Assembly: GCF_003933745.1 (NCBI RefSeq)
Contig: NZ_RSEB01000001.1
Span: 744,001-808,000, forward strand
DNA length: 64,000 nucleotides
Direction: 5' to 3'
Source: Glycomyces terrestris
GTDB lineage: Bacteria; Actinomycetota; Actinomycetes; Mycobacteriales; Micromonosporaceae
Below the pieces are notes generated by a model that saw only the letters and a program-made list of their open reading frames with translations, did not search any database and was not told the origin of the DNA. Below, in pieces: positions 1-64,000 of the stretch. Each line of letters begins with the position of its first letter. Position 1 is the first letter of the stretch. Made by a program: the position numbers and the translations under genes.

Positions 1-889
1 CCTCGCCGGGCAGGTCGCGCGGCGGGCCCTCCACCCGGAAGTCGACCTGGAGGCCGACCGCGCGCATCCGCTCGGCGAGCTCGGGGATCTGGTCGATCCG
101 GAAGGACGCCAGCTCCTCGCCCTCCTCCCCCGTGCGGAGGATGCCGATGATGCGGCGCAGCTCGGCGAGGCCGTCGACGCTCGAGGCGCGGATCGCGGCG
201 ATCGAGGTGCGCACCGCGTCGGAGTCGAGGTCCTTGCGGGACTGGAGGGCCGTCGACTGGAGCGCGATCGCGGAGAGGTAGTTCGCGACCGTGTCGTGCA
301 GTTCGCGGGCCATGAGGGTGCGCTCGCGCAGGACCGCCTCGCGGCGGCGCACGTCGGCCAGGCGCGCGGTCTGCTCGGCGCGCTCGCGTTCGAGCTCGGC
401 CCGGTCGTGGGCCTGGCGCACGATGACGCCGGTGGCGATCGGGGAGAGCAGCACGACGGCGCCGACCGCGATCGTGGTGAGCACCCCGACCGCCTCGGCC
501 CCTTCGAGGTACGTCAGGCCGCCGAGGAGGAGCACGGCGGTCGTGACCGCCGGCACGAGGACGCGCACGCTGCGGCGCGGCCCGTAGCGCGCGAACGAGT
601 AGAGGTTGTCGGTGAAGACGCACACCGTCGCGAAGGTGAGCCCGATGCCGATCTCGATGCCGATCGCGACCGTGCCGAGCCCCAGGCACCACGAGGGCGA
701 GGCGCGGCGGACCGCCACGCCGAGGCAGGTCAGCGCCAGCGGCACCAGGCGCACCGCGAGCGGCAGGCCCTCCACGTACCGCTCGTAGCTGCCGAGTCCG
801 ATGAGGACCGCGCCGATCGCGAACAGGAGGACGGCGGCGACGAGGTCGCCTCTGCGGACGCGGCCGAGGAGGCCCGGCGGACTGGTCAT
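1..889 (-). CDS. Sensor histidine kinase (NarL/DesK type), 3' end outside window
   Basis: The visible 296 residues begin at ATG 889 and run off the left edge. The N-terminal part is a string of hydrophobic segments (about residues 15-140) that should form a membrane sensor. A coiled linker rich in Glu and Arg follows, then the HisKA_3 dimerisation motif MARELHDTVANYL with the phospho-acceptor His at about residue 198. The start of the ATPase domain is reached before the edge, but its G boxes lie outside. The family autophosphorylates and passes phosphate to a LuxR-type response regulator, presumably encoded beyond the left edge. The signal cannot be told from the sequence. Start choice is by the open frame only; no strong ribosome site precedes it. 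Confidence 0.85.
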   Translation of the reverse strand, partial: MTSPPGLLGRVRRGDLVAAVLLFAIGAVLIGLGSYERYVEGLPLAVRLVPLALTCLGVAVRRASPSWCLGLGTVAIGIEIGIGLTFATVCVFTDNLYSFARYGPRRSVRVLVPAVTTAVLLLGGLTYLEGAEAVGVLTTIAVGAVVLLSPIATGVIVRQAHDRAELERERAEQTARLADVRRREAVLRERTLMARELHDTVANYLSAIALQSTALQSRKDLDSDAVRTSIAAIRASSVDGLAELRRIIGILRTGEEGEELASFRIDQIPELAERMRAVGLQVDFRVEGPPRDLPGE

Positions 890-992
890 GCCCCCATCCC
901 ATCACGCCCGCGCGCCCGCGGCCTCACTCTCGGAGGGGAGCCGGGCTCCGACTTTGGTCGCACCCAACGCACCCCACGCGACCCGGAAGGTC

Positions 993-998
993 CATCAT
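993..998 (+). promoter_or_regulatory. -10 element placed for a leaderless mRNA of the YrdB-like gene
   Basis: CATCAT ends 6 nt before GTG 1005, the spacing expected if transcription begins at the start codon. No Shine-Dalgarno sequence is visible and the -35 region is not recognisable. Confidence 0.35.
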
Positions 999-1004
999 GT
1001 TCGG

Positions 1005-1415
1005 GTGACCGAACCGAATCCTCCTCAGGCGCCGCGTCCCGAATGGGACCGGTACAGCGGGGTGCTGCGCACCGCCGTGATGGGCAACGCGTTCCTCGCG
1101 TTCGTGCTCGAACTGGCCATGCTCGTGTTCGTCGCCTGGTGGGCGCTCGCGCTCGACCACGCGCTGTGGACGCGGCTGCTCATCGCCGCCGCGTCCGTGG
1201 GCGCGCTGGTGGTCCTGTGGGGCGCGTTCGCCGCGCCCAAGGCCCGGGTGCCGCTGCCGGCCGCCGGGACGGTGGCCGTGAAGGCGCTCGCGTTCGCGGC
1301 GGGCGCGGCCGCGCTGTGGGGCCTGGGCCTGCCGGCCGCGGCGATCGCGTTCGCGGTGCTCGCTGCGGCGAACACCGCGGCCACGACGTACGTCAGGCGA
1401 GACCGAGCAGCGTGA
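1005..1415 (+). CDS. YrdB/DUF2568-like small membrane protein
   Basis: A 136-residue protein with four hydrophobic segments (about residues 20-42, 48-66, 80-100 and 105-125), matching the size and layout of the YrdB family of unknown function. I chose GTG 1005 because the sequence becomes protein-like from MTEPNPPQ onward and a -10-like hexamer sits 6 nt before it, which suggests a leaderless message. The upstream part of the same frame is Arg-rich and looks non-coding. It is transcribed divergently from the sensor kinase and converges on the DUF4190 gene, with a 23-bp overlap of the two 3' ends. Family assignment is from hydrophobicity and general resemblance; the function is unknown. Confidence 0.7.
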   Translation: MTEPNPPQAPRPEWDRYSGVLRTAVMGNAFLAFVLELAMLVFVAWWALALDHALWTRLLIAAASVGALVVLWGAFAAPKARVPLPAAGTVAVKALAFAAGAAALWGLGLPAAAIAFAVLAAANTAATTYVRRDRAA

Positions 1416-1833
1416 GGACCACGCTGTAGTCCCAGGTCGAGTCGTCGGTGGGCCAGTCGTCGGTCGGGATGTTGCTGAAGATCGTGCCCATCATGCCGAT
1501 CCAGAAGATGAAGTACAGGACCCAGAACACGATCGAGGCGACGCCGATCCAGCCGAGGACGATGCCGGCGGTGGCGAAGCCCTCGCCGGCCTCGCCGGTC
1601 TCGCGGATCTGGCGCTTCGCGATCGTGCCGAAGATGAGGCCGAGGATGCCGAGGGGGCTGCACGCCCCGACGATGCCGCACACGAGCGCGGCGATCGACA
1701 TGCCGTTCGTCGGCCGCGGCGGCGGGTAGTAGCCGTAGGGCGGCGGGTAGGCCCCGTACGGCGGCGGCGCGGGCTGGCCGTACGGCGGGGGCGGCGGCGG
1801 GGCCTGCGGGTCGGGGGCGTCGGGCGTGGACAT
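1393..1833 (-). CDS. DUF4190 domain membrane protein with Pro/Tyr-rich N terminus
   Basis: 146 residues. The first about 45 residues are a low-complexity cytoplasmic tail of PPPPPYGQ- and PPPYG-like repeats. Two hydrophobic segments follow (about 48-75 and 90-115), separated by GTIAKRQIRETGEAG, which is the usual DUF4190 core. The function of this actinobacterial family is unknown; Pro/Tyr tails often mediate protein contacts at the membrane. ATG 1833 is preferred to GTG 1842 because GAGAGG lies 8 nt upstream of the ATG but touches the GTG. The 3' end overlaps the YrdB-like gene. Confidence 0.8.
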   Translation of the reverse strand: MSTPDAPDPQAPPPPPPYGQPAPPPYGAYPPPYGYYPPPRPTNGMSIAALVCGIVGACSPLGILGLIFGTIAKRQIRETGEAGEGFATAGIVLGWIGVASIVFWVLYFIFWIGMMGTIFSNIPTDDWPTDDSTWDYSVVLTLLGLA

Positions 1834-1866
1834 CAAGGGCACCTCTCGGTCGTTCCTGGCACGCCC

Positions 1867-2577
1867 TCAGCTTAAGCGCTCCTCGCTCGCGGCGGGTTCC
1901 ACGATCGCGGGGGCGTCCAGCGCCTCCCGCAGGGCCCGTTCGCGGTCGAGCAGCGGCGTGCAGGCCCGCCACACGAGCGCGGCCACGGCCCAGCCGACCG
2001 CGGCGCCGCCGATCGTGTCGGTGAGCCAGTGCGCGTGCTGCCAGGTGCGCGCCCCCATCATCAGGACCGTCAGGAACACCCCCACGGGCCACCAGGCCCG
2101 CAGGTGCCGGGCCGGGATCCACACCGCCGCGACGATCACGACGAACGCGGCCATCCGCGCGGCGTGCCCGGACGGGAACGCCCAGGAACCGGTGTCCACC
2201 ATGACGTCCAGCGGGCGCGGCCGCTCCCCCACGCGCTTGATGAGGTCCACCGTCAGCGCCGTGGCGGCGATCGCGGCGCACGCGAACACCGCCGAGCGCC
2301 AGCGCCGGGCGATGAGCAGCGCGACCACGGCGATCGCGAGGAGCGCCAGGCCCGGCTCGCCGCCGAGGCGGTTGAGGAGCTGCGCGAGCTGCCAGCGGAC
2401 GCCGTCGGCGGGGCCGCCGACGAGGCCGTTCCAGCGGTCGTCGAGGGCCTGCCAGGGCGCGCCGCCGGGGGCGAGGCGGATCCACAGCGCGTCGCCGAGG
2501 ACTCCGAGCGGGACCAGGACCGCCAGGACGAGCGCCGTCCGGGACTTCGGGAAGCCGTTGGGAGTCATGGGCGGCAT
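1867..2577 (-). CDS. PAP2-family membrane phosphatase
   Basis: 236 residues with about six hydrophobic segments. All three signature motifs of the type 2 phosphatidic acid phosphatase family are visible: KRVGERPRP (KX6RP), PSGH, and RTWQHAHWLTD (RX5HX3D), whose two His residues and Arg form the active site. Such enzymes dephosphorylate membrane lipid phosphates, for example phosphatidate, phosphatidylglycerol phosphate or undecaprenyl pyrophosphate, on the outer face of the membrane. The substrate here is not determined. The gene starts 10 nt after the PBP-like gene on the same strand, so the two may be cotranscribed. ATG 2577 is used; ATG 2568 is possible, and neither has a clear ribosome site. 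Confidence 0.87.
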   Translation of the reverse strand: MPPMTPNGFPKSRTALVLAVLVPLGVLGDALWIRLAPGGAPWQALDDRWNGLVGGPADGVRWQLAQLLNRLGGEPGLALLAIAVVALLIARRWRSAVFACAAIAATALTVDLIKRVGERPRPLDVMVDTGSWAFPSGHAARMAAFVVIVAAVWIPARHLRAWWPVGVFLTVLMMGARTWQHAHWLTDTIGGAAVGWAVAALVWRACTPLLDRERALREALDAPAIVEPAASEERLS

Positions 2578-2587
2578 GGTATCCGGG

Positions 2588-4138
2588 TCAGCAGAACGGC
2601 CAGGAGTTGCACTCGCTGGTGGTCTCCTCGGGCTCGGAGGTCGTCGGGTCGGGCTCCTCGGGCTCCGAGGTGGTCGGATCGGGCTCGGGCTCGGCGGTGG
2701 TCTCCTCCGGCTCCTCGCTGGGGGACTCGGAGGCCGACTCGCTGGGCGAGTCGGAGGCGGCGCACGCGGGCTCGTCGGGGTTGGCCCGGCAGTACTCGCT
2801 GTCGGGGTCGATCGAGCCGTCGTCGCCGAGGCCCTCGGTGAGGTCCTCGCCGGCCCCGGACGCGCCGGGGAGCTCCTCGGCCTCGTAGCCGTTGACCTCG
2901 ATCGCGGTGCCGATGACGTTGCGCCACAACGCGACACCGCCGTCCTCAGCCGCGGCGCCGTTGGCCCAGGCGGCGACGCTCAGCTGCGGGATCGCGCCGA
3001 CGAACCAGGACTCGGTGGTCTGGCCGTGGTAGTCGGCGGCGACCCCGAAGAAGTCGCGGTCCTCGATGGCCTCGCTCTCGCCGAGGCCGATGTACTGGAG
3101 GTCCTGGGCCGTGGTCTCGGCGAGGGCCTGCGCGGTGCGCACGGCCCGCTCGGGCTCGACCTCGCGGTCGGCCGCGTCGAGGACGGCGCCGACGAAGTGG
3201 GTCTCGGCGTACGTGCCGCCGGAGGCGATGGTGGCGTAGACGCTCGCCATGTCGACCACGGGCACGGGGTAGGTGCCGAGGTCGGCGGCGGTGAGCCCGG
3301 CGAAGTCGCCGGAGGCGAGGTCGCGGACGTTCCCGTCGGCGTCGGCGATCGCGGTGAGGCCCATGCCGTTCGCGGTCTGGAGGACGGTCTCGACGCCGTA
3401 CTCGCCGGCGACGGTGTCCATGGCGCCGGCGCGGCCCTCGCTGACGGCCTGGGCGAGCGTGACGTCGAGTTCGTCGTCGCTCCACCAGGACTCGATGGAG
3501 GCCCCGGCTTCGAGCGCGGTCGCGGCGGTGATCATGTCGAACACGGACGAGGGCGGGTGCGGGGAGGCGGGGCCGACGAGGTCGGCGCCGGTGTCGGGGT
3601 CGGTCCCGGCGTAGCACAGGACCGCGCCGGTGCCCGGTTCGATCGCCACGACCCCGGCCCGGCCGGCGGCGGTCTCGTCGGCGGCGTCCTGGAGGGCCTT
3701 GTCGAGGGTGAGGACGACGCGGTAGCCGTCCGGGCGGGCGTCCTCGTCGTAGAGCTGGTCGGCCGTGATGCCGTAGCGGGTCTCGAGTTCGGCGTGGATC
3801 CGCTCGGCGAGCGCGGCGTGCGTCTCGGGGAAGTCGGCGGGGAGGGCGCGGCCGTCGTGGTACAGGAGCGCGGCGTCCTCGGCGTCCGCGCCGGCGCCGC
3901 CGTCGGGCAGGTTGCCGAGGACGATGGACACGCCGATGGCGACGACGAGGGCGGCCGCGCCGCCGACGACGAGGTGCATCTTCGTGAATCGCATGCCGCG
4001 CAGCCGGTCGGGCAGGGACCAGGCCGCCCGGCGCGCGCCGCTGTACGCGAGCCCGGCCCGGTGACTCCCCGGCGGTCCGCCCTCCGAGCCGGTCCGCCTC
4101 CGCCGCCTGCCAACGCGAGAGGGGTTCCCGTTATTCAC
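2588..4138 (-). CDS. Degenerate penicillin-binding-protein transpeptidase, probably inactive
   Basis: 516 residues from GTG 4138, chosen because AAGG lies 8 nt upstream; ATG 3994 is the alternative. A basic cytoplasmic tail (RRRRR at about 11-15) precedes one membrane helix (about 56-75). The extracellular part carries the skeleton of a class A PBP transpeptidase: VVAIEPGTGAVLCYAG, then PPSSVFDMITAATALE where active enzymes have PGSTFK, and YHGQTTESWFVGAIPQ where they have KTGTT before WFVG. The nucleophile Ser (about 198) remains, but the SxxK Lys is Asp201, the KTG Lys is gone and no SxN motif is recognisable. No glycosyltransferase domain is present. The C-terminal 85 residues are acidic Pro/Thr/Ser repeats with paired Cys at the end. 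A non-catalytic cell-wall scaffold is the best inference. Confidence 0.78.
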   Translation of the reverse strand: MNNGNPSRVGRRRRRTGSEGGPPGSHRAGLAYSGARRAAWSLPDRLRGMRFTKMHLVVGGAAALVVAIGVSIVLGNLPDGGAGADAEDAALLYHDGRALPADFPETHAALAERIHAELETRYGITADQLYDEDARPDGYRVVLTLDKALQDAADETAAGRAGVVAIEPGTGAVLCYAGTDPDTGADLVGPASPHPPSSVFDMITAATALEAGASIESWWSDDELDVTLAQAVSEGRAGAMDTVAGEYGVETVLQTANGMGLTAIADADGNVRDLASGDFAGLTAADLGTYPVPVVDMASVYATIASGGTYAETHFVGAVLDAADREVEPERAVRTAQALAETTAQDLQYIGLGESEAIEDRDFFGVAADYHGQTTESWFVGAIPQLSVAAWANGAAAEDGGVALWRNVIGTAIEVNGYEAEELPGASGAGEDLTEGLGDDGSIDPDSEYCRANPDEPACAASDSPSESASESPSEEPEETTAEPEPDPTTSEPEEPDPTTSEPEETTSECNSWPFC

Positions 4139-4225
4139 ACCACGTACCTTAAAAGGCGCGGACCATGCGACAAGCCGCGGCTCCTGCTTTATGCCGAAAA
4201 CGCCGACGGTGCGGACACGCAGTAA

Positions 4226-4257
4226 GGGCGCGGTGCCACCGTGGTGGCACCGCGCCC
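4226..4257 (-). terminator. Hairpin downstream of pheT
   Basis: A 15-bp perfect inverted repeat (GGGCGCGGTGCCACC and its complement with only GT between) lies 22 nt past the pheT stop. It is followed on the minus strand by TTA rather than a long U run. It separates the translation operon from the PBP-like gene. Confidence 0.65.
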
Positions 4258-4278
4258 TGTTCGCATTGATCGAATGCG

Positions 4279-6744
4279 CTATTCGCGCAGTCCGGCCCCG
4301 AACCGCTCGGCCGCGACGGCGACCGCGGCGTCGCGCACGGCGACGCCCTCCTCGTTCGTGAGGGTCCGGTCGGCCGCGCGCAGCTCCAGCTTGAACGCCA
4401 GGGACTTGCGGCCCTCGCCGAGCTTCGCGTCGCGGTAGACGTCGAACAGGCGCAGCGACTCGAGCAGCTCCCCGGCGCCCTCGCGGAGGGCGGCCTCGAC
4501 CTGCCCGGCCGGGACGGACTCGGCCACGACGACGGCGACGTCGATGAGCGTGGCCGGGAAGTGCGAGACGACCGGCGCGGGCGCCAGGTCCGGCAGCGGG
4601 AGCGCGGTCAGGTCGAGCTCCATCGCGGCGGTGCGGCGCGGCAGTCCGAGGCGCTCGCACACCTCCGGGTGCAGCTCGCCGGCGTGCCCGACGACGGCGC
4701 CGTCCACGCGCAGCTCCGCGCAGCGGCCGGGGTGCCACGGCGCGGCCTCCCCTTGGGCCGCTTCGAGCCGCACGCCCGCGGCCGCGGCCGCGATCTCGGC
4801 GGCCTCGACGGCGTCGGCCCAGTCCACGGCGCGCCCGGGCGCGTCGACCCCGGCGGGGACGGCCTGGCCGCACAGGACCGCGGCGACGTGGCGCGGCTGC
4901 ACCGGCAGGCGCCGGATCGCGGCCGCGATCGCCTCGTCCGCGGGCCGCTTCGACACCGGCAGCGCCACCGTCTCCAGCTCGGTCCACCCCTCGGCGGGCT
5001 GGAAGACCAGGCCCTCCTCGAACACGGCGAGGTCCTTCGCGCCGCGCGCCAGGTTGAGGCGCACGGCGTTCACCAGGCTCGCGAGCACGGTGGTGCGCAG
5101 CAGCGGCGCGGCGTCGTCGAGCGGGTTGAGCACGGCGACGGCCTCGCGCTGCGGGTCCTTCGCGTCCAGCCCCAGCTCGTCGGCGCGCTCGCGCGAGACG
5201 AACGGGAACGTGTACGTCTCGGTGAACCCGTTGTCCGCCAAGGCGCGCGCCACGCGGCGGCGGCGCCGCTGCGCGGGGGTCAGGCCGGTCCCGGCGATCG
5301 CGCGGGGCGTGGCCGACGGGACGTGCGCGTAGCCGTGCAGGCGCACGACCTCCTCGACCAGGTCGGCCGGGTCGGTGAGGTCGGGGCGCCACGACGCGGG
5401 CGTCACCGACAGGACGTCGCCGCCCTCCACAGTGCACCCGGCGGCTTCGAGCATGGCGACGACCGTGGCGCGGTCGTAGTCGACGCCGACGGTGCGCGAG
5501 GGCAGGTCGACCGGGAGCGCGACGGGCGCGGCCGGTTCGCGGCGGTCGACGTCGGCGACCTCGTCGACGAGCGTGCCGCCGCCGTACTCGACCAGGAGGT
5601 CGGCGGCGCGCTGGGCCGCGAGGAGCGTGATGCCGGCGTCGGCGCCGCGCTCGTAGCGCTTGGAGGCCTCGGAGGTGAGCTTGTGGCGGCGGGAGGTGCG
5701 GGCGATCGAGGTCGGGTCCCAGTGGGCCGCTTCGATGAGCACGTTCCGGGTGCCGGGCACGACCTCGGAGGTGAGGCCGCCCATGACGCCGGCCAGCGAG
5801 AGCGGGCCGGTCGCGTCGCAGATGACCATGTCCTCGGGGTCGAGCCTGCGCTCGACGTCGTCGAGGGTCTTCAGCGTCTCGCCGGGCCGCGCGCGGCGCA
5901 CCACCAGGACGTCCTGGAGCGCGTCGCGGTCGAAGGCGTGCAGCGGGTGGCCCAGTTCGAGCATGAGGTAGTTCGTGACGTCGACGGCCAGGCCCAGGGG
6001 CCGCATCCCGGCCTGCACCAGGCGCTTCGCCATCCATTCGGGCGACTCGGCGTTCGCGTCCACGTCGCGCACCTCGCGCAGCGTGAACCGCGTGCAGCCG
6101 TCGGTCTCGACCCGGACGGGGTAGGGCGGGTGCTCGGTGGCCTTCGGCTCGGCGGCCTTCGCGGCCGGGTCGGTGAAGGCGACGCCGAGGCGGTGCGCGA
6201 CCTCGCGGGCGATGCCGCGCACGGAGAAGCAGTAGCCCATGTCCGGGGTGATCGCGAGCTCGAAGACGACGTCGTCGAGGCCCACGAGCGGCCGGGCGTC
6301 CTCGCCCACGGTGCCCGCGGGCAGGACGATGATGCCCTCGTGGTCGTCGGAGACGCCGAGTTCGCGGGCCGAGCAGATCATGCCGTCCGAGAGGCGCCCG
6401 TACGTCTTGCGGGAGCCGATCGTGAAGCCGCCGGGCAGCTCCGCGCCCGGGAGCGCGACGACGACGAGGTCGCCTTCGGCGAAGTTCCGGGCGCCGCAGA
6501 TGATCGAGCGCGGCTCGGCCTCGCCGACCTCCACCTGGCAGTGGCGGATCGGCTTCTTGAACTCGGTGAGCTCCTCGATGGCGGCGACCCGGCCGACGAC
6601 GAGCGGTCCGGTGACGCGGCCGCGGAGGTCGTCGACCTCCTCGACCTCGAGGCCGCACTCGACCAGCGCGGCGTCGAGCGCCTCGGTGGTCAGGTCGGCG
6701 GGCAGGGCGGCGTACTCGGCGAGCCAGGAAACGGGAATCCTCAT
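4279..6744 (-). CDS. pheT: Phenylalanine--tRNA ligase beta subunit
   Basis: 821 residues, the usual length for the bacterial beta subunit. It starts MRIPVSWLAEYAALP and has the tRNA-binding domain near residues 40-150, the B3/B4 editing region in the middle, the B5 domain around 400-475, a catalytic-like core, and the C-terminal ferredoxin-fold anticodon-binding domain (VSHFPATLIDVAVVV to AERFGAGLRE). With PheS it forms the alpha2beta2 enzyme that charges tRNA-Phe and hydrolyses Tyr-tRNA-Phe. It begins 3 nt after the pheS stop, so translation is probably coupled. It is the last gene of the translation operon; a hairpin follows. Confidence 0.97.
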   Translation of the reverse strand: MRIPVSWLAEYAALPADLTTEALDAALVECGLEVEEVDDLRGRVTGPLVVGRVAAIEELTEFKKPIRHCQVEVGEAEPRSIICGARNFAEGDLVVVALPGAELPGGFTIGSRKTYGRLSDGMICSARELGVSDDHEGIIVLPAGTVGEDARPLVGLDDVVFELAITPDMGYCFSVRGIAREVAHRLGVAFTDPAAKAAEPKATEHPPYPVRVETDGCTRFTLREVRDVDANAESPEWMAKRLVQAGMRPLGLAVDVTNYLMLELGHPLHAFDRDALQDVLVVRRARPGETLKTLDDVERRLDPEDMVICDATGPLSLAGVMGGLTSEVVPGTRNVLIEAAHWDPTSIARTSRRHKLTSEASKRYERGADAGITLLAAQRAADLLVEYGGGTLVDEVADVDRREPAAPVALPVDLPSRTVGVDYDRATVVAMLEAAGCTVEGGDVLSVTPASWRPDLTDPADLVEEVVRLHGYAHVPSATPRAIAGTGLTPAQRRRRRVARALADNGFTETYTFPFVSRERADELGLDAKDPQREAVAVLNPLDDAAPLLRTTVLASLVNAVRLNLARGAKDLAVFEEGLVFQPAEGWTELETVALPVSKRPADEAIAAAIRRLPVQPRHVAAVLCGQAVPAGVDAPGRAVDWADAVEAAEIAAAAAGVRLEAAQGEAAPWHPGRCAELRVDGAVVGHAGELHPEVCERLGLPRRTAAMELDLTALPLPDLAPAPVVSHFPATLIDVAVVVAESVPAGQVEAALREGAGELLESLRLFDVYRDAKLGEGRKSLAFKLELRAADRTLTNEEGVAVRDAAVAVAAERFGAGLRE

Positions 6745-6747
6745 CGT

Positions 6748-7809
6748 CTACTCCTCCACTCGCAGGCCGGCCGGGAACCGGACGTCGCCGTCGATGATGT
6801 CGCGCAGGTCGGTGATGCCGTGGCGCAGCATGAGCGCCCGCTCGACGCCCATGCCGAACGCGAAGCCGGAGTACACGTCGGGGTCGATGCCGCAGGCGCG
6901 CAGCACCCGCGGGTTGACCATGCCGCAGCCGCCCCACTCGATCCAGCGGGCGCCGTCCTTGTGCGCGGCGAACCAGACGTCCACCTCGGCGCTCGGCTCG
7001 GTGAACGGGAAGTACGAGGGCCGCAGGCGGGTCTTCGCGTCGGGCCCGAACACGGACTTCGCGAAGTGGTCGAGGGTGCCCTTGAGGTCGGCCATGGTGA
7101 TGCCCTTGTCGACCACGAGGCCCTCGGTCTGGTGGAACACCGGCGAGTGGGTCGCGTCGACCTCGTCGGTGCGGTACACGCGGCCGGGCGCGACGGTGTA
7201 GATCGGCGGCTCCTGCGTGAGCATGGTGTGGATCTGCACGGTCGAGGTGTGGGTGCGCAGCACCATGTTCGACCCGTAGCCGCCCGTGCCGTCGGCGATG
7301 TGGAACGTGTCCATCATGGTCCGGGCCGGGTGGTCGGGGTGGATGTTCAGGGCGTCGAAGTTGAACCACTCGAGCTCGACCTCGGGGCCCTCGCCGATCT
7401 GGTAGCCCATGGCGACGAACAGGTCCGCGATGCGGTCCATCTGCACGTTGATCGGGTGGCGGGCGCCCTGGCGGCGGCGCGGGGTGCGGGCGGTGACGTC
7501 GACGGTCTCCTCGCGGAGGATCCGGGCGGCCTCGGCGGCCTTGAGGATCTCCTCGCGGGCCTCGTACACGGCGGTGATCTCGGCGCGGGCGGCGTTGACG
7601 TTCCGGCCGGCCTCGCCGCGCTCGGGGCCGGGGATCGAACCGATCGCCCTGCGGGCCAGCGACACCGGCGACTTGTCGCCGAGGACGGCGGACTTCGCGG
7701 CGGCGAGTTCGTCGAGGTTCGCGGCCGCCTCGACGGCGGCGGCGGCGTCTTTCACGGCCCTGGCGAGGGCCTCGGGCTGGAGCAGGCCAGCCTCGTTCTC
7801 AGTGCTCAT
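6748..7809 (-). CDS. pheS: Phenylalanine--tRNA ligase alpha subunit
   Basis: 353 residues. The N-terminal coiled-coil arm is followed by the class II aminoacyl-tRNA synthetase core: HPINVQMDRIADLFVAMGY, motif 2 around VYRTDEVDATHSPVFHQTEG and motif 3 GFAFGMGVERALMLRHGI near the end. It catalyses ATP-dependent activation of Phe and transfer to tRNA-Phe as part of the PheST heterotetramer. ATG 7809 is chosen because AGGAGAG stands 6 nt upstream; an earlier in-frame start at 7833 would lack this site. A probable internal promoter, leader peptide and terminator-like structure lie between the methylase gene and this start, suggesting that pheST is controlled separately from infC. Confidence 0.97.
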   Translation of the reverse strand: MSTENEAGLLQPEALARAVKDAAAAVEAAANLDELAAAKSAVLGDKSPVSLARRAIGSIPGPERGEAGRNVNAARAEITAVYEAREEILKAAEAARILREETVDVTARTPRRRQGARHPINVQMDRIADLFVAMGYQIGEGPEVELEWFNFDALNIHPDHPARTMMDTFHIADGTGGYGSNMVLRTHTSTVQIHTMLTQEPPIYTVAPGRVYRTDEVDATHSPVFHQTEGLVVDKGITMADLKGTLDHFAKSVFGPDAKTRLRPSYFPFTEPSAEVDVWFAAHKDGARWIEWGGCGMVNPRVLRACGIDPDVYSGFAFGMGVERALMLRHGITDLRDIIDGDVRFPAGLRVEE

Positions 7810-7840
7810 TCGTCTCTCTCCTGGCGGGACCACAAGAAGT

Positions 7841-8779
7841 CTAGAAAAGACGCGCGGCGGGGCCGCAGCCCGCTGGGGAGACGTGGACGACTAGCCGCCC
7901 AGCCCGCACCCGGCGGGCTGGATAAATTCGCGGCGGTCGTAGGACATGGCACCAGTCTAACTTCCTGCGCTGCGCGGCGGCGCTCGCGTACAGGCACACG
8001 CCCGCCGCGACCGCGAGGTTGAGGCTCTCGGCCCTTCCCCAGATGGGGACGCCCACGCGGCGGTGGGCGAGGGCGGCCGTCTCGTCGTCGAGGCCGTGGG
8101 CCTCGGAGCCGAACAGCCACACCGTGGGCGCGTCGAGGTCGCCGGCGGCGTCGAGGGCGTACAGGTCCTCCCCGTCGGCCGCGGCCGCGAGGATCTGGGT
8201 GTGCGCGAACACGTCGAGCAGGTCGGCGGTGTCGGCGGCGCGGACGACCGGCAGGTGGAACAGGCTCCCGGCGGAGGAGCGCACGCACTTGCCGTTGTAC
8301 GGGTCGACGGAGTCGGTGCCGAAGACGACGCAGTCGGCCCCGGCGGCGTCGGCCGCGCGGAGCACGGTGCCGGCGTTCCCGGGGTCGGTGATGCCGTGCA
8401 GGACCGCGACCAGCTTCATCTCCGCGAAGGGCACCCGCTGGTCGAGGGCGTGCCGCTCGAGAAAGCGGCAGACCGCGACGAGCCCCTGCGGGGTCACGGT
8501 CTCGGCGAGGGACGCCAGCGCCTCGTCGGTGCACGGGTGCACGTGGGCGCCCGCGGCGACGGCGGCGTCGATCAGGTCCGAGTGGCGGGTGTCGGCGTCG
8601 AGGTCGTAGAACAGGTCCGTGACGACGCCGGCGGCGACGGCCTCGCGGACGGCCTGGGGGCCTTCGGCGAGGAAGCGCTCGGCCTTGTCGCGGCCGCGCC
8701 GGCGCTGGAGCTTCCGGGCGGCGACGACCCGGGACGAGCGCGCGGTGAGCACGTCCGCCCCGGGTTCATCTGCGCTCAT
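7841..8779 (-). CDS. TrmH/SpoU-family RNA 2'-O-methyltransferase (TsnR-like)
   Basis: 312 residues. The N-terminal substrate-binding domain precedes the SPOUT knot with its three motifs: NAGTVLRAADAAGAD, FGSEAHGLDDE and ESLNLAVAAGVCLYAS. The enzyme transfers a methyl group from S-adenosylmethionine to a ribose 2'-OH of rRNA; the exact site is not known, and the position after rplT matches tsnR in mycobacteria. The usual family C terminus is near ASAAAQRR. Here the frame runs about 40 residues further, through a TTA codon and across the pheS leader, so the tail may be a read-through created by a small deletion near 7965. It starts 16 nt after rplT. Confidence 0.85.
   Translation of the reverse strand: MSADEPGADVLTARSSRVVAARKLQRRRGRDKAERFLAEGPQAVREAVAAGVVTDLFYDLDADTRHSDLIDAAVAAGAHVHPCTDEALASLAETVTPQGLVAVCRFLERHALDQRVPFAEMKLVAVLHGITDPGNAGTVLRAADAAGADCVVFGTDSVDPYNGKCVRSSAGSLFHLPVVRAADTADLLDVFAHTQILAAAADGEDLYALDAAGDLDAPTVWLFGSEAHGLDDETAALAHRRVGVPIWGRAESLNLAVAAGVCLYASAAAQRRKLDWCHVLRPPRIYPARRVRAGRLVVHVSPAGCGPAARLF
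7854..7920 (-). promoter_or_regulatory. Alternative stem-loops and terminator-like element before pheS
   Basis: In minus-strand order there are CAGCCCGC (7920-7913), GCGGGCTG (7907-7900) and a second GCGGGCTG (7873-7866), so the first segment can pair with either copy. A short GC hairpin (7866-7854) is followed after GCG by TCTTTTCT (about 7850-7843). This is the arrangement of a transcription attenuator. Pairing was judged by eye; no energy was computed. Confidence 0.45.
7891..7947 (-). CDS. Putative 18-residue leader peptide of pheST
   Basis: ATG 7947 opens MSYDRREFIQPAGCGLGG and ends at TAG 7891, inside the 3' part of the methylase frame but in another frame. TAGACT lies exactly 6 nt before the ATG, so the message would be leaderless. 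The peptide has a single Phe, encoded by TTT, a codon very rare in this G+C-rich DNA, and its stop codon lies just inside the first stem-loop. Slow decoding of Phe could shift the downstream pairing. One Phe codon is weak for a classical attenuator, so this is an inference from position and structure. It is too short for homology support. Confidence 0.4.
   Translation of the reverse strand: MSYDRREFIQPAGCGLGG
7954..7959 (-). promoter_or_regulatory. -10 element TAGACT of the internal pheST promoter
   Basis: TAGACT is the same hexamer that precedes the DUF4191 gene at 61223. It sits 6 nt before the leader-peptide ATG. No -35 consensus is seen. Confidence 0.45.
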
Positions 8780-8795
8780 GTAAGGACGCCGGGCT

Positions 8796-9179
8796 CTAGG
8801 CTTCGACCGGGGCGTTGACGTCCTCGGGGAGGGCGGCCTTGGCGACCTCGACCAGGGCGGTGAACGCCGCCGGGTCGGAGACGGCCAGCTCGGCGAGGAT
8901 CTTGCGGTCCACCTCGACCTCGGCGAGGGACAGGCCCTGCATGAAGCGGTTGTAGGTGATGCCGTTCGCGCGGGCCGCGGCGTTGATGCGGGTGATCCAC
9001 AGCTTGCGGAACTCGCGCTTGCGGGCCTTCCGGTCGCGGTACGAGTAGGTGTACGAGTGGAGCAGCTGCTCCTTGGCCTTGCGGTACAGGCGCGAGCGCT
9101 GCCCGCGGTAGCCCTTGGCCTCTTCGAGTACGACGCGGCGCTTCTTCTTGGCGTTCACCGAACGCTTGACGCGTGCCAC
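8796..9179 (-). CDS. rplT: 50S ribosomal protein L20
   Basis: 127 residues beginning [15 protein letters not shown], with the basic N-terminal extension that penetrates 23S rRNA and a globular domain carrying [21 protein letters not shown]20 is needed for early 50S assembly and in several bacteria represses its own operon by binding the mRNA. It lies between rpmI and the methylase on the minus strand, in the conserved infC-rpmI-rplT order. The C terminus is extended slightly by an acidic tail ([10 protein letters not shown]), common in actinobacteria. Confidence 0.98.
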
Positions 9180-9223
9180 AGTTCAGTCTCCTTGCTTTAA
9201 AACCGGATGAAAGTCAGACGGGC

Positions 9224-9418
9224 TTACTGGCCCAGCAGCTTCTTGACCTGCTTGGTGTCGGCCGGGGAAACTTCCATGCGGCCCTGCTGCTTGCGCTTGA
9301 AGGCGCCGCTCTTGGCCAGCATCAGGTGGTTCTTGCCGGCGCCGCGGCGCATCAGCTTGCCCGAACCGGTGACCTTGAACCGCTTCTTGGCACCGCTGTG
9401 GGTCTTCATCTTCGGCAT
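9224..9418 (-). CDS. rpmI: 50S ribosomal protein L35
   Basis: 64 residues beginning [20 protein letters not shown], the invariant start of bacterial L35, and about one third Lys and Arg. It is a small structural protein of the large subunit. AAGGAG stands 7 nt before ATG 9418. It follows infC by 70 nt that can fold into a long stem-loop and precedes rplT by 44 nt. Confidence 0.98.
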
Positions 9419-9438
9419 CGTGCTTCTCCTTAGTTCAT

Positions 9439-9477
9439 CCGGACGGGCGGGCGCGTCCCCGCGCCCGGCTCGTCCGG
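9439..9477 (-). promoter_or_regulatory. Long stem-loop between infC and rpmI
   Basis: CCGGACG at one end pairs with CGTCCGG at the other, and inner GGGCGCG/CGCGCCC segments extend the stem with a few mismatches. It lies 21 nt upstream of the rpmI start codon. In Escherichia coli the L20-repressed structure occupies the same interval; that role here is inference. Confidence 0.4.
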
Positions 9478-9488
9478 CGGCCGTCGTC

Positions 9489-10130
9489 CTACGACTCGGG
9501 CGTCTCGTCGGGCTGCGCGGCCGGCGCGTCGGCCTGGGCCGGCTCGGCCTGCTCGACCGGGGCGGCCTCTTCGGCCTCACCGCGGTCGCGGCCCTTGCGT
9601 CCGCCGCCCTTGACCTCGCCCTTGGGGCGGATCGGGGCGACGACCATGATCATGTTGCGGCCGTCCTGCTTCGCGGCGGACTCGATGACCGCGAGGTCCG
9701 AGATCTCCTCCGCCAGCTTGTCCAGCAGGCGGCGTCCCAGCTCGGGACGCGACTGCTCGCGCCCGCGGAACATGATGGTGATCTTGACCTTGTCCCCGGC
9801 CGTGAGGAACCGCACGATGTGACCCTTCTTGGTCTCGTAGTCGTGCTTGTCGATCTTGGGCCGGAGCTTCATCTCCTTGATGACCGTCTGCTGCTGGTTG
9901 CGGCGCGAGGCACGGGCCTTCTGAGCGGACTCGTACTTGTACTTGCCGTAGTCCATGAGCTTGCAGACCGGCGGACGGGCGGTGGGTGCGACTTCGACCA
10001 AGTCCAGGTCGACGTCCGCGGCCAGTTGCAGGGCCTTGTCGATCGACACGATGCCGACCTGCTCACCCTGCGGGCCGACCAGGCGCACTTCCTTGGTCCG
10101 GATCTGGTCGTTCACGCGCAAATCGCTGAT
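9489..10130 (-). CDS. infC: Translation initiation factor IF-3 with an ATC start codon
   Basis: 213 residues. The N domain has [18 protein letters not shown] and [15 protein letters not shown]; the C domain has [17 protein letters not shown], all diagnostic of IF-3. An acidic, Ala/Pro-rich tail follows. The factor keeps the ribosomal subunits apart and checks start codons. AAGGAGG lies 4 nt before ATC 10130, while the next TTG and GTG codons are 13 and 19 nt away, so ATC is the likely start. A rare start codon lets IF-3 repress its own translation, as with AUU in Escherichia coli. It leads the operon to pheT. GTG 10115 would be the conservative alternative. Confidence 0.93.
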
Positions 10131-10423
10131 GGGGCCTCCTTGGTTGGCGATGCTCGCCGGTGCGGTCGCACCGGCGCCCCTGTGGCTTTCGGGTCGTCGC
10201 CGATGCGGGTGCATCGGCGGCTCGTCGCGCAAGCGTGACCCAGCGGCCTCGGGCATGAGGTCCCAACAAAGAAAGACCCCAGCGTATGCCGGGGTCCACT
10301 CCAAAGCACGGCGACGTCAATCGCCGTCTTGTGACCCGGTCGCCTGTCGGCCCCCCGTCAGGGGACCCGGCTGCGGGTGGGAGCTGGACTCCGCTTGCGG
10401 GTGCGACGCATGAGCGCGCACAG
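10131..10423 (-). promoter_or_regulatory. infC leader with terminator-like hairpin
   Basis: The about 290-nt leader contains an imperfect 9-bp hairpin (GACCCCGGC, loop ATAC, GCTGGGGTC; 10296-10275) followed by TTTCTTT (10274-10268), the form of an intrinsic terminator, 138 nt before the infC start. A 17-codon Arg-rich open frame (10411-10358) precedes it. The layout suggests regulated read-through of the translation operon. What it responds to is unknown. Confidence 0.5.
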
Positions 10424-10429
10424 CTTCCG

Positions 10430-10435
10430 AGTATA
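10430..10435 (-). promoter_or_regulatory. -10 element TATACT of the infC operon promoter
   Basis: TATACT is a 5/6 match to TATAAT in an otherwise G+C-rich gap, pointing at a start near 10423. A convincing -35 is not seen. Confidence 0.5.
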
Positions 10436-10469
10436 GCTATGTGCTACAGGTGGGGTCGCATTAGGTGGC

Positions 10470-10916
10470 CTATGACTTGCGCGACTGCTCGAGAAGCGCG
10501 CGCAAATGCTTGATCGCCGCCAGAGCCCGCTCCTTGTCGCTGACCTGGACGGCCATGATCGACATCTCGTCGTCGTCCGCGAGCTCGACCGTGGCCCACG
10601 TCATCTTGTCGGTGAAGTTGACCGCGGTGACGACCTGCCACGGGAAGAAGCGGGTCGAGGTGACGTTGCGGACCTCGATCCCCTTGTCGTCGGCGCGCAC
10701 GCGCAGGCGCAGGAAGCTCAGGGCGATGCCGGCGCCGATGACGCCGAGGCCGATCATCGCGGCCTGGTCGGCGATGGTCACGGCCCCGCCCTCGACGGTG
10801 GCCGAGCCGAGGGTGAAGGAGAGGCCGGTGAACCCGAAGAAGGCGACGGCTGCGCCGATCCACGCCCCGATGCGGGAGTTGCGGGGCCGGTAGTCGAGCG
10901 GGCCGGTGGTGGTCAT
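10470..10916 (-). CDS. PH domain-containing membrane protein
   Basis: 148 residues. Two hydrophobic segments (about residues 18-40 and 48-66) are followed by a bacterial PH-like domain with RADDKGIEVRNV and FFPWQVVTAV. Proteins of this kind are common in actinobacteria and have no settled function. ATG 10916 is used because AGGAG lies 6 nt upstream; GTG 10940 with its own GAGGAG would add eight residues. It is upstream of the infC promoter on the same strand, but a gap of 35 nt to the promoter element separates the units. Confidence 0.8.
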   Translation of the reverse strand: MTTTGPLDYRPRNSRIGAWIGAAVAFFGFTGLSFTLGSATVEGGAVTIADQAAMIGLGVIGAGIALSFLRLRVRADDKGIEVRNVTSTRFFPWQVVTAVNFTDKMTWATVELADDDEMSIMAVQVSDKERALAAIKHLRALLEQSRKS

Positions 10917-10971
10917 GGAGTGCTCCTGTACGGCGGTCACGCTGCTCCTCTATTGTCCCTCGGCCGGCCGC

Positions 10972-11367
10972 TCACGGCAGCTGGTCGATCTCCAGGCTGG
11001 AATCGAATGCAAGCAGGGTCTTCGGCTCGCCCGTGACGATGGGCCAGCCGGGGCGGTTCAGGCCACACCAGGCGACGTGCCCGGCGGCGATGTTCCCGTG
11101 CTGGCGCGAGCGCGAGAGCATGAGCCCGACGTCGCGGGCGGACTTCTGGTCGAGGTCCATGACCACGGTGACCGGGAGGCCGAGCAGGACCAGGAGCGCG
11201 TCGCGGTCGCGGCGGCGCGCCTGGGACCACGCCTCGGCCAGCGCCCCGGACGGGATCGCGAGGACCACGTTCTGCTCGAGTGCGGTGAACACCACGGCCT
11301 GGGGGTAGGGCATGGAGGTGGCGAATCCGACGATGGCCGACACGTCCAGGATGCGGCCACCGATCAT
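10972..11367 (-). CDS. PIN-like toxin of a VapBC-type pair
   Basis: 131 residues. ILDVSAIVGF places the first PIN-domain Asp at residue 8, and Glu45 in ALAEAW fits the second acidic ligand. Where VapC toxins usually have a third Asp (DxxAAxH), this protein has Asn92 in NIAAGHVAW, and the final acidic position reads VTGEP. VapC proteins cleave RNA in a metal-dependent way; the altered ligand set leaves activity open. The start codon overlaps the stop of the antitoxin gene by 4 bp, as in most type II toxin-antitoxin operons. Confidence 0.72.
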   Translation of the reverse strand: MIGGRILDVSAIVGFATSMPYPQAVVFTALEQNVVLAIPSGALAEAWSQARRRDRDALLVLLGLPVTVVMDLDQKSARDVGLMLSRSRQHGNIAAGHVAWCGLNRPGWPIVTGEPKTLLAFDSSLEIDQLP

Positions 11368-11675
11368 GTACGCGCCTCCCCGTCCCGGTCCCTGTCCTCC
11401 ACGCCGAGGACCTCGCGGGCCCAGGCGAGGTGCTCGGCGCCGGGGGCCTGGCCCTTGCGCTCGAACAGGTCCTGGAGTTCGGTGAGGGAGCGGTCGCGCT
11501 CGAGGCGCTCGGCGACGGCGGCGCCGACGTACTCGTCGACGGACTCGGCGCGGCCGACGGCGACGAGCCGGCGGATCTGCTCCAGCTGGGCTTCGGTGAG
11601 GGTGACGCTCGAGCGCGAGGGGGCCGCCCCCTGGTTCGGGGGCGGGTTGAGCGACGAATTGGCGCGATCGGTCAC
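11364..11675 (-). CDS. Antitoxin-like protein (VapB/ParD type)
   Basis: 103 residues. SVTLTEAQLEQIRRLVAVG at about 24-42 is a ribbon-helix-helix-like segment, followed by ESVDEYVGAAVAERLERDRS and a charged tail that would wrap the toxin. The order antitoxin-toxin and the 4-bp ATGA overlap with the PIN gene support a type II pair. GTG 11675 has TGAGGA just upstream. Such antitoxins also bind their own promoter. The assignment rests on context more than on fold. Confidence 0.68.
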   Translation of the reverse strand: MTDRANSSLNPPPNQGAAPSRSSVTLTEAQLEQIRRLVAVGRAESVDEYVGAAVAERLERDRSLTELQDLFERKGQAPGAEHLAWAREVLGVEDRDRDGEART

Positions 11676-11851
11676 GATCCTCAGGGTAGCGGGGCCGGTG
11701 CGAAACGGGCGAGCGGCCGGGCGGTGGTGGGGCCGGCGGCCGCGGCGGCGCTTGCGTGCCGCGGGCGCGCCCGGACGCGGTACCGTCAGGGGCGTGCGCC
11801 GCTAGCCGCGCGACAGGCACTTGTGCCACGAGCACTGAGAAAGGAACGGCG

Positions 11852-13318
11852 ATGGCCGAGACGAAGTCCGGGGAGCGACCCCACGACCCGAAGTTCCCCG
11901 AGAAGTTCCTGGAGTTCATGCGCTCCGGCTGGGGGCCCTTGGACCTGGACGCGGCCCCGCTGCCGCAGTCGGCCTTCACGGCGCGCCGCCGCGAGGCGCT
12001 CTCGGCGGCGTTCCCCGGCGAGCTGCTGATCATCCCCACGGGCGAGGAGCAGCGGCGCTCGAACGACACGTACTACCCGTTCCGGGCGGGCTCGGACTTC
12101 GTGTGGCTCACCGGCGACCAGGACCCCGAGGGCGTGCTGGTGCTGCACCCGAGCGGTGACGGGCACGAGGCGGTCCTGTACCGCCGGCCGCGCAAGGGCA
12201 CCGACTCGGACGAGTTCTTCCGCTCGGCGAAGTACGGCGAGCTGTGGATCGGCCGCAAGCACTCCCTGGAGGAGACCGAGGTGCGGCTCGGCCTGCCGTG
12301 CCGGGACGTCGAGGGGCTCGACGAGGCGCTCCGGGGCGCGGAGCGGTCGCGCACGCGGCTGCTGCGAGGCTTCGACGCCCGGCTGGACGCGCGCTTCGAG
12401 CGCGGGGAGGCGGCCGAGGGCGGGCTGACGCGCGACGGCGAGCTGGCGGCGGTGCTCTCGGAGCTGCGGCTGCGCAAGGACTCGTGGGAGCTGGAGCAGC
12501 TCCAGGACGCGGTCGACATCACCGTGCGCGGCTTCGAGGACGTCGCGCGGGTCATCCCCTCGACCGGCTCGGTCTCCGAGCGGCTCATCGAAGGCGTGTT
12601 CCGCTCGCGGGCGCGCCTGGAGGGCAACGGCCTGGGCTACGACTCGATCGTGGGCGCCGGGTCGCACGCGACGACGCTCCACTGGATCACCAACGACGGC
12701 GCGACGAAGACCGGCGAGCTGCTGCTCATGGACATGGGCGTGGAGAACCACCACCTGTACACGGCCGACGTCACCCGCACGGTGCCGGTCGACGGGCGGT
12801 TCACGCCGCTCCAGCGGCAGGTGTACGACATCGTGCACGCGTCGCAGCAGGCCGGGATGGACGTCATCAAGCCGGGCACGGCGTTCGAGGACATCCACCA
12901 GACCTGCATGCGGGTCCTGGCCGAGGGCCTGAAGGACCTGGGCATCCTGCCGGGGACCGTGGACGAGGCGCTCGACAAGGACTCGCTGATCTACCGGCGC
13001 TGGACGCTGCACGGCTTCGGGCACATGCTCGGGCTCGACGTGCACGACTGTGCGGCCTCGCGCCCCGAGCACTACTACAAGGGCGCGGTGCAGGAGGACT
13101 TCGTGCTCACCGTGGAGCCGGGGCTGTACTTCCAGGCGAACGACGAGCTGGTGCCCGAGGAGCTGCGCGGGGTCGGCATCCGCATCGAGGACGACGTGCG
13201 CGTCACCGCCGACGGCTGCGAGAACCTCTCGGACGGGCTGCCGCGCAGCTCGGACGAGGTGGAGACGTGGCTCGCCGAGCAGCGGGAGGCGGGACCGCGG
13301 ATCGCCGGGGCTCACTAG
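11852..13318 (+). CDS. pepP: Xaa-Pro aminopeptidase (aminopeptidase P)
   Basis: 488 residues. The N-terminal creatinase-like domain (to about 200) is followed by the pita-bread M24 domain with ligands in LLLMDMGVENHHLYTADVTRT (two Asp), HGFGHMLGLDVHD (His), LTVEPGLY (Glu) and GIRIEDDV (Glu). It removes N-terminal residues that precede proline, using two divalent metal ions, in the cytoplasm. AAAGGA stands 6-7 nt before ATG 11852. It is divergent from the VapBC-like pair and stands alone. Confidence 0.93.
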   Translation: MAETKSGERPHDPKFPEKFLEFMRSGWGPLDLDAAPLPQSAFTARRREALSAAFPGELLIIPTGEEQRRSNDTYYPFRAGSDFVWLTGDQDPEGVLVLHPSGDGHEAVLYRRPRKGTDSDEFFRSAKYGELWIGRKHSLEETEVRLGLPCRDVEGLDEALRGAERSRTRLLRGFDARLDARFERGEAAEGGLTRDGELAAVLSELRLRKDSWELEQLQDAVDITVRGFEDVARVIPSTGSVSERLIEGVFRSRARLEGNGLGYDSIVGAGSHATTLHWITNDGATKTGELLLMDMGVENHHLYTADVTRTVPVDGRFTPLQRQVYDIVHASQQAGMDVIKPGTAFEDIHQTCMRVLAEGLKDLGILPGTVDEALDKDSLIYRRWTLHGFGHMLGLDVHDCAASRPEHYYKGAVQEDFVLTVEPGLYFQANDELVPEELRGVGIRIEDDVRVTADGCENLSDGLPRSSDEVETWLAEQREAGPRIAGAH

Positions 13319-16407
<3,089 letters not shown>

Positions 16408-16422
16408 GACCCCGAGGCGCAG

Positions 16423-16454
16423 GACGGGGGCGGGCCGCGCGGCCCGCCCCCGTC
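16423..16454 (+). terminator. Terminator hairpin after acnA
   Basis: A perfect 32-nt palindrome of GACGGGGGCGGGCCGC and its complement begins 16 nt after the acnA stop. There is no U run, which is common for actinobacterial terminators. Confidence 0.7.
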
Positions 16455-16465
16455 CCCGGCCGAAA

Positions 16466-16509
16466 CCGGTCGACCGGAAACCCGGTCGACCGGAAACCCA
16501 GTCGACTGG
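16466..16509 (+). repeat. Three 12-bp palindromes at 16-bp spacing
   Basis: CCGGTCGACCGG at 16466-16477 and 16482-16493 and CCAGTCGACTGG at 16498-16509. Each is a perfect palindrome centred on GTCGAC; the third keeps symmetry through two compensating changes. They end 28 nt before the -35 element of the DUF3291 gene, which suggests operator sites. Confidence 0.7.
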
Positions 16510-16536
16510 GGACCGACCGGGTTTCGGGCCCGGGCG

Positions 16537-16566
16537 TTGACGCGCGCGGGCGGGCGCTGGCAGGCT
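16537..16566 (+). promoter_or_regulatory. Promoter of the DUF3291 gene, leaderless
   Basis: TTGACG (16537-16542), an 18-bp spacer and CAGGCT (16561-16566). The hexamer ends 6 nt before ATG 16573, so the start codon should be the first or second transcribed codon position. Confidence 0.6.
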
Positions 16567-16572
16567 CGGGGG

Positions 16573-17013
16573 ATGGCTTACGAACTGGCGCAGGTGAACA
16601 TCGGGCGGATGCGCGCACCCCTGGACTCCCCGGTGATGCAGGACTTCATGGACGGCCTCGCCGAGGTCAACGCCGCCGCCGACGCGGCCGAGGGCTTCGT
16701 GTGGCGCCTGGTCGACGGCGCGACCGGGTTCCGGTTCTGGGGCGACGAGTGGCTCATCGTGAACATGTCGGTGTGGACGGACGCGGAGGCGTTCCGCGCC
16801 TACGTCTACGGGCCCGCGCACCGGCCGTTCCTCCAGCGCCGCCGCGAGTGGTTCGCGCACCTGCGCGAGGCCGTCACCGCGCTGTGGTGGGTCCCCGCGG
16901 GCGAGCGGCCCACCGTCGAGGACGCCGAGAAGCGCCTGACGCTGCTGCGCGAGAAGGGCCCGACGCCGGAGGCGTTCACGATGAAGGCCGAGTTCGGGCC
17001 GCCCGCGCCGTGA
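16573..17013 (+). CDS. DUF3291 domain protein
   Basis: 146 residues starting MAYELAQVNIGRMRAPLDSP. The segment GFRFWGDEWLIVNMSVWTDAEAF and the following YVYGPAHRPFLQRRREWF match the DUF3291 layout, a dimeric alpha-beta barrel related to antibiotic-biosynthesis monooxygenases. Reaction and substrate are not known. ATG 16573 is placed by the promoter spacing and lacks a ribosome site. Three palindromes just upstream are likely operators, so the gene may be tightly regulated. The following flavoprotein gene begins 70 nt later on the same strand and could be cotranscribed. Confidence 0.8.
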   Translation: MAYELAQVNIGRMRAPLDSPVMQDFMDGLAEVNAAADAAEGFVWRLVDGATGFRFWGDEWLIVNMSVWTDAEAFRAYVYGPAHRPFLQRRREWFAHLREAVTALWWVPAGERPTVEDAEKRLTLLREKGPTPEAFTMKAEFGPPAP

Positions 17014-17083
17014 GGACGCGGGGCGCGTGAAGGCCCTCACCTCCCGGAATCCGGGGCCGCCCCGCGGCGTTTCGCCTGGTGTG

Positions 17084-18175
17084 ATGCGGGAAGTGGACGT
17101 CGTGGTCATCGGGGCCGGCCAGGCCGGGCTCTCGGCCGCGTACTTCCTGCGCCAACACTTCGAGCCCGAGACCGGGTTCGCCGTCCTCGACCACGCGCCG
17201 CACGCGGGCGGGGCCTGGCAGTTCCGGTGGCCGACCCTCACGTTCGCGACCGTGAACGGCGTCTACCGGCTCCCCGGGATGCCCGTGCCCGAACCGGACC
17301 CGTCGACCCCGGTCGCCGGGGTCATCGCCGACTACTTCGCCGCCTACGAGCGCGAGTTCGACCTCCGCGTCCAGCGCCCCGTCTCGGTCCGGTCGGTGCG
17401 CTCGCTCCCGGACAAGCGCCTCGAGGTCGCCACCGACCGCGGCACCTGGATCGCCAAGGCCCTCGTCAACGCCACCGGCACCTGGGAGCGCCCGTTCTGG
17501 CCGCGCTACGCCGGGCAGGAGTCGTTCGCGGGCCGGCAGCTGCACACCGCGCAGTACCGCGGCCCCTGGGAGTTCGCGGGCGAGCGCGTCGTGGTCGTCG
17601 GCGGCGGGATCTCCGCGATCCAGCACCTCATGGAGATCCACCCGCACGCGGCCGCCACCACCTGGGTGACGCGGCGCGAACCGCGGTGGCGCAGCGGCGA
17701 CTTCAACCCCGACCGGGGCCGCGAGGCCGTCGCAATGGTCGAGGAGCGGGTTCGCCGGGGCCTGCGGCCGCAGTCGGTCGTCAGCGTCACCGGCGTCCCG
17801 CTCACGCCCGAGATCCGGGCCGCCCGCGAGGCGGGCGTCCTCGAACGCCACCCGATGTTCGACCGGATCGAACCCGGCGGCGTGGTCTTCTCGGCGCCGC
17901 TCGCGGGCCGTGAATCCGACCCGCACGGCGGGCGCTTCGTGCCCGCCGACACGATCCTGTGGGCCACCGGGTTCCGGGCCGCGCTCGACCACCTCGCGCC
18001 GCTGAAGCTGCGCGGGCCCGGCGGCGGGATCACCATGGACGGCACCAGGGTCGCGGCCGATCCGCGCCTCCACCTGGTCGGCTACGGGCCCTCGGCGAGC
18101 ACCGTGGGCGCCAACCGGGCCGGGCGGGCCGCCGCGCGCGAGATCCGCGAGTACCTCAGCGCCGGCCGATCGTGA
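17084..18175 (+). CDS. FAD/NAD(P)-dependent oxidoreductase of the flavin monooxygenase class
   Basis: 363 residues. VDVVVIGAGQAGLSAAYF is the FAD-binding Rossmann motif at the N terminus; VVVVGGGISAIQHLMEI around residue 170 is the NAD(P)H-binding one; ILWATGFRAALDHLAPL and HLVGYGPSASTVGANRAGR are the conserved C-terminal segments. The fold fits soluble flavin monooxygenases such as those acting on thioethers, amines or metabolites; the substrate is unknown. ATG 17084 starts right before the FAD motif; a GTG directly before it is also possible. The 3' end overlaps the convergent phosphatase-like gene by 20 bp. Confidence 0.85.
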   Translation: MREVDVVVIGAGQAGLSAAYFLRQHFEPETGFAVLDHAPHAGGAWQFRWPTLTFATVNGVYRLPGMPVPEPDPSTPVAGVIADYFAAYEREFDLRVQRPVSVRSVRSLPDKRLEVATDRGTWIAKALVNATGTWERPFWPRYAGQESFAGRQLHTAQYRGPWEFAGERVVVVGGGISAIQHLMEIHPHAAATTWVTRREPRWRSGDFNPDRGREAVAMVEERVRRGLRPQSVVSVTGVPLTPEIRAAREAGVLERHPMFDRIEPGGVVFSAPLAGRESDPHGGRFVPADTILWATGFRAALDHLAPLKLRGPGGGITMDGTRVAADPRLHLVGYGPSASTVGANRAGRAAAREIREYLSAGRS

Positions 18176-19022
18176 ACACCGCCTGAACCGGCCAGTGGTC
18201 GGACGGCGTCATCCCCTCCGCGCTGCGGGTGTTCACGCCCGCCTTGCGGACGGTCAGCTCCTGCCGCCGCGGTCCGGACCTGACCATGATCCAGTCGATG
18301 GTCGGGCCCGCGGCCGGCTCGGTCCTCCAGCGGTTGAACGTCCCCCAGTCGGGGGTGAGGCGCTCCTCGGCCGCGGGCCAGGCGTCGGTCAGGCCGCCGC
18401 CGGCGAGCACGGCGCGGGCCGGGGAGTCGGGCCCGCAGTTGAAGTCCCCGGCGAGCACGGCCGGCCCCTGGAAGCGGCGCACCACGTCGCGGCAGATCGC
18501 CGCGCCCTTGCGGCGGGCCTTCTCCGAGCGGTGGTCGAGGTGGACGTTCACGACGTGGAAGTCCTTCCCGGTCGCCTTGTCCTCGAAGCGGACCCAGGTG
18601 AGCATCCGCACGGTGCCCGAGCGCCAGGAGCGCGACCCGATCCGGTCGGGGTGGCGCGAGAGCCACAGGTGGTCGTAGTCGAGCGGCGCCAGCCGCGAGG
18701 CGTCCCACAGGATCGCGGTCGACTCCGAGCGCGAGCCGCCGCCGCGCCCGAGGTGGATCCAGTCGTAGCCGCCGAGGTCCTCGCGCAGCTCCCACAGCTG
18801 GCGGAACCGGCCCTCCTGCGTGCACAGCACGGTCGGGCGCTCGGCCCCGACGAGGTCGCGCACCAGCGGCCGGCGCTGCCACCAGGCGTGCGCGGGGCTG
18901 CCGGAGGCGGACTTGAGGTTGTAGGTCATGAGGTGCACGTCCGGCGCCTCGACCGGGCCGATCAGGGGCGCGCCGCGCAGGACGGGCGGCGCCTCGGGGG
19001 CGGCGGTGCGAACGACGTTCAT
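18156..19022 (-). CDS. Endonuclease/exonuclease/phosphatase family protein, cytoplasmic paralogue
   Basis: 288 residues. MTYNLKSASG, CTQEGRFRQL, VNVHLDHRSEKAR, LAGDFNCGPDS and SDHWPVQAVF are the DNase I-like fold motifs that hold the metal and the catalytic His and Asp. Members hydrolyse nucleic acid or phosphoester bonds of lipids and sugars. There is no signal peptide, unlike the neighbouring paralogue at 19078. ATG 19022 is preferred because TATGGT ends 7 nt before it, a leaderless arrangement; ATG 19034 is the alternative. The two paralogues share the same motif order and Trp/Gly-rich segment before the catalytic end, so they arose by duplication. Confidence 0.85.
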   Translation of the reverse strand: MNVVRTAAPEAPPVLRGAPLIGPVEAPDVHLMTYNLKSASGSPAHAWWQRRPLVRDLVGAERPTVLCTQEGRFRQLWELREDLGGYDWIHLGRGGGSRSESTAILWDASRLAPLDYDHLWLSRHPDRIGSRSWRSGTVRMLTWVRFEDKATGKDFHVVNVHLDHRSEKARRKGAAICRDVVRRFQGPAVLAGDFNCGPDSPARAVLAGGGLTDAWPAAEERLTPDWGTFNRWRTEPAAGPTIDWIMVRSGPRRQELTVRKAGVNTRSAEGMTPSDHWPVQAVFTIGRR

Positions 19023-19077
19023 GGTCGCGACCATAGCGTCGCGTCCGCCGCCCCGCAGGCGCTTGCGCGTCCCGGCG

Positions 19078-20001
19078 CTACGGCAGCTCGATGAGCGCCT
19101 GGGCCGGCCAGTGGTCGGACGGGGTGAGGCCGTCCTTGACGTAGGTGTTGACCGCGGCCTTGAGGACCCGGATCTCGGGGGTCGTGAGGATCCAGTCGAT
19201 GCGGCGCTCGGTCTCGCTGGGGACGGGGTTCCAGCCGTTCCAGGTGCCCCACACCGGGGTGACCTGCTCTTCGGCGGCGAGCATGGTGTCGACCAGGCCG
19301 CCGTCCATGAGGATGGTGTAGGTCGGGGTGTCGGGCACCTGGTTGAAGTCGCCGGCGCTGACCACGGGGAAGCCCTGCTCGACCCAGGGGGCGATGACGT
19401 CGAGGTTCATCTGGGCGCCGCGCTGGCGGGCGTTCTCCGACTGGTGGTCGAAGTGGTTGTCGACCACGTAGAACTCCTTGTCGGTGCGCAGGTCGAGGAA
19501 CCTGATCCAGGTGAGCATCCGCACCACGTTGTTGCCCCAGCTCTTGGAGCCGATGAGCAGCGGGGTGTCGGAGAGCCACAGGTGGTCGTACTCGACGACC
19601 TTGAGGCGCTTGGAGTCCCAGTAGATCGCGGTGGCCTCCGACTTCGAGCCGCCGAGGCGGCCGAGGTGGATCCAGTCGTAGCGGTCGTCCAGGTCCTCCA
19701 GGACGTCCTGGAGCTGGCCGTAGAGGCCCTCCTGCGTGAACAGGATCGTGGGCTTCTCTCGCTTGAGGACGGTCTTGACGAGGGGGCGGCGCTCCTCCCA
19801 GGAGTGGGGGGTGGGGTCGCCCTTGTAGCGGATGTTGAAGGTGAGCAGGTGGAGCTGGTCGCGCTTGGCCTCCCCGATGAGGGAGCCGCCGAGGGTCTCC
19901 TGCGCGTGCGCGGTTCCGGAGAGGGCACCGGTGGCGACCGCCGTGGCACCGACGGCGAGGCCGGCGCCGAGCACGCCGCGTCGACTGAGGACGTTTGTCA
20001 T
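19078..20001 (-). CDS. Exported endonuclease/exonuclease/phosphatase family protein (Tat signal)
   Basis: 307 residues. The N terminus has twin arginines (SRRGVLGAG, Arg7-Arg8), a hydrophobic stretch and a likely cleavage site AHA-QE at residue 33, a Tat signal. The mature part repeats the fold of the adjacent gene: LLTFNIRYKG, FTQEGLYGQL, DNHFDHQSENARQ, SAGDFNQVPD and SDHWPAQALI. A phosphoesterase acting outside the cell is inferred; the substrate is unknown. AGAGG stands 4 nt before ATG 20001. It lies 55 nt upstream of the cytoplasmic paralogue on the same strand. Confidence 0.87.
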   Translation of the reverse strand: MTNVLSRRGVLGAGLAVGATAVATGALSGTAHAQETLGGSLIGEAKRDQLHLLTFNIRYKGDPTPHSWEERRPLVKTVLKREKPTILFTQEGLYGQLQDVLEDLDDRYDWIHLGRLGGSKSEATAIYWDSKRLKVVEYDHLWLSDTPLLIGSKSWGNNVVRMLTWIRFLDLRTDKEFYVVDNHFDHQSENARQRGAQMNLDVIAPWVEQGFPVVSAGDFNQVPDTPTYTILMDGGLVDTMLAAEEQVTPVWGTWNGWNPVPSETERRIDWILTTPEIRVLKAAVNTYVKDGLTPSDHWPAQALIELP

Positions 20002-20153
20002 TGAACCTCTATATCTCAGGATGAAACCGGGTGGAATGCAAGTTCACGACAAATGCCACCGGCGTGCAACCCTCAGTGAGTGAACGCGGGGCGAACTCGT
20101 GTCGGCGGGGCGTCGGCGCCCACAAGCGACGGTCCCGCCGCGGCGCACGGGGC

Positions 20154-20183
20154 GACGGCGGCGGGTGCAGACCCGCCGCCGTC
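20154..20183 (-). terminator. Terminator hairpin after the FAD monooxygenase gene
   Basis: GACGGCGGCGGGT, loop GCAG, ACCCGCCGCCGTC form a 13-bp perfect stem 15 nt beyond the stop of the minus-strand monooxygenase gene. Confidence 0.7.
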
Positions 20184-20198
20184 TCGGTCTCCTGGGGT

Positions 20199-21608
20199 TC
20201 AGTCCGTGACGGCGCGGGCCTCCAGGTAGGCCCGCACGGCCGCGGGGTCGTCCGCGCCGACCCAGCCGAGGTAGCCGTCGGGGCGGACGACGCGGGTGAG
20301 GCCGTCGGGCTCGGCGGAGGCGACGTCAACGGCCCCAGTGGGTTCGGTGCCGTCGAGGACGACGAAGCGGCCGCCGCGCAGGGCCTCGTAGAGCCGCGAG
20401 CCGTCCGCGAGGTCGACGTCCCGGGCGCGGGTGCCGGTGAGCGGGTGCTCGCCGTGGGCGTGCGGGTAGCGGATGTCGATGCCGCTGATGAGTCCGGTGA
20501 CCTTGTGCTGCACGGGGTCCAGGCGCAGCGCGGTGCCGAGCACGGCGCCGCGCACGGCCTTCACGACCTTCGACTTGTTGGCGGCGACGCGCAGGATCCG
20601 GCCGCTGGAGCGCAGCACCGTCTCGCCGACCGGGTGGCGCTCGGCCTCGTAGGTGTCGAGCAGGGCCGGGTCGGCGCCGCGGAGGACGGCGGCGAGCTTC
20701 CACGACAGGTTCGCGGCGTCCTGGAGGCCGGTGTTCATGCCCATGCCGCCGGCGGGCGAGTGGCAGTGGGCGGCGTCCCCGGCGAGGAGGACGCTGCCGA
20801 CGCGGTAGGTCGGGGCCTGGCGCTCGTCGGAGTGGAACCGGGAGCGCCAGCGCGGTTCGCGCATGCCGAAGTCGGTGCCGAAGGCGAGTTTCAGGGCGGT
20901 GCGGATCTCGTCGGTGGCGACGGGGGCGTCGTCGTCCTGCTGGTCGGCGGCGTTCCAGGCGATGACGCGCCAGGTGCCGTCCCCGAAGTCGGCGACGAAG
21001 CAGAAGGCGCCGCCGGCGCTGCCGACGCTGGGGCTCTGCGCGGGCGGGTCGGCGAGCTCGGCGTCGGCGAGCATCATCGACGTGAGGACGGCCTCGCCGG
21101 GGAAGGGGATGCCGGCGGCCTCGCGGACGGCGGAGCGGACGCCGTCGGCGCCGACGACGTAGGCGGCGTGGAAGTCGCCGCGGTCGGTGCGGACGGTGGT
21201 GCGGCTTTCGGTCTGGTCGACGCCGGTGACCTTGCAGCCGAAACGGAACCGGGCCCCGGCGGCGGTGGCGCGTTCGCGCAGGACGCGCTCCACGTTGTAC
21301 TGCGGGGTCATGAGCACGCAGGGGAAGCGGGAGTCGAGGCCGCCGAGGCGAATCTTGGCGGAGCCGAAGAGGAAGAGCTCGCTCAGGCGGTTGCCACCGA
21401 GGGCGAAGAGGTCGTCGGTGAGGCCGCGGGCGTCGAGGACTTCGAGCGTACGGGCGTGGACGGCGAAGGCGCGGGTGAGGTTGGAGATCGCGGCGCCGCG
21501 CTTCTCGAGGACGGTGACCTCGACGCCGGCTTCGGCGAGGTCGCCGGCGAGGAGGAGCCCGGTGGGGCCGGCTCCGACGACGATGACCTCGGACTGCTGC
21601 TGTGACAT
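20199..21608 (-). CDS. FAD-dependent aromatic monooxygenase (rifampicin monooxygenase-like)
   Basis: 469 residues of the class A flavoprotein hydroxylase family: EVIVVGAGPTGLLLAGDLA binds the ADP part of FAD, VVGADGVRSAVREAAG is the DG motif, and LLAGDAAHCHSPAGGMGMN is the GD motif. A C-terminal thioredoxin-like tail follows. These enzymes hydroxylate phenolic compounds with NAD(P)H and O2; rifampicin-inactivating Rox enzymes and polyketide-tailoring enzymes belong here, and the present sequence cannot be placed further. AGGAGG lies 4 nt before the ATG. Two overlapping palindromes 27-60 nt upstream and an iron box about 185 nt upstream suggest tight control. No regulator gene is adjacent. Confidence 0.88.
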   Translation of the reverse strand: MSQQQSEVIVVGAGPTGLLLAGDLAEAGVEVTVLEKRGAAISNLTRAFAVHARTLEVLDARGLTDDLFALGGNRLSELFLFGSAKIRLGGLDSRFPCVLMTPQYNVERVLRERATAAGARFRFGCKVTGVDQTESRTTVRTDRGDFHAAYVVGADGVRSAVREAAGIPFPGEAVLTSMMLADAELADPPAQSPSVGSAGGAFCFVADFGDGTWRVIAWNAADQQDDDAPVATDEIRTALKLAFGTDFGMREPRWRSRFHSDERQAPTYRVGSVLLAGDAAHCHSPAGGMGMNTGLQDAANLSWKLAAVLRGADPALLDTYEAERHPVGETVLRSSGRILRVAANKSKVVKAVRGAVLGTALRLDPVQHKVTGLISGIDIRYPHAHGEHPLTGTRARDVDLADGSRLYEALRGGRFVVLDGTEPTGAVDVASAEPDGLTRVVRPDGYLGWVGADDPAAVRAYLEARAVTD

Positions 21609-21634
21609 GGCGTCCTCCTAGGGGCGGGCCGGTA

Positions 21635-21668
21635 ATTCATCATTCGATGAATTCAACATACGTTGAAT
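21635..21668 (-). promoter_or_regulatory. Two overlapping 18-bp operators before the monooxygenase gene
   Basis: ATTCATCATTCGATGAAT (21635-21652) and ATTCAACATACGTTGAAT (21651-21668) are both perfect inverted repeats of the form ATTCAWC-N4-GWTGAAT, overlapping by 2 bp with centres 16 bp apart. This is the signature of a TetR- or MarR-like dimer binding twice. Confidence 0.7.
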
Positions 21669-21740
21669 TCTGTCGGCGCGGAAGCCCTCGGGCCGGAATG
21701 TGACGCAGCAGCAAGGGCGGGGAAAGCCCCGGAACGCAGC

Positions 21741-21774
21741 TAGGGCCGCGAGAGGTGAGAGACTCGCGGCCCTA
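21741..21774 (-). terminator. 12-bp hairpin, likely terminator of the VLRF1-type gene
   Basis: TAGGGCCGCGAG and CTCGCGGCCCTA enclose a 10-nt loop. It lies 55 nt past the stop of the upstream minus-strand gene and before the paired operators. No U run follows, so it might instead act within a transcript started at the iron box. Confidence 0.5.
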
Positions 21775-21790
21775 ATTCGAACTGCCGAAT

Positions 21791-21809
21791 GTAGGTTAGC
21801 ATAACCTAA
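21791..21809. promoter_or_regulatory. Iron box (DtxR/IdeR/DmdR operator)
   Basis: GTAGGTTAGCATAACCTAA matches 17 of 19 positions of the actinobacterial consensus TTAGGTTAGGCTAACCTAA and is close to a perfect palindrome. On the minus strand it contains a -10-like TATGCT. It stands between the stop of the VLRF1-type gene and the start of the monooxygenase gene, the only likely downstream target. Confidence 0.7.
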
Positions 21810-21828
21810 GTATCGACTCAAGCGGTCG

Positions 21829-22995
21829 TCACCAGCGCAGGATCGCCCCCACGCCGCCCGCCTTCTCCCCCAGGTCGACGCCTTCGCCGAGGATCGACAC
21901 GCGGGCGTCGGACGCCAGCGCCATCTCGATCATCGCCTCGCCGAGCTGCGCCTCCGCGATCGCGGTGGCGACGTCGGGCTCGCCGGGCGCGACGGCGTCG
22001 GCGAGGACCGCGCCCTCGGGGATGGTTCGCGCGCTCCAGACCGAGTCCCGCTCGATGAGCAGCCGGTCGACGCGGCCGCCCTGGAGGGCGTCGAGCACCT
22101 CCTCGGACCCGATGGCGGCCTTCGGCGGCGCCTCGGCGAAGTCGGCGGCGAGCCGCTCGTCCCGGGCCCGCCTGGCGGCGGCCATCTCGGGGGCGAGGGC
22201 CTGCTGGATCTGCGCGGGCGACTTCTGGCTCAGCACCAGCTTCGAGGCGACGGCCTCGGCCTTGACGCCGTTGCGCAGGGACTTCGTGGCGGCCTCGACG
22301 AGTTCGGGCTCGCCGCAGAAGAACAGGAGCTCCCAGCCGAACTCCTTGACGTGCTCCTCCAGCGTGGAGTGCGCGGCGGAGAGGAACTTCTGGAGGTGCT
22401 CGGCCACCCGGTAGTCGAACAGGTCCTTCTGGTTCGACGAGATGAAGCCGTCGCGGCCGCCGTAGGCGCTGCGGACGGCCGCGGGGCCCTTCATGACCCG
22501 CCACTCCTCGGTGTCGAGCTCGAAGGCGAGGCCGGAGACCTCCTCGCACTTGCCGAAGCGGCTGTCGAGCAGCCGCATCCCCTTCCCGTCGACGACCGCG
22601 ACCCCGACCGGGGAGCCTTCGGCCCAGGCGCCGAACATCGGGGCGATGTGCGACCGGGGCCCGAGGGCGACGCGGTCGGTCAGGGGCGTCTGCATCTCGA
22701 CGCTGTAGGTCTCACCGGTGCCGAGGGCGACGAACAGCGCCCGCCCGATCCCGGGCGAGCCGGGGCGGACGAGCGCCTCGATGTCGAGCTTGAGCTCCTC
22801 GACGCGGCGCCCCAGGAGGGACCTGGTGCCGTTGTCGACGGCTTCGAGCAGCTGTTTCAGGCCCTGGTCGAGCCGCGTCCTCCAGGGCGGGGTCGAGCCT
22901 TCCTGCCGGGGGTCGGCGTTGACGTAGAGCGAGAGCACGCCGGCGTCGTCCCGCAGGTGCACCAGCTTGAGCTGCGTCTCGCGATCCATGGGCAT
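21829..22995 (-). CDS. VLRF1/baeRF-type release-factor-like protein
   Basis: 388 residues starting MPMDRETQLKLVHLRDDAGVLSLYVNADPR. A mixed N-terminal domain is followed by the central VVDGKGMRLLDSRFG segment and a C-terminal eRF1 domain 3-like part that ends with GEKAGGVGAILRW, the usual closing motif. Related Vms1/ANKZF1 proteins release nascent chains from stalled ribosomes; bacterial members are little studied, and mycobacterial Rv2629 is a relative. I infer a role in ribosome rescue or stress. GGAGG lies 8 nt before ATG 22995. Upstream TTCACA-18 bp-TATCCT may be the promoter. Confidence 0.78.
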   Translation of the reverse strand: MPMDRETQLKLVHLRDDAGVLSLYVNADPRQEGSTPPWRTRLDQGLKQLLEAVDNGTRSLLGRRVEELKLDIEALVRPGSPGIGRALFVALGTGETYSVEMQTPLTDRVALGPRSHIAPMFGAWAEGSPVGVAVVDGKGMRLLDSRFGKCEEVSGLAFELDTEEWRVMKGPAAVRSAYGGRDGFISSNQKDLFDYRVAEHLQKFLSAAHSTLEEHVKEFGWELLFFCGEPELVEAATKSLRNGVKAEAVASKLVLSQKSPAQIQQALAPEMAAARRARDERLAADFAEAPPKAAIGSEEVLDALQGGRVDRLLIERDSVWSARTIPEGAVLADAVAPGEPDVATAIAEAQLGEAMIEMALASDARVSILGEGVDLGEKAGGVGAILRW

Positions 22996-23017
22996 GGCTA
23001 CCGCCTCCTCGTTGGTC

Positions 23018-23061
23018 GAATTCGCCTCAGGATATGCCTGGGCGCGACCAATTGTGAAGGT
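23018..23061 (-). promoter_or_regulatory. Promoter of the VLRF1-type gene
   Basis: On the minus strand TTCACA and TATCCT are separated by 18 bp. GTGAAACCTTCAC overlaps the -35 region as a 13-bp inverted repeat and could be an operator. Confidence 0.4.
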
Positions 23062-23079
23062 TTCACCACTTACGCGGCT

Positions 23080-23805
23080 TTAGATCGCGCAGCCCTCCGG
23101 GCCGCACGCGTCGGCGTCCTCGGCCCCGGCGATCGGGGTGATCGCGGGCCGCTGCTCGTTCCACGCCTTCTCAAGGACCTCGGCGAACAGCGCGGTCGGC
23201 TGCGCCCCGGAGACCCCGTACTTCTCGTCGATCACGAAGAACGGCACCCCGGTCGCCCCGAGCGCGGCGGCCTCGGCCTCGTCGGCGCGCACGGCGTCCC
23301 GGTACCGCTCGGGGTCGTCGAGCACGGCCACAACCTCGTCCTTGTCGAGCCCGGCGGCCACGGCCACCTCGACGACCCGGTCGCGCTCGAAGATCGAGGC
23401 CTCGTCGGCGAAGTTCGCGGCGTAGAACGCCTGCCACACCTCGGCCTCGACGCCCCGCTCGCCCGCCAGGTGCAGCAGCCGGTGCAGGTCGAACGTGTTC
23501 CCGTGGTCCCGGCCCTCGGCCTGGTACTCGAGCCCCTCGGCCTTGGCCAGGTCCTGGAGCCGGTACTCCCCGGCCTGGGCCTCGGCCCGGCTCATGCCGT
23601 ACTTCTTCACGAGCATGTCGACCACCGGCGCGGTGTCCCCCGGCTTGCGGTTCGGGTCGAGCTCGAACGACCGGTGCCGCACCTCGACGGCGACCTTCCC
23701 GTCCAGCTCCTGCACGGCCTTGTCGAACCGCGCCTTGCCCACGTAGCACCACGGGCAGGCGATGTCGGACCAGATGTCCACACGGACCTTGTTCAGTGTC
23801 GTCAC
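23080..23805 (-). CDS. DsbA-family oxidoreductase, FrnE-like
   Basis: 241 residues from GTG 23805. VDIWSDIACPWCYVGKARF carries the CPWC redox pair (Cys17 and Cys20) of the thioredoxin fold; a helical insertion precedes GVSGAQPTALFAEVLEKAW; the tail DACGPEGCAI holds a second Cys pair, as in FrnE proteins. There is no signal peptide, so it works in the cytoplasm as a disulfide isomerase or 2-hydroxychromene isomerase-like enzyme, linked to oxidative stress in relatives. A start at 23832 with GGGGA upstream is possible; the chosen start gives the family's usual short N terminus. Confidence 0.82.
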   Translation of the reverse strand: MTTLNKVRVDIWSDIACPWCYVGKARFDKAVQELDGKVAVEVRHRSFELDPNRKPGDTAPVVDMLVKKYGMSRAEAQAGEYRLQDLAKAEGLEYQAEGRDHGNTFDLHRLLHLAGERGVEAEVWQAFYAANFADEASIFERDRVVEVAVAAGLDKDEVVAVLDDPERYRDAVRADEAEAAALGATGVPFFVIDEKYGVSGAQPTALFAEVLEKAWNEQRPAITPIAGAEDADACGPEGCAI

Positions 23806-23950
23806 CCCACGCCCAACACTTGAACCTTCCACCGAATTCCCCGCTGTGCGGCGCGCCTCTCCCCCGCCCGCCCCGAAGACCCTGCACTCGCGCCCAAGCC
23901 CCCGTTCAGGTACCCTGTCTCAGGCTCGGCGCGGCCCCCACCGCGCCCCA

Positions 23951-24022
23951 GGGTGCTTAGCTCAGCGGTAGAGCACCTCCCTTACAAGGAGGTGGTCACA
24001 GGTTCGATCCCTGTAGCACCCA
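23951..24022 (+). tRNA. tRNA-Val (anticodon TAC)
   Basis: The acceptor stem GGGTGCT pairs with AGCACCC, the D arm is TAGCTCAGCGGTAGAGCA, the anticodon stem is CCTCC/GGAGG around CTTACAA, and the T arm has GGTTCGATCC. CCA is not encoded. It reads GUA and other Val codons. Accessory genes follow downstream; I did not find a repeat of its 3' end in the window. Confidence 0.95.
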
Positions 24023-24125
24023 CCCAATACTGATTACCGTGAATATGCGGTCGCCGTCCCGTGCTGCGGGTTGACCGGCAGGGCCGTCGAGGCGATGCTC
24101 GCGTGCCGGTGGCCTTGGTCGGGGG

Positions 24126-25064
24126 TCAGCTGCGCAGCAGTGTGTTCAGGTTTCGGAGGCTGCGTGCCAGGGCCGCTAGGTGGGACGCGACGGTGAGCGC
24201 CCATTGGACGGCCGCCGTCACGAGTTGCGTCGTGGTCGGGGCTTGGTCGTCGTTCTCGGCCCAGGTGTTCAGGACGTGGAGGAGTGCGGCGGTGCGTTCG
24301 CGGATGAGTTCGCGCGTGGCGGCGGTGACGATGCCGACGCCCTCGATCGCGGCCGCGAGTCCGGCGGCGGCGCCGCCGAGGGCGACCGCGGAGTTGACGT
24401 TGTGCTCCATGAGCCAGCAGTAGGCGGCATGGGCCTCGCCGGTCCATTCGGGCATGTCGTGGACGAGACGGTGCCGGAGGTCCTGCGCGATCCGCTGGAG
24501 CTCGGCCGACATGTGCCGCCAGGCCCGCACCTGCGCGGCGAGGACGTCCGGTTGGAATTCGAGCGCCTTCTCGACGCCGTGGGGCACGGCGGCGACCGCC
24601 GCGGTGTCGAGGGGGGCCGGCCGCCGCGGCTCGGCCAGAGAGCCTTCGGCCCATTCCTCGACCGCCATGGTCCGCGCGAGTCCTTGGATCTGGGCCGCGA
24701 GCTCCGCTTCGGCCGCGAAGTCGACGCTCGGCGCGGACTCGCCTTCAGGCGCCCAGTATGAAGTGGCGGTGACCCGCGCCATCGGGGGTGCGTCGGGCTC
24801 ACCCTCGAACGCCGCCGCGGTGGCGCGCAGGCGTGCCGCCGCGATGGAGAGGTTGCCGGCCAGGAACTCGACGATGCGGTCCTGCTCGCGGACGTGGGGC
24901 TCCAGTCGAGCGCTGATCCACGCGAGCATGGACGCCGGGGCGGGAGCGCCCCGGTCGATCAGGGCGCTGGTGAACCGCACGCCTTCGAGCCGGCGCCGGA
25001 GGTCGTCGATCTCGCCGGCGTGGTCGCGAATGGCCGCCGCGGCGGGTCCGGGGGTCTGGGTCAA
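24126..25064 (-). CDS. WXG100-like helical protein, possible type VII secretion substrate
   Basis: 312 residues, almost wholly alpha-helical and Ala/Leu-rich. MPEWTGEAHAAYCWLMEH holds a WxG turn followed by a long helix rich in Ala and Gly, a pattern seen in the ESX/LXG-like N domains of actinobacterial secreted effectors. No toxin domain follows; the chain ends after RSLRNLNTLLRS. TTG 25064 is the start with the most coherent N terminus (MTQTPGPAAAAIRDH) but has a poor ribosome site. It lies 55 nt after a 119-residue ORF of unknown function. No secretion ATPase is in the window. The family call is inference. Confidence 0.6.
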   Translation of the reverse strand: MTQTPGPAAAAIRDHAGEIDDLRRRLEGVRFTSALIDRGAPAPASMLAWISARLEPHVREQDRIVEFLAGNLSIAAARLRATAAAFEGEPDAPPMARVTATSYWAPEGESAPSVDFAAEAELAAQIQGLARTMAVEEWAEGSLAEPRRPAPLDTAAVAAVPHGVEKALEFQPDVLAAQVRAWRHMSAELQRIAQDLRHRLVHDMPEWTGEAHAAYCWLMEHNVNSAVALGGAAAGLAAAIEGVGIVTAATRELIRERTAALLHVLNTWAENDDQAPTTTQLVTAAVQWALTVASHLAALARSLRNLNTLLRS

Positions 25065-25119
25065 CGGTCGTGCACGTCTCCGATGTCGTCGCCGGGGCGG
25101 TGCGCCCCGGCCTGGGGGC

Positions 25120-25479
25120 TCAGTACATCGTCTCGGGGCGCTTGCCGTGGCGCTCCTGATAGGCGGATCTGATCTCCTCCGCGACGTCTTCTCCCGCGTG
25201 GAGGCGGACGAGGAGGGGGACGAGCCAGTCGAGTCCGGCGGCGTCGAACTCCTCGCCGAACTGCGGGTTGAGGCCGGTGCGGTGCTCGTCGAGGACGTTG
25301 CCGAGGGGGACGAGGCCGCCGGCGTTGACGACGTGGGGGCCGATCGAGAAGGCCAGCACCGAGTCGGCGCCGTTCGGCCGGACGCCGACCTCGATCGGGT
25401 GCGGGTAGCCGCCGCCGGACGCGGTGCGCGCCACCACGATGAAGCTCGGCGGGTTCTTGCGCTTCCTCTGTTTTCCCAT
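25120..25479 (-). CDS. Hypothetical protein paired with the WXG-like gene
   Basis: 119 residues: a basic start (MGKQRKRKNPPS), a beta-rich middle (PHPIEVGVRPNGADSVLAFSIG) and an acidic helical end. I recognise no family. Same strand and close spacing to the WXG-like gene suggest cotranscription; a chaperone or immunity role is possible but unsupported. No strong ribosome site is seen before ATG 25479. Confidence 0.6.
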   Translation of the reverse strand: MGKQRKRKNPPSFIVVARTASGGGYPHPIEVGVRPNGADSVLAFSIGPHVVNAGGLVPLGNVLDEHRTGLNPQFGEEFDAAGLDWLVPLLVRLHAGEDVAEEIRSAYQERHGKRPETMY

Positions 25480-25577
25480 GCCCCCATTCGATCACAGGGT
25501 CGAACGGGGGCACGGTCCCGTCAGCCGGGGCGGAAACCTCAGGCGGAGACGGGGTCGGGCGGGTTCGTGTCCGCCGG

Positions 25578-27175
25578 TCAGCTCAGGCCGTAGGCGTGGA
25601 TCGTCGTCTGGGAGGTCTCGGTCCCCGCGGTGTCGGTGGCGGTGGTGCGGACGGAGACGTGGGTGGCATCCGCGGGGTGGTGGAGCTCCGCGGTGGCCGT
25701 GCCGGCGGCGGGGTCGAGGTCGAGTTCGACCGGGGTCCAGGTGAAGCCGTAGTCGTAGGAGACCTCGAATCCCATGTCGGCGGCCGCGACGGGCTCGCCG
25801 GAGCCGGACACGAGGTGGAGCGTGATCCGCTGCTCCCGGTTCGGGGTCAGTCCGGCGACGACGTCGGGGGCGGTGACCGCGACGGCCGGGAGGACCAGCT
25901 CCCGGTCCGCGGCCGGGTCGAGGTCGAAGGACCAGTCGATGGCGGACTTGAAGGCGAACGGCCCGCTGAGCGGTTCGCGGGAGCCGGCGACCGCGAGGGT
26001 GTGGCGGCCGGCGCCGTCGAGGGCGAGGCCGAAGCCCTCCGCGGGGTCGATGCCGGAGACGGCGTCAAGGCGCTGGCCGTCGCGGCGCAGCTCGACGTCG
26101 CCGTCGTACCCGAGGAGGACGACGCGTTCGCCGTTCAGGCTCGCGCCCAAGGGGACCGCGGCGTCGAGGACGGTGCCGTCGTCGGAGACGGACGCGTCCG
26201 CGGGCCCGGCGGTCAGCGGCCCGCGCGGGAAGCTCCGCTCGGTCCGGCCCGGGGTGAGGACGGCGTCCTCGATCTCCTCGGTGAACCCGTCGCGCACCGA
26301 CCCCGTCTCGGGATCGAAGACGCCGCCGAGAATCGTAGTGTCCCAAGCGATTTCAGGCGAGGCGGTGTAGAGGTTCAGGCGGTGCGAAGGGAACGGCGTG
26401 TCGACGAGGGCGCACATCGAAGGGCCGAGGTCGCCCGTGACGTGGTCGCCGTAGTCGCAGGTGTCTCGGCGGTCACGGGCGACGCGGCGGTGCCGTCGAG
26501 GACGAATTCGGCGCCGTCGGCGTCGACGGTGACATGGGAGACGCCGAAGACGTACTCGGTGAAGGCGTCGCCGGGCCCGAGGTTCCAGACCGCGTGCGTC
26601 AGCAGGTAGTCGCCGGGCGGGAGGTCCGCGGCGGCGACGCCGGCGGCGTCGAACTCGAGCGTGCCGCTGTGCTCGGGGTCGTCGCTGTCGTACCAGGTGG
26701 CGAAGCCGCTGTCGGGGACGGCGCCGGCGTGGTCGCGGACGGTGACGGTGAGCGTCGGGTCCGCGGCGGCCGCGATCGGGGGCAGTTCGGCGTAGGCGCG
26801 GAGGTCGGCCGCGGCGAGGGCCGCGGCGTCGGTGCGGCCGTCCGCGACGAGGTCGGTGACGTTGTAGCGGCGGGCGTCCTCGGCGCCGGAGAGGATCTCG
26901 TCGGCCCGGTCGCCGGGGATCACGATGAGGCCGTCGCCGTCGGCGGCCCGGACGGTCGTGAAGGCGACGCCCTCGCGGCCCGCGGCGGGCGCGAGCCCGA
27001 GGGCGCCCCCGGGCAGGACGTGCACCCGGTCGCCGGTCGGCAGGACGACCGAGCCGGTGCCCGGTGGTGGCGCCGCAGTGGCGGGCGGGTCGCTCTCGGC
27101 CGCCGCCGGAGCGGCCATCGCGCCCGTGAGGGCGGCGGCCGCGAGGGCCGCGGCCATGGTCCGTCGTCGCAGCAT
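25578..27175 (-). pseudogene. Frameshifted secreted protein, S8-peptidase-like without protease domain
   Basis: Two overlapping frames make one protein of about 530 residues. The first (27175-26375) has a signal peptide (RRRTMAAALAAAALTGAMAA), the TGDRVHVLPGG and IVIPGDRADEIL segment that precedes the catalytic domain in actinobacterial subtilases, then a domain with LPPGDYLLTHAV. The second (from about 26480 to 25578) continues with YDYGFTWTPVELDLDP and ends at HAYGLS. The frame changes near 26450-26480. No Asp, His or Ser subtilase motif is present, so the protease part is missing. Either this is a decaying gene or a sequencing error hides a non-enzymatic secreted protein. AAAGGA stands 6 nt before ATG 27175. 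Confidence 0.6.
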
Positions 27176-27187
27176 GACGGGTCCTTT

Positions 27188-27229
27188 CTGGTCGAAGTGG
27201 ACGGGACGGGGGTCCCGTTCACTGACCAG
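27188..27229 (-). terminator. Imperfect hairpin after the VOC/cupin operon
   Basis: CTGGTC, AGTG and ACGGGAC on one arm pair with GTCCCGT, CACT and GACCAG on the other, with a 2-nt bulge and one mismatch. It lies between the VOC stop and the secreted-protein start on the minus strand. It could terminate the operon. Confidence 0.45.
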
Positions 27230-27285
27230 ACGGAAACCGGCGAAACCGGCGTTGCATTCAGGCGTGTGCTCGTGGTCACATGCCT

Positions 27286-27723
27286 TCAGCGGAGTTCTTG
27301 GACCAGGCCGATGATGACGCCCGCGGGGCCGCGGACGTTGACGTAGAGGTAGACGTCCTCGTACTGGGCGATCCCGCCGACGAGTTCGGTGCCGTGGGCG
27401 GCGCGGAGGCGGTCGACGAGGGCGCGGACGTCGTCGACGACGAAGGTGACGCGCGGGATGCCCGGGACGTTCAGGGGCGCCCGCGGGGCCGGCTCGTCCG
27501 CGACCGGGTGGCGGAAGACCGAGAGCTCGACGCGGCCGGAGCCGTCTTGCGTCTTGACGAAGGCGACGTCGGCGCGCACGTCGTCGAGGCCGATGAGCTC
27601 GTCGACCCAGGGCCCGCCGACCTCGGTCTCGCCCTCGAGTTCGAGGCCCAGGTCGAGGAAGAACGCGACGGCGGCGGGAAGGTCGTCCACCACGATGCCG
27701 ACGTGGTCGAATCGCACGGTCAT
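27286..27723 (-). CDS. VOC family (glyoxalase/dioxygenase-like) protein
   Basis: 145 residues, two beta-alpha-beta-beta-beta modules: VRFDHVGIVVDDLPAAVAFF and IPRVTFVVDDVRALVDRL. His6 and Glu-containing segments near 80 and 125-130 could bind a metal. Members include glyoxalase I, epimerases and extradiol dioxygenases; the substrate is not told by the sequence. It starts 7 nt after the cupin gene, so the two form an operon whose divergent neighbour is a LysR regulator. Confidence 0.83.
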   Translation of the reverse strand: MTVRFDHVGIVVDDLPAAVAFFLDLGLELEGETEVGGPWVDELIGLDDVRADVAFVKTQDGSGRVELSVFRHPVADEPAPRAPLNVPGIPRVTFVVDDVRALVDRLRAAHGTELVGGIAQYEDVYLYVNVRGPAGVIIGLVQELR

Positions 27724-27730
27724 GTCCGGC

Positions 27731-28258
27731 TCACCTCGTTCCTCGGGCGGACTCGTAGTAGCGGCGGGCGCTGCTGCCGACCCGCGAGAGGTCGGTACCG
27801 TACACGTGCAGCGAGATCGCGGTCTCGGCGCCGGTGTTGCGGATCAGGTGGATGTCGCCGGGCGGGGCGAAGCCGTTGACCTCGCCGGGGAGGTTGTCGC
27901 TCTCGCCGATGCGGACGAGGTCCTGATCGTAGAGCTCCTCGTGCTCGACGCCCTGGAGGACGCCGACGACGCACCAGGTGATGTGGTCGTGGATCGGGGT
28001 GGTCTGGCCCGGGCGCCAGATCACGGCGGTCACCGAGAAGCTGCCGTCCGGCTCGGCGTGGAGGAGGTGCCCGGTCGGCCCGTCCGGGCTGCCGAGGCGC
28101 TGCTCGGGGGTGAGGATCTCGGGCCCCGGCAGGACGGGGCGGACGGCGTCGGCGACGCGGCGGTAGGCGGTGTCCCAGTCGCGGGCGGTGCGGAGCGCGG
28201 TGCGGACGGCGGCGGTGACACCGGTCAGTGCGGGTGCCGGAGTGATCGTGGTGGTCAT
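27731..28258 (-). CDS. Cysteine-dioxygenase-like cupin
   Basis: 175 residues. TTPIHDHITWCVVGVLQG gives the metal ligands His90 and His92, and GDIHLIRN gives His137, the three-His iron site of the CDO family. This family oxidises thiols such as cysteine or 3-mercaptopropionate to sulfinates with O2. No arginine clearly equivalent to that of Cys-specific enzymes can be assigned by eye, so the substrate is open. First gene of a two-gene operon with the VOC gene, divergent from the LysR gene with 74 bp between start codons. Confidence 0.8.
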   Translation of the reverse strand: MTTTITPAPALTGVTAAVRTALRTARDWDTAYRRVADAVRPVLPGPEILTPEQRLGSPDGPTGHLLHAEPDGSFSVTAVIWRPGQTTPIHDHITWCVVGVLQGVEHEELYDQDLVRIGESDNLPGEVNGFAPPGDIHLIRNTGAETAISLHVYGTDLSRVGSSARRYYESARGTR

Positions 28259-28320
28259 GGCTCCAGCCTCCTCCGGATCGACCCATCAGTCCAATGCCAG
28301 ATCACGCGGTGACCGATCGA

Positions 28321-28326
28321 TATGAT
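28321..28326 (+). promoter_or_regulatory. -10 element of the LysR gene, leaderless, in the divergent gap
   Basis: TATGAT ends 6 nt before ATG 28333. It lies inside ATCGATATGATCGAT (28315-28329), two ATCGAT repeats around ATG, a plausible regulator site. No -35 seen. Confidence 0.45.
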
Positions 28327-28332
28327 CGATAC

Positions 28333-29196
28333 ATGCTCGACATCGTGCGGCTCCGCGTGCTGGCGGCGATCGCCGCGCACGGCTCGGTCACCAAGGCCGC
28401 CAAGCACCTGCACTACGCCCAGTCCTCGGTGAGCCACCACCTCGCCCGGCTCGAGGCCGAGACCGGGTCGCGGCTGGTGCAGCGCGTCGGGCGCGGCATC
28501 CGGCTCACGCCCGAGGGCGAGATGCTGGCGCGGCGCGCCGTCGAGATCATCGGCCGGGTCGACGCGGCCCAGGCCGAGCTGGAGGCGATGGTGGGCCTGC
28601 GGACCGGGCGCGTGCGCGTCGCCGGGTTCCAGTCCGCACTGTCCACACTGGTCCCCGACGCGGCGGCGGTGATGCGCCGCGAGCAGCCGGGCGTCCGCAT
28701 CCAGCTGGTCGAGGCGCACCCGGTGGCGGCGCTCGCGATGCTGCGGGCGGGCGAGGTCGACGCGGCCGTGGTGTTCCGCTACGACGACGACCTGCCCGGG
28801 GACGTGCGCGGCGTGCACCTCTTCGACGACCCGATGTTCCTGGTCAGCCTCCAGGCAGGAGAGAGCCTCCTCGACCACCGCGACTCCGCGTGGATCGCCG
28901 GGTGCGCGCGCTGCCGCCAGGAGCTGCTCGAACTGTGCGAGTCGGCGGGCTTCACCCCCGGGATCGCCTACACCAGCGACGAGATCATCGTCCAGCAGGC
29001 GCTGGTCGCGACCGGCCTGGGCGTGACGACCGCGCCGGGCCTGGCCCTGCGGACGCACCGCCGGGCCGACGTCGAGGCGACGCCGCTCGACCGCTTCCGC
29101 CGCATCCACCTCGTCACCTACGGCGAACCGCCCGACCCGCCCGCGACGACGGCGTTCATCGCGGCCCTGCACGGGGCGGCGCGCCGGTACGCGTGA
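28333..29196 (+). CDS. LysR-family transcriptional regulator
   Basis: 287 residues. The N-terminal winged helix-turn-helix (LRVLAAIAAHGSVTKAAKHL to SSVSHHLARLEAETGSRL) is followed by the effector-binding domain with GRVRVAGFQSALSTLVP and a Cys-containing GCARCRQELLELCESAG segment. Proteins of this type bind at divergent promoters and respond to a small molecule, so it probably controls the cupin-VOC operon and itself. Three Cys in the effector domain would suit thiol or redox sensing, which is inference. ATG 28333 fits the promoter spacing and the family's usual start. Confidence 0.88.
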   Translation: MLDIVRLRVLAAIAAHGSVTKAAKHLHYAQSSVSHHLARLEAETGSRLVQRVGRGIRLTPEGEMLARRAVEIIGRVDAAQAELEAMVGLRTGRVRVAGFQSALSTLVPDAAAVMRREQPGVRIQLVEAHPVAALAMLRAGEVDAAVVFRYDDDLPGDVRGVHLFDDPMFLVSLQAGESLLDHRDSAWIAGCARCRQELLELCESAGFTPGIAYTSDEIIVQQALVATGLGVTTAPGLALRTHRRADVEATPLDRFRRIHLVTYGEPPDPPATTAFIAALHGAARRYA

Positions 29197-29267
29197 GCGG
29201 TCCCGCGCCGCGGCCGGCGCGGGAAATCGGCTCGACGGCGGCCGAGCGGGCCTGCAACCATGCGGCG

Positions 29268-30119
29268 ATGCGCGATTCACAGATGCGGAGCGCCGCCGTC
29301 GCGGTGGCCGCCTCGCTCGGACTGCCGGTCGACGACGCGGTGGTGCTCCACGCCTCGAACAAGGTCACGCTGCGGCTGCTGCCGTGCGACGCCGTCGCCC
29401 GCGTCTCGCCCCCCGGGGAGTCGAACGCCCGCTTCGAGGTCGACCTCGCGCGGCGGCTGGCCGAGGCGGGGGCGCCGGTGGCGGCGCTCGATCCCCGGGC
29501 GGCCCCGCGCGTCTACGCGCACGACGGCTTCGAGGTGACACTGTGGACGCATTACGAATCGAGCGGCGAGGTCCCGCCGGCGCCGTTCGCCGCCGCGCTC
29601 GCGCGACTGCACGCCGGGATGCGGCGCGTCGACGCCGCGGCGCCCCACTTCACCGAGCGGGTCGAGGAAGCGCAGCTGCTCCTGGCCGACCGCGACCGGA
29701 CGCCGGACCTGCCGGAGGCGAAGCGGGAGCTGCTGTCCGCGGTCCTGCGGCGCATGCGGGCCTCGATCGCCGCGCGCGGCGCCCCCGAGCAGCTGCTGCA
29801 CGGCGAACCGCACCCCGGCAACCTGCTCGCCACCGCCGCGGGGCCGCGGTTCATCGACTTCGAGACGTGCTGCCGCGGCCCGGTCGAGTTCGACCTCGCC
29901 CACGCGCCCGCGGAGGTCGCCGACCACTACCCGAGGCTCGACCGGGAGCTGCTGGAGGAGTGCCGCCTGCTCATGCTGGCGATGGTGGTGACGTGGCGCT
30001 GGGACCGCGACGACCGGCTCCCGGACGGGCGCCGGCGCGGCGAGGCGTGGCTCGCCGAGATCCGGGCGGCCCTGGCGGACCGCCCGGAGTCATGGGCCGG
30101 GGTTCAGGACCAGTCGTAG
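29268..30119 (+). CDS. Aminoglycoside phosphotransferase (APH)-like kinase
   Basis: 283 residues. LLHGEPHPGNLL (His178 to Asn185) is the catalytic loop, with Glu where many relatives have Asp, and FIDFETCCRG (Asp197) is the metal-binding DFG-like motif. The N-terminal lobe starts near residue 20. The family phosphorylates small molecules; its members include choline, homoserine and antibiotic kinases. The target is unknown and resistance should not be assumed. ATG 29268 is preferred to upstream in-frame codons; AACCAT 6 nt before it is a weak leaderless signal. The 3' end overlaps the convergent VOC gene by 16 bp. Confidence 0.8.
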   Translation: MRDSQMRSAAVAVAASLGLPVDDAVVLHASNKVTLRLLPCDAVARVSPPGESNARFEVDLARRLAEAGAPVAALDPRAAPRVYAHDGFEVTLWTHYESSGEVPPAPFAAALARLHAGMRRVDAAAPHFTERVEEAQLLLADRDRTPDLPEAKRELLSAVLRRMRASIAARGAPEQLLHGEPHPGNLLATAAGPRFIDFETCCRGPVEFDLAHAPAEVADHYPRLDRELLEECRLLMLAMVVTWRWDRDDRLPDGRRRGEAWLAEIRAALADRPESWAGVQDQS

Positions 30120-30484
30120 CCCTTGTTGCGGCACAGGCAGAACGGGTGGCCGACCGGGTCGGTGTAGACCTGCCAGCCGTACCCCTCCTCGTTGACGAAC
30201 TCGCGCTGGAGGGTCGCGCCGAGGGCGGTGATCCGCTCCCGCTCGGGCGCGAACTCGTCCACCTCGAAGTCGAGGTGGTACTGCTTCGGGTGCTCGCCGC
30301 TCGGCCAGGTCGGCGGCGTGTACTCGTCGACGCGGTAGAACGCGAGGTCGATCCCGCCGAAGGCGATGGCGGCCCAGAAGTCGGTGCTGCTCGGCTTGAG
30401 CGGGCTGCCGGTGACCTCGGCGTAGAACGCCCCGAGCGCCAACGGGTCGGGGCAGTCGATGATGAAGTCGGTGAACCTGAGCAT
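30104..30484 (-). CDS. VOC family protein
   Basis: 126 residues with the pair of VOC modules: MLRFTDFIIDCPDPLALGAFY and KQYHLDFEVDEFAPERERI, ending in DPVGHPFCLCRNKG. His and Glu residues in QYHLDFEV and GHPF resemble the usual metal site. The function is unknown; such proteins serve as isomerases, dioxygenases or resistance proteins. ATG 30484 gives the canonical start just before the first strand; an upstream in-frame start at 30529 would add a His-rich tail that looks untranslated. CACCAT 6 nt before it is a weak leaderless -10. Confidence 0.8.
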   Translation of the reverse strand: MLRFTDFIIDCPDPLALGAFYAEVTGSPLKPSSTDFWAAIAFGGIDLAFYRVDEYTPPTWPSGEHPKQYHLDFEVDEFAPERERITALGATLQREFVNEEGYGWQVYTDPVGHPFCLCRNKGYDWS

Positions 30485-30587
30485 CAGGTGATGGTGCCAC
30501 AGCGCCGCCACCGGGGGAAGCGCGTGCACCGGGCGGCTGCACGGCCCTCGCGGGGCCGTCCCTCCGCAGCCGGTCCGGTGACTCGCG

Positions 30588-30902
30588 TCAGGAGGCGGAC
30601 GGCGCCCCGACCTTGGCCGGGACCACCGCGGGCGGTTCGAGTGCGGGTTCGGCGCTGCGGCTCTCGCGCCACCAGCGCATGAGGTTGCGGATGTAGATGA
30701 CCTGGAGTCCGATCACGAGCGGGGCGAGGCCCCACACGTCCCAGACCACGATGAAGGCGATCCAGGGGATGCCCCCGAGGACGCCGAGGAGCCATCCGAG
30801 GTTGTTCTTGTTGCCGGCGAGCCAGTAGGCGACGAGCTGGTTCGCGCTGAGGAGGATGGCGACGGCCTGTCTGACGAAGTCGCCGTCGAAGTTGAGTTCC
30901 AC
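30588..30902 (-). CDS. Three-helix membrane protein (PnuC/semiSWEET-like)
   Basis: 104 residues with three membrane helices (about 13-30, 34-53 and 56-75) and a cytoplasmic Pro/Ala-rich tail. The pattern AYWLAGNKNNLGWLLG, then GIPWIAFIVVWDVWGL and LQVIYIRNLMRWWRE, recalls one three-helix half of PnuC-type nucleoside transporters and small phage membrane proteins. Transport is inference. GGGAGG lies 7 nt before GTG 30902, inside the end of a 51-codon ORF whose stop is only 2 nt upstream, so translation is likely coupled. Confidence 0.72.
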   Translation of the reverse strand: MELNFDGDFVRQAVAILLSANQLVAYWLAGNKNNLGWLLGVLGGIPWIAFIVVWDVWGLAPLVIGLQVIYIRNLMRWWRESRSAEPALEPPAVVPAKVGAPSAS

Positions 30903-30904
30903 GT

Positions 30905-31060
30905 CTAGACCTCCCGGGTCCAGGTGGGGCCGCCGGATGATGCCGCGGCGGTGGAGGGCGCCGGTGGTCCGGCGAGAGTCCGACCGGCGGCGCCGGCGGA
31001 GGTGATGGTGTCGGCCGGTCCGGGGACCGGCTGCGGCGGGTGATCGATGGCGGGGACCAT
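30905..31060 (-). CDS. 51-residue Pro/Ala-rich small protein coupled to the membrane protein
   Basis: ATG 31060 to TAG 30905. The peptide is rich in Pro and Ala (starts MVPAIDHPPQPVPG, ends GGPTWTREV) and has no membrane segment or signal. TAGGAT lies 6 nt before the ATG, giving either a leaderless -10 or, as AGGA, a weak ribosome site. The stop is 2 nt before the start of the membrane-protein gene. A 22-bp inverted repeat sits 28 nt upstream. I do not recognise a family; codon choice is compatible with coding. Confidence 0.5.
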   Translation of the reverse strand: MVPAIDHPPQPVPGPADTITSAGAAGRTLAGPPAPSTAAASSGGPTWTREV

Positions 31061-31294
31061 GATCGAATCCTATGGAGGTTCTCGCAAAGTGAGTGTCGCA
31101 TTACTCACTACGGGTGATGTCGGATCATGGACGAAAGGCGTACTTCGCGTTTCGGGAATCCGGGTGCTCCTGCGGCACGGGAGGCCTTGGGCCTCAACCG
31201 TGTCGCGCAGTCCTCCAATTCGCGTTGTCGGAATGCACACGCAACTCGATCAGACTAGTCCTCTCGGCGTCGAAAAGCGAGACCGCGCGACCGC
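31061..31294. other. Gap of 234 nt between the small ORF and the TetR gene
   Basis: It is clearly richer in A+T than its neighbours. It holds the inverted repeat at 31088-31109 and otherwise nothing I can identify; no coding frame stands out. Confidence 0.5.
31088..31109 (-). promoter_or_regulatory. Inverted repeat, likely operator of the small-ORF operon
   Basis: AGTGAGT and ACTCACT form perfect 7-bp arms around the 8-nt centre GTCGCATT. It covers about -28 to -49 relative to ATG 31060. Confidence 0.5.
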
Positions 31295-31918
31295 CTATTT
31301 CGGACCGCTGCGGAAGAGGCGTTCCACGAGGTCCTGCCAGGCGTCGGCGAGGCGCAGCCCCGCCTCGGAGCCGGGCGCCTCGGCGTCCCGTCCGGACGAG
31401 ACGTACAGCAGCAGCGGTCCTTCCAGGGCCGCGGCGAGCTGCATCGCGAGGCTGTCGGGGTCGCGCACGCCGAGGTCGGCCTGGCGCAGGAGCATGCGCA
31501 CGTGGGCGAAGGTCATGTCGACCTGGACGGCCGGGAGCCGGCTGTCGCGCTCCATCGCGGCGCGGGCGACTTCGAGGTTGTCGACCAGGAAGCCGATGCG
31601 GACCCGCCCGTACGCGACGAGGCGCTCCGCCGGACCGGCGCCGGGGCCGAGCGGCGGCGGCCCGGCGAGCACGAGCTCCTGGAACCGCACGGCCTCCTCC
31701 TCGAGGAGCGCCCTGAAGATCCCCGCGCGGGTGCCGAAGCGGCGGAAGACGGTGCCCTTGCCGAGCCCGGCCCGCTCCGCGAGCGCGTCCATCGTCACAC
31801 TCTCGGGGCCGCCCTCCGCCATCATGCGGCGCGCGGTCGCCAAGAGCCGCAAGCGGTTGCGCTTGGCGTCGGCGCGTTCGCCGCGGGGCTTGCCCAGAGG
31901 CACGAGCGGAAGGTCCAC
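31295..31918 (-). CDS. TetR-family regulator divergent from the azoreductase gene
   Basis: 207 residues. The helix-turn-helix is RNRLRLLATARRMMAEGG to TMDALAERAGLGKGTVFRRFG; the C-terminal part is helical and binds a ligand. Many regulators of this kind repress the oxidoreductase gene next to them, here azoR, 108 bp away and divergent. GTG 31918 has TAGATT exactly 6 nt upstream (31925-31930), so the mRNA is probably leaderless. TAAA and TTTA around GTCCG at 31954-31966 in the gap may be part of its site. Confidence 0.87.
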   Translation of the reverse strand: MDLPLVPLGKPRGERADAKRNRLRLLATARRMMAEGGPESVTMDALAERAGLGKGTVFRRFGTRAGIFRALLEEEAVRFQELVLAGPPPLGPGAGPAERLVAYGRVRIGFLVDNLEVARAAMERDSRLPAVQVDMTFAHVRMLLRQADLGVRDPDSLAMQLAAALEGPLLLYVSSGRDAEAPGSEAGLRLADAWQDLVERLFRSGPK

Positions 31919-31924
31919 GGGATC

Positions 31925-31930
31925 AATCTA
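31925..31930 (-). promoter_or_regulatory. -10 element TAGATT of the TetR gene, leaderless
   Basis: Ends 6 nt before GTG 31918 on the minus strand. No ribosome site is present. Confidence 0.5.
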
Positions 31931-32026
31931 CCCGCCGGGAATACAACCGGGGTAAAGTCCGTTTAGAAGTCGCAGGGGCCCGACGACGCGCCCCGACCCG
32001 TCGACCGCTCGCAAGGAGCTGCACGC

Positions 32027-32659
32027 ATGAACCTGTTCCGCTTGGACGCCAGCATCATCCCCGGCGCCTCGACCAGCGCCGAGATCGCCGACCTGGCCGA
32101 GGCCGAATGGTCCGCCGCCCACCCGGGCGGCACCGTCGTCCGCCGCCACCTCGGCACCGACCCGCTGCCCGCCGAGGCGTGGGCGCACGCCACCCTCGGC
32201 GCCCACACGCCCGAGGACCAGCGCGGCGAGCACCACCGCAGCGCCCTCGGCCTCGCCGCCGAACTCGCCGAGGAGCTCCAGGCCGCCGACGCGGCGATCC
32301 TGGCCGTCCCGCTGTACAACTACGGCGTCTCGCAGCACTTCAAGACCTGGGCCGACCTGGTCATCTCCGGCGCCGGGCCGACCACGCCGGTCCTCAAGGG
32401 CACGCCGACGGTCCTGGTGACCTCGCTCGGCGGCGGCTACGGCCCCGGCACGCCCCGCGAGGGCTGGGACCACTCCACGCCCTACCTCGAGCGCATCGTC
32501 GGCGACCTGTGGGGCGCGGACCTGACGGTCGTCAAGCGCGAGCTCACCCTCGCCGCCACGACCCCGGGCATGGAGGGCCTGCGCGACCTCGCCGCCGACC
32601 AGCACCGGCAGGCGCTCGACGCCGCCCGCGAGGCCGGGCGCGCCCTCGCCGGGAACTGA
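32027..32659 (+). CDS. azoR: FMN-dependent NADH:quinone/azo reductase (AzoR-like)
   Basis: 210 residues with a flavodoxin-like fold. LFRLDASIIPGASTSAEIAD is the N-terminal FMN-phosphate loop and VPLYNYGVSQHFKTWADLV is the typical AzoR segment that contacts the flavin and the substrate; SLGGGYGPGTPREGWDHSTPY follows. The enzyme reduces quinones and azo compounds by two electrons and protects from quinone stress. AAGGAG is 8 nt before ATG 32027. It is divergent from a TetR gene that likely represses it. Confidence 0.87.
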   Translation: MNLFRLDASIIPGASTSAEIADLAEAEWSAAHPGGTVVRRHLGTDPLPAEAWAHATLGAHTPEDQRGEHHRSALGLAAELAEELQAADAAILAVPLYNYGVSQHFKTWADLVISGAGPTTPVLKGTPTVLVTSLGGGYGPGTPREGWDHSTPYLERIVGDLWGADLTVVKRELTLAATTPGMEGLRDLAADQHRQALDAAREAGRALAGN

Positions 32660-32857
32660 AGGGCCGCACCGGATCGAGCGGCCCGGGGGTGCTCCCCCGG
32701 GCCGCTTCGCCGACCGCGGTCCCAACGGCCGGATACCGCCCTGCGGCCGCCGCGCGGGCGTCCCCGAACGGGGGACTCCCCTTGCGGGCGTTTCGATCGC
32801 ACCCGGTACAAATAGAGGCATCGGATCACCCGTCAGGTGGGGGAGGCGAGCGCGGCA

Positions 32858-33223
32858 ATGCACGGCATCGGCGATTTCCGGGAGCTGTTCGGCGACGAGC
32901 GCTACCGCACCCCTGCCCGGCCCACGTACGGCGCGCAGGGGCAGGACACCGCCGAACCCGAAGGGCCCCTCGACGAGGCGGAGCTGCGCGCGCGGCGGAT
33001 CGCGGCGGCGGCCGCGGCGGTGTGGAACCACGACGGCGTGCGGCTCGGCGGCGCCGACCACGCGCACCCGGTCGACCGGTCCTGGGCCATGGAGGCCACC
33101 GGGCCGGTGATCGCGGACCTGCTCGCCGTCCTCGCGGAGCACGGCTGCGACGTCGAGGACGAGCGGATCCAGGACGCGGCCGGCGCGATCGCGATCCTCG
33201 CGGCCCGCAGCTCCGACGGCTGA
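32858..33223 (+). CDS. Hypothetical protein
   Basis: 121 residues: MHGIGDFRELFGDERYRTP, a polar linker, then a helical part with an Ala run and HPVDRSWAMEATGPVIADLLAVLAEHGCDVEDERI. No family recognised. GGGGGAGG lies 11 nt before ATG 32858; GTG 32837 is possible but has no ribosome site. TACAAAT near 32802-32808 may be the promoter -10. It precedes the GST-like gene by 41 nt, which has its own promoter. Confidence 0.65.
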   Translation: MHGIGDFRELFGDERYRTPARPTYGAQGQDTAEPEGPLDEAELRARRIAAAAAAVWNHDGVRLGGADHAHPVDRSWAMEATGPVIADLLAVLAEHGCDVEDERIQDAAGAIAILAARSSDG

Positions 33224-33251
33224 CGCCCCGGTGCGGCCGCGCCCGGCTGCG

Positions 33252-33257
33252 TAGGCT
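33252..33257 (+). promoter_or_regulatory. -10 element TAGGCT of the GST-like gene, leaderless
   Basis: Ends 7 nt before ATG 33265; no ribosome site. The same hexamer and spacing occur at lipA. Confidence 0.55.
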
Positions 33258-33264
33258 GGAGCCC

Positions 33265-34407
33265 ATGGGAGAGCACAGCGAGCCGACCCGCACGGCGGAC
33301 ACCGAGCATTCGACCAAGGGCGCCTACGTCACCGGCGGGGAGTTCACGCGGGACACGAACTACATCGAGGACCGGATCGTGGCCGACCCGGCGGCGGTGC
33401 GGGCCGCGCGGCCCGAGGCGCCCTCGCCGATCGGCGACCCGCGGATCGCGGGCCTGACCGAGGGCGCGCAGGCGTGGCCGGTCGAGCCGGGCCGGTACCG
33501 GCTGGTGGCGGCGCGGGCGTGCCCGTGGGCGCATCGGTCGATCATCGTGCGCCGCCTGCTCGGCCTGGAGGACGCGATCTCGCTGGCGACGCCGGGGCCG
33601 GTGCACGACGTGCGGTCGTGGACGTTCGACCTCGGCCCGGGCGGGCGCGACGCCGTGCTCGGCTCCGAGCGCCTTCAGGAGCACTACTTCAAGCGCTTCC
33701 CGGACTACCCGCGCGGCATCACCGTGCCCGCGATCGTCGACGTCCCCTCGGGGCAGGTCGTCACCAACAACTATCCGCAGATCACGTTCGACCTGTCGAC
33801 CCAGTGGCGCCCGCACCACCGCGAGGGCGCTCCGGACCTGGTGCCGGACGCGCTGGTCGAGGACATGCTGCCGGTGATCAAGCGGATCTTCACCGAGGTG
33901 AACAACGGCGTGTACCGGGCCGGGTTCGCCGGGTCGCAGCAGGCGTACGAGCGGGCGTACGCGCGGCTGTTCGCGGCGCTCGACTGGCTGGAGGAGCGCC
34001 TGGCGACGCGGCGGTACCTCATGGGCGCCCACGTGACCGAGGCCGACGTGCGGCTGTTCACGACCCTGGTGCGCTTCGACGCGGTCTACCACGGCCACTT
34101 CAAGTGCAACCGGAACAAGCTCACCGAGATGCCGCACCTGTGGGCGTACGCGCGCGACCTGTTCCAGACGCCCGGGTTCGGCGACACCGTCGACTTCGAC
34201 CAGATCAAGCGGCACTACTACGTCGTGCACGAGGACATCAACCCGACGCAGGTCGTGCCCGCCGGGCCGGACCTCGCGAACTGGCTGTCCGAGCACGGCC
34301 GCGAGCGCCTCGGCGGCTCGCCGTTCGGGGACGGGACCGCGCCGGGCCCGGTGGCGCCGGCGGAGGCGCCGCCGGGGGCGAACCCGCTCTACAGCGACCC
34401 GAGGTAG
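33265..34407 (+). CDS. Xi-class GST / glutathionyl-hydroquinone reductase-like protein
   Basis: 380 residues. The active-site Cys86 lies in RACPWAHRSIIVRRLLG, as in YqjG/EcM4-type reductases, which have CPWAHR in place of the ordinary GST tyrosine or serine. The C-terminal helical domain carries YLMGAHVTEADVRLFTTLVRFD and YHGHFKCN, typical for the class. Relatives reduce glutathionyl-hydroquinones. Actinobacteria make mycothiol rather than glutathione, so the natural substrate here is probably a mycothiol conjugate, which is inference. Translation starts at ATG 33265, seemingly leaderless. The 3' end overlaps the convergent hydrolase gene by 19 bp. Confidence 0.88.
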   Translation: MGEHSEPTRTADTEHSTKGAYVTGGEFTRDTNYIEDRIVADPAAVRAARPEAPSPIGDPRIAGLTEGAQAWPVEPGRYRLVAARACPWAHRSIIVRRLLGLEDAISLATPGPVHDVRSWTFDLGPGGRDAVLGSERLQEHYFKRFPDYPRGITVPAIVDVPSGQVVTNNYPQITFDLSTQWRPHHREGAPDLVPDALVEDMLPVIKRIFTEVNNGVYRAGFAGSQQAYERAYARLFAALDWLEERLATRRYLMGAHVTEADVRLFTTLVRFDAVYHGHFKCNRNKLTEMPHLWAYARDLFQTPGFGDTVDFDQIKRHYYVVHEDINPTQVVPAGPDLANWLSEHGRERLGGSPFGDGTAPGPVAPAEAPPGANPLYSDPR

Positions 34408-35561
34408 GCCCCGAGCTCGGCCGCGTACTTCGCGGGGTCCTCGTTCCAGGTCGCGGTGTGGCCGGAGGCGGACTCCACGAGGGTGGTCCGCGACTGGTCG
34501 AGCAGCTCGGCGAACTCGAGGGTCGCGGTGTGGTCGACGGTCCCGTCCTCGGTGTCGACGAACAGGAGCACCGGCATCCCGAACTCGCCGGCGTGGCGCC
34601 GCTGGTCGAGGTCGCTCAGCTTGAGGTCGGCGCGCAGCTCGACGACGCGCTTGGCGGCCCAGGTGATCGGCGGGATGACGTCCCGGTTGTCGGCCTGGAG
34701 GTCGAGGGTGGAGTCCCAGTCGGCGACCGGGGAGTCGAGGACGAGGCCGCGGATGATCGCGGGGTCGTCGATCGTGCGGGCGGTCATGGCGACGGCCGCG
34801 CCGCCCATGGAGATGCCGTGGAGGACGACGCCGCCCGCGCCGTTGGCGACGGCGTAGTCGATCGCGGCGATCACGTCCTCGGCCTCGTCCCGGCCGAGGT
34901 CGAGGAGGCCGTCCTCGGAGGCGGGGGCGCCCTCGTCGTTGCGGTAGGTGATGGCGAGGACGGGGTGCCCGAGGTCGGCGTAGACCTCGTAGGCGCGCAG
35001 GGTCTCCTCGCGGGAGGCGTTGCGGCCGTGGACGATGACGGCCCACGTGTCGAGGGCGCCGGCGGTGTGCCAGGCGGGGGCGTCGCCGAGGGGGGTGGGG
35101 ACCTGGACCTCCTCGAAGTCGAGGCCGAGGGCGGTCGCGGGGTCGCCGCGGTAGGCGTACGTGTCGAGGCGGACGGGCTCGCCCTCGGCGAGCTCGCCGA
35201 AGAGGACGCGGTCGACCGCGCGGGTCACGGAGTCGCCGTCCTCGTCGAGGACGGCGCCGATGAGGGCCTGGCCGCCGTCCCAGGCGAGGCCCCAGGTGCC
35301 GGGCTTGACGGTCGCCTCGTCGCGCGGGAGGGTGACGCTCTCGGGGAGGGCCGCGCCGTCCGGCGTCCCGACGGCCTCGACCGTGAGCGGGTACTCCGGG
35401 GCGCCGTGCTCGGGTTTGAGGACCTCGTCGGAGAAGTACCAGCCCGCGCCGACGAGTCCGGCGGAGGCGAGGACGAGTACGGAGGCCACGATGACGATCG
35501 TGCCGCGCAGCCGCCTGCGGCGCTTGCGAACGGGGGTTTCCGTCTCGGCTGTGGCGGTCAC
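34389..35561 (-). CDS. Membrane-anchored alpha/beta hydrolase
   Basis: 390 residues. A basic tail (VRKRRRRLRG) and one membrane helix (about 21-42) anchor the protein with the catalytic domain outside. The triad is read as Ser251 in LHGISMGGAAVAM, Asp in LLFVDTEDGTVD and His in ESASGHTATW; IVHGRN near 176 forms the oxyanion region. It resembles the peptidase-like BEM46/Abhd13 group; the substrate is unknown. GTG 35561 overlaps the stop of the LtrA gene by 4 bp, so the two are translationally coupled. Confidence 0.85.
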   Translation of the reverse strand: MTATAETETPVRKRRRRLRGTIVIVASVLVLASAGLVGAGWYFSDEVLKPEHGAPEYPLTVEAVGTPDGAALPESVTLPRDEATVKPGTWGLAWDGGQALIGAVLDEDGDSVTRAVDRVLFGELAEGEPVRLDTYAYRGDPATALGLDFEEVQVPTPLGDAPAWHTAGALDTWAVIVHGRNASREETLRAYEVYADLGHPVLAITYRNDEGAPASEDGLLDLGRDEAEDVIAAIDYAVANGAGGVVLHGISMGGAAVAMTARTIDDPAIIRGLVLDSPVADWDSTLDLQADNRDVIPPITWAAKRVVELRADLKLSDLDQRRHAGEFGMPVLLFVDTEDGTVDHTATLEFAELLDQSRTTLVESASGHTATWNEDPAKYAAELGAYLGSL

Positions 35562-36832
35562 GGCGTCACCTCGGGGGTCGAAGGGGGCTGGTCGCTCGAT
35601 CCTAGTGCCGCGGCGTCCGGCCCGGTATCGGGCGAGCGGCGGTAGCGGAGGTGCTGCTCGACCACGCCGTACAGGACGAGGCCGGCGAGCGCGGCGGCGG
35701 TGGCGACGGCGGCGCCGGGAACGGTCAGGACGGGCGCGAGGAGCGCGGAGCCGATCGCGACCGCGGCGGCCGCGAACTTGGCGGCGACGTGCCCGGCGGC
35801 GACGCCGCGTTCGCTCACCGCCTCGATCATGAGCGTGGTCAGGAGGATGACGGCGACGGCGACGGCCGGGACGAGCGCCACGGCGCGGTCGCCGAGGTGG
35901 ACGTGGCCGGGGTCGGTGATCCGCTCGACCGCCAGCGCGGTGCCGGCGCCGAGGGCGGCGACGGCGGCGAACACGAAGTAGTGCGAGTACGCCCAGACGT
36001 ACACGGTGACCGGGCCGCGGTCGAAGGCGTGGCCGCCGCTGAAGTCGAAGTAGATCCACCACAGGGCGAAGACGATGACGAGGCCGGCGGCGGCGAGGGT
36101 GAGCAGCGGGGCGGTGTCGAAGTCGAGCCCGGAGTCCACGGCGCCGGAGACGGCGATCGTGGCGGCGGCGACGGCCTCGCCGAGGACGATGATCGTGAAC
36201 AGGCCGTAGCGCTCCCGGATGTGGCCCCAGTGGCCGCCCAGGCGCGGGTTCCAGCGGGCGAGGACCGGGACGGCGAGGTCGAGGAGGAACCACGCGATCC
36301 AGGCCTCGACGCGCCATTCGGCGGGCACGAGGAGGAACGCCACCCAGCCGAGCTGGACGAACGCGGTGAGCGCGATCATGCGGCCGGCGAGGCGGCGCAT
36401 GACGGGGTCGGGCGTGGAGCGGTGCACGCGGGCCCACTGGGCGACGTACGCCAGTCGCATGACCACATAGGAGACGACGAAGACGCGGAAGTCGAGGTGC
36501 GCGGCCTGCGGGACGCCGGCGGCGAGGCCGAGCGAGCCGGCGATCATGACCATCATGAGGAGCCGGTAGGGCACGTCGTCGGTGTCGAAGAAGTTCGCGA
36601 ACCACGTGAACGAGACCCAGATCCACCAGATCGCGGCGAACGCGAACAGGTAGCCGAGGAGGCCTTCGCCGAGGTGGCCTTCGGCGGCGGCGTGCTCGAA
36701 CTGGGAGGCGGCTTGGGCGACGGCCACGACGAACGCGAGGTCGAAGAACAGTTCGAGCCAGGTGGCCTGCCGGTGGCCTTCGGTGTGGTCGCGGGTCGCG
36801 ATCGGCACCCGCCAGCGCTTCGCCTCCACCAT
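35558..36832 (-). CDS. Low-temperature-requirement protein A (LtrA) family membrane protein
   Basis: 424 residues with about ten membrane segments. TWLELFFDLAFVVAVAQAAS at the N terminus, WIWVSFTWFANFFDTDD and ERYGLFTIIVLGEAVAAAT are the hallmarks of LtrA. The family is named for a Listeria mutant that cannot grow in the cold; its molecular function is unknown. AAAGGA is 9 nt before ATG 36832, which is preferred to GTG 36841. It is followed by the coupled hydrolase gene. Confidence 0.9.
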   Translation of the reverse strand: MVEAKRWRVPIATRDHTEGHRQATWLELFFDLAFVVAVAQAASQFEHAAAEGHLGEGLLGYLFAFAAIWWIWVSFTWFANFFDTDDVPYRLLMMVMIAGSLGLAAGVPQAAHLDFRVFVVSYVVMRLAYVAQWARVHRSTPDPVMRRLAGRMIALTAFVQLGWVAFLLVPAEWRVEAWIAWFLLDLAVPVLARWNPRLGGHWGHIRERYGLFTIIVLGEAVAAATIAVSGAVDSGLDFDTAPLLTLAAAGLVIVFALWWIYFDFSGGHAFDRGPVTVYVWAYSHYFVFAAVAALGAGTALAVERITDPGHVHLGDRAVALVPAVAVAVILLTTLMIEAVSERGVAAGHVAAKFAAAAVAIGSALLAPVLTVPGAAVATAAALAGLVLYGVVEQHLRYRRSPDTGPDAAALGSSDQPPSTPEVTP

Positions 36833-36993
36833 GGTGGGCACGTCCTTTCCGGTCGCTTCCGAGGTCAGCGCACAGTATCGCCCGGGCGGCGGGGGCCCGC
36901 AGCGGGTCGCCGCCCGGGCGGCGGAGGGGCGCGCGTGGCGGGCCGGCGTGGGACGATGGAGGCGGCCCCTCCCTTCGGCCCGAAGGATCTCCG

Positions 36994-37581
36994 ATGTCCG
37001 GTGACGAGCGCCCCGGCGGCCGCGCGGTCGAGCGCGTGACCGACCGTCCTCAGTGGCGTGACGCGGCGCGCACCGCGGCCGGCGCCGCGGTCGCGGCCGG
37101 GGCGGTCGCCGCCGCGGCCGCGGGCACCCCCAACGGCTGGCCGCTGGCGCTGCTCGCCGCGGCCGGGGCCGCCGCCTGGCCCCTGAGCCGGTGGCGGAAC
37201 CTCGCCAGGCGGCAGGTGGTGGCCGAGTTCGACCGCGAGGGCGTGCGGCTGTACCCCGAGACCGCGCGGCGGGGCCGCGGCCTCGGTCCGGCGGTGGACC
37301 TGCCGTGGGCGGAGGTGCGCGGGATCTACTTCTGGCGCAAGCGGACCGGGCTGGTGTGGACCACGATGCTCGGGGTCGAGCCGGTGCGGTCCGACCCGCG
37401 GGGCGCGCCGGAGGACCGGGAGGGGGTGCCCGCGCACGTCTCGAGCGCGCTCGCGCGGCGGTCGGTGCCGTTCAGCGCCTCGGGGCGCGCCCGGGTCGAG
37501 GCGGCGGCGCGGCGGTTCACGATGCGCGCGAGGGTGGTCGACGCGCGGCGGGCGCCGCGGGCGCGGCGGACGGTCTACTGA
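36994..37581 (+). CDS. Hypothetical membrane-associated protein
   Basis: 195 residues. A hydrophobic Ala/Gly-rich hairpin (about 28-62) is followed by a basic, mostly beta domain: VVAEFDREGVRLYPETAR and DLPWAEVRGIYFWRKRTG resemble the bacterial PH-like fold. The tail is very Arg-rich. I do not recognise a named family. AAGGA lies 6 nt before ATG 36994. It converges on the GNAT gene with a 7-bp overlap. Confidence 0.68.
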   Translation: MSGDERPGGRAVERVTDRPQWRDAARTAAGAAVAAGAVAAAAAGTPNGWPLALLAAAGAAAWPLSRWRNLARRQVVAEFDREGVRLYPETARRGRGLGPAVDLPWAEVRGIYFWRKRTGLVWTTMLGVEPVRSDPRGAPEDREGVPAHVSSALARRSVPFSASGRARVEAAARRFTMRARVVDARRAPRARRTVY

Positions 37582-38072
37582 GGCTTCAGTTCGAGGACCC
37601 AGTCCTGGCCGGTGAGGTCGTGGCCGAAGCCGCGGAACGGGGTCTCCCGCTCGAGGGTGAACCCGTTGGCCTCGTAGATGCGGCGGGCGGCGTCGAGGAG
37701 GCTGGAGGTCCACAGGACGACGCGCGCGTACCCGGCGGCGCGGGCGAAGTCGAGGCAGTGGGCGACCAGGCGGGAGCCGAGACCGAGGCCGCGGGCGGTC
37801 TCGGCGACGAAGAGGATGCGGAGCCGGGCGGTGCCCTCCTCCTCGGCCGCGACGAGGGCGATGCTGCCGGCGCGCTCGCCGTCGACCTCGGCGATCCAGG
37901 CGGCCTCGCGGGCGGGGTCGTGCCCGGCGGCGAAGTCGGCCACGATGCGGGCGACCAGGCCCTCGTACTCGGCGTTCCAGCCGTGCTCGGCGGCGTAGGA
38001 CTCGCCTTGGGCCATGACGATCCAGCCGAGGTCGCCGGGCCGGTCGGCGGCGCGGATGTCGAGGCGGGGCAT
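37575..38072 (-). CDS. GNAT-family N-acetyltransferase
   Basis: 165 residues of the acetyl-CoA-dependent GNAT fold. ILFVAETARGLGLGSRLVAH contains the pyrophosphate-binding loop (Arg-Gly-Leu-Gly-Leu-Gly) and LDAARRIYEANGFTLERET the C-terminal motif. Such proteins acetylate amines of small molecules, antibiotics or proteins; the substrate is unknown. GGAGG stands 6 nt before ATG 38072. A TetR gene lies divergently, and a 20-bp palindrome in the 61-bp gap is probably its operator, so this acetyltransferase is likely TetR-controlled. Confidence 0.87.
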   Translation of the reverse strand: MPRLDIRAADRPGDLGWIVMAQGESYAAEHGWNAEYEGLVARIVADFAAGHDPAREAAWIAEVDGERAGSIALVAAEEEGTARLRILFVAETARGLGLGSRLVAHCLDFARAAGYARVVLWTSSLLDAARRIYEANGFTLERETPFRGFGHDLTGQDWVLELKPQ

Positions 38073-38096
38073 CGGGGACCTCCAGGCTCGCAACTC

Positions 38097-38116
38097 ACTG
38101 AAACACTCGTTTCAGT
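38097..38116. promoter_or_regulatory. TetR operator between GNAT and TetR genes
   Basis: ACTGAAAC and GTTTCAGT form perfect 8-bp arms around ACTC. The site overlaps the -35 and spacer of the TetR promoter, as expected for autorepression. Confidence 0.7.
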
Positions 38117-38121
38117 AGCCT

Positions 38122-38127
38122 TATGCT
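38122..38127 (+). promoter_or_regulatory. -10 element TATGCT of the TetR gene, leaderless
   Basis: Ends 6 nt before ATG 38134. CTGAAA, 18 bp upstream, would be a weak -35 inside the operator. Confidence 0.55.
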
Positions 38128-38133
38128 AGCGCC

Positions 38134-38676
38134 ATGACCCAGGACAGCGCCAGCCCCCGCCGGACCGAGCTGCGCGAGGCCGCCTACCGGTACGTGCTCG
38201 AGCACGGCCTCGCCGACCTCTCCCTGCGCCCGCTCGCGGCCGCGATCGGCTCCAGCCCCCGCGTCCTGCTGTTCCTGTTCGGCAGCAAGGACGGCCTCAT
38301 CCGCGACCTCCTCGCCCGCGCCCGCGCCGACGAGCTGGCGCTCCTCGACCGGCTCGGCGAGCCGGCCGGCCTGGCGGCCGCGGCCGCGCGGCTGTGGGAC
38401 TGGGCCGCGGCGCCCGAGCACCGCCCGCTCCTGCGGCTGTGGGTCGAGGCGTACGGCCGCTCGCTCGTCGAGCCGGACGGCGCGTGGGCCGGCTTCGCGA
38501 AGGCCACTGTGGACGACTGGCTGGCGGTCCTGGCCGCCTGCGAGCCCGGGGCCGACCCGGCCCGGCGCACCCTCGTCCTCGCGGTCCTGCGCGGCGCGAT
38601 CCTCGACCTCCTCGCCACCGACGACGCCGAGCGCACCGGCGCCGCGCTCCGCCTGCACCTCGCCCTCCTCGACTGA
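38134..38676 (+). CDS. TetR-family transcriptional regulator
   Basis: 180 residues. The DNA-binding domain is RTELREAAYRYVLEHGLADLSLRPLAAAIGSSPRVLLFLFGSKD, with the helix-turn-helix near 28-50; the rest is a helical ligand domain. The palindrome in the gap to the GNAT gene overlaps this gene's promoter, so it probably represses itself and the acetyltransferase. Translation starts at ATG 38134 with no ribosome site, consistent with a leaderless mRNA. The inducer is unknown. Confidence 0.87.
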   Translation: MTQDSASPRRTELREAAYRYVLEHGLADLSLRPLAAAIGSSPRVLLFLFGSKDGLIRDLLARARADELALLDRLGEPAGLAAAAARLWDWAAAPEHRPLLRLWVEAYGRSLVEPDGAWAGFAKATVDDWLAVLAACEPGADPARRTLVLAVLRGAILDLLATDDAERTGAALRLHLALLD

Positions 38677-38738
38677 GCGCGATGCCGCGACGGGGCGCGC
38701 GTCCGGCCGTCGCGGCTCGGACCGGGCGCGCCAGGCCC

Positions 38739-38744
38739 TAAGCT
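38739..38744 (+). promoter_or_regulatory. -10 element TAAGCT of the CDF gene, leaderless
   Basis: Ends 7 nt before ATG 38752. CGGAGG directly abuts the ATG and is too close to work as a ribosome site. Confidence 0.45.
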
Positions 38745-38751
38745 TCGGAGG

Positions 38752-39696
38752 ATGAGCGGCCAAGCGGGCGAAGTGAAGTCGGAGAGCGTCCTGACCGTGC
38801 TCCTGGCGGGGCTGATGAACCTCGCCATCGCGGTCGCGAAGCTCGTCGCCGGAGTCCTGTCCGGCTCCGCGGCGATGGTCTCCGAGGCCGCGCACTCGGC
38901 GGCCGACACCGTCACCGAGATCATGCTGTACCTCGCGCTGCGCAACAGCGCGAAGCGCCCCGACGAGGCCCACCCGTTCGGGTACGGCTCGACCGCGTAC
39001 ATGTGGGCGGCGCTCGCGGCGGCGTTCACGTTCGTGGCGGGCGGCCTGTTCTCGATCACGCACGGCTTCCACTCGATCAGCGGCGGCGGCGAGGCCGACT
39101 TCCTGGTGTCCTACGTGGTCCTGGCGGTCTCGTTCGTCCTGGAGGCGGTCTCGTTCGCGCGCACGATCGCGCAGCTGCGCAGCGAGTCGCGGCACTGGAA
39201 CGTGCGCCCGCGCCGGTTCCTGAAGCACACGCCGGACACGAGCCTGAAGGCGGTGTTCCTGGAGGACCTCGCCGCGCTCGTCGGGCTGCTCCTGGCCGCG
39301 GCCGGCCTGGCGCTCACCGAGGCCACCGGCGACCCGCTCTACGACGGCGGCGCCTCGATCCTCATCGGCGTGCTGCTCCTGGTGGTGGCGGTCCTGCTCG
39401 GCCACGCGAACCTGTCGCTCCTGATCGGGCGGAGCCTGCCGCCGCGGTTCCGCGAGGCGGTGCGCGCCGAGCTCGCGGCCGGGGACGAGATCGCGGCCGT
39501 GCAGGAGCTGCTGACCCTCCAGCTCGGGCCGACCTCGGTCCTGGTCGCGGCCCGGATCGACTACCGCGACAGCGCCGACGGGGCCGCGATCGAGGCCGCG
39601 AGCCGGGCCGCCGAGGCGCGGCTGCGCGAACGGTACCCGCAGATCACGTACGTGTTCCTGAGCCCCTGGGGCGACGCGGACCTCACTCCCCGATGA
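38752..39696 (+). CDS. Cation diffusion facilitator family transporter
   Basis: 314 residues with six membrane helices. Helix 2 has VSEAAHSAADTVTEIML, the His-Asp metal site, and helix 5 has FLEDLAALVGLLLAAAG with Asp; HPFGYGSTAYMW links helices 2 and 3. A cytoplasmic ferredoxin-like domain ends the chain. The family exports Zn2+, Fe2+, Mn2+ or Co2+ in exchange for protons; metal choice cannot be read from the sequence. It converges on the lipoprotein gene with a 14-bp overlap. Confidence 0.9.
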   Translation: MSGQAGEVKSESVLTVLLAGLMNLAIAVAKLVAGVLSGSAAMVSEAAHSAADTVTEIMLYLALRNSAKRPDEAHPFGYGSTAYMWAALAAAFTFVAGGLFSITHGFHSISGGGEADFLVSYVVLAVSFVLEAVSFARTIAQLRSESRHWNVRPRRFLKHTPDTSLKAVFLEDLAALVGLLLAAAGLALTEATGDPLYDGGASILIGVLLLVVAVLLGHANLSLLIGRSLPPRFREAVRAELAAGDEIAAVQELLTLQLGPTSVLVAARIDYRDSADGAAIEAASRAAEARLRERYPQITYVFLSPWGDADLTPR

Positions 39697-40813
39697 CCTC
39701 CTGGGCCTTCGCGATGAGCTCGCGCATCTCGTCGTGCCAGGCGAAGACCGCGGTCTCGATGTCGAGGTAGTAGCGCAGCTGCGCCTGCTGCCAGCCGTGG
39801 ACGGCCGCCTCGCGGTAACCGGACTCGTCGCCGCACTCGGCGAAGTCGGCCGCCAGCGCCCGCTCGAAGTCGAGCCAGCCCTGCGCGTCGTCGCCGTCGG
39901 GGGCGTCGTCCGGCGGGTCGGGCCAGCGCACGCCCGCGTCCGGGTACGAGTTGAGCGCGTACACGCCTTCGCCGGCGGCCACGAGGTAGTCGTGGACGAG
40001 GATCTGGCCCTCGTAGAACTCCCAGCCCTCCTGGCCGCGGTCGGCGAGGCAGTCGGTGAACGCGACCTCGGCGTCGGCGGTCTCCTCGGCGAACCGCTCC
40101 TTCATGCGGGTCCAGTCGCCGTCGGGCTGCTCGGGGCGCACGGTGTGCTCGTCCTGGCCCTCCTCGAGGCCGCCGTAGACGGCCTCGATCATCTCCAGCT
40201 TGCAGCCGCCCACGGGGACCTCGACCTCCTCGCCGTCACCGGTCTCCTCGGGCTCGATCCCGGCGAGGTCGGGGTGGTGGAACTCGGCCCAGGCCTCGCC
40301 GCCGTACGCGACGTACCAGGCGTACCGCTCCTCCTCGCTCAGGTCGAAGAAGGGGTACTCCTCCTGCTCGTCCTCGCCGAAGTCGACGCTGTACCAGCCC
40401 ATCTCGGCCTGGAACGCGTCCCATTCGGCGAGGAGCGCGTCGCCGTCCTCGACGGTCTCGGGGGCGGCGAGGGTCGTCCACTGCCAGAAGCCGCGCCGCG
40501 CGGCGTCTTCTGCGGAGGGCAGGAACCAGTCGTAGGGGGGCGTGTCGAGGAACGTCTCGCGCTCGCCGGTCGGCTCCTCCCGGAACTCCCACGGGTCGTG
40601 GACGGTGAAGCCCTGGGCCTCCAGGCACGCCTGCGCGATCCGGGCCTCGGCGGCGTCGAGCTCGGCCGAGAGGCGCATGCTCTCGTTGTAGGTCTCGGTG
40701 AGCTGCTGCTCGTACTCGGCGAAGTCGAGGTCCTCCTCCTCGGGGGCGAACCAGGAGCAGCCGGCGGCGGCCAGCGGGAGCGCGAGGGCGAGGGCGAGGG
40801 GTTTGCGGTGCAC
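39683..40813 (-). CDS. Secreted lipoprotein of unknown function
   Basis: 376 residues. A signal peptide ends in the lipobox LAAAGC (Cys19), so the mature protein should be lipid-anchored outside the membrane. The rest is acidic and rich in Trp, Tyr and Glu, with Cys residues in QACLEAQGF, GGCKLEM, TDCLADRG and AECGDES that may form disulfides. I recognise no family. Start GTG 40813. It follows ahpE on the same strand after a strong hairpin, so it is probably expressed on its own. Confidence 0.8.
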   Translation of the reverse strand: MHRKPLALALALPLAAAGCSWFAPEEEDLDFAEYEQQLTETYNESMRLSAELDAAEARIAQACLEAQGFTVHDPWEFREEPTGERETFLDTPPYDWFLPSAEDAARRGFWQWTTLAAPETVEDGDALLAEWDAFQAEMGWYSVDFGEDEQEEYPFFDLSEEERYAWYVAYGGEAWAEFHHPDLAGIEPEETGDGEEVEVPVGGCKLEMIEAVYGGLEEGQDEHTVRPEQPDGDWTRMKERFAEETADAEVAFTDCLADRGQEGWEFYEGQILVHDYLVAAGEGVYALNSYPDAGVRWPDPPDDAPDGDDAQGWLDFERALAADFAECGDESGYREAAVHGWQQAQLRYYLDIETAVFAWHDEMRELIAKAQEVIGE

Positions 40814-40856
40814 GATGGGTCCCGTCCTGTGGGGGTCGATGCCGCTAGGACGCCGC

Positions 40857-40886
40857 GGGCGCGCCGGCGGGTTGCACGGCGCGCCC
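40857..40886 (-). terminator. Terminator hairpin after ahpE
   Basis: GGGCGCGCCG and CGGCGCGCCC form a perfect 10-bp stem with a 10-nt loop, 14 nt past the ahpE stop. Confidence 0.65.
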
Positions 40887-40900
40887 GGGAGAGTGGTGCT

Positions 40901-41365
40901 CTAGCCCTGGAGTTCGGCGAGGGCCTTCTGCCACTGCGACTGGTCGCGGGGCTCGCCGGGGAGGTTCATCTCGGCGAAGCGGACCACGCCCTGCTTGTCG
41001 ATGACGAACGTCCCGCGGTTCGCCATGCCCTTCTCGTCGTTGAAGACGCCGTAGGCCTGGGCGACCGCGCCGTGGGGCCAGAAGTCGCTCAGCAGCGGGA
41101 ACTCGAAGCCCTCGCGCTGGGCCCACACCTTGTGCGCGAACGGGGAGTCGACGGAGACGGCGAGGACCTGCACGTCGTCGGACTGGTAGGCGTCGAGGTT
41201 GTCGCGGATGCCGCACAGCTCGCCCTCGCACACGCCGGTGAACGCGAACGGGTAGAACACGAGGAGGACGTGCTTCTCGCCGAGGAAGTCGGCCAGCGCG
41301 ACGTCCTGGTTGTGCTGGTCCTTCAGCGTGAAGTCGGGGGCCTTGGCCCCGGTCTCGATCGGCAT
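40901..41365 (-). CDS. ahpE: Peroxiredoxin, AhpE/BCP type
   Basis: 154 residues. FYPFAFTGVCEGELCGIRD contains the peroxidatic Cys46; LLSDFWPHGAVAQAYGVFN and ANRGTFVIDKQGVVRFAEM agree closely with the mycobacterial AhpE pattern. It reduces hydroperoxides and peroxynitrite in the cytoplasm. A second Cys51 gives a C-X4-C pair as in BCP, so it may resolve internally, unlike 1-Cys AhpE. AAGGAG is 5 nt before ATG 41365. The order with DUF3052 and aceE matches Rv2238c-Rv2241. Thioredoxin, encoded nearby, or mycoredoxin would recycle it. Confidence 0.92.
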   Translation of the reverse strand: MPIETGAKAPDFTLKDQHNQDVALADFLGEKHVLLVFYPFAFTGVCEGELCGIRDNLDAYQSDDVQVLAVSVDSPFAHKVWAQREGFEFPLLSDFWPHGAVAQAYGVFNDEKGMANRGTFVIDKQGVVRFAEMNLPGEPRDQSQWQKALAELQG

Positions 41366-41425
41366 GCGCGCTCCTTGCACAGGGCCCCCGCTCGCGGGCG
41401 CCTCGGGTGTCTGTCGCGCTGAAGG

Positions 41426-41842
41426 TTAGCGGCGGGCGACGACCATGCGCGACGCGACCCAGTCGGGGGAGGCGTTCAGCGTCTTGGTCGACTTCAGGCC
41501 GGCGAGGGCCGCCGACTCCTCGATGTCGGCCGGGTCGATGTGGCCGGGCTTGCCGGCCTTCGGGGTCAGGAGCCACACGACGCCGTCGTCGGCGAGGGGG
41601 TCGCGGGCGTCGAGGAGGAGGTCGACGAGGTCGCCGTCCTCCACGCGGCACCACAGGAGGACCGCGCCGACGATCTCGTCGGAGTCCTCGTCGAGGAGCT
41701 CGCCGACGGCCTCGATGACGGCCGTCCGCAGGGCGGCGTCCACGTCGGTGTCGAATCCGATCTCCATGACCGCCTCGACTCCGTCGAGCCCGAGTCGCTG
41801 CACCACGCTCGACACGTCCGCCGGGCTGCTCGGAGCGTTCAC
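41426..41842 (-). CDS. DUF3052 family protein
   Basis: 138 residues. SVVQRLGLDGVEAVMEIGFD, VVWLLTPKAGKPGHIDPADI and LNASPDWVASRMVVARR are conserved features of this actinobacterial family, represented by Rv2239c beside ahpE in mycobacteria. Function is unknown; the fold looks like a small alpha/beta domain. GGAGG stands 7 nt before GTG 41842. It is upstream of ahpE on the same strand with a 60-nt gap. Confidence 0.85.
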   Translation of the reverse strand: MNAPSSPADVSSVVQRLGLDGVEAVMEIGFDTDVDAALRTAVIEAVGELLDEDSDEIVGAVLLWCRVEDGDLVDLLLDARDPLADDGVVWLLTPKAGKPGHIDPADIEESAALAGLKSTKTLNASPDWVASRMVVARR

Positions 41843-42217
41843 CTTGTCCCCTCCATAGGTCGGATGCCAGAGCGCGTCGCTCTGTGAACCACAGCATATG
41901 GAGTAGAGCATATTCGGTGGGGCATATGGCGGAGTCGCGCGCCCGTTCGCGAAGCCCCTTCGGCAAACGGTCGCACGCCCGTGACGTGCGGACGTGCGGG
42001 AGTGTTCACGTGGTCGTGATCTCACGGCCGCGCGGGCCCGCGGCGGGGGCGCAGGTGAGCGGCGTTCGAGGTCGCGGGGAGTGTGGGCGCGGTCGCATCA
42101 ACCCGGGTGGGCGGACGAGGGTCGCGGTAGATTCGAGGGAGGATGGTAGAAAACGATGACACTCTGCTGCCATAGAGAAACCCTGCAAAGCCGCAGTCTT
42201 AGAACGAGGGATCGCCC
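41843..42217. other. 375-nt divergent promoter region between DUF3052 and aceE
   Basis: No gene is visible apart from a 10-codon open frame (42143-42175). GCATAT occurs three times at exactly 14-bp spacing (41894, 41908, 41922). TAGATT at 42128-42133 is a good -10 candidate for aceE, giving a leader of about 75 nt. Confidence 0.5.
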
Positions 42218-44950
42218 GTGACCACGGAACAGAACCGGCCGCCCATCAGTGACGGATTGCCGACCCAAGTGCCGGACACTGACCCCGGGGAGACCAGCGA
42301 ATGGCTGGAATCCCTCGACGGCCTCCTCGACGCCGGCGGGCGCACCCGTGCCCGCTACGTCATGCAGCGGCTGCTCGAGCACGCGCGGAAGCGCCAGATC
42401 GGCGTCCCGGCGTCCACGAGCACCGACTATGTGAACACGATTCCCGTCGAGGCCGAACCCCACTACCCCGGCGACGAGGCCGTCGAGCACCGCATCCGCG
42501 CGTACGTGCGCTGGAACGCGGCCATGACCGTCCACCGCGCGCAGCGCCCCGGCATCGGCGTCGGCGGCCACATCTCGACGTACGCCTCGGCCGCGAACCT
42601 CTACGAGGTGGGCTACAACCACTTCTTCCGCGGCCGCGACCACGCCGGCGGCGGCGACCAGATCTTCTTCCAGGGCCACGCCTCCCCCGGCATGTACGCC
42701 CGGTCCTTCGTGGAGGGACGCCTGACCGAGGACCACCTCGACGGCTTCCGCCAGGAGGTGTCGCGCCCGCAGGGCGGCCTGCCCTCCTACCCCCACCCCC
42801 GCCTCATGCCGGACTACTGGCAGTTCCCGACCGTGTCGATGGGCCTGGGCCCGATCAACGCGATCTACCAGGCGCTGTTCAACCGCTACCTGCGCGACCG
42901 CGGCATCCGCGACACCGCGCAGCAGCAGGTGTGGGCGTTCCTCGGCGACGGCGAGATGGACGAGGTCGAGTCGCGCGGCGCGCTCCAGTTCGCGGCCGGC
43001 GCCGAGCTCGACAACCTCACGTTCGTCGTCAACTGCAACCTCCAGCGCCTCGACGGCCCGGTGCGCGGCAACGGCAAGATCGTGCAGGAGCTCGAGTCGT
43101 ACTTCCGCGGCGCGGGCTGGAACGTCATCAAGGTCATGTGGGGCCGCGAGTGGGACCCGCTCCTGGCCGCCGACCACGACGGCGCCCTGGTGAACCTCAT
43201 GAACACCACCCCCGACGGCGACTTCCAGACGTTCAAGGCCGAGTCCGGCGCGTTCATCCGCGAGCACTTCTTCGGGCGCGACACGCGCACCAAGGCGCTC
43301 GCGCAGGACATGTCCGACGACCAGATCTGGGACCTGCGCCGCGGCGGCCACGACGACCGCAAGATCTACGCCGCGTACAAGGCCGCCATGGAGCACGAGG
43401 GCCAGCCCACCGTGATCCTCGCGCACACCGTCAAGGGCTACAAGCTCGGCTCGACCTTCGAGGGCCGCAACGCGACCCACCAGATGAAGAAGCTCTCGCT
43501 CGAGGACCTCAAGGGCTTCCGCGACGCCCTCGACATGCCGGTCACCGACGAGCAGCTCGAGGCGAACCCGTACCTGCCGCCGTACATCAGGCCCGAGGAG
43601 GGCTCGGCCGAGCACGAGTACCTCCAGGAGCGCCGCCGCGCCCTGGGCGGGTCGATCCCCTCGCGCCGCAACACGGTCGTGCCGCTGAACCTGCCGGGCG
43701 AGGACGCCTACAAGTCGGCCCGGCGCGGCTCGGGCAAGCAGAAGGCCGCCACCACGATGGCGCTGGTGCGCCTGCTCAAGGACCTCATGCGGGACAAGGA
43801 GACCGGCAAGCGCTGGGTCCCGATCATCCCGGACGAGGCCCGCACCTTCGGCATGGACGCGATGTTCCCGACGGCGAAGATCTACTCGCCGCACGGGCAG
43901 CAGTACCTGTCCGTCGACCGCGACCTGTTCCTCTCCTACAAGGAGTCCGAGCAGGGCCAGCTCCTGCACGTGGGCATCAACGAGGCGGGCTCGCTCGCCG
44001 CGTTCACCGCCGCGGGCACCTCCGCCGACACGCACGGCGAGCCGATGATCCCGTTCTACATCTTCTACTCGATGTTCGGGTTCCAGCGCACCGCCGACGC
44101 CATCTGGGCCGCCGCCGACCAGCTCGCGAACGGCTTCCTCATCGGCGCCACCGCCGGGCGGACCACGCTCAACGGCGAGGGCCTCCAGCACGAGGACGGC
44201 CACTCGCTCCTGATCGCGCACACCAACCCCGCGGTCGTCTCGTACGACCCGGCGTTCGGGTACGAGATCGGGCACATCATGCAGGACGGCCTCAAGCGCA
44301 TGTACGCCGACGGCGAGCACGTCTTCTACTACCTCACCGTCTACAACGAGCCGATCGTGCAGCCGGCCGAGCCGGAGGACGTCGACGTCGAGGGCATCCT
44401 GCGCGGCATCCACAAGGTCGCGACCTCCGAGGCGTCCGGGCCGCGAGTACAGCTGCTCACCTCCGGGTCCGCGATGGGCTGGGCGCAGCGGGCCGCCGAG
44501 CTGCTCGCCGAGGACTGGGGCGTGGCCGCCGACGTGTGGTCGGTGACCTCCTGGTCCGAGCTCAACCGCGACGCGATCGAGGCCGAGCGGCACAACCTGC
44601 GCCACCCCGAGGCCGAGAAGCGGGTCCCGTACGTGACCCGCAAGCTCTCGGGCTCCGACGGGCCGTTCATCGCCGTCAGCGACTACCAGCGGGCCGTCCC
44701 CGACCTGGTCAGCCGCTGGGTGCCGGGCGACTACACCTCCCTGGGCACGGACGGCTTCGGCCACTCCGACACCCGCGGGGCCCTGCGCCGCCACTTCAAC
44801 GTGGACGCCGAGTCGGTCGCGGTCGCCGCGCTCCAGCAGCTCGCCGCCCGCGGCGAGGTCAAGCCGGAGCTGGCGGCCCAGGCCGCCGCGAAGTACGCGA
44901 TCACCGACCCGACGGCCGCCGAGGCCGGCGAGGCGGGCGGCGACTCCTAA
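42218..44950 (+). CDS. aceE: Pyruvate dehydrogenase E1 component, homodimeric
   Basis: 910 residues, typical for the single-chain E1. The thiamine diphosphate motif is [19 protein letters not shown] extended to [15 protein letters not shown] (GDG to NCN), near residues 245-280; the pyrimidine-binding half with [19 protein letters not shown] lies later. With lipoylated E2 and E3 it converts pyruvate to acetyl-CoA in the cytoplasm. GTG 42218 follows GAGGGATCG. The stand-alone gene beside ahpE and before fasR-fab matches mycobacterial gene order and links glycolysis to fatty-acid synthesis. A 17-bp hairpin follows the stop. Confidence 0.97.
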
Positions 44951-44962
44951 GCCGCAGACGTG

Positions 44963-44996
44963 CGAAGGGCCGCAGGCGATCGCCTGCGGCCCTTCG
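44963..44996. terminator. Bidirectional terminator between aceE and thioredoxin genes
   Basis: CGAAGGGCCGCAGGCGA and its exact complement form a 34-nt perfect palindrome 12 nt past aceE and 52 nt past the convergent thioredoxin gene. Confidence 0.75.
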
Positions 44997-45048
44997 GGTT
45001 CCGGGGCGGGCGCGCCCGCCCCGCGGAGTCTGGGGAGTGCCCGGGGCG

Positions 45049-45420
45049 TTACGCCTCCTCGGCCTCTTCCTTCTCGATCTCGGCGCGCACGGCGTCCATG
45101 TCGAGCTCCTTGACCTTGCCGATGATCTCCTCGAGCGCGGCCGGCGGGAGCGCGCCCGGCTGGCTGTAGAGGAGGATGCCGTCGCGGAAGGCCATGAGCG
45201 TCGGGATGGACTGGATCCCGGCCTCCATGGACAGCTCGCGCTGGTCCTCGGTGTCGATCTTCCCGAAGACGACGTCGTCGTGCTGCTCGCTCGCGGCCTC
45301 GAACGTGGGCGCGAACATCTTGCACGGACCGCACCAGTCGGCCCACCAGTCCACCAGCACGATGCCGTTGCCGGTGACGGTCGCTTCGAAGTTGTCCTTG
45401 GTCAGTTCAACGGTGGCCAT
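45049..45420 (-). CDS. Thioredoxin
   Basis: 123 residues. WWADWCGPCKMFAPTF holds the redox pair Cys30 and Cys33; IQSIPTLMAFRDG contains the cis-Pro. The C terminus is extended by an acidic helix. It reduces disulfides in the cytoplasm using thioredoxin reductase and could recycle the nearby peroxiredoxin. GAGAGG lies upstream of ATG 45420. It is divergent from fasR with 118 bp between start codons. Confidence 0.94.
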   Translation of the reverse strand: MATVELTKDNFEATVTGNGIVLVDWWADWCGPCKMFAPTFEAASEQHDDVVFGKIDTEDQRELSMEAGIQSIPTLMAFRDGILLYSQPGALPPAALEEIIGKVKELDMDAVRAEIEKEEAEEA

Positions 45421-45525
45421 AGGACCGCCTCTCTGTTCTTGGCTGATTTCGTGCTCTCTCGGGCAACAGTAGTGGCGCTCCCGGTATTCCGACCGACGTC
45501 GGTGCGCGGCGCGCGCCACGTCTGG

Positions 45526-45531
45526 CAGGCT
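45526..45531 (+). promoter_or_regulatory. -10 element CAGGCT of fasR, leaderless
   Basis: Ends 7 nt before ATG 45539; no ribosome site is present. Confidence 0.45.
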
Positions 45532-45538
45532 ATAGGGC

Positions 45539-46708
45539 ATGGACCTGGCCACGACCATTCAGAACATCGAACGCTCCTCGTCGGCGCTGACGACCCAGTC
45601 GCTCACCCGGATGGACGAACGCCTCCCCTGGTTCCGCGACCTCCCCGCCGAGCAGCGCTCGATGGTGACCCTGGTGGCCCAGGCCGGCGTGCGGCAGTTC
45701 CTGGAGTGGCTGCGCTCCTCCGGGGACGACCTCGGCACCTCCGACATGGTGTTCGAAGCCGCGCCCCTGGAACTCGCGCGCGCCATCAGCCTCCAGCACA
45801 CCGTCGCCCTCATCCAGGTCGTCATCGACGTCGTCGAGGAGCAGGTGCCCCAGCTCGCCGCCGACGGCGAGGACGACCAGCTCCGCGAGTCGGTGCTGCG
45901 CTTCAGCCGCGAGATCGCGTTCGCCGCCGCCCGCGTGTACGCCCGCGCCGCCGAGACCCGCGGCGCCTGGGACGCCCGCCTCCAGGCGATGCTCGTCGAC
46001 GCGCTCCTGCGCGGCGACAACTCCGACGAGCTCATCAGCCGCGCCGCCGCCCTCGGCTGGTCGGAGACCCAGACGATCACCGTCGTCTGCGGCGCCACCC
46101 CCGGCGGCGAGGCCACCCTCGTCCTCCACTCCGTGCAGCGCGCCGCCCGCCGCCTCGGCCTCGACATCCTCGCCGGCGTCCACGGCGCCCGCCTGGTGCT
46201 CCTCCTCGGCGGCGTCAAGGAGCCCGTCGAGATCGTCGAGAAGCTCACCGGCCAGTTCGGCGACGGCCCGATCGTCGTGGGCCCCACCGTGACCGGCCTC
46301 GCCGACGCCTCCGCGTCGGCGCTCGCCGCCGTCGCCGGACACCGCGCCGCCCCCGCCTGGCCCGACGCGCCCCGCCCCGTCACCGCCATGCAGCTGCTCC
46401 CCGAGCGCGCCATCGCCGGCGACGAGGCGGCCCGCCAGGGCCTGCGCGAAGGCGTCTTCCAGACGCTGCGCCGCGCCGGCGGGGAGCTCCTGGAGACCAT
46501 GGACGCGTTCATCGCCTCCGGCGGCGTCCTCGAAGGCACCGCCCGCGAGCTGTACGTCCACCCGAACACGGTCCGGTACCGGCTCCGCCGCATCCAGGAG
46601 GTGACCGGTTTCTCCCCCACCGACCCGCATGAGGCCTTCGTGCTTCGTGTGGGGTTGACCATAGGGCGCCTGGAGAACTCGCCGGTGACCCGGCGTTCTC
46701 GCAGTTGA
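45539..46708 (+). CDS. fasR: PucR/CdaR-type regulator, probable FasR activator of fatty-acid synthesis
   Basis: 389 residues. The C-terminal helix-turn-helix ASGGVLEGTARELYVHPNTVRYRLRRI is the PucR-type domain; a GGDEF-like middle part and a helical N domain precede it. In Streptomyces the gene in this same position, FasR, activates fabD-fabH-acpP-fabF; in mycobacteria Rv2242 is the counterpart. The same order here supports that role. The stop overlaps TTGACA, the likely -35 of the fab operon. The start has a -10 hexamer 7 nt before it and no ribosome site, so the mRNA may be leaderless. Confidence 0.88.
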   Translation: MDLATTIQNIERSSSALTTQSLTRMDERLPWFRDLPAEQRSMVTLVAQAGVRQFLEWLRSSGDDLGTSDMVFEAAPLELARAISLQHTVALIQVVIDVVEEQVPQLAADGEDDQLRESVLRFSREIAFAAARVYARAAETRGAWDARLQAMLVDALLRGDNSDELISRAAALGWSETQTITVVCGATPGGEATLVLHSVQRAARRLGLDILAGVHGARLVLLLGGVKEPVEIVEKLTGQFGDGPIVVGPTVTGLADASASALAAVAGHRAAPAWPDAPRPVTAMQLLPERAIAGDEAARQGLREGVFQTLRRAGGELLETMDAFIASGGVLEGTARELYVHPNTVRYRLRRIQEVTGFSPTDPHEAFVLRVGLTIGRLENSPVTRRSRS

Positions 46709-46764
46709 CAACGAGTGTTGTAGATTCCCTACAAGAACCGACGGGGCTTTCAGTCCTCTGACTG
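46705..46764 (+). promoter_or_regulatory. fab operon promoter and inverted repeats
   Basis: TTGACA (46705-46710) overlaps the fasR stop; CTACAA 18 bp on is a possible -10. TTGTAG-ATTCC-CTACAA (46718-46734) is a 17-bp inverted repeat and CAGTC-CTCT-GACTG (46751-46764) a 14-bp one. Either may be the FasR site. Confidence 0.5.
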
Positions 46765-46801
46765 CTCCCGTATCCCATGCCGCCGATGCGAAAGTTCTAG
46801 T

Positions 46802-47731
46802 GTGCTTGCCATTCTCGCTCCCGGGCAGGGCTCGCAGAAGCCCGGGTTCCTGACGCCGTGGATCGACGACCCCGCAGCGGCCGCAAGGCTGCGCGAGTGG
46901 TCCGACGCCATCGGCCTCGACCTCGTCCGCCTCGGCACCGAAGCGGACCAGGACGAGATCACCGACACCGCGAACACCCAGCCGCTCCTCGTCGCCGCCG
47001 GGCTCCTCGCGGCCGAGCGCCTCCTCGCCGACCCCGCCGTCGACGCGGCCGCGACCGTCGTCGCCGGGCACTCGGTCGGCGAGCTCACCGCGCTCGCGAT
47101 CGCCGGGGTCCTCACCCCCGAGGCCGCCGTCCGCCTCGCCGCCGTCCGCGGCCGCGAGATGGCCGCCGCGTGCAACATCGAGCCGACCACCATGGCCGCC
47201 GTCCTCGGCGGCGTCGAGGACGAGGTCCTCGCCGCCATCGAGTCGGCCGGCGCCTGGCCCGCCAACCGCAACGGCGCCGGCCAGATCGTCGCCGCCGGAC
47301 CGGTCGCCGCGATCGAGAAGCTCACGGGCAACCCGCCCGAGAAGGCCCGGATCATCCCGCTCAAGGTCGCCGGGGCCTTCCACACCCCGCACATGGCGCC
47401 CGCGCAGGAGGCCCTCGAGGCCGTCGCCGCGGAGATCGCCACCGCCGACCCGGTCCGGACCCTCCTGTCCAACCGCGACGGCAGGCCCGTGGCCAGCGGC
47501 GCGGCCGCCTTGCAGCAACTGGTGGCCCAGGTCACCTCTCCGGTCCGATGGGACGCCTGCATGAGTACGCTTGGAGAACTGGGCGTCACGGCGGTCGTCG
47601 AACTGCCGCCGGCAGGGACGCTCACCGGCCTGGCCAAGCGGGCGCTCAAGGGCGTGGAACGACACAACGTCAACACCCCCGACGACCTCACCGCCGCCGC
47701 CGAACTCGCAAGCACCGAAGGAGTCGAGTGA
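46802..47731 (+). CDS. fabD: Malonyl-CoA:ACP transacylase
   Basis: 309 residues. LAILAPGQGSQKPGF starts the chain, the nucleophile Ser91 is in VVAGHSVGELTAL, and AGAFHTPHM contains the catalytic His. It loads malonyl groups onto ACP, the first step of type II fatty-acid synthesis, in the cytoplasm. Start GTG 46802 has only a weak GAAAG before it. It is the first gene of the fabD-fabH-acpP-fabF operon and overlaps fabH by 4 bp (GTGA). Confidence 0.96.
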   Translation: MLAILAPGQGSQKPGFLTPWIDDPAAAARLREWSDAIGLDLVRLGTEADQDEITDTANTQPLLVAAGLLAAERLLADPAVDAAATVVAGHSVGELTALAIAGVLTPEAAVRLAAVRGREMAAACNIEPTTMAAVLGGVEDEVLAAIESAGAWPANRNGAGQIVAAGPVAAIEKLTGNPPEKARIIPLKVAGAFHTPHMAPAQEALEAVAAEIATADPVRTLLSNRDGRPVASGAAALQQLVAQVTSPVRWDACMSTLGELGVTAVVELPPAGTLTGLAKRALKGVERHNVNTPDDLTAAAELASTEGVE

Positions 47732-48681
47732 GCGTCAACGGAACGCGCGTCCTCAGCGTCGGCCACTACCAGCCCGAGAAGGTCCTCACCAACGCCGACC
47801 TCGCCGAGATGGTCGACACCAACGACGAGTGGATCGTCTCCCGCGTCGGCATCAAGGAGCGCCGCATCGCTGCCGACGACGAGAAGGTCGCCGACATGGC
47901 GACCCACGCCGCCCGGCAGGCCCTGGAGAACGCCGGCCTCACCGCCGCCGACATCGACATGGTCATCGTGGCCACCGTCTCCGCCAAGGACGTCTGCCCG
48001 AACACCGCCTGCCGCGTCTCGGAGGCGCTCGGCATCGACGCCCCCGCCGCGATGGACGTCAACACCGCCTGCTCGGGCTTCGAGTACGCGCTCGCGCAGG
48101 CCGACATGGCGATCCGCGTCGGCAGCGCCACGCGCGCCCTCGTCATCGGCGCCGAGAAGCTCACCGCGGTCACCGACTGGGAGGACCGCTCCTCGTGCGT
48201 CCTCTTCGGCGACGGGGCCGGCGCGGTCGTCGTCGAGGGCACCGACGACCCCGCCCTGGCGATCAGCCCGGTCGTGTGGGGCTCGGAGCCGTCCATGGCC
48301 GACGTCATCCGCATCGAGGAGGACGTGCCCTACATCAAGCAGGCCGGGCAGACCGTGTTCCGCTGGGCCACCACCCAGCTCGCGCCCCTGATCGAGAAGG
48401 TCGCCGAGAAGGCCGACGTCAAGATCTCCGAGCTCGCGGCCTTCGTGCCGCACCAGGCGAACCTGCGGATCATCCAGGGCATCGCCAAGCGGCTGGACTT
48501 CAGCGACGACTGCGTCGTCGCCGAGGACATCGTCTACTCCGGCAACACCTCCGCGGCGTCGGTGCCGCTGGCGCTGTCGAAGTTGGTACAAAGTGGCAAG
48601 GTGGCCTCCGGCGCCCCGATCCTCCTGTTCGGATTCGGCGGCGGGCTCACCTACGCCGGGCAGGTCATCCGCTGCCCGTAA
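47728..48681 (+). CDS. fabH: Beta-ketoacyl-ACP synthase III
   Basis: 317 residues with the catalytic triad Cys115 (VNTACSGFEY), His242 (VPHQANLRI) and Asn273 (YSGNTSAAS). It condenses an acyl-CoA primer with malonyl-ACP and so sets the chain start; in actinobacteria it often accepts branched primers. AAGGAG lies 4 nt before GTG 47728, which overlaps the fabD stop, a sign of translational coupling. Confidence 0.97.
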   Translation: MSVNGTRVLSVGHYQPEKVLTNADLAEMVDTNDEWIVSRVGIKERRIAADDEKVADMATHAARQALENAGLTAADIDMVIVATVSAKDVCPNTACRVSEALGIDAPAAMDVNTACSGFEYALAQADMAIRVGSATRALVIGAEKLTAVTDWEDRSSCVLFGDGAGAVVVEGTDDPALAISPVVWGSEPSMADVIRIEEDVPYIKQAGQTVFRWATTQLAPLIEKVAEKADVKISELAAFVPHQANLRIIQGIAKRLDFSDDCVVAEDIVYSGNTSAASVPLALSKLVQSGKVASGAPILLFGFGGGLTYAGQVIRCP

Positions 48682-48701
48682 CTATCGAGAGGAAATAACT
48701 C

Positions 48702-48944
48702 ATGGCTCTGTCTCGTGACGAGATCCGCGAAGGTCTGTCGGACATTCTCGAAGAGGTCGCGGGCGTCAACCCCGACGATGTCGCCGACGGCAAGTCCTTC
48801 ACCGACGACCTGGACGTCGACTCGCTCGCCATGGTCGAGGTCGTCGTGGCCGCTGAAGAGAAGTTCGGCGTGAAGATCCCCGACGACGAGGTCGCCAACC
48901 TGAAGACCGTCGGCGACGCCGTCTCCTACATCGAGAAGGGTTAA
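48702..48944 (+). CDS. acpP: Acyl carrier protein
   Basis: 80 residues, acidic. DDLDVDSLAMVEVVV carries the Ser41 that receives the 4'-phosphopantetheine arm on which the growing acyl chain is held. GAGAGGAA is upstream of ATG 48702. It lies 20 nt after fabH and directly before fabF. Confidence 0.98.
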   Translation: MALSRDEIREGLSDILEEVAGVNPDDVADGKSFTDDLDVDSLAMVEVVVAAEEKFGVKIPDDEVANLKTVGDAVSYIEKG

Positions 48945-48945
48945 T

Positions 48946-50163
48946 GTGACTGAGGTAGTCGTGACCGGGCTCGGCGCGACCACTCCCCTCGGCGGGGACG
49001 TGGCGTCGACCTGGGAAGCACTCGTGGCCGGACGGTCGGGTGTCCACCAGCTCACGCACGAGTGGGCCCGGGAACTCCCCTGCCGGATCGCCGCCGAGCT
49101 GGCGGTCGAGCCGTCCGAGGTCCTGCCTCGGGTCCGGCTGCGCCGCCTTGACCGCTCCGAGCAGATCGCGCTGGTCGCGGCTCAGCAGGCGTGGGACGAC
49201 GCGGGGCTGAGCGACGACCTCGACAAGGAACGGCTCGGCGTCGTCTTCGGCTCCGGGATCGGCGGCGCGCTCACGCTCCTCGCCCAGGACGACATCCTGG
49301 AGGAGAGCGGCGCGCGCAAGGTCTCCCCGTTCACCGTGCCCATGCTCATGCCCAACGGCCCCGCGGCCGTGGTCGGCCTCGAGTTCGGGGCCCAGGCGGG
49401 CGTGCACGCCCCCACCAGCGCGTGCGCCACCTCCGCCGAGGCGATCTCCTGGGCCGCCGACATGATCCGCGCCGGCCGCGCCGACGTGGTCGTCGCCGGC
49501 GGCGCCGAGGCGGTCATCGGCGGCCTGCCGATGGCCGGGTTCTCCTCGATGAAGGCCATGTCGACCCGCAACGACGACCCCGAGCACGCCTCCCGGCCCT
49601 GGGACCGCGACCGCGACGGGTTCGTCATGGGCGAGGGCTCCGGGGCGCTGATCCTGGAGCGCCGCGAGCACGCCGAGGCGCGCGGGGCGAAGATCTACGC
49701 CGTCGTGGCGGGCTCCGGCCTGACCTCCGACGGCTACGACATCGTCCAGCCCGACCCGGAGTGCCGGGGCGGCGGGCGCGCGATGGCGGCCGCGATCAGG
49801 CAGGCCGGCATCGACCCGAAGGACATCGGCCACGTCAACGCCCACGCCACGTCGACGCCGGTCGGCGACATGGCGGAGGTCAAGGGCATCAAGCGCGAGG
49901 TCGGCGACCACGTGGTGCTCACCGCGACCAAGTCGATGACCGGGCACCTGCTCGGCGGCGCGGGCGCGGTCGAGTCGATCGCGGCGATCCTGGCGATCGC
50001 CGAAGGGGTCATCCCCCCGACGATCAACCTCGAGAACCCCGACCCGGCCCTGGACCTGGACGTCGCCGCGAACGAGGCCCGCAAGGTGGAGCTGAACGCC
50101 GCCCTGAACACGGCCTTCGGCTTCGGCGGCCACAACGCCGCGCTGCTGTTCACGAAGGCGTAG
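48946..50163 (+). CDS. fabF: Beta-ketoacyl-ACP synthase II
   Basis: 405 residues. The nucleophile is Cys160 (APTSACATSAEA), with His300 (NAHATSTPVGD), Lys329 and His334 (TKSMTGHLLGG), the KAS I/II set. It elongates acyl-ACP by two carbons per cycle. GTG 48946 begins 1 nt after the acpP stop. The last 12 nt including the stop are the first part of a 35-bp unit repeated downstream, so duplication started in this coding end. Confidence 0.97.
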   Translation: MTEVVVTGLGATTPLGGDVASTWEALVAGRSGVHQLTHEWARELPCRIAAELAVEPSEVLPRVRLRRLDRSEQIALVAAQQAWDDAGLSDDLDKERLGVVFGSGIGGALTLLAQDDILEESGARKVSPFTVPMLMPNGPAAVVGLEFGAQAGVHAPTSACATSAEAISWAADMIRAGRADVVVAGGAEAVIGGLPMAGFSSMKAMSTRNDDPEHASRPWDRDRDGFVMGEGSGALILERREHAEARGAKIYAVVAGSGLTSDGYDIVQPDPECRGGGRAMAAAIRQAGIDPKDIGHVNAHATSTPVGDMAEVKGIKREVGDHVVLTATKSMTGHLLGGAGAVESIAAILAIAEGVIPPTINLENPDPALDLDVAANEARKVELNAALNTAFGFGGHNAALLFTKA

Positions 50164-50267
50164 CCGGAGTGAACTAGAGGTTCAGCACGAAGGCGTAGCC
50201 GGAGTGAACTAGAGGTTCGGCACGAAGGCGTAGCCGAGTGAACCAGAGGTACAGCACGAAGGCGTAG
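50152..50267 (+). repeat. 35-bp tandem repeats seeded from the fabF stop
   Basis: Copies at 50152-50186, 50187-50221 (one change) and 50222-50255 (34 bp, several changes), then 12 nt of a fourth. Each unit starts ACGAAGGCGTAG, the last codons of fabF, and carries TGAAC-TAGAG-GTTCA, a small inverted repeat. Confidence 0.9.
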
Positions 50268-50607
50268 GACGGGTTGAATCCCTAGGGACGCAAGCGAACC
50301 GGAAGGCCCCGCCGCTGATGCGGCGGGGTCTTTCGGTGTCTCCGGGTCTTCAGGAACGTCGCGGAGGGTCTACCACGAACCGGACAGCCGGTGGGCCCCC
50401 GATCGAAAAATACTGCCGCGGTACGACATCCGCGCGGACATGATCATTCTTCAGGAGGAGCCGGAACGGTACCGCAGACGGGAGCGCGGAGCGGGGGCTG
50501 GCACTACCGTGAAAAGGGTGCGAATTTCCTAGACTGAGAAGCGCGGACCCCACCGCGCAGTTCGAACCGGAAACAGGAAACCCGTCCCGATCCCGAAGGA
50601 GCCCGTC
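50268..50607. other. Gap of 340 nt between the fab repeats and the DUF418 gene
   Basis: After the fab terminator the gap holds an A+T-rich GATCGAAAAATACT near 50401 and a possible promoter CCTAGACT near 50529-50536 for the DUF418 gene. No coding frame is seen. Confidence 0.5.
50305..50333 (+). terminator. Intrinsic terminator of the fab operon
   Basis: GGCCCCGCCGC, loop TGAT, GCGGCGGGGTC followed by TTT. The stem is 11 bp with one G-U pair. Confidence 0.8.
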
Positions 50608-51816
50608 GTGACCGCCACCCCCTATGCGACCGCCGACCCGCCGCGGCCGGCCGGCCCGCCCGCGCCCATCACCAGGGCGGAGCGCTCGCTCGCGCCCGAC
50701 ATCGCCCGCGGCTTCATGCTCATGTTCATCGCGATCGCGAACGTCCCGATCCACCTGTGGGGCATGAGCCTCGACAAGTACAACCACAACACCGGGCAGT
50801 CCGCGGCCGACCACATCGCCTACTTCGTCCAGCAGCTGCTCATCGCCGACCGCTCGCGCCCCATGTTCGCGATCCTCTACGGCTTCGGCATCGCCGTCAT
50901 GGCCTCGCGCATGTTCGCGCGCGGCATCGACGCCAAGGGCGTCCGCAAGGTCCTGCGCCGCCGCTCCTGGTGGCTCCTCGCGTTCGGCTTCCTGCACGCC
51001 GTGCTCCTGTTCTTCGGCGACATCCTCGCCCCGTACGGCGCCATGGGCCTCATCGCCCTGTTCTTCGTGCACCTCTCCGACAAGTCGCTCAAGAAGTGGC
51101 TGTGGGGCTCGGCGGCGTACGTCGTCCTCATCGGCACCCCGGCCATGGCGTTCCTGTACACCGGCACCAGCGCGCCGCCGAGCGCCCCCGGCGGGCCGCC
51201 CTACCTCGACCAGATCTTCACCGGTCTCATCGCCTCGCCGGTCGGCACGCTCGCGCTCGTCCTCACCGGCTCGTTCTTCCCGCTCATCATCGCGGGCATG
51301 ATGCTCCAGCGCTCCGGCTGGCTGAACCACCCCGAGGCGCACCTGCCGCAGCTCAAGAAGGTCTTCGTCTCGGGCATGGTCGTGAACGTCGTCAGCTCGC
51401 TGGGCGTGGCGCTCATCGCGCTCGGCGCGTGGGAGCCCTCGCGGGCCCTGTGGATCGCCGCCGTCTACGCGACCCTCATCGGCGGCATGTACGCCGGGCT
51501 CGGCTACATCTGCGGCTTCGCGCTCCTGGCGCACCGGCTGCGCGGCTCCGGCCGCCGCGGCCTCCCGGGGGCGCTGGCCGCGGTCGGCGAGCGCTCGCTC
51601 ACGAGCTACCTGCTCCAGTCGATCATCATGGCCCCGCTGCTCACCGCCTGGGGCCTGGGCCTGGGCGAGGACATGGGGTACCTGGCGGCCTTCGGGTTCG
51701 CGTTCGCGACCTGGGCGCTGACCGTGGTCATCGCGGTGCTCATGGACAAGGCCGGCAAGCGCGGCCCGTTCGAGGTGCTGCTGCGACGGCTCACTTACGG
51801 CCGCAAGCGGTCCTGA
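50608..51816 (+). CDS. DUF418 family membrane protein
   Basis: 402 residues and about nine membrane helices. RSLAPDIARGFMLMFIAIAN at the start, RSRPMFAILYGFGIAVMA and GERSLTSYLLQSIIMAPLL near the C terminus are the conserved marks of this YeiB/DUF418 family, which may act as acyltransferase-like membrane enzymes. The function is unsettled. AAGGAG is 8 nt before GTG 50608. A strong hairpin ends the unit. Confidence 0.9.
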   Translation: MTATPYATADPPRPAGPPAPITRAERSLAPDIARGFMLMFIAIANVPIHLWGMSLDKYNHNTGQSAADHIAYFVQQLLIADRSRPMFAILYGFGIAVMASRMFARGIDAKGVRKVLRRRSWWLLAFGFLHAVLLFFGDILAPYGAMGLIALFFVHLSDKSLKKWLWGSAAYVVLIGTPAMAFLYTGTSAPPSAPGGPPYLDQIFTGLIASPVGTLALVLTGSFFPLIIAGMMLQRSGWLNHPEAHLPQLKKVFVSGMVVNVVSSLGVALIALGAWEPSRALWIAAVYATLIGGMYAGLGYICGFALLAHRLRGSGRRGLPGALAAVGERSLTSYLLQSIIMAPLLTAWGLGLGEDMGYLAAFGFAFATWALTVVIAVLMDKAGKRGPFEVLLRRLTYGRKRS

Positions 51817-51827
51817 CGAACACCCGC

Positions 51828-51863
51828 GACGCCCCCGAGTCGGATCCCTGACTCGGGGGCGTC
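51828..51863 (+). terminator. Terminator hairpin after the DUF418 gene
   Basis: GACGCCCCCGAGTC and GACTCGGGGGCGTC form a perfect 14-bp stem around an 8-nt loop, 11 nt past the stop. Confidence 0.75.
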
Positions 51864-51894
51864 CGCGCGTCCGCGGCCGTGACAGAATACGGCC

Positions 51895-52428
51895 GTGCAA
51901 GTGAGCTGGACGCCGTTCCGACTGCTGCGGGCCGCCGTGTTCGCCGCGGTCTCGGGCTCGGCTTCGCTCCTGCTGCACCTGTGGAGCGGCGGGCACGCGC
52001 CCGGGCCGCTCCAGTCGGCGGCGGCCTTCGGGCTCGTCTTCGCCGCCGCGTACGCCGCCGGCGGGCGCCGCCGCGGCTTCCTCGTGCTCGCGCCGCTGTG
52101 CCTGGCGGCCCAGTGGGGCCTGCACGAGCTGTTCCAGGCCGGCGCCGTCGACGCGGCGCACGCGCACGGCTCGGGCCTGAGCATGTGGCTGGTCCACGTC
52201 GCCGCGGCCCTGGCGCAGGCGTCGTGGCTCGCGCGCGGCGAGACCGCGTTCGCGGCCCTGCTCGAACTGCTCACCCTGTGGTTCGCGCGCCTGGTGCGCG
52301 TCGCGGGCCTGAACCCGCCGGCCGCGGTCCGTCCGCGCCGGCTCCCGCCCCGGACGCGGGCGCCGCGTCCGGAACCGGTCGCGTACGCGGCCATCTCGCG
52401 GCGCGGCCCGCCGCGGCCCGCTTTCTGA
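51895..52428 (+). CDS. Hypothetical membrane protein
   Basis: 177 residues with four hydrophobic segments (about 8-25, 37-55, 60-78 and 98-120), a His-bearing loop (AVDAAHAHGSGLSMW) and a basic Pro/Arg-rich tail. I recognise no family. It lies 70 nt before the PepSY-DyP gene and may serve the same process. Start GTG 51895 has CAGAAT 6 nt upstream and no ribosome site, hence probably leaderless. Confidence 0.72.
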   Translation: MQVSWTPFRLLRAAVFAAVSGSASLLLHLWSGGHAPGPLQSAAAFGLVFAAAYAAGGRRRGFLVLAPLCLAAQWGLHELFQAGAVDAAHAHGSGLSMWLVHVAAALAQASWLARGETAFAALLELLTLWFARLVRVAGLNPPAAVRPRRLPPRTRAPRPEPVAYAAISRRGPPRPAF

Positions 52429-52498
52429 TCCTCGTCGTCCCCCGGCGCCGTCGGGCGCCACCCCCTGCCCGGAATCCGGGCTGCTCAGAAAGCGAACC

Positions 52499-55165
52499 AT
52501 GTCCACAATGAAGGCCGCCCTGCGGCGGCCGCTGCTGCGCCTGCACTTCTACGCAGGCTTGTTCATCGCACCGTTCCTCCTGGTCACGGCCCTGACGGGC
52601 CTGGCCTATGCACTCTCCTACCCGGTGGAGGACCTCCTCTACCGGGACCTGAAGACCGTCGAACCCGGCGGCGAGGCGCTGCCGCTCGCCGCCCAGGTGG
52701 GCGCCGTGACCGAGGCGCACCCCGACTGGCCGGTGACGGCGGTGCGGCCCGCCGCCGCGCCCGACGCCTCGACCGCGGTCCTCGTCGACGACGGCGCGGA
52801 CCGCGAGTCGGGCGCCGTCGCCGTCGTCTACGTCGACCCGTACACCGGCGACGTCCTCGGGCACTCCACGACGTACGGCTCCTCGCAGGCCGGGCCGGTC
52901 CGCGAGTGGATCTCCACGCTCCACCGCAGCCTCCACCTCGGCGAGCCGGGCCGGCTCTACTCGGAGCTGGCCGCGAGCTGGCTGTGGGTCGTGGCCCTCG
53001 GCGGCCTCGTCCTGTGGATCGCGCGCCGGCGGCGCGACGGCGGCTTCTGGCGGCCGAAACCCGCGGGCGCGGGCCGGTCCCGGACCCTCGCCTGGCACGG
53101 GCCGGTCGGCGTGTGGCTGGTCCTGGTGCTGCTGTTCCTGTCGGTCACCGGCGTCACGTGGTCGCGGTACGCGGGCGAGCGCGTCGCGGAGCTGCGGGCC
53201 GCGCTGGACTGGACCACCCCCTCGCTCACCGTGGACTCGGGCGCCTCGGGCGGCGACCACGCCGGGCACGACGCCATGACCGGCGCCGCGACGTCGGCGT
53301 TCTCCATCGCGCTCCTCGACGGCGTGTACGCGACCGCGCGCGAGGCGGGCATGAGCGACCCGATGCAGATCACGCTGCCGACCGGGTCGGCCACCCAGTA
53401 CCTCGTCGCCGAGCAGCGGCGGTCGCTGCCGCTCGAACAGGACCAGCTCGTCGTCGACACCGCTTCGGGCGCACCGGAAGCGGTGGACGAGCTGCGGTTC
53501 GCGGACTGGCCGACGATGGCGCAGGCGACGAACGTGCTCATCGCCGCCCACATGGGCCTGCTGTTCGGCCTGCCGAACCAGCTGGTGCTCGCGGCGGCGA
53601 TGGTGCTGCTGGTCCTCATGATCGTCTGGGGCTACCGGATGTGGTGGCAGCGCCGCCCCAAGGGCGCGCTCGTGGGCCGGGCCTACCCGCGCGGCGGGCT
53701 GCGGCAACTGCCGTGGCCGCTGGTCGCGGTGGTCGTCGCGGCGGCGGCCGGGATCGGCTGGTGCTTCCCGCTGCTGGGGATCTCGTTGGCGGCGTTCGTG
53801 GTCGCCGACGTCGCGATCGGGCTGTGGCGCCGGTTCCGGAAGCCCCCGGCCGAGCGCGGCGACGGCGAGGCGACGGTGACGCGGCGGACGGCGCTGGCGA
53901 CGGCGACGGTCTCGGCCGCGGTCGGCGCGGGCGTCGGCATGGCGATCGCCTCGTCGGCGCGGGACGACGGGGCCGGCGCCGAAGCCGAAGGCGCCGCAAT
54001 CGAGCCGTTCTACGGGGAGCGGCAGGCCGGGATCGAGACGCCGTCGCAGGGCCACGCGCTGTTCGCGGCGTTCGACCTCGCCGCGGCCGACCTCGCGACC
54101 GGGGCCGCGCTCGACGCGGCCGCGGTGGCCGCGACCCTGCAAGCACTGCTGAAGGACTGGTCGGCGGTCGCCGCGGCGCTGGCCGCCGGGGAGACGCCGC
54201 CGAAGGCCGCGATCGACGGCCCGGACCAGTTCGACGCGGAGGCGGTGGCGGCGGGCCTGGACCCGGCGCGGCTGACGGTGACGTTCGGGATCGGCCCGGC
54301 CGCGTTCGCGAAGGCGGGCCTGGAGGCGGCGCAGCCCTCGAAGCTCACCGAGCTGCCGGAGTTCGACGGCGACCGGCTGAACCCGGCGTGGTCCGGCGGG
54401 GACCTGCTGCTCCAGGTCTGCGGCGACGACCAGCAGGTCGTGTCGAACGCGTTCCTGGAGCTGCGCAAGCGGGCCGTGGGCCGCGGCTCGCTCCTGTGGG
54501 TGCAGCAGGGCTTCTCGTCGGCGCCCGCCGGCGGCGGGACCCCGCGGAACCTCATGGGGTTCAAGGACGGCAGCGCGAACCCGCGGGCCGGGAGCGCCGA
54601 GTTCGACGCCCGCGTGTGGGCGGTGGACGCCGAGCCGTCGTGGTTCGAGGGCGGCACGTACCTGGTGTTCCGGAAGATCCGGATGCGGCTGCCGGACTGG
54701 TCGATGCTCAGCGCCGAGGACCAGGACCTGACGTTCGGGCGCGAGCGCGACTCGGGCGTGCCGCTGAGCGGCGGCGGCGAGTTCGACCACCCGGACTTCA
54801 CGGTCCTGGACGCGTCGGGCCTGCCGGCGGTCCCGGCGGACTCGCACATCGCGGTCGTGCACGACGCGGCGATGGTGCGGCGCGGCTTCAACTACGACTA
54901 CGGGTTCCTGACCCAGGGCGACGTGTCCTCGGACGCGGCCGCGGACGGGCACCTCGACGGGCACATGCACGCCGAGCACCCGTACGACGCGGGCCTGCTG
55001 TTCGTGTCGTTCCAGGCCGACCCGCAGGTGTTCGTGGACGCGCAGGAGAAGATGGCGGCCTCGGACCGGCTCTCGGAGTTCATCACCGCCGAGGGCTCGG
55101 GCGTGTGGGCGGTCCCGCCCGGCGCGGCCGAGGGCGGCTACGTGGGCGAGCGCCTGTTCGGGTGA
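52499..55165 (+). CDS. Fusion of a PepSY transmembrane protein and a Tat-type DyP peroxidase (EfeB-like)
   Basis: 888 residues. The first about 385 form a PepSY-associated membrane domain: RLHFYAGLFIAPFLLVTALT (helix 1), STLHRSLHLGEPGRLYSELA, helices near 157-175, 203-222 and 345-383, as in proteins linked to iron or metal reduction. Two more helices (about 404-442) lead to a cytoplasmic basic loop and TRRTALATAT, a twin-arginine motif (Arg462-Arg463) followed by a hydrophobic segment. The last about 390 residues are a DyP haem peroxidase: GFKDGSANP (Asp690), His783 as likely proximal ligand, and MVRRGFNYDYGF. Peroxidase activity outside the cell on haem or dyes is expected. The gene has only a weak GAAAG before the ATG. 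Confidence 0.85.
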   Translation: MSTMKAALRRPLLRLHFYAGLFIAPFLLVTALTGLAYALSYPVEDLLYRDLKTVEPGGEALPLAAQVGAVTEAHPDWPVTAVRPAAAPDASTAVLVDDGADRESGAVAVVYVDPYTGDVLGHSTTYGSSQAGPVREWISTLHRSLHLGEPGRLYSELAASWLWVVALGGLVLWIARRRRDGGFWRPKPAGAGRSRTLAWHGPVGVWLVLVLLFLSVTGVTWSRYAGERVAELRAALDWTTPSLTVDSGASGGDHAGHDAMTGAATSAFSIALLDGVYATAREAGMSDPMQITLPTGSATQYLVAEQRRSLPLEQDQLVVDTASGAPEAVDELRFADWPTMAQATNVLIAAHMGLLFGLPNQLVLAAAMVLLVLMIVWGYRMWWQRRPKGALVGRAYPRGGLRQLPWPLVAVVVAAAAGIGWCFPLLGISLAAFVVADVAIGLWRRFRKPPAERGDGEATVTRRTALATATVSAAVGAGVGMAIASSARDDGAGAEAEGAAIEPFYGERQAGIETPSQGHALFAAFDLAAADLATGAALDAAAVAATLQALLKDWSAVAAALAAGETPPKAAIDGPDQFDAEAVAAGLDPARLTVTFGIGPAAFAKAGLEAAQPSKLTELPEFDGDRLNPAWSGGDLLLQVCGDDQQVVSNAFLELRKRAVGRGSLLWVQQGFSSAPAGGGTPRNLMGFKDGSANPRAGSAEFDARVWAVDAEPSWFEGGTYLVFRKIRMRLPDWSMLSAEDQDLTFGRERDSGVPLSGGGEFDHPDFTVLDASGLPAVPADSHIAVVHDAAMVRRGFNYDYGFLTQGDVSSDAAADGHLDGHMHAEHPYDAGLLFVSFQADPQVFVDAQEKMAASDRLSEFITAEGSGVWAVPPGAAEGGYVGERLFG

Positions 55166-55170
55166 GGCGG

Positions 55171-55200
55171 CGGGGCGGGCGCCGCGCGGCGCCCGCCCCG
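55171..55200. terminator. Bidirectional terminator between the DyP fusion and asnB
   Basis: CGGGGCGGGCGCCGC and its complement make a 30-nt perfect palindrome between the two convergent stops. Confidence 0.75.
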
Positions 55201-55202
55201 GT

Positions 55203-57200
55203 TCAGAACCCGGGGACGAGGCCCTGCGGGGACTCCTGCCGCGGCGCGGGCACGAAGTCGGGGACGACGTCGACCGGCTCGCCCGGGGCGCCCGCGGTCG
55301 GGACCGGGATCGAGGCCGTCAGCGGCGGCAGCCGCCGGGGGACCGCGGGCGCGGCCGGGCGGGGCGGTGCGGCCTCGATCTGCCCGTACCACAGGCAGAA
55401 CACCAGGACCGCCCACACCTTCCGGGCGTGGTCGGCGCCGTCGCGGTGCTCGCGCAGCAGGCCGCGCGCGTAGTCGAGGTCGAGCAGGTGCCCGCAGGGG
55501 GCCTCGGCGAGGACCTGGTCGGTCCAGTCGAACAGGGGCCCGGCGAGCCACTGCCGGTGCGGGGTCGGGAAGCCGAGCTTGGGGCGCTCGACGATCGAGG
55601 GCGGGACGATCCGGGCCAGCGCGCGCCGGAGCGCGACCTTCGTCTGCGGGCCGGAGAGGCGGTGCGAGGCGGGGATGCGGGCGGCGGTGTCCCAGACGGC
55701 GCGGTCGAGGAACGGGACGCGCAGTTCGAGGCTGTGGGCCATGGACATGCGGTCGGCCTTGACGAGGATGTCGCCGCGCATCCAGGTGCGCAGGTCGAGG
55801 TACTGCATGCGGGAGACGGGGTCGAGGTGCGCGGACTCGTCCCAGACGGGGCCGGTGACGTCGCGGACGTCGGGGCCGGGGCGGCGCAGGAGCCGCTCCT
55901 TGGCCTCGCCGGTGAAGATCTTGGCGTTGCCGACGAAGCGCTCCTCGATCTCGGCGGTGCCGCGTTCGAGGAAGCCGCGGCCCTTGACGCCTTCGGGGAG
56001 GGCCCGGGAGACGCGCTGGAGGAGGTGCTTGGCGGGGTCGGGGAGGACGGTGACGGGCTTGAGGGACCTGGGTTCGCGGTAGATGGTGTAGCCGCCGAAG
56101 AGCTCGTCGGCGCCTTCGCCGCCGAGGGCGACGGTGACGTGCTCGGCGGCCTTCTTGGCGACGAAGTAGAGCGGGACGAGCGCGGGGTCGGCCACGGGGT
56201 CGTCGAGGTGCCACACGATGCGGGGCAGTTCGGCGATGACGTCCTCGGCGGCGACGGGCGCGGGGATGTTGACGAGGCCGAGTTCGGCGGCGGAGCGGGA
56301 GGCGACCTCGAGTTCGTCGTACAGGCCGGGGTCGGTGAACTGGGCGGTGAAGGTGAGCAGGCGCGGGTCGGTCTCGCGGGCGAGGGCGGCGACGGCGGTG
56401 GAGTCGATGCCGCTGGACAGGAGCGCGCCGACGGGGACGTCGGACCGCATGTGGACGCGGACGGAGTCGCGGAGGGCGGCCTCGATCTCGCGGTGGAGGC
56501 GTTCCTCGTCGGTGACCTTGGCGGGCTTGAACATCGGCTGGAAGTAGCGGACGGGCCGCGGGTCGGCGCCGGGGCGGAACAGGGCCGAGTGGCCGGGTTC
56601 GAACCGGTGGACGCCGCGGTGGAGGGTGGCGGGTTCGGGGACGTACTGGAACGTGGCGTAGTGGGCGAGCGCGTCGGGGTCGACGTGGTCGCGGTCGAGG
56701 CCGGGGAGGGCCTTCTTCTCGCTGGCGAGCCAGACGGCGCCGCCGCGGCGGGTCCAGTAGAGGGGCTTGATCCCGAAGGGGTCGCGGGCGGCGAAGAGGA
56801 GGTCGGCGTCGGCGTCGTGGATCACGAACGCGAACATGCCGCGGAGGCGGTGGACGAGGTCGGGGCCCCAGTGGCGGTAGGCGGCGAGGAGGACCTCGGT
56901 GTCGCCGCGGGTGGTGAAGACGGCGCCGGCCTCGCGGACGAGCTCGTCGCGCAGTTCGAGGTAGTTGTAGATCTCGCCGTTGAAGACGATGGCGAGGCGC
57001 GCGTCGGCGGTGCGCATGGGCTGGTGGGAGCCGGCGGTGTCGATGATCGCGAGCCGTTTGAAGCCCATGCGGACGCGGCCGCCGGGCGGGTCGGCCGCGG
57101 TCTCGTCGGGGCCGCGGTGGTCGAGGAGGTCGAGGAGGGCCGGCAGGTCGCCGCCGGCGGGTTCGGCGGGGTCTGCGGCGCAGACGACGAATCCGCACAT
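55203..57200 (-). CDS. asnB: Asparagine synthetase (glutamine-hydrolysing)
   Basis: 665 residues. Cys2 (MCGFVVCAAD) is the glutaminase nucleophile and LAIVFNGEIYNYLELR belongs to its pocket. The synthetase half has the PP-loop ALLSSGIDSTAV for ATP. It makes asparagine from aspartate, glutamine and ATP; paralogues also amidate cell-wall or secondary metabolites, so the product is not certain. A Pro-rich tail (after about 600) is longer than in the Escherichia coli enzyme. AGGAG stands 5 nt before ATG 57200. A two-component system is divergent. Confidence 0.93.
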   Translation of the reverse strand: MCGFVVCAADPAEPAGGDLPALLDLLDHRGPDETAADPPGGRVRMGFKRLAIIDTAGSHQPMRTADARLAIVFNGEIYNYLELRDELVREAGAVFTTRGDTEVLLAAYRHWGPDLVHRLRGMFAFVIHDADADLLFAARDPFGIKPLYWTRRGGAVWLASEKKALPGLDRDHVDPDALAHYATFQYVPEPATLHRGVHRFEPGHSALFRPGADPRPVRYFQPMFKPAKVTDEERLHREIEAALRDSVRVHMRSDVPVGALLSSGIDSTAVAALARETDPRLLTFTAQFTDPGLYDELEVASRSAAELGLVNIPAPVAAEDVIAELPRIVWHLDDPVADPALVPLYFVAKKAAEHVTVALGGEGADELFGGYTIYREPRSLKPVTVLPDPAKHLLQRVSRALPEGVKGRGFLERGTAEIEERFVGNAKIFTGEAKERLLRRPGPDVRDVTGPVWDESAHLDPVSRMQYLDLRTWMRGDILVKADRMSMAHSLELRVPFLDRAVWDTAARIPASHRLSGPQTKVALRRALARIVPPSIVERPKLGFPTPHRQWLAGPLFDWTDQVLAEAPCGHLLDLDYARGLLREHRDGADHARKVWAVLVFCLWYGQIEAAPPRPAAPAVPRRLPPLTASIPVPTAGAPGEPVDVVPDFVPAPRQESPQGLVPGF

Positions 57201-57494
57201 GGTCGCTCCTATGGGGTGGGTGTGGGTCAGGAGTTCTCATGCTGGTGCGGGGCGGGGCCCGGCGCCTCCGGCGAACGGCCGGGACCGGTCCGCGCCGGTC
57301 GGCTTCCGAACGGCCGCCGGGAAGTGGCGGTTGCCCGACCTTCGGCGGGCCGCTCCCGCCGTTCGGCGGGGTCGGTTCCCGACCTTCGGATGCGGCCGCG
57401 ATGCAACCGATCGCCGGGCCCGGGCGGTATTCCGGTCAGACCCCCGGCTCCCTGCCGACCCATACAAGCCCCATACAGGAGAGGAGGCGCATTC

Positions 57495-58151
57495 GTGATC
57501 CGCGTCCTCATCGTCGACGACGAGGCCCTGATCCGCTCGGGCTTCACGCACATCCTCGGAACCGCCGAGGACATCGAGGTGGTCGACGCCGTCTCCGGCG
57601 GCGACGCCTTCGACCGGATCGTGGCGCTCCGGCCCGACGTGGTCCTGCTCGACATCCGCATGGCCGACGTGGACGGCCTCACGATCCTGCGGCGGATGCG
57701 GGAGCTGTCCCGTCCGCCCGCGGTGGCCGCGCTGACGACGTTCGGGACGGACGAGTACGTGGACGCGGCGCTGCGCCTGGGCGCGGCCGGCTACCTGCTC
57801 AAGGACACCAAGCCGACCCATCTGATCCACCAGGTGCGGGCCCTGGTCACCGAGGGCTCCGCGCTGTCGGGGCAGGTGACGCGGTCGATCGTGGCGAAGT
57901 ACCTCGACGCGGCCCGCGCGCCCGAGCCCGATCCGCGCCTGGAGCGGCTCACCGACCGCGAGCGCGACATCCTGGTGCTCCTCGCCGAGGGCCGCTCGAA
58001 CGGGGAGATCTCCGCGGAGCTGTTCCTCGGCGTGGGCACCGTCAAGGACCACGTGTCCTCGATCTTCGCGAAGCTGGAGGTGTCGAACCGGGTGCAGGCG
58101 GCGCTCATCGCCGAGCGGTCGGCGCTCCTGGACCCGGACCGGCCTTCGTGA
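57495..58151 (+). CDS. Response regulator, NarL/LuxR family
   Basis: 218 residues. The receiver domain has the acidic pair in IVDDEALIRSG, phospho-acceptor Asp53 (VVLLDIRMADVDG) and Lys in YLLKDTKPTH; the C-terminal helix-turn-helix is LTDRERDILVLLAEGRSNGEI. Phosphorylation by the kinase that follows switches DNA binding. GGAGG is 7 nt before GTG 57495; the stop overlaps the kinase start by 4 bp. The target genes are not known; CCCGACCTTCGG repeats upstream could be self-binding sites. Confidence 0.93.
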   Translation: MIRVLIVDDEALIRSGFTHILGTAEDIEVVDAVSGGDAFDRIVALRPDVVLLDIRMADVDGLTILRRMRELSRPPAVAALTTFGTDEYVDAALRLGAAGYLLKDTKPTHLIHQVRALVTEGSALSGQVTRSIVAKYLDAARAPEPDPRLERLTDRERDILVLLAEGRSNGEISAELFLGVGTVKDHVSSIFAKLEVSNRVQAALIAERSALLDPDRPS

Positions 58152-59317
58152 GGGTGCCGTGGATGCCCGCGTGGGCCTACGACGCCCTGGTCATCGGGGT
58201 CGCGCTGGTGCACCTGCTGCTGGTGATCGACCCCGAGAACCAGCCGGCGGCCGGGTTCGCGGTCCTCGGCGTGGCGGCCCTGGCGGTGCGCCGCCGGTAC
58301 CCGTTCCTGGTGCTGTGCGCGACGCTGCCCGCGGCGGTCCTGGTGACCGAGAAGGTGGCGACGCTGTTCGCGCTGTACGCGCTCGCGTACCGGTCGGGCC
58401 GGGCGCTGGTGTCGGTGTCCGCGGTCGTGGTCACGATGTTCGCGTTCGCGCGGGTCACGATGACCGACAACGCGCCCTGGCTGTTCCACCCGGCGGACCC
58501 GGAGCTGTTCCTGGGGATGACCACGACGCAGGTGATGGTGCTGCGCCAGAACCTGTACTTCCTGCTCATGGCGTCGGTGCCGGTGATCCTGGCGCACTTG
58601 CAGCGGGCCCGGCACGACCTCGCGGCCCGGTTCGTGGAGATCACGGAGGCGCGCGAGCACGAGCAGCGGCTGCTGACGCAGCAGGCGCTGGCGGCGGAGC
58701 GGGCGCAGCTGGCGCGGGAGATGCACGACGTGGTGTCGCACCAGGTGAGCCTGATCGCGGTGCAGGCCGGGGCGCTGGAGCTACAGGCGCCGGACGGGCG
58801 GACGCGCTCGACGGCGGAGGCGATCCGGGAGGTGAGCGTGACGACGCTGGAGGAGCTGCGGCAGATGGTGCGGGTGCTGCACGCGAGCGGGCGGCGCGGC
58901 GAGGGCCCGGTGCCGCAGCCGTCGATCGCGCAGCTGCGGCGGCTGGTGGAGGGCTCGGGCATCGACGCGGAGCTGGAGATCGGGCCGCTGCCGGAGCTGG
59001 ACCCGCCGGCGCAGCGGGCGGTGTACCGGACGGTGCAGGAGGCGCTGACGAACGCGCGCAAGCACGCGCCGGGCGCGAAGGCGGCGGTGCGCCTGTCGGC
59101 GCGGGGCGGCGCGGTGGTCGTGGAGGTCGCGAACACGGCGGCGACGCGGCCGGTCGTGGAGCTGCCGAGTTCGCGGGTGGGCCTGCTGGGCCTGCGGCAG
59201 CGCGCGGAGCTGCTGGACGGCGCGATCGAGTACGGGCCGGACGGCGCGGGCGGGTGGCTGCTGCGGCTGACGCTGCCGGCGGAGGCCGCCTCGCCTACTG
59301 CCAGCGGCGGCCGGTGA
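58148..59317 (+). CDS. Sensor histidine kinase (NarL/DesK type)
   Basis: 389 residues. Membrane segments lie at about 15-28, 36-46, 52-68, 72-101 and 128-150; a coiled linker then leads to LAREMHDVVSHQVSLIAVQ with His193. The ATPase domain ends with RVGLLGLRQRAELLDGAIEYG. It phosphorylates the upstream-encoded regulator in response to an unknown cue. GTG 58148 overlaps the regulator's stop. The 3' end overlaps purC by 23 bp, convergently. Confidence 0.92.
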   Translation: MRVPWMPAWAYDALVIGVALVHLLLVIDPENQPAAGFAVLGVAALAVRRRYPFLVLCATLPAAVLVTEKVATLFALYALAYRSGRALVSVSAVVVTMFAFARVTMTDNAPWLFHPADPELFLGMTTTQVMVLRQNLYFLLMASVPVILAHLQRARHDLAARFVEITEAREHEQRLLTQQALAAERAQLAREMHDVVSHQVSLIAVQAGALELQAPDGRTRSTAEAIREVSVTTLEELRQMVRVLHASGRRGEGPVPQPSIAQLRRLVEGSGIDAELEIGPLPELDPPAQRAVYRTVQEALTNARKHAPGAKAAVRLSARGGAVVVEVANTAATRPVVELPSSRVGLLGLRQRAELLDGAIEYGPDGAGGWLLRLTLPAEAASPTASGGR

Positions 59318-60131
59318 GCAGCCGGTACGCCTCGATGTAGCGCTCGCGGGTGGCCTCGACGATGTCGTCGGGGATCTCGGGGGCCTCGGCGTCGTCGGGC
59401 CGCCAGCCGGTGGACTTGGCCCAGTCGCGCACGAACTGCTTGTCGAAGGACGGCTGGGTCTGGCCCGGCTTCCAGCCCGCGGCGTCCCAGAAGCGGGAGG
59501 AGTCGGAGGTGAGGACCTCGTCGGCGAGGGTGAGGACGCCGTCCTCGTCGAGCCCGAACTCGAGTTTCGTGTCGGCGATGATGATGCCCTTGGCGAGCGC
59601 GATCTCGGCGCCGCGGCGGTACACCTCCAGGGTGAGGTCGCGGATGCGGCCGGCGAGGTCGGGGCCGAGGCGGGCGGCGGTCTGCTCGAACGTCTCGGGC
59701 TCGTCGTGCTCGCCGACGTCGGCCTTCGTGGTCGGGGTGTAGACGGGCTCGGGGAGGCGGGAGCCGTCCTCGAGGCCGGCGGGGAGCGGGACGCCGTTGA
59801 CGGTCCCGGTGGCGCGGTAGTCGTGCAGGACCGAGCCGGTGAGGTAGCCGCGGACGACGGCCTCGACCTTGACCATGTCGAGGCGCTTGACGCGGACGGC
59901 GCGGCCGGCGAACTCGGCGGGCACGTCCTCGGCGGAGATCACGTGGTTGGGGACGATGTCGGCGAGCCGCTCGAACCACCACAGGCTGAGCGCGGTCAGG
60001 AGCGCGCCCTTGCCGGGGATCTCGGTGGGGAGGACGACGTCGAAGACGCTGACGCGGTTGGACGCGACGAGGACGAGGTCGTCCCCGTCGGCGTACACGT
60101 CCCGGACCTTGCCCTGGTGAATGAGTTCCAC
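59295..60131 (-). CDS. purC: Phosphoribosylaminoimidazole-succinocarboxamide synthase
   Basis: 278 residues. HQGKVRDVYADGDDLVLVASNRVS is the conserved SAICAR synthase start, and IADTKLEFGLDEDG and DEVLTSDSSRFWDA are signature segments. It joins aspartate to CAIR with ATP in purine synthesis. GGGGAG stands 5-6 nt before GTG 60131. It faces the two-component kinase and is divergent from lipA. Confidence 0.96.
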   Translation of the reverse strand: MELIHQGKVRDVYADGDDLVLVASNRVSVFDVVLPTEIPGKGALLTALSLWWFERLADIVPNHVISAEDVPAEFAGRAVRVKRLDMVKVEAVVRGYLTGSVLHDYRATGTVNGVPLPAGLEDGSRLPEPVYTPTTKADVGEHDEPETFEQTAARLGPDLAGRIRDLTLEVYRRGAEIALAKGIIIADTKLEFGLDEDGVLTLADEVLTSDSSRFWDAAGWKPGQTQPSFDKQFVRDWAKSTGWRPDDAEAPEIPDDIVEATRERYIEAYRLLTGRRWQ

Positions 60132-60251
60132 TGCCGCTCCCCGTTCCTTGTGGCCGTACCGCCTCGATTACAGCAGCGGGGCGGTCGTCCTACGTTTGAC
60201 GGCGCGCGGGGCTGTGCCGAGCGACACCTGCCGGTCCGCGGCGGCGCGGCG

Positions 60252-60257
60252 TAGGCT
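60252..60257 (+). promoter_or_regulatory. -10 element TAGGCT of lipA, leaderless
   Basis: Ends 6 nt before GTG 60264, with no ribosome site. Confidence 0.55.
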
Positions 60258-60263
60258 GGGGCG

Positions 60264-61214
60264 GTGACTTCCGTACAGCCTGAAGGACGCCGGATGCTGC
60301 GCCTCGAAGTGCGCAACGCCCAGACCCCGATCGAGAAGAAACCCTCCTGGATCAAGGTCAAGGCCAAGACCGGACCCGAGTACACCGAGCTGCGGGGCCT
60401 CGTCAAGAGCGAGGGGCTGCACACGGTGTGCCAGGAGGCCGGGTGCCCCAACATCTACGAGTGCTGGGAGGACCGCGAGGCGACGTTCCTCATCGGCGGC
60501 TCCCAGTGCACCCGCCGCTGCGACTTCTGCCAGATCGACACCGGCAAGCCCGGCCCGCTCGACCGGCTGGAGCCGCTCAAGGTCGCCGAGTCGGTCAAGA
60601 CGATGGGCCTGAAGTACGCCACGGTCACCGGCGTCGCCCGCGACGACCTCGACGACGGCGGCGCCTGGCTCTACGCCGAGACCGTGCGCCAGATCCACGC
60701 GGCGATCCCCGGCTGCGGCGTCGAGCTGCTCATCCCCGACTTCAACGCCGAGCCCGACCAGCTCGCGGAGGTGTTCTCCTCCCGCCCCGAGGTGCTCGCG
60801 CACAACGTGGAGACCGTGCCGCGCATCTTCAAGCGCATCCGCCCCGCGTTCCGCTACGAGCGGTCCCTCGAGGTCATCACCAGGGCCCGCGAGGACGGCC
60901 TGGTCACCAAGTCGAACCTGATCCTCGGCATGGGCGAGACCCGCGAGGAGATCTCGCAGGCGCTCCGCGACCTGCACGCGGCCGGGTGCGAGCTCATCAC
61001 GATCACCCAGTACCTGCGCCCCACCAAGCGCCACCACCCGGTGGACCGCTGGGTCAAGCCCGAGGAGTTCGTGGAGCTGTCGGCCGAGGCCGAGGAGATC
61101 GGCTTCGCGGGCGTCATGAGCGGCCCCCTGGTGCGCTCCTCGTACCGGGCCGGGCGCCTGTACCAGCAGGCGATCCAGGCCAGGAGCGAAGCCCGCACCG
61201 ACGCGCTCGCGTGA
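60264..61214 (+). CDS. lipA: Lipoyl synthase
   Basis: 316 residues. The auxiliary cluster Cys are 56, 61 and 67 ([13 protein letters not shown]) and the radical-SAM cluster Cys are 82, 86 and 89 ([11 protein letters not shown]). It inserts two sulfurs into the octanoyl arm of lipoyl domains such as that of the pyruvate dehydrogenase E2. GTG 60264 follows a -10 hexamer by 6 nt, so the mRNA is probably leaderless. DUF4191 follows after 21 nt with its own -10. Confidence 0.97.
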
Positions 61215-61222
61215 CACGCCGG

Positions 61223-61228
61223 TAGACT
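61223..61228 (+). promoter_or_regulatory. -10 element TAGACT of the DUF4191 gene, leaderless
   Basis: Ends 7 nt before ATG 61236, 9 nt past the lipA stop. Confidence 0.55.
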
Positions 61229-61235
61229 TGACGGC

Positions 61236-61931
61236 ATGGCAAAGCAGCAGGAAAAAGAGACGTTCGGGTCGCGCCTGAAGACGATCGGGATGGCGGTCAA
61301 GTTCACCAACCAGCGGGACAAGCTGTTCCTGCCGTTGGCGGCCGCCGCGATCCTGCTGCCGTTCGTGATCGTCACCGCGCTGGTGATCTTCCTCGACTTC
61401 AGCCTGCTGTGGTACATCAGCGCCCTGTTCGTGGCGCTGCTCGCGGGCCTGATCGTGCTCAACATGCGCACGAGCAAGGTGGTGAACCAGGAGGCCGTCG
61501 GGAAGCCGGGCGCGGCGTACGCGCTCATCGACGGCATCCGCGGCTGGACCGTGACGCCCGGCGTCGCGGCCCTCTCGGAGACCCAGATGGTGCACCGCGC
61601 GGTCGGCAAGGCCGGCGTGGTCCTCCTCGGCGAGGGCGGGCCGAAGGTCCGCAAGCTCCTCGGCCAGGAGAAGAAGCGCATCTCGCGCGTGGTCGGCTCG
61701 ACCCCGGTGTACACGTTCCTCGTGGGCGAGGCCGCGGGCGACGACTTCTCGGTGACCGAGGTCCGCAAGCGCCTGATGAAGCTGCCGAAGAACATCGACT
61801 CCAAGGCCGCGAACCACATCGCGAAGCGCCTCGACGCGCTCGGCATCGGCATGGCGATCCCGAAGGGCCCCATCCCGACGAGCGTCAACCAGGGCCGCGC
61901 GGCCCGGCGCGCGATGCTCCGCGGGCGCTAG
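61236..61931 (+). CDS. DUF4191 domain membrane protein
   Basis: 231 residues. Two membrane helices (about 32-53 and 57-76) follow a basic N terminus; the cytoplasmic part has LIDGIRGWTVTPGVAAL and KAGVVLLGEGGPKVRKLL and is basic at its end. This actinobacterial family usually sits behind lipA, as here, and has no known function. ATG 61236 is placed by the promoter spacing; no ribosome site is present. Confidence 0.9.
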   Translation: MAKQQEKETFGSRLKTIGMAVKFTNQRDKLFLPLAAAAILLPFVIVTALVIFLDFSLLWYISALFVALLAGLIVLNMRTSKVVNQEAVGKPGAAYALIDGIRGWTVTPGVAALSETQMVHRAVGKAGVVLLGEGGPKVRKLLGQEKKRISRVVGSTPVYTFLVGEAAGDDFSVTEVRKRLMKLPKNIDSKAANHIAKRLDALGIGMAIPKGPIPTSVNQGRAARRAMLRGR

Positions 61932-61953
61932 ACGCGCACCGCCGCAACGGCAT

Positions 61954-61988
61954 CGGCCCGGCCGGGGACTCCCCCGGCCGGGCCGTTT
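61954..61988 (+). terminator. Intrinsic terminator after the DUF4191 gene
   Basis: CGGCCCGGCCGGGG, loop ACTC, CCCCGGCCGGGCCG and then TTT: a 14-bp perfect stem. Confidence 0.8.
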
Positions 61989-62192
61989 CGCGTTCGGGCC
62001 CTTAGCCGCGGGCCCGGGCGCTGCGGCGGACGGGCTCCCCTGCGGGGATCTGGAATCGCGTGTGCTCCGGCGGCCCGGCCTCCGCGGGCCCGGAATGTCG
62101 CACCCGGCGGGCATCCTGGGTGATTCGGGGGCTCTCGATACCGGGCCGGGCGGCGCACGGCCCTGCCCTGGAACCGGCCCGCGCAGCACGCG

Positions 62193-62225
62193 AAAACGGG
62201 CCCGCCCTCGTCAGGCGCGGCCCGT
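62193..62225 (-). terminator. Intrinsic terminator after the DUF3040 gene
   Basis: On the minus strand ACGGGCC pairs with GGCCCGT and is followed by TTTT, 30 nt past the stop. Confidence 0.65.
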
Positions 62226-62254
62226 CGCTCGCGTGCGTGTGTGACCGGTGCAGG

Positions 62255-62665
62255 TCAGAAGATGTCGCCGTTGTCGCGGCGGCGGCGCCAGCGCTCCTCC
62301 ATGCGGGAGGTGAACCCGCCGGGCTTGGCGCCCTTCGAGCCCCCGGTGGTCCTGGTGGCCTTCCCGTCGACGGCCTTGAGCTTCACGTTCGTGCCGCGGC
62401 GCTGCGCCCACAGGCCCAGGATGAGGCCGCCGAACATGAGGACCGCGCCGATCGGGGCGCCCCACTTGGCCACGTTCCCGCCGGCGATCACCGTGCCGAT
62501 GACGGCGACGATGCCGATGACCGTGACGACCCCGGCCAGGATCAGCCTGCGCCGGGTCACATGCGCCGGATCGTGGGCGCGCACCGCATTGGCGAACTGC
62601 GGGTCTTCAGACAAGGACTGCTCGATTTGCTCGAACAGACGTTGCTCGTGGTCGGAGAGCGGCAC
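62255..62665 (-). CDS. DUF3040 family membrane protein
   Basis: 136 residues. MPLSDHEQRLFEQIEQSLSEDPQFA is the invariant start; two membrane helices (about 42-62 and 70-88) and a basic tail follow. The family is limited to actinobacteria and typically lies near the division cluster, with unknown function. GGAGG is 7 nt before GTG 62665. dinB lies upstream on the same strand. Confidence 0.93.
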   Translation of the reverse strand: MPLSDHEQRLFEQIEQSLSEDPQFANAVRAHDPAHVTRRRLILAGVVTVIGIVAVIGTVIAGGNVAKWGAPIGAVLMFGGLILGLWAQRRGTNVKLKAVDGKATRTTGGSKGAKPGGFTSRMEERWRRRRDNGDIF

Positions 62666-62824
62666 GACACTCCTCCTGCACTAGTCTCGACGGGACCTCC
62701 CGAGGCCCCGGTGCTTGTAGTCCAAGTCTACGAGGCTTTCGCCCGAGGCGGAAGGCAGTTCGTCCTTGAATCGGTCCGTTCTGCCCCTGCGGTCCCCGGC
62801 CGGGGTCCCTCGGTGCGGCGGCGC

Positions 62825-64000
62825 TCACCTGGCCGGGTTCCCCGGATCGCGGGTGTCTACACGCGAGTCTCCGCGCGCCAGCCGGCCGGCCGAGCGGACC
62901 GCGCCCTTGCCGAACTTCGCGGTCGCCTTGTCCATCACCGCTTCGATGTCGCGCCAACCGTGTTCGGGTTCGCCGAGGGCGACCTGCCGCCCGACCGCGG
63001 CCGCCTCCACGAGGTGGTCGAGCTTCACGCCGATGAGACGCACCGGCGCGGTGGCGGCCGCGTCGGCCATCTCCCGGGCCGCCTCGTAGATCTCGCGGCC
63101 TACATCCGTGTGAGCCGCGAGCATCCGCGAGCGCGTGATGGTGCGGAAGTCGCCGAAGCGGATCTTCACCGTGACGCCGCGCCCGGCCCAGCCCGCCGCG
63201 CGCGCCCGGGACGCGACCTTGCGCGAGAGTTCGAGCAGCACCGGGCCCCACACGGAGGCGTCGGGGGCGTCGTGCCCGAACGTGGTCTCGTTGCTGATCG
63301 ACTTCTCGACCCGCTCGGGCCGGACCGGCCGCGGGTCGATGTTCCGCGACAGCGCGTACAGGTGCTCGGCGCTCGCGGTGCCGACCGAGGAGGCGAGGCT
63401 GTCGACATCGAGGCGGGCGAGGTCGCCGACGGTGCGCAGGCCGAGGCGGGTGAGCTTCTCGGCGGTCTTCTCGCCGATCCCCCACACGGCCCGGACGGGC
63501 AGGCGGTGCAGGAACTCGAGCTCGGTGGCCTTGGCGACGACGCCGAGGCCGTCGGGCTTGGAGGCCTCGCTCGCCAGTTTCGCCATGAACTTGGTGGAGG
63601 CGATGCCGACGGTGCAGGTGATGCCGTGCTCGGCGCGGACGCGCTCGCGGATCGAGCGGGCGATCTCGACGGGCGAGCCGATGAGGCGGCGGGCCCCGGC
63701 GAGGTCGAGGAACGCCTCGTCGACCGAGATCGGCTGCACGTGGGGCGTGTACTCGCGGAAGATCGCCATGATCTGGCGCGAGACCTCCCCGTAGGAGGTC
63801 GTGGGGGTCATGAACACGCCGTGGGGGCAGCGGCGGCGCGCGATCGCGGTCGGCAGCGCGGAGTGCACGCCGTACTCGCGGGCCTCGTAGGAGGCGGCCG
63901 CGACGACGCCGCGCGGCCCGAGCCCGGCCACGATGACCGGTTTGCCGCGCAGTGAGGGGTCGCGGGCGACCTCGACGGACGCGAAGAACGCATCCATGTC
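62825..64000 (-). CDS. dinB: DNA polymerase IV, 5' end outside window
   Basis: At least 391 residues are visible. MDAFFASVEVARDP belongs to the first catalytic motif and VQPISVDEAFLDLAG to the second (Asp-Glu); VWGIGEKTAEKLTRLGL is the helix-hairpin-helix of the thumb, and the little-finger domain follows near 240-350. It is a Y-family polymerase that copies damaged templates with low fidelity. The family normally has residues such as ILHVD before MDAFFASVE, so the true start lies beyond the right edge. The C terminus ends in DTRDPGNPAR without an obvious clamp-binding motif. Confidence 0.93.
   Translation of the reverse strand, partial: DMDAFFASVEVARDPSLRGKPVIVAGLGPRGVVAAASYEAREYGVHSALPTAIARRRCPHGVFMTPTTSYGEVSRQIMAIFREYTPHVQPISVDEAFLDLAGARRLIGSPVEIARSIRERVRAEHGITCTVGIASTKFMAKLASEASKPDGLGVVAKATELEFLHRLPVRAVWGIGEKTAEKLTRLGLRTVGDLARLDVDSLASSVGTASAEHLYALSRNIDPRPVRPERVEKSISNETTFGHDAPDASVWGPVLLELSRKVASRARAAGWAGRGVTVKIRFGDFRTITRSRMLAAHTDVGREIYEAAREMADAAATAPVRLIGVKLDHLVEAAAVGRQVALGEPEHGWRDIEAVMDKATAKFGKGAVRSAGRLARGDSRVDTRDPGNPAR

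Follow-up and report, generated by a model that had tools for sequence, protein, structure and literature searches.

Our analysis points to a leader gene directly upstream of pheST in Glycomyces terrestris that would act as a ribosome-read RNA switch on the pheST transcript from an upstream promoter, P1. We regard this switch, which would be a new variant of leader-peptide attenuation, as somewhat probable. Expression of pheST is probably tuned by the ease with which a rare Phe codon is read. The leader, its own promoter and the alternative RNA folds are supported by comparison of sequences across relatives of the window, which is the whole 64,000-nucleotide stretch of DNA analyzed here. With this element, Actinobacteria gain a candidate Phe-tRNA sensor for pheST, present in most sampled genera of a large family. 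The same element could serve as a clean model for studying attenuation in GC-rich bacteria with hairpins lacking U-runs, and for learning how one rare codon suffices as a sensor.

The gene order on the minus strand of the window is infC, rplT, a SpoU/RlmB-like methylase gene, pheS and pheT, and by reading we placed rpmI between infC and rplT. The PheS protein is 96% identical to that of G. dulcitolivorans. Along the minus strand between the methylase and pheS lie a TAGACT box, a 6-base gap, the leader ORF with segments 1 and 2, its stop, a spacer, segment 3, a hairpin, a T-run, a second TAGACT box and the pheS Shine-Dalgarno (SD) sequence (Table 1). Apart from the second TAGACT, which directly follows the T-run and had gone unmentioned, the elements reported in the sequence-only reading (TAGACT, ORF, TTT, segments, hairpin, T-run, SD) were all found at their places on this strand. 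A simplified layout search, which required a short ORF containing TTT, a 7-nt segment complementary to two sites further downstream and then a 5-bp hairpin, hit a single site when both strands of the window were scanned, the pheS leader, and none in 60 first-order random windows. The leader layout before pheS is not there by chance. Profile matches of the methylase ORF stop near residue 268, and the remainder overlaps the leader in a different frame. This ORF has no stop at the usual end and continues for ~40 residues past the SpoU domain, through the leader (7841-7975, minus strand).

Table 1. Coordinates of the pheST leader region and flanking genes in the window
Feature	Position	Strand	Basis or remark
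Methylase ORF (SpoU/RlmB-like), 5' of leader	7841..8779	-	PF00588 above cut-off; TIGR00186 under cut-off
P1 -10 element TAGACT, for the leader transcript	7959-7954	-	TANNNT exactly 6 nt 5' of ATG, 19/19 Glycomyces
Leader ORF, 18 codons, MSYDRREFIQPAGCGLGG*	7891..7947	-	ATG 7947, TAG 7893-7891; start and stop in frame in 19/19 Glycomyces
TTT, sole Phe codon of the leader	7926-7924	-	In 57/57 aligned leaders
Segment 1, CAGCCCGC	7920-7913	-	Begins 3 nt past TTT; pairs with segment 2 or segment 3
Segment 2, first GCGGGCTG copy	7907-7900	-	Within leader ORF
Pyrimidine-rich spacer, leader stop to segment 3	7877..7890	-	Candidate partner of pheS SD region
Segment 3, second GCGGGCTG copy (7873-7866) preceded by CCA	7866..7876	-	Helix 1:3 covaries
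Hairpin 3:4, core GCGGC-CCC-GCCGC (7866-7854), outer pairs 7871-7868 with 7853-7849	7849..7871	-	Core covaries
T-rich run TCTTTTCT after hairpin	7850-7843	-	Terminator-like site
P2 -10 element TAGACT, pheS-proximal	7843-7838	-	TANACT 3' of hairpin in 19/19 Glycomyces
pheS SD, AGGAGA	7822-7817	-	Read in window; Glycomyces loci compared
pheS	6748..7809	-	TIGR00468, E 9.6e-91; ATG at 7809
pheT	4279..6744	-	TIGR00472, E 1.8e-175

Conservation of the ORF and stems in relatives, which the sequence-only reading had named as a check on its proposal, turned out to be strong. Within Glycomyces, 19 of 19 loci (the window's own genome, 17 of 18 same-genus relatives and locus L002; the 18th relative gave no PheS match) carry the leader, the TTT codon, the hairpin, a TANNNT 6 nt before the ATG and a TANACT after the hairpin. 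Across the order, 76 of 397 genomes contain the exact three-segment pattern, though they cover only 6 of 85 genera; a reversed control pattern turned up in 6 genomes. All 30 pattern loci that were read lie about 51-121 nt before pheS. In the GTDB family, a covariance model built from 29 sequences (alignment A2) matched 172 of 200 genomes, belonging to 38 of 44 genera (E up to 0.01). Thirty-nine representatives were read, 37 of them with a PheS match in the fetched stretch. Elsewhere in the class the model gave nothing convincing, with 18 of 394 genomes matched at E up to 0.1; 15 of these 18 were dropped as chance, and only three family genomes had pheS in the fetched locus. The Actinoplanes loci L003 and L004 carry the element. 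It is also present in two more families, f13 (5/5 sampled, including L233) and f5 (2/3).

In the window, the six bases GGTGCC separate TAGACT from the leader ATG, and the leader ORF is probably leaderless. The leaderless start proposed earlier holds for Glycomyces, where the -10 element stands 6 nt from the start in 19/19 loci, and is not general in the wider set. Among 57 aligned leaders, a TANNNT 5-7 nt before an in-frame start was found in 20, an SD-like string (called with a loose pattern) in 34 others, and neither in 3. Counting from TTT, 48 of the 57 leaders stop at +33 or +36. The L002 leader has a 3-nt deletion that keeps the frame. Because frame, start signals and TTT are conserved, we infer that the leader is translated. 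Its translation together with some role in pheST control is likely. The peptide core is FIQPAGCG in 18 of 19 Glycomyces loci and FSRPAGCG in L099, and the peptides end in GLWR* (11/19), GLGG* (3/19, window included) or one of four other forms (5 loci). Neither of two related leaders, 21 and 27 aa long, matched a profile in NCBIfam or Pfam; at 18 aa, the window's own peptide falls below the length that such a scan needs. Ribosome arrest by a conserved peptide, F.QPAG, was considered and set aside, as P-A-G is dictated by conserved RNA letters and the G is missing in L195, L212, L213 and L216.

The Phe codons UUU and UUC are read by one tRNA, UUU more slowly. Within the 31 window ORFs, which were picked by codon composition, TTT accounts for 1 of 410 Phe codons. 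The single Phe codon had been called a weak point of the attenuation proposal; it is instead among the most conserved features, present in 57/57 leaders, a count whose evidential value lies in the alignment column, given that the leader-finding pattern itself contains TTT. A second Phe is present in 2 of the 57. A rare codon suits a sensor: Elf and Ehrenberg (PMC1183508) argue that sensitivity is set by low general codon usage and by which of the synonymous codons is used. The base after TTT is A in 52/57 leaders and C in 5/57, though the next codon varies. The only counterexample met was L243 (genome G038, f5), a similar ORF with TTG where others have TTT.

Segment 1 had been described as able to pair with either of two identical copies, segments 2 and 3, and these competing pairings gained support from comparison. 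Covariation was assessed in an alignment of 57 sequences (A3). Helix 1:3, scored over 10 pairs, together with the hairpin core had 97.9% of cells paired and two-sided changes in six pairs and 15 cells, in an alignment that was fitted to the 1:3 plus hairpin structure and whose counts lean that way. None of 500 shuffles was as good, and slid versions scored far lower. In the hairpin core, GC changes to AU and CG to UA. Compensatory pairs in the hairpin and in 1:3 include GCGGT/ACCGC and GTGGC/GCCAC. By eye, L195, L212, L213 and L235 preserve 1:3 via compensatory changes. Helix 1:2 hardly varies: its six core pairs are kept in at least 52 of the 53 sequences with letters, and covariation is next to none, with one weakly covarying pair (2 cells). 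In families f13 and f5, helix 1:2 takes another register. The outer pairs of the hairpin are less well kept and weakly supported. RNAalifold found no pair changed on both sides in 18 of the 19 Glycomyces loci (alignment A1, excluding L093 for a long insertion), because the paired letters barely vary within the genus. These GC-rich inverted repeats could in principle be DNA operators for a protein, with the ORF incidental, and GCGGC-NNN-GCCGC does stand immediately upstream of the P2 -10 element. We consider this reading highly improbable, since start, TTT and stop are kept in frame and the compensatory pairs in the hairpin and in 1:3 fit RNA, granted that an inverted-repeat operator could also stay symmetric.

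The terminator-like site after the hairpin is the sole one in 7700-8100 (shuffles mean 0.1). At least five T in eight bases near the hairpin were found in 3 of 8 Glycomyces sequences and 2 of 49 others in A3. A search of Rfam with 7700-8100 gave no match at the gathering threshold and two weak hits far under the thresholds. Two further pairings were rejected. A 0:4 pairing, between the region upstream of TTT and the 3' arm of the hairpin, appeared in single-sequence folds; it was uneven, with a mean of 0.40 without a ribosome, and is not counted as conserved. The other, between TTTA and the TARAC of P2, was dropped because P2 is not fixed in position.

The effect of a ribosome on these folds was computed for nested, equilibrium structures, with a mask of 15 nt each side of the first base of the P-site codon, a footprint taken from E. 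coli. Without a ribosome, 1:3 was above 0.5 in 56 of 57 sequences. With the ribosome at TTT it was above 0.5 in 0/57, and an extended hairpin was favored in 40/57. With the ribosome at the stop, 1:3 was above 0.5 in 43/57. In this equilibrium folding model the folds are mutually exclusive and depend on ribosome position. The window's own RNA reached just 0.34 for the extended hairpin on stalling. When the pheS start was included, 1:3 of the window RNA yielded to 1:2 and partly to SD-region pairing unless the ribosome was at the stop.

These results suggest how the proposed switch would work. P1-like -10 elements would drive a short ORF in which Phe is encoded by the rare UUU, and in most leaders the stop is placed so that a ribosome terminating there would occlude segment 2 and leave segment 1 available. 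If UUU is read fast, the ribosome would complete the ORF and 1:3 could form. A ribosome awaiting Phe-tRNA would instead sit on segment 1, preventing 1:3 and leaving a local hairpin downstream, possibly with the spacer and segment 3 paired to the pheS SD. Expression of pheST from P1 would in this way be tied to Phe-tRNA charging, and P2, where present, would bypass the switch. Stalling would open the operon, as expected for a synthetase, if the closed form consists of 1:3 together with either the stacked hairpin or a spacer paired to the SD. On physiology alone we lean toward this classical sign, with scarcity raising pheST and 1:3 closed, but no more than that, since the computed structures offer no simple account of it.

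The E. coli-type attenuation logic assumed in the sequence-only reading is not supported by the folding computations. The textbook pheM logic does not follow because a ribosome parked with TTT in its A site covers segment 1 and favors the hairpin, so that stalling at the cognate codon favors the extended hairpin in the model and not an antiterminator. Should the hairpin act as a terminator, stalling would bring termination in the computed switch; this would close the operon, opposite to pheM and with the wrong sign for a synthetase. The polarity could then be inverted, with 1:3 as the open form. Smooth translation of UUU would let segment 1 capture segment 3, breaking both the terminator-like hairpin and an SD-masking helix, and a stalled or missing ribosome would leave both closed. 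P1 expression would follow good translation, and P2 would cover starvation. The masked folding fits this reading, with the extended hairpin in 40/57 on stalling and 1:3 otherwise, and so does the window's T-run behind the hairpin. Against it, a synthetase under positive feedback would be unusual, T-runs are rare outside Glycomyces, and modeled SD accessibility barely changes; we judge the inverted polarity a tentative and on balance unlikely alternative. That the element amounts to a new topology, in which the segment after a single invariant rare codon picks between two like copies, smooth translation opens the operon, and a stalled or absent ribosome closes both transcription and the SD, the reverse of textbook attenuators, is in our view rather doubtful.

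Complementarity to the SD bears on the same alternative. A duplex test used 30 of 48 sequences kept after removal of similar SD regions. Across genera, the spacer with 5 nt of segment 3 was more complementary to its own pheS SD region than to those of other species, with 1 of 20000 permutations as good, a point in favor of inverted polarity. The spacer alone was marginal (920/20000; backward control 4111/20000), and within Glycomyces the test was not significant (2368/20000). The own spacer was the best partner in its row in 0/30 cases, and 8/30 spacers beat 95% of their own shuffles. Predicted SD accessibility was nearly independent of ribosome position, at 0.24 with no ribosome, 0.26 with one at TTT and 0.23 with one at the stop, in the 57 sequences minus 5 without a recognized pheS start and 4 with starts more than 130 nt away. 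For this reason, translational control through an SD-masking helix stays an idea.

The proposal that pheST has its own promoter gained support from comparison for the -10 element of the leader, promoter calls throughout being motif-based. Outside Glycomyces the likely P1 lies in the methylase end. A TAYNNT, falling within the methylase C-L-Y codons, was found there in 34 of 36 readable representatives (of 39) and in 13 of 19 further leader-bearing loci, and in none of 17 leader-lacking loci and none of 17 Glycomyces loci; the methylase end is unreadable for this count in 3 of the 39 representatives, in L021, in L002 and in some further loci. The two representatives lacking TAYNNT there, L196 and L215, instead show a TANNNT close to where the leader begins. 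L003 and L004 likewise have no TAYNNT in the methylase end and carry a TANNNT 6-7 nt before the start. In four loci of f13 g13 there was no TAYNNT in the methylase end and no P1 was located. P1 thus seems to sit in two positions and to accompany the leader. A sigma-70 scan requiring a -35 element found none in 7700-8100.

The second -10 element lies next to pheS, so the leader may govern only part of pheST transcription, and P2 could supply all of it. A TANA[CA]T occurs within about 106 nt past the hairpin in 48 of 57 leaders. An ordinary double promoter would explain this, with P1, the mini-ORF and a terminator forming a small separate transcript ahead of the true promoter P2 and having no control over pheST. 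In keeping with this, a -10-like box is retained where the leader is absent (TAGACT in L231 and L234, TACGAT in L228), and several leader-lacking Actinobacteria have TAGACT-like boxes before pheS by eye. The block carries a Phe codon, though, and stands immediately before pheS in all 30 pattern loci read, and in the 9 of 57 leader-bearing loci with no TANA[CA]T between the hairpin and about 90 nt beyond it, pheS may depend on P1. We find the double promoter improbable and retain the switch on the P1 transcript as our preferred reading. In L195 (genome G766), a relative of lower GC content, the hairpin is followed by a long T-run (TTTGTTTTTT). Its pheS may depend on P1 alone because there is no TANA[CA]T before pheS.

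The E. coli pheM-pheST attenuator has a leader ORF with several Phe codons. The element described here resembles it in having a leader ORF with a Phe codon directly before pheST, downstream of infC and rplT, and in its alternative RNA folds. It is placed like pheM and has no sequence match to a described leader. The two differ in the single UUU and the methylase gene between rplT and the leader in our element. Segment 1 here chooses between two like copies in place of the 1:2, 2:3, 3:4 chain of E. coli; the T-run is mostly absent, and most loci have a second promoter before pheS. Actinobacterial leader peptides before synthetase genes are also described in Streptomyces lividans for alaS, thrS, leuS and trpS (PMC8079986). 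The thrS, leuS and trpS leaders are stated there to be leaderless, the trpS leader has a single Trp, and some lack a U-run. The eight leaders listed in that paper include none for Phe or pheS, and the passages on them give no comparative covariation.

Attenuation of pheST in Escherichia coli is mentioned in a 2005 survey (PMC1262725), whose passages on Actinobacteria assign trpS and leuS classical attenuators, call the mechanisms at ilvB and leuA unclear, and report no conserved RNA structures before phenylalanine genes. The LEU element of leuA in Actinobacteria, as outlined there, likewise combines a leader peptide with alternative structures possibly involving the SD; it differs in its leucine codon run, its conserved pseudoknot and the gene it precedes. 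The mycobacterial Cys leaders in the same survey are also short ORFs with the cognate codon; unlike the pheST leader, they carry Cys codons in runs close to the stop and lack conserved hairpins. We found no report of this pheST leader element in the open-access literature; a prior mention is possible in subscription papers.

The leader has diverged or disappeared in some relatives. Of the 28 family genomes without a model match, 9 were examined and 7 had a pheS locus. By eye, two of these seven, L232 and L235, show a diverged leader. L228, L230, L231 and L234 have no leader and L229 retains a remnant, all five being family members. In L229, a remnant of segment 3 and a TAAACT precede pheS, and the leader and the methylase end are gone. 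Diverged leaders of the F..PV.G type that keep TTT were found in 5 of 13 f4 genomes read (L102, L251, L273, L283 and L285); TTT is likewise kept in diverged relatives in f13 g37 and in a second f5 genome. By eye, a compensated partner for segment 1 is retained in L102 and L251, whose GTG starts were read by hand. In 6 of 8 genomes of f15 g38 (L239, L260, L261, L262, L263 and L267), another ORF, MER.VRSSTLFTA* with one TTT, lies ~190 nt before pheS, and it is possibly a second, independent Phe leader.
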